Source: Salibacteraceae bacterium (GTDB taxonomy: Bacteria > Bacteroidota > Bacteroidia > Flavobacteriales_G > Salibacteraceae). Taken from it: a DNA stretch of 40,645 bases. The notes under the pieces were generated by a model that saw only the letters and a program-made list of their open reading frames with translations, made no database searches and had not been told where the DNA came from. Positions within the stretch are counted from its first letter, which is position 1. The number at the start of each line of letters is the position of its first letter. Positions 1-40,645 of the stretch are shown one piece after another. The stretch lies in assembly GCA_030727625.1 (NCBI GenBank), contig JANRBI010000221.1:23837-64481 (forward strand). The letters run 5' to 3'. The position numbers and the translations under genes were made by a program.

Positions 1-28
1 GATGTCAAGCGCACAATAGATAAGGATA

Positions 29-976
29 ATGAGTGAAACCGTTCTTAGCTGGATACAGCTTATTTCCGGTCTGGCAATTCTTGTGGTTGGTGGCGAGTTT
101 TTGGTAAGAGCTTCAACCAAACTTGCCGTTTATATGAAAGTGAGTTCCATTGTCATAGGACTTACTATTGTTTCTTTCGGCACTTCTTTTCCTGAACTAG
201 TTGTAAGTGTTGACGCCTCGCTTCACGGGCATCCAGATATTGCATTAGGCAATGTTGTTGGAAGTAACATTGCCAACATTGCCCTAGTACTTGGTCTTAC
301 AGCTTTGATATTTCCTATTGCGGTAGGGCGTGCAACACTAGTCAAAGATTGGCCAATCATGCTATTGGTTTCTGCATTACTCATTCTTTTTGGTTGGGAT
401 TTGACCATTGAACGTTGGGAAGGTGTTATTCTTTTTATTGGCATTATTATCTATAATGTCTGGATTATCCGCTCTTCGCGAAAGCAGAATAAAGAAATAG
501 AAGAAGTTGAAACCAATTTTAAAAAGGGAGCTGCCGATCTAGCTCGCACATTATTACTATTGCTCGTTAGTTTAGGTGGATTAATTTGGGGCGCTGATTT
601 GTTAGTTGATGGTGCCGTAGGAGTAGCTAGAGCATTTAATATTGAGGAACGAATTATAGCGATTACAATAATTGCATTTGGAACTAGCGCACCTGAATTG
701 GCCACTTCTCTGATTGCTGTTTATAGAAAAGAAGACGGAATCAGTTTAGGTAACCTAATCGGCAGCAATATTTTTAATATTCTAGGAATTTTGGGTGCAA
801 CATCTATTCTTAATCCTATTGAAGTAAATGCTGAGATCAAGTCATTTGATTTCATTTTTATGATCGGAATTCCGCTAGCGTTGCTACCGCTGATGCTTTT
901 TCAGTCAAAAGTTTCTCGATTTGCGGGTTTTCTCTTATTAATATCCTATTTCGGTTATATTTTTCTTCTTTTTTAA
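29..976 (+). CDS. Calcium/sodium antiporter (CaCA family, YrbG-like)
   Basis: Two internally repeated halves with GTSFPELVVS...GNVVGSNIANIALVLG and GTSAPELATS...GNLIGSNIFNILGILG alpha-repeat motifs; multi-TM. Confidence 0.93.
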   Translation: MSETVLSWIQLISGLAILVVGGEFLVRASTKLAVYMKVSSIVIGLTIVSFGTSFPELVVSVDASLHGHPDIALGNVVGSNIANIALVLGLTALIFPIAVGRATLVKDWPIMLLVSALLILFGWDLTIERWEGVILFIGIIIYNVWIIRSSRKQNKEIEEVETNFKKGAADLARTLLLLLVSLGGLIWGADLLVDGAVGVARAFNIEERIIAITIIAFGTSAPELATSLIAVYRKEDGISLGNLIGSNIFNILGILGATSILNPIEVNAEIKSFDFIFMIGIPLALLPLMLFQSKVSRFAGFLLLISYFGYIFLLF

Positions 977-1050
977 AGAATAGCTGTGAAATTTAGGGGG
1001 TGTTGAAAAATAAAACATCTTTTTTGGAGGTTTGACCCTGTATTTGAATA

Positions 1051-1058
1051 TACTTTTG
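1051..1058 (+). promoter_or_regulatory. Putative Bacteroidota-type promoter for glutamine synthetase (-7 TACTTTTG; upstream TTG at 1032-1034)
   Basis: Match to TAnnTTTG, 16 bp after TTG, about 20 bp upstream of the ATG. Confidence 0.45.
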
Positions 1059-1078
1059 TCAAAATTTTTAAAAAAATC

Positions 1079-3268
1079 ATGGCAAAGCTTCGTTTTGATG
1101 CGCTCGATCACATACTCAATCGAACGTATACTGTAAACCCACCGTCTACTGAAAGAATTTCTGATTATTACGGAAGTTCAGTGTTTCATGATAAAGCAAT
1201 GCAGCAACATTTGCCGAGCAACGTTTACAAAAGATTGAAAGAATGCATTGTAACAGGTCAGCAACTTGAAAGAAGATTAGCTGACGAAGTTGCAGCAGGA
1301 ATGAAATCTTGGGCACTTTCAAAAGAAGCTACTCATTATACGCACTGGTTTCAACCTTTAACAGGACGCACTGCTGAAAAGCATGATGCGTTTTTCACAC
1401 CAACGGAGATTGGCGTGGCTATAGAAAGCTTTGGAGGTGATCAGTTAGTGCAGCAGGAGCCTGACGCATCTAGTTTTCCAAACGGTGGTATCAGAAACAC
1501 ATTCGAAGCACGCGGTTACACAGCTTGGGATCCAAGTTCACCAGCTTTCTTGATTGATGGTACATTATGTATTCCTACCATTTTTGTTGCTTATACAGGT
1601 GAAGCATTAGATTATAAAGCACCACTTATTAAGGCGTTGCAGTCTTTGAATGATGCAGCAGTTCCTGTGGCTCAATATTTCGATAGAAACGTTACTAAGA
1701 TCATTGCTACACTTGGTTGGGAACAAGAGTATTTCTTAGTGGACGCAGCTTTATTTTCTGCAAGGCCCGATTTGGTTTTAACGGGTAGAACACTTTTTGG
1801 TCATTCTTCATCAAAAGGCCAACAACTAGACGACCACTATTTTGGATCAATTCCTGAGCGTGCAACTGCGTTTATGAAAGATTTCGAAAATGAAGCTCAT
1901 AGATTGGGTATTCCAGTTAAAACACGTCACAACGAGGTAGCTCCAAATCAATTTGAATGTGCACCAATTTTCGAAGAAGCAAATTTGGCTGTAGATCACA
2001 ATCAATTGGTGATGGATGTGATGGAAAAAGTAGCCCATCGTCATCATTTTAGAGTATTACTTCACGAGAAACCATACGCTGGCATCAATGGCAGTGGCAA
2101 GCATAACAACTGGTCGTTGTCTACAGATACTGGTGTGAATCTTTTGAGCCCAGGAAAAACGCCTAAAACCAATCTTAGATTCTTAACGTTCTTTGTGAAT
2201 ACGATTAAGGCAGTTCACGATTATCCAGATTTATTAAGAGCATCTATTGCATCTGCAAGTAACGATCATAGATTAGGTGCAAACGAAGCGCCTCCGGCAA
2301 TAATTTCAATTTTCATAGGTTCACAATTGACTCAAGTACTCGAAGATCTTGAGAAAAAAGTGAAAGATAATGGCATGTCTGCGAATGAAAAGACAGAATT
2401 GAAATTAAACATTGGTAAAATCCCAGAGATTCTCTTAGACAATACCGATAGAAATAGAACATCCCCCTTTGCTTTTACAGGTAATAAATTTGAATTGCGA
2501 GCAGTGGGTTCCACAGCAAATTGCGCATCTCCAATGATTGTAATGAATGCGATCATGGCCAAGCAATTGCGCATTTTCCATAAAGAAGTGGAAGCAATTA
2601 TTAAAAAAGGAAGTAAAAAGGATGAAGCTATCTTGACAGTTTTGCGCAAGTATATCATAGAATCAAAAAATATCCTCTTCGAAGGAAATGGTTATGGTGA
2701 TGCATGGGTTAAGGAAGCTGAAAAGCGCGGGTTAAAGAATATTAAAACAACTCCACATGCATTAGGCGCATACCTTGATGATAAGGTTGTTGCCCTTTTT
2801 GAAGAACTTGGCGTTCTCTCTAGACCTGAGCTGGAGGCGAGAAATGAAATCAATCACGAAAATTACAAAATGAAGATTCAAATTGAGTCCCGAGTAACAG
2901 GTGACTTGATCAATAATCACATTCTTCCAGCAGCTTTTGAATATCAAGGAAAACTTATAGATACAGTGCGAAATCTAAAAGAAATATATGGTGGCAAAGA
3001 GTTTGAAGCTCTTGCAAAGCCCCACATGGTTATTATTAGAGAGATTTCAGAGCGTACACTCAATCTTCAAAACTTTGTAAAAGATATGATTGAAGAGCGT
3101 AAAAAGGCTAATGCAATAGAACATGCTGAAGAAGCATCAAAAATGTATTGTGAAAAAGTTTTTCCATATCTAGAAAAGGTAAGGTATGAAGCAGACAAGC
3201 TAGAACTCCTTGTGGCAGACGAGCTGTGGCCTTTGCCAAAATATCGAGAACTACTTTTTACAAGATAA
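1079..3268 (+). CDS. glnN: Glutamine synthetase type III
   Basis: 729 aa; GSIII-type motifs GWEQEYFLVD, KTRHNEVAPNQFECAPIFEEANLAVDHNQL, GINGSGKHNNWS, NRTSPFAFTGNKFE. Confidence 0.95.
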   Translation: MAKLRFDALDHILNRTYTVNPPSTERISDYYGSSVFHDKAMQQHLPSNVYKRLKECIVTGQQLERRLADEVAAGMKSWALSKEATHYTHWFQPLTGRTAEKHDAFFTPTEIGVAIESFGGDQLVQQEPDASSFPNGGIRNTFEARGYTAWDPSSPAFLIDGTLCIPTIFVAYTGEALDYKAPLIKALQSLNDAAVPVAQYFDRNVTKIIATLGWEQEYFLVDAALFSARPDLVLTGRTLFGHSSSKGQQLDDHYFGSIPERATAFMKDFENEAHRLGIPVKTRHNEVAPNQFECAPIFEEANLAVDHNQLVMDVMEKVAHRHHFRVLLHEKPYAGINGSGKHNNWSLSTDTGVNLLSPGKTPKTNLRFLTFFVNTIKAVHDYPDLLRASIASASNDHRLGANEAPPAIISIFIGSQLTQVLEDLEKKVKDNGMSANEKTELKLNIGKIPEILLDNTDRNRTSPFAFTGNKFELRAVGSTANCASPMIVMNAIMAKQLRIFHKEVEAIIKKGSKKDEAILTVLRKYIIESKNILFEGNGYGDAWVKEAEKRGLKNIKTTPHALGAYLDDKVVALFEELGVLSRPELEARNEINHENYKMKIQIESRVTGDLINNHILPAAFEYQGKLIDTVRNLKEIYGGKEFEALAKPHMVIIREISERTLNLQNFVKDMIEERKKANAIEHAEEASKMYCEKVFPYLEKVRYEADKLELLVADELWPLPKYRELLFTR

Positions 3269-3275
3269 TTTTAGA

Positions 3276-3302
3276 AAAAGGGCCTCATTTTAGGCCCTTT
3301 TT
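3276..3302 (+). terminator. Rho-independent terminator after glutamine synthetase
   Basis: aaaagggcct-cattt-taggccctttttt-like hairpin with U-tract. Confidence 0.8.
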
Positions 3303-3334
3303 AATTTCCGTTTAATCTCAATATCTAATTTCAT

Positions 3335-3342
3335 TAGATTTG
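3335..3342 (+). promoter_or_regulatory. Putative -7 element TAGATTTG upstream of the OmpA-family gene
   Basis: TAnnTTTG match; overlaps inverted repeat ATCTAAT-ttc-ATTAGAT. Confidence 0.4.
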
Positions 3343-3402
3343 CCAATCTTGCCGAAAAATAATATTCGGTAGATATAACCATTACAACGAAACGTGACGC
3401 GT

Positions 3403-5457
3403 ATGATGAATTTAAAGGGAGCGATAGGCACTCTTTGCATTATGCTTTTCGCAGGCATAGCATTCGGGCAGAAAAATTTCACACAAGAAGCTGACTTGAC
3501 CTTTCAAGTTCAGTCTTATTATGCGGCTTTAGATGCATACAAGAAGGCTTATCCTAAAGAAAAGGATAACGAAGAAAAGGCAAGGATTCTTTATCAAGTG
3601 GGAGAATGCCATAGACTTTTGCAACAACCAGATCAGGCATTGCTTTGGTATCAAAAGGCTGAGGCAGCAGAGTATAAAAATCCTGAAATGGAGCTCCATT
3701 CAGGTTTGTGTCTCATGAAGCAAGGCGATTATGAAGGAGCTATGGCAAAGTTTAGAGGCGCTCTATCTGGTTCTCCAACTTCGGCCATAAAAGCTGAAGC
3801 TGAATTAGGTATAAAAGCTTGTGAAGAAGCCGTGATAATGGCGAAAAATCCAGGTAGGTATCTAATAAAGAACGAAGTGCAGCTCAATACTAAGTATTAT
3901 GAATTTTCGCCATACTTCGCAGACAAGAAGCTTGAGAGCTTAATCTTTACAAGTACAAGACCAGCAGGTGGCGGAAACAACCTTGACCCAATTAGTGGTG
4001 AAGGCTTTTCTGATATTTATATAACGGAACGCGATCCGAAAGGAAAGTGGTCTAGTCCAAGACCATTGTCTGATGTGGTTAATACAGTTGCTAACGAAGG
4101 CTCAGCAGTGTTTGATGACAAGTACAGTGAATTGTACTATACTAAGTGTGACTACGATGAAAAGAAGGCCTTCGGTTGCCAGATTTACAAAACTCGTCAA
4201 CAAGGACAAACCTTCGCTGAGCCAGAATTACTTGATTTTGGTATTGATGATACTACAGTAGCTGCTCATCCAGTTTTTATTGATGATGATTTAATTCTTT
4301 ACGTATCAGATATCCGAGGAGGCCAGGGTGGAAAAGACCTTTGGTACATTCGATATGAGAAGAAAACGAAAATTTGGGGTCCACCAGTAAATCTAGGTCC
4401 TCAGATTAATACAGCTGGTGACGAAATGTTTCCTTATATCCGTGAAAACGGAGATTTGTACTTTGCTTCGAACGGAAGAGTAGGTATGGGCGGACTAGAT
4501 ATTTACGTATGTAAAATGCTTGGCAAAGACGTGGAAGAAATGAAATGGGGCAAACCAGAGAATTTGAAGGCTCCTATCAACTCATCTTCCAATGATTTTG
4601 GAATCATCTATGAAGAAGATAAAGACCGCGGGTACTTTTCATCGGATCGTGCTGGAGGTAAAGGTCAGGACGATATTTACAGCTTCAGAATGCCACCGTT
4701 AGTTTTCAAATTAGAAGGAACGGTTACATCGCTCAACCCTGAAGGCGGAAAGGGTGAACCTCTTGGAAATGTTAAGGTGAAGCTTTTAGGAACGGACGGT
4801 TCCGTAGCTGAACAAAAAACGGATCCATCAGGGAAATATGATTTCGAAATGAAAGACAATGAGGATCGTTATATCCTTGAGAATACCTCATACACTATAG
4901 AAGTTTCTGCTACTGATGAACCAGCAAGTGATGGTCAAAAATACTTAGGATCAAAAGGCCAAGAAACGACAATTGGCATGAATGAATCCACCATTTTTAT
5001 AAAAGATTTTGAATTGGTTTGCGCTACTTGTGAAAGTGATATAAAAATGCCTCTCGTAATGTACGATTTGGGTAAAGCTGATCTTCAAGTGAATGAATCA
5101 GTTAATTCAAAAGATTCATTAGAATACCTGTACACCATTTTAACGGAGAATCCTACTATTACAATTGAGTTGGCTGCTCATACAGATACTCGAGGAAGTG
5201 ACAAGGCAAATCAAGTTCTTTCTCAACGTAGGGCTGAAACCTGTGTGAATTATTTAGCTGAAAAGGGCATTGATCTCTCAAGAATGACGCCAATAGGTTA
5301 TGGAGAATCAAGACCAATTGTTACAGATACACAAATTGCTGCTATGGCAACCGAGCAAGAAAGAGAAGCTGGTCACCAGAAAAACAGAAGAACAGTATTC
5401 AGAGTACTAAGCTTTGATTATTTTCCTCCTGCACAAGGTGCTGAGGGTTCTAAATAG
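3403..5457 (+). CDS. OmpA family protein with N-terminal TPRs, PD40/WD40-like propeller, carboxypeptidase-regulatory-like domain and C-terminal OmpA domain (PorE-like architecture)
   Basis: Signal peptide; TPR-like region; repeated SDRxGGKGxxDIYS/LYFASNGRVGMGGLDIYV motifs; CNA-B-like segment; C-terminal HTDTRGSDKANQVLSQRRAETCVNYL. ORF track starts at GTG 3394; ATG 3403/3406 more likely. Confidence 0.85.
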   Translation: MMNLKGAIGTLCIMLFAGIAFGQKNFTQEADLTFQVQSYYAALDAYKKAYPKEKDNEEKARILYQVGECHRLLQQPDQALLWYQKAEAAEYKNPEMELHSGLCLMKQGDYEGAMAKFRGALSGSPTSAIKAEAELGIKACEEAVIMAKNPGRYLIKNEVQLNTKYYEFSPYFADKKLESLIFTSTRPAGGGNNLDPISGEGFSDIYITERDPKGKWSSPRPLSDVVNTVANEGSAVFDDKYSELYYTKCDYDEKKAFGCQIYKTRQQGQTFAEPELLDFGIDDTTVAAHPVFIDDDLILYVSDIRGGQGGKDLWYIRYEKKTKIWGPPVNLGPQINTAGDEMFPYIRENGDLYFASNGRVGMGGLDIYVCKMLGKDVEEMKWGKPENLKAPINSSSNDFGIIYEEDKDRGYFSSDRAGGKGQDDIYSFRMPPLVFKLEGTVTSLNPEGGKGEPLGNVKVKLLGTDGSVAEQKTDPSGKYDFEMKDNEDRYILENTSYTIEVSATDEPASDGQKYLGSKGQETTIGMNESTIFIKDFELVCATCESDIKMPLVMYDLGKADLQVNESVNSKDSLEYLYTILTENPTITIELAAHTDTRGSDKANQVLSQRRAETCVNYLAEKGIDLSRMTPIGYGESRPIVTDTQIAAMATEQEREAGHQKNRRTVFRVLSFDYFPPAQGAEGSK

Positions 5458-5475
5458 ATACACAACATAATACTT

Positions 5476-5513
5476 GCCGTATGTGCTAATTTTGCGCATA
5501 CGGCTTTTTTTAT
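5476..5513 (+). terminator. Rho-independent terminator
   Basis: gccgtatgtgc...gcgcatacggc followed by ttttttta. Confidence 0.85.
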
Positions 5514-5520
5514 TTTAGAT

Positions 5521-6699
5521 ATGGAAGTAAGTGATAAGTACTCTGCAAGAGGAGTTTCGGCTGGAAAAGCAGATGTGCACAATGCCATAAAGAACATTGA
5601 TAAAGGATTATTCCCTTCAGCTTTTTGTAAGGTTATTCCAGATATTTTAACCAATAATGCGGACAAATGCGTGGTAATGCACGCAGATGGGGCTGGTACT
5701 AAAAGTAGCTTGGCTTATGCTTATTGGAAAGAGACAGGAGATCTTTCCGTTTGGAAAGGTATTGCGCAAGACGCAGTAGTAATGAATACCGATGATTTGC
5801 TTTGTATTGGCGCCATTGGTCCGATAGCCTTGAGTTCTACCATCGGTCGAAATAAAAAGGAGATCCCAGGAGAAGTAATCAAGGCAATTATTGAAGGTAC
5901 AGAAGAGTTGCTGCAAAAGATGAGAGATCTTGGATTTGACATTTATAGCACAGGTGGCGAAACTGCTGATGTGGGCGACTTGGTGAGATCAATCATCGTA
6001 GATAGCACTGTTACCGCTGTGATGAACAGAACGGATGTAATTGATAATGCCAATATCAAAGCAGGTGATGTAATCGTTGGTTTATCTTCTTCAGGTCAAT
6101 CAACCTATGAAACATCTTGGAATGCGGGAATGGGAAGCAATGGATTGACCAGTGCGCGACACGATTTGTTCAATCAAAAAGTGAGAGAAAAGTATCCTGA
6201 AAGTTGTGAACCTACCTTATCAGCAGATTTAGCATATACAGGACCTTACTTTTTAACGGATGCAATAAAAGGATCACCTCTTGATGCGGGAAAAATGGTC
6301 TTGTCTCCTACTAGAACATACGCTCCAATCATGATCCAAATATTCGAGCAATTACGATCGGAGATTCATGGAATCATACACTGTTCGGGTGGTGGGCAAA
6401 CTAAAATTTTGCATTTTATAAGTCAGAACAAAATCATCAAAGACAATTTGATGGAAACGCCTGTTTTGTTTAAAGAAATTCAAAAGCATTCAGGAACAGC
6501 TTTGAATGAGATGTACCAAGTATTCAACATGGGACATCGCATGGAGATTTACCTTGATGAAAAGCATGCGCAAACAATCATCGATATTTCAAAATCGTTT
6601 GGCGTAGATGCTCAAATAATTGGTAGAGTTGAAGCGCAAGAAAATGCCTCGCTTGAAATTCACACCAACAATCAAGTTTTAACATACAACAAGCATTAA
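5521..6699 (+). CDS. purM: Phosphoribosylformylglycinamidine cyclo-ligase (AIR synthetase)
   Basis: Motifs HADGAGTKSSLAY, NTDDLLCIGA, GGETADVGD, GVDAQIIGRV; long Bacteroidota-type PurM. Confidence 0.88.
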   Translation: MEVSDKYSARGVSAGKADVHNAIKNIDKGLFPSAFCKVIPDILTNNADKCVVMHADGAGTKSSLAYAYWKETGDLSVWKGIAQDAVVMNTDDLLCIGAIGPIALSSTIGRNKKEIPGEVIKAIIEGTEELLQKMRDLGFDIYSTGGETADVGDLVRSIIVDSTVTAVMNRTDVIDNANIKAGDVIVGLSSSGQSTYETSWNAGMGSNGLTSARHDLFNQKVREKYPESCEPTLSADLAYTGPYFLTDAIKGSPLDAGKMVLSPTRTYAPIMIQIFEQLRSEIHGIIHCSGGGQTKILHFISQNKIIKDNLMETPVLFKEIQKHSGTALNEMYQVFNMGHRMEIYLDEKHAQTIIDISKSFGVDAQIIGRVEAQENASLEIHTNNQVLTYNKH

Positions 6700-6702
6700 T
6701 CC

Positions 6703-7785
6703 ATGAGCACTTTAGTAAGTAAGTTAGAAGCTATCAAAGAACGCTTCGAACAAGTGAGCTTGTTATTATCAGATCCTGATGTAATTGCAGATATGCCTCG
6801 CTATGTAAAGCTCAATAGAGAGTACAGCGAATTGGGTGAAATTGTGAAGCAATACAAGGATTACAGTAATCAACTGTCAAATCTAAAGAGTGCCAAAGAA
6901 TTGCTTCAAATTGAGAAAGATGAAGACATGCGTGAAATGGCAAAAGATGAGATTTCACAACTAGAAGACTCTATTCCAGAAATGGAAGAAAAAATTAAAT
7001 GGTTGCTCATTCCAAAAGACCCTGAAGACGAAAAGAACGCGATTCTTGAAATCAGATCTGGAACGGGTGGAGATGAAGCCAGTTTGTTTGCAGGAGATTT
7101 GTATCGAATGTATTCTAGATACATGGAAAGAGTGGGCTGGAAGGTTGATGTGATGGATGTTACCGAAGGTTCAGCAGGAGGTTACAAAGAAGTAATCTTA
7201 AAGGTTACTGGAGATGATGTTTACGGAGTACTCAAGTACGAAGCAGGTGTGCATCGCGTGCAGCGTGTTCCCGATACAGAAACTCAAGGTAGAGTTCATA
7301 CTTCAGCGGCAACAGTGGCTGTTTTGCCAGAAGTGGATGAAGTTTCTGTTCATATTAATCCAGCAGATTTAGAGTTTCAGACAGCTAGATCGAGTGGAGC
7401 TGGAGGGCAAAACGTGAACAAGGTTGAAACCAAGGTACAGCTTACGCATAAGCCATCAGGAATTATGATTGCTTGTCAAGTAACGCGTTCGCAGCTTCAA
7501 AACCGTGAAATGGCACTTGATATGTTGCGCGCTAGATTATATGACATAGAACTTTCGAAAAGACAAGCAGAAGTTTCGTCAAAAAGAAAATCAATGGTTT
7601 CTACCGGTGATAGAAGCGCGAAAATCAGAACCTATAATTATCCACAAGGTCGCGTGACTGATCACCGAATCGGGCTCACACTTTATAATCTTGATGGTGT
7701 TTTGAATGGCGACATTCAAAAAATTGTAGACGAATTGAAAATCGCGGAAAACGCGGAAAAATTGAGAGAAGGCGAAACCGCTTAA
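6703..7785 (+). CDS. prfA: Peptide chain release factor 1
   Basis: [15 protein letters not shown] (GGQ motif), [30 protein letters not shown]. Confidence 0.97.
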
Positions 7786-7794
7786 AACATTGTC

Positions 7795-8598
7795 ATGTCT
7801 AGGAAAGAACTGTTTGAATTAATCCTGCGAAAGCAATCTTTTTTATGTGTAGGATTAGATACTGATCCAGAAAAATTACCAAAAGGTTTTAGCAAGGATG
7901 CTGAAGGTGTGTATGCTTTTAACAAAGCAATTATTGAAGCAACGTTGCCTTATTCGGTTTCATATAAATTCAACATTGCGTTTTATGAAGCCCTTGGAAT
8001 TAAAGGTTGGGAAGCACTGGAGCGAAGCATAAAGTTGATTCCAAAAGGTGAAGCTTTAATTATCGCTGATGCAAAACGCGGAGATATAGGTAACACAGCA
8101 GCTCAATATGCCAAAGCTTTTTTCGAAACATTAGATTGTGACGCTATCACTATAAACCCATACATGGGCAAAGATTCGGTAACTCCTTTCTTAAAGTATC
8201 ATGACAAATGGTCGATTGTGTTGGGTTTGACATCAAACGAAGGAGCAAAAGACATTGAGCTTTTGACTACGAGCGAGGGCGAATATGTTTTTGAAGCTGC
8301 GATGAAGAATATTGTGAGCTATGCTTCGGATGAAAATTTAATGTTTGTAGTTGGAGCAACTCAGCCAGAATATTTCAAAAAAGTAAGAGACGCTGCTCCT
8401 AATCATTTTTTCTTGGTGCCAGGTGTTGGTGCTCAAGGTGGAACTCTTGAGGACTTAGACCAAATTCTAACGAAAGATTGTGGCTTGTTGGTTAACTCGT
8501 CTCGAGGCATTATATACGCGTCTAGTGAAAGCGATTTTGCTGAAGCAGCCGCTAATGCTGCAAAAGAGATTCAGCAAAAAATGTCGTTAAAGCTATAA
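7795..8598 (+). CDS. pyrF: Orotidine 5'-phosphate decarboxylase
   Basis: CVGLDTDPEKLP, IIADAKRGDIGNTA, NPYMGKDSVTPF. Confidence 0.96.
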   Translation: MSRKELFELILRKQSFLCVGLDTDPEKLPKGFSKDAEGVYAFNKAIIEATLPYSVSYKFNIAFYEALGIKGWEALERSIKLIPKGEALIIADAKRGDIGNTAAQYAKAFFETLDCDAITINPYMGKDSVTPFLKYHDKWSIVLGLTSNEGAKDIELLTTSEGEYVFEAAMKNIVSYASDENLMFVVGATQPEYFKKVRDAAPNHFFLVPGVGAQGGTLEDLDQILTKDCGLLVNSSRGIIYASSESDFAEAAANAAKEIQQKMSLKL

Positions 8599-8607
8599 AA
8601 CCGAAAT

Positions 8608-9873
8608 ATGACAGAAGAGATTCTCCAGTTTGTTTGGAATCACAAGTTGTTTAACCTAAAGCAACTCGAAACTACGAGCGGAGAATCTATTGTTATAAAC
8701 CATCAAGGCTATTTGAATCAAATAGCAGGTCCTGATTTTTCTGAAGCTAGAATAACTATTGGCCAAACACAGTGGGTTGGAAATGTAGAAATACACACCA
8801 AGTCTAGTGAATGGATGAAGCACAGGCATCAGCATGACGAAGCGTATAATAATGTAATACTACATGTGGTGTTTGAGCACGACATAGAAGTAAATCAGCA
8901 AAATGGTGAAACTCCGAAAACGCTTTGTTTAGAAGGATTGATTCCAAAACATATTTTAGATAATTACAATAGACTTAAATTCAACAAGGAGGTAATTCCA
9001 TGTATTTCTCAAATTAGAGAAGTACCTTCAATAATCAAGAGACAAGCGCTAGATCGCAAACTTGCTCAGCGATTAGAGCGAAAAGCAAATGATGTGATCG
9101 AGATTTATAAAAAGTCTAACAGTGATTGGCTGCAGACTTTTTACACATTACTAGCGGGTTATTTAGGTCAGAATACCAATAAACAGCCCTTTCAGGAACT
9201 ATCTCGTCAACTGCCTCTTACACTGCTTTTGAAATATCAGAACAATCGTTTTCAAGTTGAAGCTCTGCTTTTTGGCGTTGCTGATCTGATTCCTGAAAAA
9301 GGGGACGAATACATTGAAGCGCTCAATAAGGAATATCATTTTCTGAAACACAAACATGAGTTAACTGAGATTCATTCAATGTGGAAATTTGGAGGAATCA
9401 GACCACCAGCATTCCCGACTCGAAGAATCGCAGTTTTAGCAGCAATTATTCAAGACATCAGAGATTTGCGATCAACGCTTATTGATTCTGGAAGTGTCAA
9501 TGAACTTTTCGAACGCATTAAGATTTCTGATTATTGGGCGCCTCGATTCACGTTTGGCAGCAAGCCACGTAACGGAACCAAGACTATAGCTTCATCGCTC
9601 AGAGAATTGCTCATCATCAATGCATTTGCTCCATACACTTATGCTTATGCAATGCTCACAGGTAACGAAGATTTAAAGGCTGAGGCTATTGAGTTGTTAG
9701 AAAGCCAGCCGTCTGAAAAAAATAGCATCATAGACAAATGGAAAGAAATTGGGTTTGAATCTGAAAATGGGGCAGATTCTCAAGCTTTAATTGAGTTAAA
9801 GACGAATTATTGCAACACTAAAAAATGTGTATTTTGCGGCATTGGTAAATCCATCCTATCTAAAGAATTATGA
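8608..9873 (+). CDS. DUF2851-family protein
   Basis: 421 aa; VGNVEIHTKSSEWMKHRHQHDEAYNNVILHVVFEHD segment typical of the family; C-terminal CNTKKCVFCGIG. Confidence 0.75.
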   Translation: MTEEILQFVWNHKLFNLKQLETTSGESIVINHQGYLNQIAGPDFSEARITIGQTQWVGNVEIHTKSSEWMKHRHQHDEAYNNVILHVVFEHDIEVNQQNGETPKTLCLEGLIPKHILDNYNRLKFNKEVIPCISQIREVPSIIKRQALDRKLAQRLERKANDVIEIYKKSNSDWLQTFYTLLAGYLGQNTNKQPFQELSRQLPLTLLLKYQNNRFQVEALLFGVADLIPEKGDEYIEALNKEYHFLKHKHELTEIHSMWKFGGIRPPAFPTRRIAVLAAIIQDIRDLRSTLIDSGSVNELFERIKISDYWAPRFTFGSKPRNGTKTIASSLRELLIINAFAPYTYAYAMLTGNEDLKAEAIELLESQPSEKNSIIDKWKEIGFESENGADSQALIELKTNYCNTKKCVFCGIGKSILSKEL

Positions 9874-10091
9874 AAACTCAGTTACAAGAATTAATTGAAA
9901 AACAAGCATTTGGTGTTTGTGAGTGGCTGGGGCAAAAATGGGGGATTCAGTCTTCTAGAATCAGACTTTACTTCATTTATGTTTCATTCCTCACCTTTGG
10001 TTCTCCGCTCATTATTTATTTCATTTTGTTGTTTTGGATAGAACAGATCGACTTTCTTAGGTCGAAGCGGCCAACAATATGGGACTATTAA
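9870..10091 (+). CDS. PspC-domain small membrane protein
   Basis: 73 aa; GVCEWLGQKWGIQSSRIRLYFIYVSFLTFGSPLIIYFILLFWI; start overlaps preceding stop. Confidence 0.75.
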   Translation: MKTQLQELIEKQAFGVCEWLGQKWGIQSSRIRLYFIYVSFLTFGSPLIIYFILLFWIEQIDFLRSKRPTIWDY

Positions 10092-10118
10092 GAAATCCTC
10101 ATTAGCTTCGGCATCCTT

Positions 10119-11153
10119 ATGATGCTTTTCAATTTTAAAGTGTTTAGAGAATTATACTATTCTCTGCTCTTCCTTGTTATCACACTGGTTTCAGGAACAC
10201 TTGGCTACATCTATATTGAAGATTATTCTTTTGTAGATGCAGTATACATGACAGTGATCACAGTTTCTACTGTTGGATTTGGAGAAGTGAATGAGTTGAG
10301 CTCTGCTGGTCGATTATTTACTTCTGTGCTAATCATATTCACATTTGCTACGTTTGCCTTTGCCGTTGGGTCTATTACCCGATATTTGGTTTCAGGTGAA
10401 TACCGTTTATATTTCAAGAATTACAAAGTGCTAAGTCAACTCGAAAAAATCAACAACCACGTGATTATTTGTGGTTATGGTCGTAATGGAAAACAAGCTG
10501 TGAAAACCTTGCGTGCTCATGATTTAGAATTTGTGGTAATAGAAGGTGATCAAGAAGTTGTAGAGAAAATTAGAATTGAGGATCCCGACATTATTATCGT
10601 TCATGGCGATGCTACAGATGATGCAACGATTCAAAAAGTGCAAGTGCAAAAAGCGAGGGCGTTGATTACCACCTTACCAAAAGATGCAGATAATTTATTT
10701 GTGGTGCTTACAGCACGTGAACTCAGTAAATCACTATTGATTATTTCGCGCGCTTCTGATGATAGAAGCGAATCTAAATTGAGAATTGCTGGAGCTAATA
10801 ATGTGATTTTACCAGACAAAGTAGGTGGCTCTCACATGGCAAGCTTGGTAACAAGTCCTGATCTAATGGAGTTTTTAGATCATATCAGCATGATGGGACC
10901 AGATGAGACTACCCTGGTTGAAGTACAATTCAAGAATTTGCCAATAGATTTTGCGCATAAAACTATCCGCGAGATTGAGAAGAAATACCAAACTGGTTCG
11001 CGTATCATTGGTTTCAAAACACCACAAAACAGCATCATTGTCAATCCGTCTCCAGACACAGAGTTAGTCTCAGATTCTAAACTGTTTGTGTTAGGAAATG
11101 CTTCTCAAATCAAAAAGCTCAAAGAAGTACTCAATATTGATGCTGAATCTTGA
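10119..11153 (+). CDS. Potassium channel protein with TrkA-N/TrkA-C regulatory domains
   Basis: Selectivity-filter-like TVSTVGFGE; Rossmann GYGRNGKQAVKTL; C-terminal TrkA-C-like region. Confidence 0.92.
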   Translation: MMLFNFKVFRELYYSLLFLVITLVSGTLGYIYIEDYSFVDAVYMTVITVSTVGFGEVNELSSAGRLFTSVLIIFTFATFAFAVGSITRYLVSGEYRLYFKNYKVLSQLEKINNHVIICGYGRNGKQAVKTLRAHDLEFVVIEGDQEVVEKIRIEDPDIIIVHGDATDDATIQKVQVQKARALITTLPKDADNLFVVLTARELSKSLLIISRASDDRSESKLRIAGANNVILPDKVGGSHMASLVTSPDLMEFLDHISMMGPDETTLVEVQFKNLPIDFAHKTIREIEKKYQTGSRIIGFKTPQNSIIVNPSPDTELVSDSKLFVLGNASQIKKLKEVLNIDAES

Positions 11154-12057
11154 TTTTCCAGAACATAGAACTTCACGTATTTTAATTACTGGTTCCAACG
11201 GTTTTGTTGGTTGTGCTCTTGCCAAAAGGCTTTTTGCACTCGGTTTTGAAAATTTATTTCTCACATCTTCCTCTTCTTCTAAACTTGATTTCGGAAGCTT
11301 TTTTCAAATTGATTTTTCTGATACATCCGCGTTGGTTGCAATCCTATCAGAAGTAAAACCTGAATGTATAATAAATACAGCCGCAATTTCCAGTATTGAG
11401 GGTGCATTTTTTCAACCAGAAAAAGCATTAGAAGTGAATGCTTTTGCACCTGAACTGCTCGCTCGTTATTGTGCTATTCATCGGGTTAAGTTGGTTCATT
11501 TTTCTACCGACTTTGTCTTTGACGGAACGCATACAGCGATGACCGAAAATCACAAGGAAAATCCAATTTCGAGTTATGGTTCTTCAAAGTGGTTGGGTGA
11601 TAAATTCATTGAACATTGCTGTAATAATCATGTGATTATAAGACCAATTATGGTTTTTGGTGAAAAAGAGGAATGGCAAAGGCATAATTTTTATACTTGG
11701 TTAGTACAAGCTCTTCAAAAAAACGATTCGGTTAATATCACTGCAGATCAATGGCGTCAGCCGACATATATAAGTGATTTAGTAGAGGCTGTTTTGCAAC
11801 TCACTTTTTCTAATGCAACTGGTTTGCATCACATTGCTGGGGCTGATTATCTGAATGTTATGGACTTCGCTAGAAAGATTGCATTGTCTTTCAATGAACC
11901 TGAAGACAAACTGAATGCTATGGACACACATGTTTTAGGTACTCCAGAGCCTCGACCACTTGCTTCGGGTTTTGATTTATCCAAAGTTCAAAAAGCTATT
12001 TATTATCATCCGAAAAGTATTGATAAGGCAATATTGCACATCAAGAATGGCAGGTAG
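11140..12057 (+). CDS. NAD(P)-dependent sugar-nucleotide reductase, RmlD-like SDR
   Basis: ILITGSNGFVGCALAKRL, STDFVFDG, YGSSKWLGDKFI. ORF track start 11098 is probably too early; ATG 11140 chosen, overlapping the channel gene by 14 bp. Confidence 0.85.
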   Translation: MLNLDFPEHRTSRILITGSNGFVGCALAKRLFALGFENLFLTSSSSSKLDFGSFFQIDFSDTSALVAILSEVKPECIINTAAISSIEGAFFQPEKALEVNAFAPELLARYCAIHRVKLVHFSTDFVFDGTHTAMTENHKENPISSYGSSKWLGDKFIEHCCNNHVIIRPIMVFGEKEEWQRHNFYTWLVQALQKNDSVNITADQWRQPTYISDLVEAVLQLTFSNATGLHHIAGADYLNVMDFARKIALSFNEPEDKLNAMDTHVLGTPEPRPLASGFDLSKVQKAIYYHPKSIDKAILHIKNGR

Positions 12058-12061
12058 TGCT

Positions 12062-12089
12062 TTGCCGCAAAACATGTTTCCTATATTTG
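12062..12089 (+). promoter_or_regulatory. Putative promoter of AgcS-type gene (TTG - 17 bp - TATATTTG)
   Basis: Match to TTG/TAnnTTTG. Confidence 0.5.
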
Positions 12090-12111
12090 GCCCAAACCCA
12101 AAAACGCTTTT

Positions 12112-13983
12112 ATGAGATTTTATAAGCAGATCAGCTCATTTATCATACTTAGTATACTGATTTCTTCTATTGCCATCGGGCAAGATCAGATGGAAGAATC
12201 GCAAAAAGAAAAGACAATCAGTGAAAAAATCAACGAGAAATTTCAACCTGTCGTTGATGCATTAGGAATGGTGCTTTTTTGGGATCCGTTCGAAGCTGTT
12301 GGGGTTTACGATCCAGTTGTATATGCAGAAAAAGCAATTGTGAGAGCGCCAGGATGGGAAGATCAAACTGTATCAAAAATCACCGTTTCTAATTGGCTAG
12401 TAGCCAATGGAGATGAGGTGAAAAAAGGCGATGTAATTGGTGAAGTAGAAACCAATAATGGCCTAGTAAAGGTGCTTTCACCTGATGACGGAAAAATAAG
12501 TCTATTGAATAAAGCAGGTGATAAAGTATTTGATCCTACAGATGCTGATCTAGCGGTCGATGTGAGATCTCACTTTATAGCCGAAGTTGTTTATGATCAA
12601 AAGCGGGCAGTGCTTGACGCAAAGGGTAATCCTTTAAAAAAGAATATTCCTATTGTGGTAGTATGGTTGGTGATTGGAGCTGTTTTCTTTACCATTCGGA
12701 TGAAGTTTATCAATCTGCGTGGTTTCAAACATGCCATTCAACTTGTTTCTGGAAAATACAGTAATCCCAATGACGCAGGCGAGGTGTCTCATTTCCAAGC
12801 TTTAGCTACAGCACTCTCTGCAACCGTTGGTTTGGGCAATATTGCTGGCGTTGCAGTTGCCATTTCGTTGGGTGGACCAGGAGCTACTTTTTGGATGATT
12901 CTTGCAGGACTTTTAGGCATGTCCTCAAAATTTGTAGAATGCACGCTAGGTGTAAAATACCGTCATATAGACGAAGAAGGCAATGTATATGGTGGTCCGA
13001 TGTATTACCTAAGCAAGGGGCTTGAATTAAAAGGTAAAAAAGGACTAGGCAAAGTATTAGCTATCATTTTTGCCATTCTGTGTATTGGTGGTTCGTTTGG
13101 TGGTGGAAACATGTTTCAAGCAAATCAAGCATTTGCGCAGCTTGCAAGTGAGTTCACTTTCATGGCCGATTATGGAGCACTTTTCGGAGTGGTTCTTTCT
13201 GTCTTTGTAGGAATTGTGATCATTGGTGGTATCAAGAGTATTGCTAAGGTTACAGACAAGATCGTTCCAATCATGGTTGGTCTATATGTAACATTTGCTG
13301 TAATCATTATCTTCTCTAACATAGGTAATATTGGCATCGCTTTCACCCAAATCTTTGAAGGGGCCTTCATGCCAAGTGCAATGAAAGGTGGTTTAATAGG
13401 AGTTTTAATTGTAGGATTTCAGCGCGCAGCCTTTTCAAACGAAGCTGGTGTTGGTTCGGCTTCTATTGCTCACTCGGCTTCAAAAACCAATGAACCAATT
13501 AGCGAAGGAATTGTGGCTTTGTTAGAGCCATTCATTGATACAGTTGTTGTATGTACAATGACCGCTCTCGTGCTCATTTTCACTGGTTTTGCAGATGGCT
13601 CATCAGATTTAACGGGTGCCGAGCTTACAAGCGCTGCTTTTAGCACTGTTTTCCCTTGGTTCAAATACGTACTTATTATAGCTATTCTACTATTCGCATT
13701 TTCTACTATGATTTCATGGTCTTATTATGGATTGAAATCTTGGACTTACTTATTCGGAATTTCAAAAGGATCAGAAATAGCTTATAAAGTATTGTTCTTA
13801 TTATTCATCGTTATCGGTAGCGCATCAAGCCTTGGTGCCGTGCTCGATTTTAGTGATATGATGATTCTTGGTATGGCTTTCCCAAATATTTTAGGATTAT
13901 ATTTCCTTTCTGGTGAAGTAAGAAAAGATCTTTTGAAGTATTTTGATGACCTAAAAACAGGAGTTATTAAAGCATATAAATAA
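12112..13983 (+). CDS. Alanine/glycine:cation symporter (AgcS family) with signal-peptide-like N-terminus and inserted biotinyl/lipoyl-like domain
   Basis: Core: [58 protein letters not shown]-terminal [36 protein letters not shown] resembles a lipoyl hammerhead fold. Confidence 0.92.
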
Positions 13984-13991
13984 GAACTAAC

Positions 13992-14948
13992 GTGACTTGG
14001 AAGAAACTCGTTCGAGAATATTTCACTTATAACAAAAGAGAAAGAAGGGGCCTATCTGTGCTCCTTTTTTTGATCCTTGCCTCCGTGTTGTTTAGGCTTG
14101 TAATTTCTATTTATCCCAACGCTGAGTATCAATGGACGAAAGAGCAATTAGAAAAAATCAAGCGCTTCGAGACTTCCATTTCTGATGCAGAAGCAATTGA
14201 TCAAAATAAAGTTGATCAGATTAGCGCTGCAGAATTAGATACTGCTCAATCACACTTTGAATTGATTTCGTTTGATCCAAATGAAGTAAGTGCGGATTTT
14301 TTAGTGCAAGCTGGACTGAATCAGCGCAGCGCTAAAATGCTTAATAAATACGTTAACGCAGGCGGTAAAATCAGATCAACAGACGATTTATTGAAGGTGT
14401 ATTTTATGGATACCGCTTGGGTTGATTCGTTATCCGATTATTTTGATTTTCCCGAAAAGGAAACACCTTCTTATGAACAAAAGAAAGAGTTCAAAACAGA
14501 CGTTAGACGCGATAGCTTTCCGGAATATAAAACCAAGAAGAAACTAATCGTTTCACTAGATATCAATACAGCAGACAGTGTTAGTTTAATTAATCTGCCG
14601 GGTTTAGGTCCTTTTTACGCTAAAGAAATTATTCGCTTGCGCGAAAAACTGGGAGGCATCAGAGACTATTCTCAGCTTAGTATGATTTATAAGATGAGTG
14701 AAGAAAATATAGATCGAATTGCCGATGTTACTTTTATTGATCCAGCTACTTTTTCTTACATCAACATTAATGAAGTAAAGCTAGATCGTTTAGGTCGTCA
14801 TCCTTACATTAAATGGAAAGAGGCAAAAACGCTTCTGAATTATAGGTTCCAACATGGCCCGTTTCTCAAACTTGAAGACATAAAAAAATGCGGAGTCATT
14901 TCTGATTCAACATACCTTAACCTTGCACCTTATTTAATTTTAGAATGA
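13992..14948 (+). CDS. Helix-hairpin-helix (ComEA-like) domain protein, membrane-anchored
   Basis: N-terminal TM; DINTADSVSLINLPGLGPFYAKEIIRLREKLGG HhH motif; GTG start. Confidence 0.82.
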   Translation: MTWKKLVREYFTYNKRERRGLSVLLFLILASVLFRLVISIYPNAEYQWTKEQLEKIKRFETSISDAEAIDQNKVDQISAAELDTAQSHFELISFDPNEVSADFLVQAGLNQRSAKMLNKYVNAGGKIRSTDDLLKVYFMDTAWVDSLSDYFDFPEKETPSYEQKKEFKTDVRRDSFPEYKTKKKLIVSLDINTADSVSLINLPGLGPFYAKEIIRLREKLGGIRDYSQLSMIYKMSEENIDRIADVTFIDPATFSYININEVKLDRLGRHPYIKWKEAKTLLNYRFQHGPFLKLEDIKKCGVISDSTYLNLAPYLILE

Positions 14949-15475
14949 CATTAAGCGACAAACTAGACTTAGCTATTAGAAACATCCCTGATTTTCCAAA
15001 ACCTGGAATTCAATTCAAAGATATTACGCCCATTTTAAGAGATGCTAAACTCTGCAGAGAGATCACATTAGCTTTAACCGCTCCATTCAAGGGGAAAAAT
15101 ATTGATGTAGTAGCCGGAATTGAGTCTAGGGGTTTTTTGTTCGGAATGCTCATGGCGCAAGAATTGGGTTGTGCGTTTGCAGTAATTCGTAAAAAAGGGA
15201 AATTACCGCACCGCACCGTTGAAATTGAATATGCGCTTGAATATGGTTCAGCTATTATCGAAATGCACGAAGATGAAATTGAATCTGGCCAGCATGTGAT
15301 CATACATGATGATTTACTTGCAACTGGCGGCACTGCTGCAGCCGCTGCCGAACTCATTAAAAAAGTTGGCGGTAGGGTAGAGGCTTTTAGTTTTTTAATT
15401 GAATTGGATTTTCTGGAAGGAGCCAATAAACTAAGCCCTTTTGGAGCACCGATTGCATCTTTAAAGCATTATTAA
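14945..15475 (+). CDS. apt: Adenine phosphoribosyltransferase
   Basis: IPDFPKPGIQFKDITPIL, VAGIESRGFLFG, IHDDLLATGGTAAAA. Confidence 0.97.
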   Translation: MTLSDKLDLAIRNIPDFPKPGIQFKDITPILRDAKLCREITLALTAPFKGKNIDVVAGIESRGFLFGMLMAQELGCAFAVIRKKGKLPHRTVEIEYALEYGSAIIEMHEDEIESGQHVIIHDDLLATGGTAAAAAELIKKVGGRVEAFSFLIELDFLEGANKLSPFGAPIASLKHY

Positions 15476-15536
15476 TGAAATTATTTTCAGAAAATTAGTT
15501 CAGATTAAAATACATTACTAAATTCGCGCCCCCAAT

Positions 15537-15543
15537 AAGGAGG
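15537..15543 (+). promoter_or_regulatory. Strong Shine-Dalgarno AAGGAGG upstream of rpsU
   Basis: aaggagg, 8 nt before ATG 15552. Confidence 0.85.
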
Positions 15544-15551
15544 ATAATACT

Positions 15552-15743
15552 ATGTTGATAATACCTGTAAAAGAAGGCGAGTCTATAGAGAAGGCTCTTA
15601 AGAAGTACAAAAAGAAGTTTGAAAAAACTGGTACGATGAAAGAATTACGTAGAAGACAAAAGTTTACTAAGCCTTCTGTTGAAAACAGAGAGCAGAAGCT
15701 TAAGGCGATCTACAGAAATCAGATGTTCAAAACGGAGGAATAG
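15552..15743 (+). CDS. rpsU: 30S ribosomal protein bS21
   Basis: 63 aa; MLIIPVKEGESIEKALKKYKKKFEKTGTMKELRRRQKFTKPS. Confidence 0.97.
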   Translation: MLIIPVKEGESIEKALKKYKKKFEKTGTMKELRRRQKFTKPSVENREQKLKAIYRNQMFKTEE

Positions 15744-15767
15744 CCTTCTGTCAAAATATATAACAAG

Positions 15768-15797
15768 AAATCCGCTCATTTGAGCGGATTTTTTATT
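15768..15797 (+). terminator. Rho-independent terminator after rpsU
   Basis: aaatccgctcatttgagcggatttttt. Confidence 0.88.
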
Positions 15798-15818
15798 TTC
15801 AGGCAATATTAAATTGCA

Positions 15819-16709
15819 TTGAAAAGCACTATTGATGAATTTTTAAAATACCTCGAGATCCAAAAGAGGTATAGCAAGCATACCATTGTTGCTTATCGCA
15901 ATGACTTGAGAACCTTTGCCGATCACATGGATCTTTGCTACGATATTCAGAATGCAAAAGAGACAGACAAGCGAATGATCAGTTCATTCGTTGCAGATTT
16001 AGTGGAGAGTGGACTCAATCCAAGATCTGTAAATCGAAAATTAAGCGCAATCCAATCCTATTTTGATTATTTAGTTAGAGAAAGTTTGCTTGATTCAAAC
16101 CCGGCAAAGAGTATTACTCGGCCAAAACAATCTCAGAGACTTCCGAGTGTCTTGAGAGCAGAGCAAGTAGATCAACTATTTGAAGAGATACCATTTCCAG
16201 AATCATTTGAAGGTTCAAGAGATCGAGCCATATTAGAAATGTTTTATTCCTGTGGAATTCGAAGAGACGAATTGATAAGCCTTGAATTTTCAAATGTTCA
16301 CCTGGGTGACAAGTCGATAAAAGTACTAGGCAAGCGCAACAAGGAACGTATTATTCCTATTTCAGGAAGACTGATAAATACCTTACAAGATTACTTGTCC
16401 GATCGTTCTGGAATAGGGATTGAGTCGCCATGGTTCTTTATTACAGAAAAAGGGAAAAAACTTTACGCTTCGCTTGTATATAAAATTGTAAAAATCTACC
16501 TTTCGAGAGTCACAACGATGGACAAAAGAAGTCCTCATGTACTGCGACACACTTTTGCGACACATCTATTAAATGAAGGAGCCAATTTGCAATCTATAAA
16601 AGAACTTCTCGGTCACAGCAGCTTGGCAGCAACACAGGTTTATACGCATACCTCGCTCGAAAAATTGAAAGATGTTTATCGTCAATCTCATCCTCGAAAC
16701 AAAAAGTAA
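15819..16709 (+). CDS. Tyrosine recombinase XerC/XerD family
   Basis: Catalytic motifs SCGIRRDEL, HVLRHTFATHLLNEGANLQSIKELLGHSSLAATQVYTH; TTG start. Confidence 0.93.
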   Translation: MKSTIDEFLKYLEIQKRYSKHTIVAYRNDLRTFADHMDLCYDIQNAKETDKRMISSFVADLVESGLNPRSVNRKLSAIQSYFDYLVRESLLDSNPAKSITRPKQSQRLPSVLRAEQVDQLFEEIPFPESFEGSRDRAILEMFYSCGIRRDELISLEFSNVHLGDKSIKVLGKRNKERIIPISGRLINTLQDYLSDRSGIGIESPWFFITEKGKKLYASLVYKIVKIYLSRVTTMDKRSPHVLRHTFATHLLNEGANLQSIKELLGHSSLAATQVYTHTSLEKLKDVYRQSHPRNKK

Positions 16710-16715
16710 AACATT

Positions 16716-17018
16716 ATGCAATTAAAAGTTCATTCAATTCATTTTGATGCAGACATCAAATTAGTCAACTTCATCGAACAAAAAATAAACAAATTAACCT
16801 TGTTTTATGACGACATTTTGACGGGAGAGGTGTTTTTACGAATTGATAAGTCTCAAGACACAGCTAATAAAGTTGCGGAAATCAGATTGTTGATTCCGGG
16901 TAAAGAATTATTTGCGAAACGCAGATGTAAGAGCTTCGAAGAAGCTGCAGACCTTGCTACAGAAGCCCTGAGAAGGCAAGTGAGGAAGAAAAAAGGAAAG
17001 ATTTTACAATCCCATTAA
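16716..17018 (+). CDS. hpf: Ribosome hibernation-promoting factor, HPF/YfiA family (short form)
   Basis: 100 aa; MQLKVHSIHFDADIKLVNFIEQKINKL..., C-terminal EAADLATEALRRQVRKKKGK. Confidence 0.9.
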   Translation: MQLKVHSIHFDADIKLVNFIEQKINKLTLFYDDILTGEVFLRIDKSQDTANKVAEIRLLIPGKELFAKRRCKSFEEAADLATEALRRQVRKKKGKILQSH

Positions 17019-17098
17019 CCTAGAAATCAAGTGGTTCTAAAAACGTTGAAGAAAAATATCACTTAACGTTTGTATCGAATGAAACTATGTTTAAATTT

Positions 17099-17133
17099 GC
17101 AGACCTTTTTAAAAAGGGGGTCTGCTTTTTTTG
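17099..17133 (+). terminator. Rho-independent terminator
   Basis: gcagacctttttaaaaagggggtctgcttttttt. Confidence 0.82.
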
Positions 17134-17149
17134 TTCATTGAATTTATAT

Positions 17150-17223
17150 GCCGGTGTAGCTCAGATGGCCAGAGCAGCTGATTTGTAATCAGCGGGTCGG
17201 GGGTTCGAATCCCTCCACCGGCT
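17150..17223 (+). tRNA. tRNA-Thr (TGT)
   Basis: GCCGGTG/CACCGGC acceptor, anticodon loop in ctgatttgtaatcag, ggttcgaatcc T-arm; followed by encoded CCA. Confidence 0.95.
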
Positions 17224-17250
17224 CCAAATCCATTTGGATTTAAAAACATC

Positions 17251-17332
<82 letters not shown>

Positions 17333-17385
17333 CAAATCGTTTTTTGAAATAAGTCTTCATTTAAAAGTGAAGTAGTAATATATAA

Positions 17386-17458
17386 GCGGGAGTAGCTCAG
17401 TTGGTAGAGCATCAGCCTTCCAAGCTGAGGGTCGCGGGTTCGAGTCTCGTCTCCCGCT
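17386..17458 (+). tRNA. tRNA-Gly (TCC)
   Basis: GCGGGAG/CTCCCGC acceptor; cttccaa anticodon loop. Confidence 0.95.
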
Positions 17459-17594
17459 CTTATAAATTGTTCTTTTCGATAAAAAAAAATTAAAATGTTG
17501 TTTGATTAATCATCAAAGCAGCATTTATGTGTTCACGATGCTTGGGGTGAAAGTAAGGCCAAAAGCCACTTTCATTTATCATCGGAATTAAAAA

Positions 17595-17666
17595 GCCGAT
17601 GTAGCTCAGGGGCAGAGCGCTTCCTTGGTAAGGAAGAGGTCAGGGGTTCAATTCCCCTCATTGGCT
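17595..17666 (+). tRNA. tRNA-Thr (GGT)
   Basis: GCCGATG/CATTGGC acceptor; cttccttggtaaggaag anticodon arm. Confidence 0.94.
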
Positions 17667-17725
17667 CTTTTGATTTTTCAAATAAGTAATCTCAATAATT
17701 AAACTAAATAATAGCTAAATAAGTC

Positions 17726-18910
17726 ATGGCAAAGGAAAATTTTGATCGTTCCAAACCACACTTGAATATTGGAACAATCGGTCACGTTGACCACGGTAAA
17801 ACCACTTTGACTGCTGCAATCACTACAGTTCTTGCTAAAAAAGGTTTTTCTGAGATGCGTTCATTTGATTCAATTGATAACGCACCTGAAGAAAAAGAAA
17901 GAGGTATTACCATTAATACATCACATGTTGAATACCAAACAGAAAACCGTCACTACGCACACGTTGACTGTCCTGGTCACGCAGATTATGTGAAGAATAT
18001 GGTTACTGGTGCTGCCCAAATGGACGGTGCAATCCTTGTAGTAGCTGCAACTGATGGGCCAATGCCACAAACGCGTGAGCACATCCTTCTTGCACGTCAG
18101 GTAGGTGTTCCTCAAATCGTAGTATTTATGAATAAGGTTGACCTTGTTGATGATGCTGAGCTTCTTGAGCTAGTAGAAATGGAAATCAGAGAACTGCTTT
18201 CTTTCTATGACTATGATGGCGACAATACTCCAGTTATTGCTGGTTCAGCTCTTGGTGGTTTGAACGGTGAAGCTGAGTGGGAAGATAAAATTATGGATTT
18301 GATGGCTGCTGTTGATAGCTACATTCCAATGCCTCCTCGTGATGTTGATAAGACCTTCTTGATGCCTGTAGAAGATGTATTCTCGATCACTGGTCGTGGT
18401 ACTGTTGCTACTGGTCGTATTGAGGCTGGTGTAATCAACACAGGTGATCCTGTTGAAATTATCGGTTTCGAAGAAAAACTTACATCTACAATCACAGGTG
18501 TTGAGATGTTCCGTAAGATTCTTGACAGAGGTGAGGCTGGTGACAACGTTGGTCTTCTTTTGAGAGGTATCGAAAAAGAAGCTATCAGAAGAGGTATGGT
18601 TATTTGTAAGCCAGGTTCTGTTAAGCCACACACCAAATTCAAAGCTGAGGTTTATATCCTTAAGAAAGAAGAAGGTGGACGTCACACTCCATTCCACAAC
18701 AGATATCGTCCACAGTTCTATGTAAGAACAACTGACGTAACTGGTGAGATTATGTTGGGTGAAGGTCGTGAAATGGTTATGCCAGGCGACAACTTAACTA
18801 TCGAAGTAAATCTAATCGCTCCAATCGCGATTAACCAAGGTCTTAAGTTCGCGATCCGTGAGGGTGGTAGAACAGTAGGTGCTGGTCAGGTTACTGAGAT
18901 TTTAGAATAA
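17726..18910 (+). CDS. tuf: Elongation factor Tu
   Basis: [40 protein letters not shown]. Confidence 0.99.
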
Positions 18911-18930
18911 GACTAGTTAAATTATATAGA

Positions 18931-18960
18931 AGTGTGGAGTCAATTTTGGCTCCACACTTT
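18931..18960 (+). terminator. Hairpin/terminator after tuf
   Basis: agtgtggagtcaattttggctccacacttt. Confidence 0.7.
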
Positions 18961-19028
18961 CTGTTGTTTTATAAATAGGTGTTTTAGTAGACTAAGTCTT
19001 GACTTAATTGCGAACCACCTTTAATCAT

Positions 19029-19101
19029 ACGGGTGTAGCTCAATTGGTAGAGCACTGGTCTCCAAAACCAGGGGCTGTGGGTTCGATTCCTACCACCCGT
19101 G
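19029..19101 (+). tRNA. tRNA-Trp (CCA)
   Basis: ACGGGTG/CACCCGT acceptor; ctggtctccaaaaccag anticodon arm. Confidence 0.95.
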
Positions 19102-19113
19102 CAAATAAAGAAC

Positions 19114-19314
19114 ATGGCTAATATTCGAACATATATTGAAGAGTCTGTAGACGAGCTAACCAATAAGGTTTCTTGGCCTACTTGGACAGAGCTTCAAAGT
19201 AGCGGTATTGTTGTACTTGTTGCAACATTTATCGTAGCGGGCTTGGTTTATTTAATGGACCTAGGTTTTGGCCAGTTGATGGACTTAATCTACCTTAAAA
19301 TCTTTGGATCTTAA
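19114..19314 (+). CDS. secE: Preprotein translocase subunit SecE
   Basis: YIEESVDELTNKVSWPTWTELQSSGIVVLVATFIVAGLVYLMD; ATG at 19114 preferred over ORF-track start 19099. Confidence 0.95.
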   Translation: MANIRTYIEESVDELTNKVSWPTWTELQSSGIVVLVATFIVAGLVYLMDLGFGQLMDLIYLKIFGS

Positions 19315-19319
19315 TAGAT

Positions 19320-19877
19320 ATGTCAGAAGCAAAGACAATAACCAAAAAGTGGTACGTAGTACGTGCTATTAGTGGTAAGGAAAAGAAGGTAAAGGAATTG
19401 CTAGAAATGGAAATTGAGCATGAAGGTATGCAAGACTACATTTCACAAATTCTTCTACCAATTGAAAAAGTTTACCAAATTAGGAATGGAAAGAAAACAA
19501 GCAAGGAGAGAAATCTTTATCCAGGTTATGTTTTCATCGAAGCTAACCTAGTTGGTGAGGTTCCTCACATCATTAAGAACTTGACGAATGTTATTGGTTT
19601 CTTGTCTGATAAAAAAGGTGGCGAGCCCGTTCCATTAAGACTGAACGAGGTTAACCGAATGTTAGGGAAAGTTGACGAAATGGCTGAAAGCGAAGCCGAG
19701 TTGAACATCCCTTTTGTTGTTGGTGAGTCTGTTAAAGTAATTGATGGGCCATTCAATAGTTTCTCTGGAGTGATTGAAGAAATTAATGAAGAGAAAAAGA
19801 AGCTTAAGGTAATGGTTAAGATTTTCGGTAGAAAGACACCATTAGAATTGAGCTACATGCAAGTAGAAAAAGAGTAA
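19320..19877 (+). CDS. nusG: Transcription termination/antitermination factor NusG
   Basis: KKWYVVRAISGKEKKVKELLE, NLYPGYVFIEANL, VKVIDGPFNSFSGVIEEI. Confidence 0.98.
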   Translation: MSEAKTITKKWYVVRAISGKEKKVKELLEMEIEHEGMQDYISQILLPIEKVYQIRNGKKTSKERNLYPGYVFIEANLVGEVPHIIKNLTNVIGFLSDKKGGEPVPLRLNEVNRMLGKVDEMAESEAELNIPFVVGESVKVIDGPFNSFSGVIEEINEEKKKLKVMVKIFGRKTPLELSYMQVEKE

Positions 19878-19929
19878 TCAATTAATTAGGAGTTACACTA
19901 GTTGTAACGATTGAACTAAATATCAAATA

Positions 19930-20352
19930 ATGGCAAAAGAAGTCAGTGCACTTATTAAGTTGCAAGTAAAAGGAGGAGCAGCGAATCCTTCACCACCCGT
20001 TGGACCAGCGCTTGGTTCTAAAGGTGTAAACATCATGGAGTTCTGTAAGCAGTTCAATGCTAGAACCCAAGATAAACCTGGTAAGATTTTACCAGTTGTT
20101 ATCACCGTTTATGGTGATAAGTCTTTTGATTTTATTATCAAAAATCCTCCAGTTCCAATTCAGTTAAAAGAAGCTGCGAAAATTAAGTCTGGTTCTGCTG
20201 AGCCAAACCGTGTTAAGTCTGGAACAGTGACTAAAGATCAAGTAAAAGCTATAGCAGAGGACAAGATGGTTGACCTAAACTGCTTTTCTATTGAATCGGC
20301 TATAAGAATGGTAGAAGGCACGGCCCGTAGTATGGGTATTGCTGTAAAATAG
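19930..20352 (+). CDS. rplK: 50S ribosomal protein uL11
   Basis: [37 protein letters not shown]. Confidence 0.99.
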
Positions 20353-20358
20353 GTGATT

Positions 20359-21051
20359 ATGGCAACAGTATCAAAGAAAAGAAAAGAAGCTTTAGCTAAA
20401 ATAGAAAAGGATAAAGCTTATAGCCTTGATCAAGCGACAGTTTTGGTTAAGGAAGTATCTACAGCCAAGTTTGACGCTTCAGTTGACTTGGCAGTAAGAC
20501 TAGGAGTCGACCCTAGAAAATCAAACCAAATGGTGAGAGGTGTTGTAACACTTCCACACGGAACTGGTAAAGACGTTCGCGTTTTGGTTCTTTGTACTCC
20601 AGATAAGGAGGAAGAGGCTAGAGCTGCAGGTGCTGATCATGTAGGTTTGGACGAATATATCGACAAAATTAAAAATGGTTGGACCGATATAGACGTTATC
20701 ATTACTACTCCAAGTGTAATGGGTAAAGTAGGTCCATTAGGTAGAGTTTTAGGTCCTAGAGGGTTGATGCCAAACCCAAAAACAGGAACTGTAACTATGG
20801 AAGTTGGTAGAGCGGTTACGGAAGTAAAAGCGGGTAAAATCGACTTCAAAGTAGACAAGTATGGTATTGTGCACGCTTCCGTTGGAAAAGTTTCCTTCGA
20901 TGCACAAAAAATAGCAGATAATGCTAAAGAACTGTTACAAACAATTATGAAGCTTAAGCCTTCTGCGGCAAAGGGTCAGTATGTGAAATCTATTTTCATA
21001 AGCAGCACCATGAGTCCAGGTATCTTGGTAGATAATAAGGTAGTAAGCTAA
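20359..21051 (+). CDS. rplA: 50S ribosomal protein uL1
   Basis: [49 protein letters not shown] 20359 preferred. Confidence 0.99.
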
Positions 21052-21076
21052 TAATTTAAACTTAATCATTAGTAAG

Positions 21077-21601
21077 ATGACACGTGAACAAAAAGATGCT
21101 CTAATTAGTGATCTTGCTGACCGATTGGGTAAGAGTGAGGTTGTCTATTTAACTGACATCAACAGTTTAAACTCTGAAGATTCTAGCAAACTACGCAGAT
21201 TGTGCTTCCAGCGAGATGTGAAATTGCAAGTTGTGAAAAACACATTACTAGCTCAGGCTATGTCACGTGTTGAAGGCAAGAATTATGGAGAACTTGTAGG
21301 TGTGCTAAAAGGTAACACAGGATTGATGACAGCTGAAATGGGCTCTGTGCCTGCTAAGTTGATCAAAGAATTCAGAAAAAAGTCTGGTAAACCAATTCTT
21401 AAAGGGGCGTATATCGAAGAGGCTATCTTCATCGGTGACGATCAATTGGAGGCGTTGGCTACACTTAAGACCAAAGATGAATTGGTTGGTGACATCATCG
21501 CTCTTCTTCAATCACCTGCTAAGAATGTCATTTCTGGACTGAAGTCCGGTGGTGCAATTATCGCAGGTCTTGTCAAAACACTACAAGAGAGAGAATCTTA
21601 A
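21077..21601 (+). CDS. rplJ: 50S ribosomal protein uL10
   Basis: L10 sequence in rplKAJL order; LQVVKNTLLAQAMSRVEGK. Confidence 0.97.
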   Translation: MTREQKDALISDLADRLGKSEVVYLTDINSLNSEDSSKLRRLCFQRDVKLQVVKNTLLAQAMSRVEGKNYGELVGVLKGNTGLMTAEMGSVPAKLIKEFRKKSGKPILKGAYIEEAIFIGDDQLEALATLKTKDELVGDIIALLQSPAKNVISGLKSGGAIIAGLVKTLQERES

Positions 21602-21646
21602 TTTTTTTTAATTAGAACTTAGGTTAAACATTAATATTTCGACAAA

Positions 21647-22024
21647 ATGGCTGATTTGAAAGCTTTTGCAGAGCAACTAGTAAACCTTACTGTAAAAGAG
21701 GTAAACGAACTTGCAACAATTCTTAAAGATGAATACGGTATTGAGCCTGCAGCTGCTGCAGTTGCTATGGCCGGTCCTGCTGCTGGTGGCGATGGCCCAG
21801 CTGTAGAGGAAAAAACAGAATTTGACGTAATCCTTACAAGCGCTGGCGCTTCTAAGCTTGCAGTAGTGAAATTGGTGAAGGAAATGACAGGTCTTGGTCT
21901 TAAAGAGGCTAAAGAACTAGTTGATGGTGCGCCAAAACCGCTCAAGGAAGGTGTTTCTAAAGACGAAGCTGAGGCACTAAAATCACAGCTTGCTGAAGCT
22001 GGCGCTGAGGTTGAGATCAAATAA
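21647..22024 (+). CDS. rplL: 50S ribosomal protein bL7/L12
   Basis: [56 protein letters not shown]. Confidence 0.99.
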
Positions 22025-22041
22025 TTCTCAAACATAATTTT

Positions 22042-22090
22042 AGCACAAAGGTTTAGTCCTGACTCATGTCGGGATTAAACCCTTTGTGCT
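22042..22090 (+). promoter_or_regulatory. Long near-perfect hairpin in rplL-rpoB intergenic region
   Basis: agcacaaaggtttagtcctgac-tcat-gtcgggattaaaccctttgtgct; about 22 pairs including two G-U and one bulge, no clear U-tract. Confidence 0.8.
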
Positions 22091-22124
22091 TTGTGGTTGT
22101 TCGTCTAATTTATCACTTGTTTTC

Positions 22125-25100
22125 ATGACCAAATCAAATATTCAGGAAAGAATCAATTTCTCAAGAACGCAAAATCAATTGCGTTATCCGGATTTTCTAG
22201 ACATCCAAGTACAGTCTTTTAAAGATTTTTTCCAATTAGAAACCTCACCTGAAGACCGCGAGAACGAAGGTCTTTTTAACGTATTCAGTGAGAACTTTCC
22301 GATTACGGATTCAAGAAACAACTTCGTTTTAGAATTCTTGGATTACTTTATTGATCCTCCTCGTTACGCTATTCCAGAGTGTATGGAAAGAGGATTAACA
22401 TACAGTGTGCCCTTAAAGGCTAAGCTTAAGCTATACTGTACAGATCCAGAACACGAAGATTTCGAAACTATTGTACAAGATGTTTATCTAGGTACAATAC
22501 CCTACATGACACCTCAAGGCTCGTTTGTAATAAACGGAGCTGAAAGAATTGTTGTGTCTCAGTTACACAGATCACCTGGAGTGTTCTTTGGTCAGAGTTT
22601 TCATGCTAACGGAACCAAATTGTATTCTGCGAGAATTATACCTTTCAAAGGTTCGTGGATAGAATTTGCTACCGATATCAATAGCGTCATGTACGCTTAT
22701 ATCGATCGTAAAAAGAAGTTACCTGTAACTACCCTTTTACGTGCGATTGGATACGAAAGTGATAAAGAAATTCTGGAAATTTTTGACCTTGCTGACGAAG
22801 TAAAAGTTAGCAAGTCTGGTCTTAAGAAAGTAGTGGGTCGCAGACTTGCTGCGAGAGTTCTTAAAACATGGTTTGAAGATTTCGTAGATGAAGATACTGG
22901 AGAAGTAGTGTCTATTGAGCGTAACGAGGTTGTTATTGACCGAGAAACTCTTATTGAAGACGACCACATTGAATTGATTCTTGATGCTGAGGCCAAGACC
23001 ATTCTTCTTCACAAGGAGAATGTGAATGCGGCTGATCATGCCATCATTTACAATACGCTTCAAAAAGACCCTTCAAACTCTGAAATTGAGGCGGTTGAAC
23101 ACATTTACAGAATATTAAGAAATGCTGAGCCACCAGATGAGGAGACTGCTCGTGGTATTATTGATAAGCTCTTCTTTTCTGATAAGAGATATGATCTTGG
23201 TGAAGTAGGTAGATACCGAATTAACAAGAAGCTTGGCTTGGATACTGATATGGAAAACCGAGTGTTGACCAAATTAGATATTATTAGCATCATTAAATAC
23301 TTAATCGAATTGATCAACTCTAAAACAGACGTTGATGATATCGATCACTTGAGCAACAGACGTGTTCGTACAGTTGGTGAACAATTGTACAATCAGTTTG
23401 GTGTTGGTTTGGCTCGTATGGCCAGAACCATTCGTGAAAGAATGAATGTAAGAGATAACGAAGTTTTTACGCCAATTGATTTGATCAATGCGAAAACTCT
23501 TTCTTCTGTGATCAATTCATTCTTTGGAACAAACCAGTTATCTCAATTTATGGATCAAACCAATCCATTATCAGAGATTACTCACAAAAGAAGATTGTCG
23601 GCACTAGGACCAGGTGGTCTTTCAAGAGAAAGAGCAGGTTTCGAGGTACGTGACGTTCACTACACTCACTACGGCCGATTATGTACCATTGAAACACCTG
23701 AAGGACCAAATATTGGTTTGATTTCTTCATTGTGCGTATATGCTAAAGTTAACAAGCTTGGCTTCATTGAAACGCCTTATCGCAAGGTTTCGGATGGTCA
23801 AGTGAAACTTGAAGACATCGTTTATTTGAGTGCTGAGGAAGAGGATGAGCAAATCATTGCTCAGGCTAACGCGAAGGTGAGTAACGATGGAAGATTTTTG
23901 ACTGAGAAAGTTAAAGCGAGGTTTGAAGGTGATTTTCCTGTGGTTGAGCCAAGTGCTTTAACGTTGATGGATGTTGCTCCAAACCAGATTGCCTCTATCG
24001 CAGCATCTTTGATTCCTTTCTTGGAGCATGATGATGCTAACCGTGCATTGATGGGTTCTAACATGAGTCGTCAGGCAGTTCCGCTTCTTCGTCCAGAATC
24101 ACCAATAGTTGGTACTGGTTTAGAGAAATTGGTTGCTGAGGATTCAAGAGTACTAGTTTATGCTGAGGGCGATGGTGTCATTGATAGTGTAGATGCGAAA
24201 CAAATTATTGTTAAGTATGACCGCACTGAAGATGATGAGCTTGTAAGCTTTACAAACGAATACAAGACATATGATCTTATCAAATTCAAAAAGACCAACC
24301 AATCTACCACTATGACTTTGAGTCCGATCGTAAGGAAAGGACAAAGAGTGACTAAGGGGCAAGTTTTGTGTGAAGGTTATGGAACTGAAAAAGGAGAATT
24401 GGCATTGGGTCGTAACCTAATGGTAGCATTCATGCCTTGGAAAGGTTACAACTTTGAAGATGCGATCGTAATTTCTGAAAAAGTTGTACGTGACGATATT
24501 TACACAAGTATACACGTTGATGAATATGTTCTTGAGGTACGTGATACCAAGAGAGGTTTAGAAGAGTTGACAGCTGATATTCCTAATGTGAGTGAAGAAG
24601 CTACTAAAAACCTTGATGAGAACGGTTTGATTAGAGTAGGTACAGAAGTAAAGGAAGGCGATATTCTTATCGGAAAAATTACACCTAAAGGTGAAACGGA
24701 TCCAACTCCAGAAGAAAAACTCCTTAGAGCAATCTTTGGTGACAAAGCTGGTGATGTGAAAGACGCTTCATTAAAAGTTCCACCAAGTGGAAAAGGTGTT
24801 GTGATCGATAAGAAATTATTCTCAAGAGCAATCAAGGACAGAAAAGCCAAAGCTCAGGAGAAGCAATTCCTTGAAGAAATTGATAGAGAATATCAACGCA
24901 AAATTGAAGATCTACAATCGTTACTTGTTGAAAAGCTTTTCACAATTGTAAATGGTAAAACATCGCAAGGTGTATTTAATAAGTACAATGAAGAGATCAT
25001 TAAAAAGGGAACGAAGTTTACTCAAAAGAGCCTTCAAGGTCTTGATTATACTACACTTAGTCCTGCTGGGTGGACCACTGATGATGACAAAAATGTTATG

Positions 25101-25931
25101 ATCAAGCGCACATTGAATAATTACAATATTCAAGCAAATGATGCACTTGGTGTAATGAAGCGTAAGAAGTTCGCGATCACTGTAGGTGATGAGCTTCCAG
25201 CAGGAATTGTTCAGTTGGCTAAAGTTTACTTGGCTAAGAAGAGAAAGTTAAAAGTAGGTGATAAGATGGCGGGACGTCACGGAAACAAGGGTATTGTTTC
25301 GAAGATTGTTCGTCAAGAGGATATGCCATTCTTAGAAGATGGAACTCCTGTTGATATCGTACTAAACCCACTTGGTGTGCCATCTCGTATGAACTTAGGA
25401 CAGATTTACGAAACTGTACTTGGTTGGGCTGGTAAAAACTTAGGATTGAAATTCGCAACGCCAATTTTTGACGGTGCTACTATTGACGATATTCACTCAT
25501 ACACCGCTAAAGCTGGTGTACCTGACTATGGTCGAACTTATCTTCACGATGGTGGAACTGGTGATCGTTTCGATCAACCTGCAACTGTAGGTGTGATTTA
25601 CATGTTGAAACTACACCACTTAGTAGATGATAAGATGCACGCTCGTTCAATTGGTCCTTACTCATTAATTACACAACAACCATTGGGTGGTAAAGCCCAG
25701 TTTGGTGGTCAGCGTTTTGGTGAGATGGAGGTTTGGGCACTTGAGGCATTCGGTGCAGCAAACATCTTGCGTGAAATCCTTACTGTTAAGTCTGATGACG
25801 TGATCGGAAGAGCGAAAGCATACGAGGCAATCGTAAAAGGTGAGCCTATGCCAGAGCCAGGAATTCCTGAATCATTCAACGTACTTCTTCACGAAATGCG
25901 CGGTCTAGGACTAAACATAACATTAGAATAA
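22125..25931 (+). CDS. rpoB: DNA-directed RNA polymerase subunit beta
   Basis: [56 protein letters not shown] 22125 preferred over 22086. Confidence 0.99.
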
Positions 25932-25964
25932 GCTTTATCATTTATCCATTTCAGAAACATTGCA

Positions 25965-28900
25965 ATGGCATTAAGAAAAGAAAATAAGCCGCATAGCGGA
26001 TTCAGCAAGATCACTATCAGTCTTGCTTCACCAGAGATGATTTTAGAAAAATCTCATGGTGAGGTATTGAAGCCTGAAACAATTAACTATCGTACATACA
26101 AGCCCGAGCGAGACGGTCTTTTCTGCGAACGAATTTTCGGTCCAGTAAAAGATTATGAATGCCATTGTGGTAAGTATAAGCGTATCCGATACAAGGGAAT
26201 CGTTTGCGATAGATGTGGTGTTGAAGTGACTGAAAAGAAAGTTAGACGTGAGAGAATGGGGCACATTTCATTGGTGGTTCCAGTCGCTCATATCTGGTAC
26301 TTTAAATCATTACCAAATAAGATCGGGTACTTACTTGGCTTGCCATCTAAGAAATTGGATACCATTATTTATTACGAGCGTTACGTGGTTATTCAACCAG
26401 GTATTGCCAAGAATAAAGAAGGTGAAGATCTTTTGTATTTAGATTTTCTAACAGAAGAAGAATATTTAGATATCCTAGATGCTCTTCCAAGAGAAAATCA
26501 ATACCTGGATGATGATGATCCAAATAAGTTCATTGCCAAGATGGGTGCAGAAGCGCTATACGCACTTCTTCAACGATGTGACTTGGATGCTTTGTCTTAT
26601 GACCTTCGTCACAAGGCAAATACAGAAACATCGCAGCAACGTAAAAATGAAGCGCTTAAGCGTCTTCAAGTTGTGGAAGCTTTCCGTGCAGCAAACGAAC
26701 ATATTGTAAACCGTCCTGAGTGGATGATTGTGAAAGTAGTGCCTGTAATTCCACCTGAATTACGTCCGCTTGTGCCACTAGATGGTGGTCGTTTCGCAAC
26801 ATCAGATTTGAATGACCTTTACCGTAGAGTAATTATCAGAAACAATCGTTTGAAACGCCTTTTGGAGATTAAAGCTCCTGAAGTGATTCTTCGTAACGAG
26901 AAGCGTATGCTTCAAGAGTCTGTTGATTCATTGTTTGACAACTCACGCAAATCGAGTGCCGTTAAAACAGAGTCAAACAGAGCTTTGAAATCGCTTTCTG
27001 ATAGTTTGAAAGGTAAGCAAGGACGTTTCCGTCAAAACTTACTTGGTAAGCGTGTTGATTATTCAGCTCGTTCGGTAATTGTTGTGGGTCCAGAATTGAA
27101 ACTTCACGAGTGTGGTCTTCCAAAAGACATGGCAGCTGAGCTTTTCAAGCCATTCATTATTCGTAAGTTGATTGAAAGAGGAATTGTTAAGACTGTAAAA
27201 TCGGCTAAGAAAATCGTTGATAAGAAAGAACCAGTAGTATGGGATATTCTTGAAAACGTATTGAAAGGACATCCAGTTCTTCTTAACCGTGCTCCTACAC
27301 TTCACCGTTTAGGTATTCAGGCTTTCCAACCAAAATTGATCGAAGGAAAAGCTATTCAACTTCACCCGTTAGTTTGTACTGCATTCAACGCGGATTTTGA
27401 TGGTGACCAGATGGCGGTTCACTTGCCACTTGGCCACGCGGCTATTCTTGAGGCTCAATTATTGATGTTGGCTTCTCACAATATCTTGAACCCAGCAAAC
27501 GGTGCTCCGGTAGCTGTACCATCTCAGGATATGGTTTTGGGTCTTTATTACATTACCAAGACCAGAAAGAGTACAGAAGAATTACCAATGAAAGGTGAGG
27601 GAAAGATTTTCTATTCGCCAGAAGAGGTAATTATTGCATACAACGAAGGCAAATTGAGCCTTCACGCTGAAATCAAAGTTCGTGTTATGGAACTTGGTGA
27701 GCGCAAGATCATCGACACTTCATGTGGTCGAATCATGTTCAACCAGCACGTTCCTGAAAAGGCAGGTTACATTAACGAAGTTCTTACAAAGAAATCTCTT
27801 AGAGATATCATTGGTGGTGTACTTAAGAAATGTGGTACTGCTGCAACAGCTAAGTTCCTTGATGACATTAAGTCATTGGGTTACTATATGGCATTCAAGG
27901 GTGGTTTATCATTCAACCTTGGTGACGTAATTGTGCCAGATGAGAAAGTAACACTTCTTGCAAAAGCACAAACTGAGGTGGATGAGGTAATGTTGAACTA
28001 TAACATGGGTCTCATTACTAACAACGAACGTTACAACCAAATTATCGATATCTGGACACATACCAACTCTAAGTTGACACACGTGTTGATGAACAGATTA
28101 GAAAACGATAACCAAGGATTTAACTCGGTTTACATGATGTACCATTCAGGTGCTCGTGGTTCTAAGGAACAGATTCGTCAGCTTTCAGGTATGAGAGGTT
28201 TGATGGCTAAGCCGAAAAAATCTGGTTCGCAAGGTGGCGACATTATTGAAAATCCTATTCTTTCAAACTTCCGTGAGGGTCTTTCGATTCTTGAGTACTT
28301 TATCTCAACTCACGGTGCTCGTAAAGGTTTGGCAGATACAGCTCTTAAAACGGCCGATGCTGGTTACCTAACTAGACGTTTGGTTGATGTTGCTCAAGAT
28401 GTTATTGTTACTTCAGTTGACTGCGGTACGTTGAGAGGTCTTGTAGCTACACCATTGAGAAAGAACGAAGAGATTGTAGAAACTCTTTATGAAAGAATCT
28501 TAGGTAGAACGAGTGTATACACTATTACTCATCCAGAAACGGACGAAGTAATGGTTGAAGCTGGTGAAGAAATAAATGAAGATGTTGCTGAAGCTATAGA
28601 GGCTGCAGGCATTGATGAAGTGGAAATCAGATCTGCACTTACTTGCGAAATGCCAAGAGGTATTTGTTCTAAGTGCTATGGTAGAAACTTGGCAACCGGT
28701 GCTCACGTTACTAAAGGTGAAGCTGTTGGTGTTATTGCGGCACAGTCAATTGGTGAACCAGGAACACAGCTTACACTTCGTACCTTCCACGTGGGTGGTA
28801 CTGCATCAAGTATTACTGCTGAATCTAGGATCGAAGCGAAAGCAGATGGTATTTTAGAAGTAGACGAATTGAGAACTGTTGAGCGCATCGAGAAAGATGG

Positions 28901-30266
28901 AACCAAGAAGACTGTAGTTATTGGCCGTTCGGCTGAGATGCGTTTGATTGATCCGAAATCTAACTTGACTGTAGTTACAAACAACATTCCTTACGGTTCT
29001 GAAGTATTTAAAATGCCAGGTGATAAGGTGAAAAAAGGCGACTTGATTTGCGCTTGGGATCCTTACAACGCTGTAATTCTTTCTGAATACCAAGGTAAAC
29101 TTGAGTTTGAAAGTATTCAAGAGGGTGTTACTTATAAAGAAGAATCTGATGAACAAACAGGTTTCCGCGAAAAAGTAATTATCGATAACCGTGATAAGAA
29201 CAAAAACCCTGCAATCAACTTGGTTGATAGCAAAGGTGAAGTTCTAAGAACATACAGTATTCCTGTAGGTGCTCACATCATGGTTGATGAAAACTTGAAA
29301 GTTGGTCCTGGTCACATCTTGGTTAAAATACCTAGAGGTGGAGGTAAATCTTCAGGTGATATTACTGGTGGTCTTCCGCGTGTTACTGAACTTTTCGAAG
29401 CTCGTAACCCATCTAACCCAGCAATTGTGTCTGAAGTAGATGGTATCGTAACCTTTGGTAAGATTAAGCGTGGTAACCGTGAAATCGTAGTTGAAACAAG
29501 AACAGAAGAAAAGAGAAAGTACTTAGTGCCACTATCTAGACACATTCTTGTTCAAGAAAACGATTTCGTTAAAGCTGGTCAGGCACTTTCTGATGGAGCA
29601 ATAACTCCAACAGATATCTTGAATATCATGGGCCCAACAGCGGTACAAGAATACCTAGTGAATGAAATTCAGGAAGTATACCGATTACAGGGTGTTAAGA
29701 TCAACGATAAGCACTTCGAAACGATTGTTCGTCAGATGATGCGTAAGGTGAATATTCTTGACGCTGGTGATACTCGTTTCCTTGAAAATCAAAACGTAAA
29801 CAAGGTTGATTTCATTGAAGAAAACGATAAAATCTTTGGTCAAAAAGTAGTTACTGAACCTGGAGATTCTGATAGCATGAAAGCTGGACAAATTGTTTCA
29901 GCTCGCAAGCTTAGAGATGAGAACTCTGTATTGAGAAGAAAAGACATGAAACTGGTAGAAGCACGTGATGCTGTTCCAGCTACAGGTCAGCCAATTCTTC
30001 AAGGTATTACAAGAGCTTCTCTTCAAACAGAAAGCTTCATTTCTGCTGCATCGTTCCAAGAAACTACTAAGGTTCTGAACGAAGCTGCGGTAAATGGTAA
30101 AGAAGACTTCTTGAAAGGCTTGAAAGAAAACGTAATTGTAGGTCACTTGATTCCTGCAGGTACTGGTCTTAAAGATTACAGAAACATTGTAGTGGGCAGC
30201 CAAGAAGACTACGACAATATGGTTGGTACTGGTTCAAAAGCTATCCTTGAAGGTGTAAACAACTAA
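25965..30266 (+). CDS. rpoC: DNA-directed RNA polymerase subunit beta'
   Basis: [12 protein letters not shown] catalytic motif, zinc ribbon [20 protein letters not shown]. Confidence 0.99.
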
Positions 30267-30282
30267 AATTGGGTTTTAAGAA

Positions 30283-30606
30283 ATGGCTGACGAACAAGAA
30301 AACAAGCAAGGACAATTGAATATAGAGTTGAGCGAAGATGTTGCTCAAGGCGAATATTCAAACCTAGCGGTGATCACACATTCTAATGCAGAGTTTATTG
30401 TAGACTTTATTAGTATGATGCCTGGAGCTCCAAAAGCGAAAGTGAAATCAAGAATAATCTTGACGCCACAACACGCTAAAAGGCTTCAAAAAGCGCTTGC
30501 TGACAACATTAGAAAGTTTGAAAGCCAGAACGGTACTATTGCTGATATTGATCATGGCGCGGCTCCTTTTCCGATGAACTTCGGTGGACCAGCCGGAGAA
30601 GCTTAA
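30283..30606 (+). CDS. DUF3467-like protein
   Basis: 107 aa; LNIELSEDVAQGEYSNLAVITHSNAEFIVDFISMMPGAPKAKVKSRIILTPQHAKRLQKAL. Confidence 0.85.
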   Translation: MADEQENKQGQLNIELSEDVAQGEYSNLAVITHSNAEFIVDFISMMPGAPKAKVKSRIILTPQHAKRLQKALADNIRKFESQNGTIADIDHGAAPFPMNFGGPAGEA

Positions 30607-30629
30607 AACTAATTGGATATAAAAGTGAA

Positions 30630-30662
30630 AGTCCTGACAACATTGTTGTCAGGGCTTTTTTT
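30630..30662 (+). terminator. Rho-independent terminator
   Basis: gtcctgacaacattgttgtcagggcttttttt. Confidence 0.88.
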
Positions 30663-30708
30663 ATTGCAAATTTTTATGATGGGGTTTTCCTTTTAACTGA
30701 TTTCGGTA

Positions 30709-32091
30709 TTATGCCACAGTTCTCAATTCAGCATACAGTTTTTGTGCCTTTTCTAAAAGTTTCGGATCAAAATCAGAAACATTGTTTCTTCTATTTTTAA
30801 AAGGTTCAGCAGTATAAAAAGGCGCTGATATGTCAAGTTTTTCGAACACTGTGCCTATTGCTTTTCTTGGATTTTGACAGTATTCTTCATAGCAGATATA
30901 TATGGTGTTCTTATGTTTCGCACTCAAGGCATATTCATAATAATTGATCCAAATGTGAAGCCAATATTCAATGCTGTTTTTTGAACAGGACGATAATTCA
31001 TCACTATTTCCAAAATCAAAACGAATATGGTTTAAACCAAATTCATGATGTCCAAGCCAATTCATATAGTCTAGCACAAACGGATCTTTTGTTTGCAATT
31101 TTGAGAAGGATAAATGCTTGTCAAGCAAAGAAGAGGCATGTGTGAGTGGATCTCTAAACATGATGATCATCACAAACGATGAATTGATCTTTCTGATCGC
31201 ATCATACCGAAGTAAGAAGTTGTTATTTTTTGCCAGATAGGTGTGTGATGAATGCTTCCGAACCACATTTTGATAGTCTAAATAGTCATGATATTCTTCC
31301 TCTGAAAGCTCATGAATCATTAGTTTGTTTTCATGAACGAACCGATTGTTGGTGATTATTTTGAAAAAGTACTCTTCTAATGCCTCGTTAGAATTAAGAC
31401 CTATTTCTATTCCATCTTTATGGCTGCGCTCTTTGGTCTTATTGTTTTTGGGCTGGTAGATTTTACTCCAAAGATTTGGTGCCATTAGAAGCGGCATATT
31501 TGCGTAGCTGAGCGTTGCAAATATTTCCAAAGTTGCCAGCTTAATTATGAGGCTTGTAGTTCCAGCTCTGGCCAAACCAGAAACGATTACAAATTGTTCG
31601 GCATCGTGATCGGGTAGTGTTGAGTATCGTTTCCGTTCAAATTGAAATAGCTTTTTACCTATTTCGACATTGTCTAGAACCAAATGATGCAGCAGCTGCT
31701 GAAGTTCTGAATACGAAGTCGTTTTACTTTTCTTAGTAGGAATAATAAACGGAAGCGTAGCGCCTATAGAAACGGACAAAATTCCATACAGTGATTGAAT
31801 GGATACTTCCTCATAAATTTCAATGCTTGCAGCATATAGAAATACCATAGGAATGCTTGCAAGAACAATTGCGAGAGCGAATAATGCAATGGTTGTTAAA
31901 AGTGCACTGAACAGCTTTTTTGTGGCATGCTCTACATTTTTAATGTGCGCATCCTCATCTGTTTGAATAAGCATTGCGTTTAGAAGCGCTACACTTTTTA
32001 TAGCCAAATGATGCAGTGTTTTTCGGCCTAGTTTGATGGTGAATGCTAGAACAAACGCGGCAACTGCAAAGCTTAAATATCCAATAATCAT
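30709..32091 (-). CDS. Membrane-anchored sulfotransferase-family protein
   Basis: Several N-terminal TM segments (to about residue 115), then 5'-PSB-like loop VIVSGLARAGTTSLI and 3'-PB-like MIIMFRDPLTHASSLLDKH. Confidence 0.78.
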   Translation of the reverse strand: MIIGYLSFAVAAFVLAFTIKLGRKTLHHLAIKSVALLNAMLIQTDEDAHIKNVEHATKKLFSALLTTIALFALAIVLASIPMVFLYAASIEIYEEVSIQSLYGILSVSIGATLPFIIPTKKSKTTSYSELQQLLHHLVLDNVEIGKKLFQFERKRYSTLPDHDAEQFVIVSGLARAGTTSLIIKLATLEIFATLSYANMPLLMAPNLWSKIYQPKNNKTKERSHKDGIEIGLNSNEALEEYFFKIITNNRFVHENKLMIHELSEEEYHDYLDYQNVVRKHSSHTYLAKNNNFLLRYDAIRKINSSFVMIIMFRDPLTHASSLLDKHLSFSKLQTKDPFVLDYMNWLGHHEFGLNHIRFDFGNSDELSSCSKNSIEYWLHIWINYYEYALSAKHKNTIYICYEEYCQNPRKAIGTVFEKLDISAPFYTAEPFKNRRNNVSDFDPKLLEKAQKLYAELRTVA

Positions 32092-32231
32092 TTGTCTTTT
32101 TTCCTAAAAAAGCGTCTCAATTTTAGCCAAATAATATAGCCGAAAGAAAAAAGCACAATAGCGCTAATGATGAAAATGAGGATGATGGTTCCTAGTCCAA
32201 GACCCGGTCCTATGTAAAGTAAACACGCCAT
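32088..32231 (-). CDS. Uncharacterised 47-aa single-TM microprotein (MACLLYIGPGLGLGTIILIFIISAIVLFSFGYIIWLKLRRFFRKKDK)
   Basis: Read by hand; below ORF-track cutoff. ATG shares one base with the upstream stop (TAATG) and its stop overlaps the next start (ATGA). Confidence 0.75.
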   Translation of the reverse strand: MACLLYIGPGLGLGTIILIFIISAIVLFSFGYIIWLKLRRFFRKKDK

Positions 32232-33493
32232 TATTTTTTAATGATTCTAGTCCAGTTAGGTAAATGATGATAACCCGGATATTGAGATTTAAGAACGTTT
32301 TTATAAACCACTTCATCCTCCTTAATCACCCAGAGTTTGCCTGAATTTTGTTCTTCAACAAAGTACATGTCAGGTCTAATAAATTCTACCAAACCTTCAG
32401 AATAGGTGAAGATTTGGTTCGCTCTAAAAATTGAATCTCCAATAACTGAAAAGGATTTCGTTTCAAAGTTGTAAACGACAATGTTTGATGTAAAGTCGCC
32501 ATAGTATTTACCAGGTTGAATATCAGGTGAATCAAATTCGTCAAAGCTTAATCCTTCGTAAACATTGTTATTAAAGATCATAAGCGAGTGGTCACCATAA
32601 AAATCAACATCGTGTTGGCTGATAAAAGGTCCTTCTAAGAGTTTGATGAGTTCATTTGTTTCGGGTCTGTAGTGCAGTATGATCGATGGATTTTTTAGAC
32701 TAATAAATACATCACCTTTTTGATAGAAAGCTGTTGTTTCAAGCGCTGGTTGCACATCATTCATATGCAGCGGATCGTCCATATTCATTGATTTCATGAT
32801 GTAGTTGCTCAAGTTGTTTTCAAACAATAGTTCACCCATTGATTTATGAAAAAGTAGTTCACCGGTATGAATATCTATTTTACTGATAAAATTATCCTTG
32901 AAAACACGCTTGTGTCCATCTACAGTGTATCCTCCAATATTCAAGTTGCTTTTATCAAATGAGCAAACCCAAATATTTGTGTCAGCATCAACATTAATGG
33001 CGTGATGTGCTTCTATTGCATCTTGCTTCCAAATCACGTTTCCAGCACTGTCTATCCGCTGTAATCCTTTTCCATCAAAGGAATAGATAAGATCTCTATT
33101 TGGTAATAAATAAGGATTAAGAATGCGATCAGTAGGCGAATACGGATTTGGAACACTCCAAGAATGAAGTGTTTCGTCCGTTTTCAAATCCATGAGCGCT
33201 ATGGTTCGAGTGTCATTCTTATCAGAAAAGGTGGTAAGTACCAGTATCGAGCTGCCAAGATTATTGATGCTATTAAATGCCTTTGCTGTTTCTATAAAAG
33301 TTTCTGGCAGTGTTTGAACCTCTTTCACCGATTGCTTGAAAAGGTTTGGAAACGATGTCATCCATTTTACAGGTTCATCCAAAAGGCCAAAACTTCGAGT
33401 GTTTTTTGAAATTTCCACAGACATCCAACCGAAAATAGTAAGGAAGAAAAGCGATATAACGAGAATAGAAAAACCCTGTACGACTGATTTCAT
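32231..33493 (-). CDS. Arylsulfotransferase (ASST)-like beta-propeller protein, N-terminally membrane anchored
   Basis: N-terminal TM; AHHAINVDADTNIWV, GPFISQHDVDFYGDHSLMIFNNN; ATG 33493 preferred over TTG 33523. Confidence 0.65.
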   Translation of the reverse strand: MKSVVQGFSILVISLFFLTIFGWMSVEISKNTRSFGLLDEPVKWMTSFPNLFKQSVKEVQTLPETFIETAKAFNSINNLGSSILVLTTFSDKNDTRTIALMDLKTDETLHSWSVPNPYSPTDRILNPYLLPNRDLIYSFDGKGLQRIDSAGNVIWKQDAIEAHHAINVDADTNIWVCSFDKSNLNIGGYTVDGHKRVFKDNFISKIDIHTGELLFHKSMGELLFENNLSNYIMKSMNMDDPLHMNDVQPALETTAFYQKGDVFISLKNPSIILHYRPETNELIKLLEGPFISQHDVDFYGDHSLMIFNNNVYEGLSFDEFDSPDIQPGKYYGDFTSNIVVYNFETKSFSVIGDSIFRANQIFTYSEGLVEFIRPDMYFVEEQNSGKLWVIKEDEVVYKNVLKSQYPGYHHLPNWTRIIKK

Positions 33494-33548
33494 GGAAATG
33501 CCAGATTTTACAAAAAGGTGCAAATTAAAATTAAAAATCTTGGCACCT

Positions 33549-35867
33549 CTATTTCAATGCTGGCTCATTGAACAAAATGTATCCAAAATGGAAAAGGAAA
33601 GTCAATGGCGTACGGTCATCAACACTAATTTCTGGCACATTGTAATAGTAATTTAAGCCAATGCTCACTGGACCAAGTGGGCTTCTATAAACCGCATTTG
33701 CTGTGGCAATGGTGTAGCGTCTTTCGGCACTGTAAACATTTTCGGGTCCAAGTCCTTCGTCATTCCTGTTTCTTGCAAATCTGTAAGGTTGAAAAACGTA
33801 GCCTTCAAATCTCAGATCGATATTCTTATAGACATTGAAAATCACTTTTTGGCCAATAGCAGCATATTGATAAGCTCTAAAAGATTCTAAAAAAAGCGTG
33901 GTGCTTTCTGGAGTAGGCTTAAAGGCTGGCGACCGAAGTGAGCTTGCTGTATAGTTAGTGAATAGCTCCAAATCTGAATAAACTGCCTCAGCATAAAAGC
34001 CAAGTCTCAGTGTTCCGTTTGATTTATAATACACATCATAACTGCCTTTAATATTTACCCATTGGTGCAATTTGCGCAAGGTGCGCTCCTCGCTCGATGT
34101 TGTGCCTGGAAGGTAGGTTTCGTCTCCAGAAGTAAGTTGGGCAATAATTTTAAGCGCGCTTCCGGCATTTGGATAAAGCTTTGCGTTAAGACTATTTTTT
34201 TCGAATTGAGCATAAGCTGTACTTCCTAAGAAAGTAGTTTTATCTGCAATATCGTCTTGCCCAAATTGGCTTGTTTGGTAATAATCATCACGAAGCGAGA
34301 GAAAACCACAGCCTAGCGTAAACTTGGTTTTGTTGGAAAGTGCAAAAGCTCCGTTGAGATATGCGTATTGCTCATTTTGTATTAAGAACAACGAATTGTT
34401 TTGTTCAAAGAATGTGGCTCGGCTTCGGAAGTAATTCCATCGATTAATCGCAAAAACAGGTTCTATGTAAAAAGGGAATTTTACTGGAATGTCAAGTCTT
34501 GCTTTTGCTAAAACAGAAGTATAGAGCTTTCCGAAATAGGTATTAGCATGAAAGCTTGTTCCTGTTTTGTTCAAGGCATTATAAGTCAATCCAACATATC
34601 CTGTGTTTATTGGTCGCGAAGAAATATTTCCACCAAAGTCTAGAATTAAATTCTTCTCTTTTTTCACCAAGAGTTTCAGTATGTATGTGCTGTCTGATTT
34701 TATGGTAGAATAGGGGAAAAGCCGCTCTATTTTATCATTTTCATAAACTCTGTAATACCGCTTTTCTGCTTGGTTAAAGCTCAAATTCTTCTTTCGCTTA
34801 CTTGGCTTTAAAATCAAGTTTACGTAGCTACTTTGTGCTTTTGTCAATCCAGAATATTCAAATTCAGAAAACTTCAGTGGCGTTTTCTTTGCGTTAAATT
34901 CATTTCGTTGTTCTTGAATCACTTTCGAATGAACCCGTCTGTGTATTTTTTCTTTGATGCTCGGCATTTGGCGCATTGCAGCCACATAACCAGAATCTAT
35001 GCTTTCTTCTAAATGACTAAAATTAAAAGTTCCAAAACCAACTTCAGGTTCTATTAAAACGCAGCTATCACCCAATAACTCATAATTGGTTTTACTCACC
35101 ACCATGTTGCGCAATTGAGATAGAAAATCATCTTCGCGTGGTGGATCTTCGTTGCTCGATACATTGCTTCCGATAATCACCTCCGGAGCAAATTCATCAC
35201 GCATTACATCTGTCGGAAAGTTGTTGTAAAGGCCACCATCAAAGAGCAATTTACCGTCTTGAGTCAATGGTTTCAGGTAAAGCGGATAGCTCATGCTGGC
35301 TCTCACGGCAAAATTCAAATTGCCATCTTTAAACAAGATCGATTTTTTGTCTTCAATGTCTGAAGCCACGCATCTAAAGGGAATAAAAAGACTGTCAAAA
35401 TTGTATCCACTTGCAGCGCTTGCAGGATCTAAAGCGCGCATTAATTCCAAATCCAGCGCTGCAGGATTAATAAAACTGGTAGGAATCGAGCTTTGTAATA
35501 AGTTCGAATCTGAGTTTAGTTTTATACTTATCCAACTGGCGCTATTTGCTGGTTTTCTGAAAAAGTAAACGAACTTATCTTCGATTTCGCCTTGAGCGAT
35601 TTGTTTGAATTTCTCGCTCGTGAGCATTGCCTCAATCTGATTGGGAGAATAGCCTGCAGCGTACATTCCGCCAACCAAAGCACCGATAGATGAACCGGTA
35701 ATAAAATCTATAGGAATGCTATTTTCTTCCAATGCTTTTAGGACACCGATATGCGCCATTCCACTTGCTCCACCACCGCTCAAAACCACGCCAACACTTT
35801 GACCAACAACGTGTTGGAAGGCGAAGATTGTGGTAAGAATGAAAATGGATGCAATCCGCGTTAGCAT
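33549..35867 (-). CDS. Patatin-like phospholipase fused to outer-membrane beta-barrel (Omp85-like) domain
   Basis: VVLSGGGASGMAHIGVLKAL oxyanion motif, GSSIG nucleophile elbow, DGGLYNNFP; C-terminal barrel-like repeats; signal peptide. Confidence 0.9.
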   Translation of the reverse strand: MLTRIASIFILTTIFAFQHVVGQSVGVVLSGGGASGMAHIGVLKALEENSIPIDFITGSSIGALVGGMYAAGYSPNQIEAMLTSEKFKQIAQGEIEDKFVYFFRKPANSASWISIKLNSDSNLLQSSIPTSFINPAALDLELMRALDPASAASGYNFDSLFIPFRCVASDIEDKKSILFKDGNLNFAVRASMSYPLYLKPLTQDGKLLFDGGLYNNFPTDVMRDEFAPEVIIGSNVSSNEDPPREDDFLSQLRNMVVSKTNYELLGDSCVLIEPEVGFGTFNFSHLEESIDSGYVAAMRQMPSIKEKIHRRVHSKVIQEQRNEFNAKKTPLKFSEFEYSGLTKAQSSYVNLILKPSKRKKNLSFNQAEKRYYRVYENDKIERLFPYSTIKSDSTYILKLLVKKEKNLILDFGGNISSRPINTGYVGLTYNALNKTGTSFHANTYFGKLYTSVLAKARLDIPVKFPFYIEPVFAINRWNYFRSRATFFEQNNSLFLIQNEQYAYLNGAFALSNKTKFTLGCGFLSLRDDYYQTSQFGQDDIADKTTFLGSTAYAQFEKNSLNAKLYPNAGSALKIIAQLTSGDETYLPGTTSSEERTLRKLHQWVNIKGSYDVYYKSNGTLRLGFYAEAVYSDLELFTNYTASSLRSPAFKPTPESTTLFLESFRAYQYAAIGQKVIFNVYKNIDLRFEGYVFQPYRFARNRNDEGLGPENVYSAERRYTIATANAVYRSPLGPVSIGLNYYYNVPEISVDDRTPLTFLFHFGYILFNEPALK

Positions 35868-36066
35868 GCTTCAAAGCTATTAAACTTTAGACGTTGCTAA
35901 TCGATGAATACTTGCTTCGATTTGGAATTTATTTTTTGATTTCGAATGTTGAGAAAGGAAAAGCTGAAAAGCCTTCAGTTATCACGAAAGTTATTCGTGC
36001 ATCACCATCCTTCGTGACTTGGCAAATATTACTTCTGCCTTCTCCAATTCCTTTGTGGTAAAAAAA

Positions 36067-36873
36067 TCAGATCCGTTCCTCTTTACACAAAAGCTCAAAA
36101 TATTTCGCTGATTTCAACAACCTAGAGCCATACCAGCTAAATAGTTCACCATCCACTTCCACAAATTTCAATGATGGAAATTTCGCTTTCAATTCATCTG
36201 TGTGTTTCCCTTTAAATGGAAATGGCTCACTACTCAAAAAAACCACATCAGGATTCAGCTTTCGTAAATCTTCATCTGCCAATTCTGGATAGCGACTATC
36301 GGCTTCTGTTATTGAATTTTCAAAACCTGCTTTAGAAAGCATTTCGTTGATAAACGTATCTCTACCAGCCGCCATTAATGGATTTTTCCAAATAAGGTAA
36401 ACAACCTTCTTTTTTCTTTTCGATTCAGAATTCAGTCTTTCAAAAGATTGTTTGATTGGTGTAGCTATTGCCTTTGCTTCAGCAGATTTATGGGTTAATC
36501 GGCCTATTGATTCAATCATTTCTAAAGCATCGTCAAGCGTTTTGATATCGCTGATCCAAACAGGAAATTGCTGTGCGAGCCAATCAATGTCTTCTTTGGT
36601 GTTTTCTTCTTTATTGGCAATGATCAGGTCAGGGTTCAGCTCCAACAGTTTATCCCGATTCACATTTTTAGTGCCTCCAATACGCATTTTGGTTTCAAAC
36701 CAATCATTGGGATGAATACAAAACTTAGTGATGCCCACCACTTCATTTTCTAAACCTAAATCGGCTAGCAATTCCGTTTGCGATGGCACCAACGACACAA
36801 TACGAAAAGGAGGGAAGCTGACTTCAACTTCCCTCCCCATCTGATCTTTAAATATGCTTGGCTTTTGACTCAA
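36067..36873 (-). CDS. BtuF-like periplasmic-binding-fold (helical backbone metal/cobalamin receptor) protein
   Basis: FKDQMGREVEVSFPPFRIVSLVPSQTELLADLGLENEVVGITKFCIHP; start uncertain (TTG 36873 or ATG 36840); no obvious signal peptide. Confidence 0.78.
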   Translation of the reverse strand: MSQKPSIFKDQMGREVEVSFPPFRIVSLVPSQTELLADLGLENEVVGITKFCIHPNDWFETKMRIGGTKNVNRDKLLELNPDLIIANKEENTKEDIDWLAQQFPVWISDIKTLDDALEMIESIGRLTHKSAEAKAIATPIKQSFERLNSESKRKKKVVYLIWKNPLMAAGRDTFINEMLSKAGFENSITEADSRYPELADEDLRKLNPDVVFLSSEPFPFKGKHTDELKAKFPSLKFVEVDGELFSWYGSRLLKSAKYFELLCKEERI

Positions 36874-36886
36874 ACAGCAACTCTTT

Positions 36887-38251
36887 TTATGACATGGCTG
36901 CCACCAAATCGTGACGTGTAATGATGTGATACTTTCCTTGTCCAAGATCTACCAACACCGCACCTTGTCCGCTTTCGGCCATCGATTTTGCAACAGTATT
37001 CAATGGATCACTCGCTTGAACCACGCCAAACGCAGCTTGCATGTAGTTTTCAATCGATTTGTCGCGGGCGTGTGCATCCTTGGTCAATGCATCAAGCAAT
37101 TGTGTATCGTCTACACTACCAACAAATTTTCCATTTTCCATCACAGGCAATTGGCTAATGCCAAACTTGCGCATCATGTTTATCGCATTGTGCACTGGCT
37201 CGCCACTGTTTACAGTCAATAATGGTAAACCGATGTGGTCTTGAATCAAATCTTTAGCAACGTGGTTAGCTTCGTTCAAGAAACCTCTTTCGCGCATCCA
37301 GTCGTCATTGTAAATTTTGCCAACGTAGCGCGAACCATGGTCATGAAACAAAACCACTACCACATCTTCAGGCTTCAATTCATGCTTCATTTGGCGCACC
37401 ATTTGAAATGCCGAACCCGCAGAATTTCCTAAAAACAAACCTTCTTTCAAAGCAATTTCTCTGGTCACAACCGCGCCATCGCGGTCAGTCACTTTTTCAA
37501 AATGATCAATCACGCTGAAGTCAACATTCTTCGGCAAAATATCTTCACCAATTCCTTCAGTGATATAGCTGTAGATTTCTTTTTCGTCAAAAATTCCCGT
37601 TTCGTGGTATTTCTTGAAAACGGAACCATAAGTGTCAGCACCCCAAATCTTGATGTTTGGGTTTTTCTCTTTCAAGTATTTCCCAACGCCTGAGATCGTT
37701 CCGCCAGTGCCAACGCCCACCACAAAGTGCGTGATTTTTCCATCCGTTTGCTTCCAAATTTCAGGTCCGGTGCTTTCATAGTGCGCTACCGTATTGGCCG
37801 GATTATCATATTGATTCACCCAAAACGAGTTATCAATTTCTTCGCTCTTGCGTCTTGCCACGCTGTAATATGAGTCAGGATGTTCAGGCGCAACGTTGGT
37901 TGGGCACACAAATACTTCTGCACCTACAGCGCGCAAAATGTCGATTTTTTCCTTGCTCTGCTTGTCGCTCATAGTACAAATCAATTTGTAACCTTTCACT
38001 ATCGCGGCTAGCGCCAAACCCATACCCGTGTTTCCGCTTGTGCATTCAATCAGCGTTCCTCCTGGTTTTATTTTACCCTCTGCTTCAGCCGCTTCCACCA
38101 TTTTCAGCGCCATTCTATCCTTCACACTGTGGCCAGGATTAAAGTATTCCACCTTCGCCAAAATAGTTCCCGGAATATCTTCCGCAATCTTGTTCAGCCT
38201 GATCATAGGCGTATTTCCAATGGCCTCGAGTATGTTGTTTTTAATATCCAT
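36887..38251 (-). CDS. Cystathionine beta-synthase/cysteine synthase-type PLP enzyme with C-terminal CBS-domain pair
   Basis: GNTPMIRLNKI, NPGHSVKDRMA, ECTSGNTGMGLA, GVGTGGTISGVGKYL; C-terminal CBS repeats. Confidence 0.92.
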   Translation of the reverse strand: MDIKNNILEAIGNTPMIRLNKIAEDIPGTILAKVEYFNPGHSVKDRMALKMVEAAEAEGKIKPGGTLIECTSGNTGMGLALAAIVKGYKLICTMSDKQSKEKIDILRAVGAEVFVCPTNVAPEHPDSYYSVARRKSEEIDNSFWVNQYDNPANTVAHYESTGPEIWKQTDGKITHFVVGVGTGGTISGVGKYLKEKNPNIKIWGADTYGSVFKKYHETGIFDEKEIYSYITEGIGEDILPKNVDFSVIDHFEKVTDRDGAVVTREIALKEGLFLGNSAGSAFQMVRQMKHELKPEDVVVVLFHDHGSRYVGKIYNDDWMRERGFLNEANHVAKDLIQDHIGLPLLTVNSGEPVHNAINMMRKFGISQLPVMENGKFVGSVDDTQLLDALTKDAHARDKSIENYMQAAFGVVQASDPLNTVAKSMAESGQGAVLVDLGQGKYHIITRHDLVAAMS

Positions 38252-38435
38252 TTTTCAATATTATTCTATCGGGCGCCAAAAGTACAAGTTTGAGTATGTA
38301 GTATTAAACGATCAAAAACTATATGTTTCCGCTTTTCACAACTAAACCTATGTGGTCGATGCTATTTAGGGAAGGTCACAACCGCTAAACACTATCAACC
38401 AAAATCTAAATACTAATTGAGGTTGCCATTTCCAG

Positions 38436-38550
38436 CTTTCCGCTCCAATCTTTTTGTTGTGCATGCAGTTTCGCAACGCATACCCGCGAGCTTCCTCCGG
38501 TCGCTACGGCTATACTGCTTCACTAGCATGCCCAATCAAAAAGGATTTCC
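38436..38550. repeat. Imperfect nested palindromic extragenic element
   Basis: Outer arms ccaatctttttgttgtgcatgc and gcatgcccaatcaaaaaggatt; inner GCAGT/ACTGC (38465-38469/38514-38518) and GCGA/TCGC. Confidence 0.6.
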
Positions 38551-38698
38551 ACTGCAATCTGGGCAAACGCCACTACGCAGCAATCATCTACTTCTGCAAC
38601 TTGCGTATCAATCATGTTTATCACATGTTCAACTGATTCCAATCAAGAAAAAGCAAGAATTAAGTCGCAACTTTGAGACATCACAAAAAGAGAAGTTC

Positions 38699-39139
38699 AT
38701 GAACTATTTGCGCCAATTTCAATACAACGAAGAAATAACAGGAACCTTCATCGACACATTGCTTTCGCATCCAAACTCGCCCGCCAATGCAGGTAAATGG
38801 CTCAGCCATAGTTTAGATGCACTCATGGTTTGGGTGTCGCGGGTTACTCAAATTCCGCCAACGGTAGAAGTATGGCAAGAGCACCCAGCAGATCAGTTGC
38901 ATGCATTAAACCGAGAAGTTCATCAGGCTATTTTTTCACTCCTAGAGCGCGGTAATTTGCATCATGTTTACACTTACCAAAACTCAAAAGGCGAAACCTT
39001 TTCTAACTCTTTAGACGAAATTCTAACACATCTCATCATTCATTCTGCGCATCACCGCGCTCAAATCAGCAGCGCTTGGCGCGAAGCAGGAATCACTCCG
39101 CCCGTTTCAGATTTTATCTTTTGGGCCAGAGGAAAGTAA
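38699..39139 (+). CDS. DinB-like four-helix protein
   Basis: 146 aa from ATG 38699; TLLSHPNSPANAGKWLSHSLDALMVW...EILTHLIIHSAHHRAQISSAWREAGI with conserved metal-site-like histidines. Confidence 0.82.
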   Translation: MNYLRQFQYNEEITGTFIDTLLSHPNSPANAGKWLSHSLDALMVWVSRVTQIPPTVEVWQEHPADQLHALNREVHQAIFSLLERGNLHHVYTYQNSKGETFSNSLDEILTHLIIHSAHHRAQISSAWREAGITPPVSDFIFWARGK

Positions 39140-39189
39140 AAGGAGGAAAAGAATTAGTTGAGCAAACAGAAAAGCGTAGAAGAGCTAAA

Positions 39190-39516
39190 ATGAAAAGAAC
39201 CTACATAATTTTTAATTGGTTTGTTTTGATAGTAGGCCTTAGCATGTGGTTTTTAGTTATTTCCGACTCAATTACTTTTGGTTATGGTTTGGGCGATCTC
39301 TTTTATTTTGTGTTCTTATCTATCATCTTGCTCGTCCAAATATTACTGAATTTTACTTTTTCTGCTTTCAAAAGAGCAAATCGAAATCTAATTGTTGGGT
39401 TCGTTTTTAGCTTGATATACTCTTTTTTTATTCATCAATTGACAATTGGTAGAGGATCAGAATATCCATGGAATGGGCAGATATTCCATTATGATACTAA
39501 GCAAGAAAAGAATTAA
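39190..39516 (+). CDS. Hypothetical small multi-TM protein
   Basis: 108 aa from ATG 39190; three hydrophobic segments. Confidence 0.6.
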   Translation: MKRTYIIFNWFVLIVGLSMWFLVISDSITFGYGLGDLFYFVFLSIILLVQILLNFTFSAFKRANRNLIVGFVFSLIYSFFIHQLTIGRGSEYPWNGQIFHYDTKQEKN

Positions 39517-39565
39517 TACTTATTACTCTGTACTCGATACTTAATACTATTTACTCAATACTAAT
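39517..39565. repeat. 7-bp-phased TACTNNN array (7 copies)
   Basis: tacttat tactctg tactcga tacttaa tactatt tactcaa tactaat, exact 7-bp spacing. Confidence 0.85.
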
Positions 39566-40645
39566 TAAACCTAATCGTCTTCACCGGATCAATCCTACTC
39601 ACAATAAGTGAAGGAATCAGCAACATCACAAAACAAGCAACCAAGCTACCAATGTTGATGCTGATAATAGTCGTAGGATCAAACAGCACTGGTACGTGGT
39701 CAATGTAATAGCTGGTTTTATCAAGCTTGATCAAATGAAATTTTTGCTGGAGCAATCCAAACCCAATACCTAGTAAATTTCCCCAAAACAAACCAAGAAA
39801 AACTAAGTAAATGGCATTGTACAAAAAGATGCGGCTAATGCTTGCATTGAGCGCACCCATTGCTTTGAGCAAACCAATCATGTTAGTTCGTTCAAGAATC
39901 AGAACCAACAATGCTGAAATCATATTGATTCCTGAAACCAAAACCATCAGCGTTAAAATGATGAATACGTTGATGTCTTGCAGTTCTAACCATCCAAATA
40001 TTTCAATGAATTGATCCGTAATTTTCAGCGTGTTGAACTCATAGCTGATGTTGTTATTGATGATGTAATCTAAGCGATCAAGATCATCAAACGATTCTAA
40101 AATCACTTCAAAACCAGCAACTTGGTCTTCGTTCCAATTATTGAGTTTTTGCACATGGCGTATGTCGCACAAAAAAATGCTGCCATCAAATTGCTCCATT
40201 CCGGTTTCGTAAATACCGCCAATGGTAAACCTGCGTTTACGCTCTTTTTGATCTTGGATAAATACAATCGTAATCTTGTCGCCAAGAGACAAATTCAATT
40301 TATCAATTACCGATTTTGAAAGCACAATGCTGTCGTTAGCCTTGTCTTCGGTCCAGTGCCAAACGTTTCCTTCAAGCAGGTTTTGTTTGAAAAAACTCCA
40401 ATCAAAATCTTGATTCACCCCTTTGGCCATTACGCCTTGTATCTCACCATTTTCGGTGATTATCCCACTTTTATAAGCGTAAGGCTGAATGCTTTTCACT
40501 CCTGTTTCGGCCAAAACAGGTTCAATAAATTCCTGCTCCAACAGCATGGGTTTTACGCCAAGTGTGTTTTGCGGATTGTAGAGTGAAATTTGCAAATGCG
40601 ACCCAAAACCAATTACTTTTTGTTGAATCTCAGTTTGGAAACCGC
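39561..40645 (-). CDS. FtsX/LolC-like ABC transporter permease (5' end beyond window)
   Basis: C-terminal LLKAMGALNASISRIFLYNAIYLVFLGLFWGNLLG...IDPVKTIRFN; frame stays open to 40645 (GFQTEIQQKVIGFGSHLQIS). Confidence 0.88.
   Translation of the reverse strand, partial: GFQTEIQQKVIGFGSHLQISLYNPQNTLGVKPMLLEQEFIEPVLAETGVKSIQPYAYKSGIITENGEIQGVMAKGVNQDFDWSFFKQNLLEGNVWHWTEDKANDSIVLSKSVIDKLNLSLGDKITIVFIQDQKERKRRFTIGGIYETGMEQFDGSIFLCDIRHVQKLNNWNEDQVAGFEVILESFDDLDRLDYIINNNISYEFNTLKITDQFIEIFGWLELQDINVFIILTLMVLVSGINMISALLVLILERTNMIGLLKAMGALNASISRIFLYNAIYLVFLGLFWGNLLGIGFGLLQQKFHLIKLDKTSYYIDHVPVLFDPTTIISINIGSLVACFVMLLIPSLIVSRIDPVKTIRFN

Follow-up and report, generated by a model that had tools for sequence, protein, structure and literature searches.

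The closest described parallel to the locus considered here comes from the biosynthesis of caprazamycin, where a PAPS enzyme, Cpz8, first loads sulfate onto a phenolic carrier, from which Cpz4 transfers it to the final product (PMC4257720). Reported ASSTs use aryl sulfates and not PAPS, with one putative exception, and AssT is encoded with DsbL/DsbI (PMC13426309). The window, by which we mean the whole stretch of 40,645 nucleotides that was analysed, carries a cassette of three minus-strand ORFs in which a microprotein gene is placed between an ASST and a PAPS-type sulfotransferase. The trio is a real unit, and the reading that we favour, and hold to be a probable one, is that it forms a transmembrane sulfuryl relay in which the microprotein would serve as an adaptor.

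The cassette and its three proteins

That the three ORFs are chained by overlapping starts and stops had been proposed by the sequence-only reading, and both overlaps were borne out (Table 1): the last base of the ASST stop TAA (32233-32231) is the first base of the microprotein ATG, and the sulfotransferase ATG (32091-32089) is overlapped by the microprotein stop TGA (32090-32088). The products are of 420 aa (ASST, with the ATG at 33493 as start; a longer form listed by the ORF tool begins with TTG at 33523), 47 aa and 460 aa. The junction between microprotein and sulfotransferase fell between -4 and +17 nt in 75/75 separate-gene loci measured, with -1 nt in 23 loci and -4 nt in 19, and because it is narrow in all 75, with a microprotein-ASST fusion in nine more, the arrangement is not attributable to chance. 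Between the sulfotransferase and the DUF3467 gene, an inverted repeat read by eye at 30633-30653 (CCTGACAAC...GTTGTCAGG) is possibly a shared terminator.

Table 1. Positions in the window of the cassette, its proteins and their conserved elements
Feature	Coordinates	Strand	Basis
Inserted interval; flanking DUF3467-like and patatin genes adjoin in congeners	30607..33548	.	congener comparison
ASST-type beta propeller, PF14269 Arylsulfotran_2, one N-terminal TM anchor, propeller predicted periplasmic	32231..33493	-	Pfam, AF2, Foldseek, hydropathy
ASST His163-His164, counterpart of AssT His252 region	33002..33007	-	invariant 61/61; hhalign column match
ASST H243-x-N245, counterpart of AssT His356/Asn358	32759..32767	-	invariant 61/61; alignments
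ASST Lys267, counterpart of AssT Arg374	32693..32695	-	R in 47, K in 14 of 61 homologues
ASST Q293-H294-D295; H294 counterpart of AssT His436	32609..32617	-	invariant 61/61; alignments
TAATG stop/start overlap, ASST to microprotein	32229..32233	-	sequence
Single-TM microprotein, 47 aa, motif Y-[IV]-G-P-[GS] at predicted periplasmic end, cationic cytoplasmic tail	32088..32231	-	alignment of homologues
ATGA start/stop overlap, microprotein to sulfotransferase	32088..32091	-	sequence
Membrane-anchored PAPS-type sulfotransferase, whole protein	30709..32091	-	Pfam, AF2, Foldseek
N-terminal three-TM domain, residues 1-117	31741..32091	-	hydropathy peaks, acidic loop 2
Catalytic sulfotransferase domain, residues 125-460, predicted cytosolic	30712..31719	-	short alphaproteobacterial homologues; R313/S321
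5'-phosphosulfate-binding (5'-PSB) loop GLARAGTTS, residues 172-180	31552..31578	-	G172, R175, G177, T178 invariant 61/61

The ASST-like propeller of the sequence-only reading was confirmed by a match to PF14269 (E 1.6e-30) and by an AF2 model (pLDDT 91.8, pTM 0.83) with the beta-propeller fold, for which Foldseek searches of the PDB returned Cpz4 (9kf6) as the best match (E 1.1e-11) and also the E. coli AssT structures (E 6.6e-8); the TM-scores, here and for the sulfotransferase model, were moderate, at about 0.3-0.6. A search of PDB sequences with the ASST profile gave matches to unrelated propellers only. The catalytic residues were located by alignment, with the E. coli AssT numbering anchored via L104 aligned to 3ELQ and the H436N mutant 4P04, the latter marking the position of His436, which in AssT is transiently sulfated. 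A single PF05935 sequence compared with the ASST profile by hhalign produced no significant or useful alignment; a profile alignment, for which the PF05935 side consisted of ten sequences from PF05935 loci, had a probability of 99.1% and paired H163/H164, H243-x-N245, S265-x-K267 and Q293-H294 with residues of PF05935-type ASSTs. The window ASST thereby has counterparts of the whole AssT catalytic set, all of them invariant in the 61 homologues except for the R/K alternation at 267, and the catalytic histidine expected at the outset is found as H294, in the His436 column. A hydropathy peak at residues about 4-22, with a mean N-terminal charge of +1.95, predicts one N-terminal TM, a positive N-terminus and a propeller on the outside. 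In the fused form a basic linker lies between two TMs, which would place the propeller and the N-end of the microprotein on the same side of the membrane.

The PAPS-type sulfotransferase claimed for the last gene was likewise upheld, by a model (pLDDT 91.4, pTM 0.88) whose matches in the PDB were headed by STF1 and continued with other sulfotransferases, including tyrosylprotein sulfotransferases. The window copy matches PF13469 weakly (4.1e-5, below the gathering score), and homologues pass its cut-off (1.6e-10 and 5.9e-14). In addition to the fold and the 5'-PSB loop of PAPS-dependent sulfotransferases, the protein has a pair of residues like those that bind the 3'-phosphate, R313 and S321, both invariant among the homologues; E221, H224, D226, E236 and E240 are invariant residues of the family. 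The several N-terminal TM helices that had been claimed appear as three hydropathy peaks, which begin at residues 1, 60 and 99. Since loop 2 is acidic (-1.4) and the segment past the third TM is strongly basic (mean +6.4; only +1 in the window copy), the catalytic domain is predicted to be cytosolic. Short alphaproteobacterial sulfotransferases align from model position 125/126.

The microprotein had no Pfam or NCBIfam match above cut-off, and the YIGPG family finds no mention in this sense in the literature searched; the cassette brings an unannotated microprotein family to light. Its tyrosine is present in 76/76 distinct homologues and the full motif in 75/76. The N-end is predicted to be outside because the N-side has a charge near zero, the C-tail has a mean net charge of +5.7, and relatives in Alphaproteobacteria have signal peptides (L154, L156-L160), with an AxA site directly before Y[IV]GPG in six. 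A related microprotein (L094:1498-1653) has YIDPGSGS in place of YIGPG and adjoins a gene that, from its sequence, we take to encode a SAM-dependent methyltransferase, a context which suggests that Y-x-x-P-G single-TM microproteins also serve other membrane enzymes. On a Sphingomonas plasmid (L162:4995-5204), a YMGPGAG microprotein with a signal peptide was found; the 10 kb examined there contained neither an annotated ASST nor an annotated sulfotransferase.

Linkage, rearrangement and history of the cassette

A scan of GTDB contigs with the sulfotransferase alignment turned up 234 related loci; the linkage counts apply to the 80 most similar of these, and more distant ones may differ. Among the 80, the microprotein was directly upstream of the sulfotransferase, or fused to the ASST there, in every case, and the ASST adjoined in 74. 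Of the six genomes without an adjacent ASST, five had a strong homologue at another place (E 1e-113 or better). In the remaining one (L020) there was only a short C-terminal remnant of the ASST, interrupted by an in-frame stop; its position (1047-1136) agrees with the segment immediately upstream of the microprotein gene. In three of the six, a CotH-kinase-type gene lay upstream instead of the ASST (two confirmed by Pfam). The CotH-type secreted kinase genes at L084:2515-3909 and L088:3-1226 are directly upstream of microprotein and sulfotransferase, with the ASST homologue elsewhere. The fusions, in nine loci, join the microprotein to the ASST N-terminus in the order YIGPGGG-TM-basic linker-TM-propeller.

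The sequence-only reading had hinged on both folds being found and on the trio being kept together in related genomes. Both folds are present, and the neighbourhood comparison found the trio in fixed order across many Bacteroidota, with its components recurring in Alphaproteobacteria; when species genomes were searched with the sulfotransferase as query, further families also proved to have the trio. Of the 396 genomes in the class, seven had a member of the ASST subfamily (E below 1e-60), and six of these seven also had the sulfotransferase. G398 has two ASST copies and no sulfotransferase was detected in it, from which it is clear that the ASST can exist alone; a weak sulfotransferase match in G086 (E 4e-4) seems to be an ordinary PAPS enzyme in a different setting. 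At L085:8224-9198, the membrane-anchored enzyme is followed by another sulfotransferase, of the ordinary PF13469 kind (E 1.5e-24), and the neighbour cluster to which this second enzyme belongs was also seen near several cassettes of the Owenweeksia/Cryomorphaceae type.

Seven plasmids of Alphaproteobacteria carry a homologous sulfotransferase near a PF14269 protein. In five, the N-terminal domain is missing from the sulfotransferase, and a small hydrophobic protein is encoded by its own gene alongside, that of SC52 alone matching the TM-domain model significantly and the others being assigned by position and hydrophobicity. The hydrophobic protein h2 of L155 matches positions 6-115 of that model (E 5.6e-5), and the N-terminal domain is apparently a separate gene in several Alphaproteobacteria. 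Two plasmids have the gene order microprotein, sulfotransferase, ASST, and in SC52 the microprotein is elsewhere on the same plasmid, near a gene for a bifunctional sulfate adenylyltransferase/APS kinase. Parts of one complex would be expected to behave in this way, being shuffled, split and fused, yet kept together.

The cassette was absent from all twelve congeners searched. Nine congeners have the DUF3467-like, patatin and BtuF-like genes in the same order without it (eight with rpoC too), and in eight of the nine the DUF3467 and patatin genes are within about 160 bases of each other. In both the ASST and the sulfotransferase trees, the nearest cassettes were from Bacteroidales MAGs and not from the family-mate L002. 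The two trees were correlated (Pearson r 0.85; 0/1000 label permutations as high), a test that shows common ancestry of the two genes and not function. Together these observations would fit the acquisition of the cassette as a unit, with loss in the congeners as the alternative. The patatin-domain protein at 33549-35867, common to congeners and outside the cassette, ends in a long C-terminal region, perhaps an outer-membrane barrel; PADLOC matched this protein only, and a defence-system reading was rejected.

The proposed relay and its alternatives

Pairing at one membrane of a PAPS enzyme predicted to be cytosolic with a Cpz4-like enzyme predicted to be periplasmic makes a carrier-mediated relay the most economical reading. 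In such a relay the anchored sulfotransferase, whose catalytic domain would lie in the cytosol, would transfer the sulfuryl group of PAPS to the aromatic hydroxyl of a carrier that resides in the membrane, a lipid of phenolic or quinol-like kind. The charged carrier would cross or span the membrane, and the anchored periplasmic propeller would take the group onto H294 and hand it on to an acceptor outside the cytoplasm, most probably a glycan that is lipid-linked or at the surface. The single-TM microprotein, its Tyr-Ile-Gly-Pro-Gly end outside and its cationic tail inside, would be the adaptor keeping both enzymes together in a single complex. While catalysis, carrier, flipping, acceptor and adaptor role are what we infer, the reading is supported in this analysis by the folds, the conserved catalytic residues, the genetic linkage, the predicted topology and the capacity for PAPS synthesis, and it is strengthened by the Cpz8-to-Cpz4 precedent and by the presence of APS kinase in every cassette genome tested.

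PAPS could be supplied in this genome by CysD-, CysN- and CysC-type genes that are on one contig with a CysQ-like gene; CysC was confirmed by PF01583, and the other names are those we presume from family knowledge of the translated sequences. APS kinase was found in 30/30 cassette genomes and in 186/396 genomes of the class, counts that are not phylogenetically independent and, with the enzyme also in congeners without the cassette, speak of capacity and not of specific linkage. A type III PKS carrier as in Cpz was considered and does not hold generally: the family is in only 8/30 cassette genomes, this one included, and such a carrier is therefore not required. No recurrent cluster resembling type III PKS carrier synthesis emerged when cassette neighbours were compared across Bacteroidota loci, nor did a carrier-synthesis gene, flippase or acceptor pathway travel along with these cassettes; for the carrier we would suggest a quinol or some different aromatic lipid of the membrane. 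A fixed wider gene cluster naming the acceptor was sought around the cassettes and not found, the neighbours varying by clade. On plasmid pSC52_6, the genes for PAPS synthase, ASST, the TM protein, the sulfotransferase and the microprotein lie among those for O-antigen ligase and glycosyltransferases, with GDP-mannose genes too, and the plasmid looks like one for a sulfated surface polysaccharide; with the glycosyltransferase neighbours at several other loci, which are not constant, it suggests a glycan acceptor. Several sulfotransferases, two PF14269 proteins, an MBOAT protein and a HAD-IIIC phosphatase are also encoded there (L163; CP049034.1 12000-60660).

The known ASSTs act on exogenous aryl sulfates, pNPS and MUS among them, and for most the natural donor is not known (PMC13426309), a background against which the cassette could encode two parallel enzymes and no relay, the sulfotransferase making a final sulfated membrane lipid and the ASST drawing on environmental aryl sulfates to modify either this molecule or a different one at the surface. 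In L003, L004, L079 and G398, additional ASST copies occur with no second sulfotransferase, which accords with this arrangement, but the arrangement is made unlikely by the near-obligate co-occurrence of the two genes, their short or overlapping junctions, the fusion, and the retention of an ASST elsewhere when it is not adjacent. The propeller might also be no sulfuryl transferase here, and act as a sulfohydrolase, an editing factor or a substrate-binding scaffold for the sulfotransferase; its likeness to the PF05935 enzymes is remote, as the single-sequence comparison attests, and PF14269 enzymes are little studied in the literature searched. Against this, the full catalytic set is invariant or conservatively replaced in the 61 homologues and falls in the right columns of the profile alignment, and we judge such a role distinctly improbable.

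Another candidate for the phenolic sulfuryl carrier, or for a dedicated acceptor, is the invariant periplasmic tyrosine of the microprotein, which, if reversibly O-sulfated and in exchange with the ASST histidine, would make a protein-only, phosphorelay-like relay and not a lipid-carrier pathway. Its constancy, its place as the predicted first mature residue of six alphaproteobacterial forms, the likeness of the sulfotransferase fold to tyrosylprotein sulfotransferases among others, and the acceptance of tyrosine-containing peptides by ASSTs (PMC13426309) are all in keeping with such a part. The PAPS domain is, however, predicted to be on the cytosolic side and the tyrosine on the periplasmic side, and Y-x-x-P-G microproteins without nearby sulfation genes (L094, L162) favour a structural role; as carrier, as acceptor or in a protein-only relay, we give the tyrosine very little credence. 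Bacterial genes are commonly at short intergenic distances, and mere co-transcription without functional connection might be argued on that ground, but it would hardly account for a trio kept across phyla in differing gene orders, fused, cleanly inserted as a unit and with correlated trees, and it seems to us highly implausible.

Comparison with known systems

The cassette is a variant of the two-step sulfation principle of Cpz8/Cpz4, in a form not described in the literature searched. As in that Streptomyces system, a PAPS-dependent sulfotransferase is genetically linked to a PAPS-independent ASST, and Cpz4 is the solved structure nearest to the window ASST. In contrast to Cpz8/Cpz4, both enzymes of the cassette are membrane-anchored, the microprotein is always present, and there is no linked antibiotic cluster or dedicated polyketide synthase, the type III PKS that is the source of the Cpz carrier not being general to the cassette genomes; the cassette is also spread over Bacteroidota and Alphaproteobacteria. 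With AssT of E. coli CFT073 (PF05935; 3ELQ, 3ETS) the window ASST shares the propeller fold and the catalytic residues, H252, H356, N358, R374 and H436 corresponding to H163/H164, H243, N245, K267 and H294, but it belongs to another Pfam family (PF14269), is TM-anchored, and is partnered by a sulfotransferase and a microprotein. The mycobacterial STF-type enzymes (STF1, 2ZQ5) and the tyrosylprotein sulfotransferases have the fold and 5'-PSB loop of the window sulfotransferase, which differs from them in its three-TM N-terminal domain, its own invariant residues and an identity of ~10-15%. A relay of this kind would let cells whose PAPS is produced in the cytosol add sulfate to surface molecules beyond the membrane. 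The coupling of an ASST to a PAPS sulfotransferase of its own, in a widely distributed cassette, suggests that the cell itself produces the donor, at the membrane, and opens this idea to a direct genetic test; if the relay is true, it would point to where the long-studied ASST class gets its sulfate.
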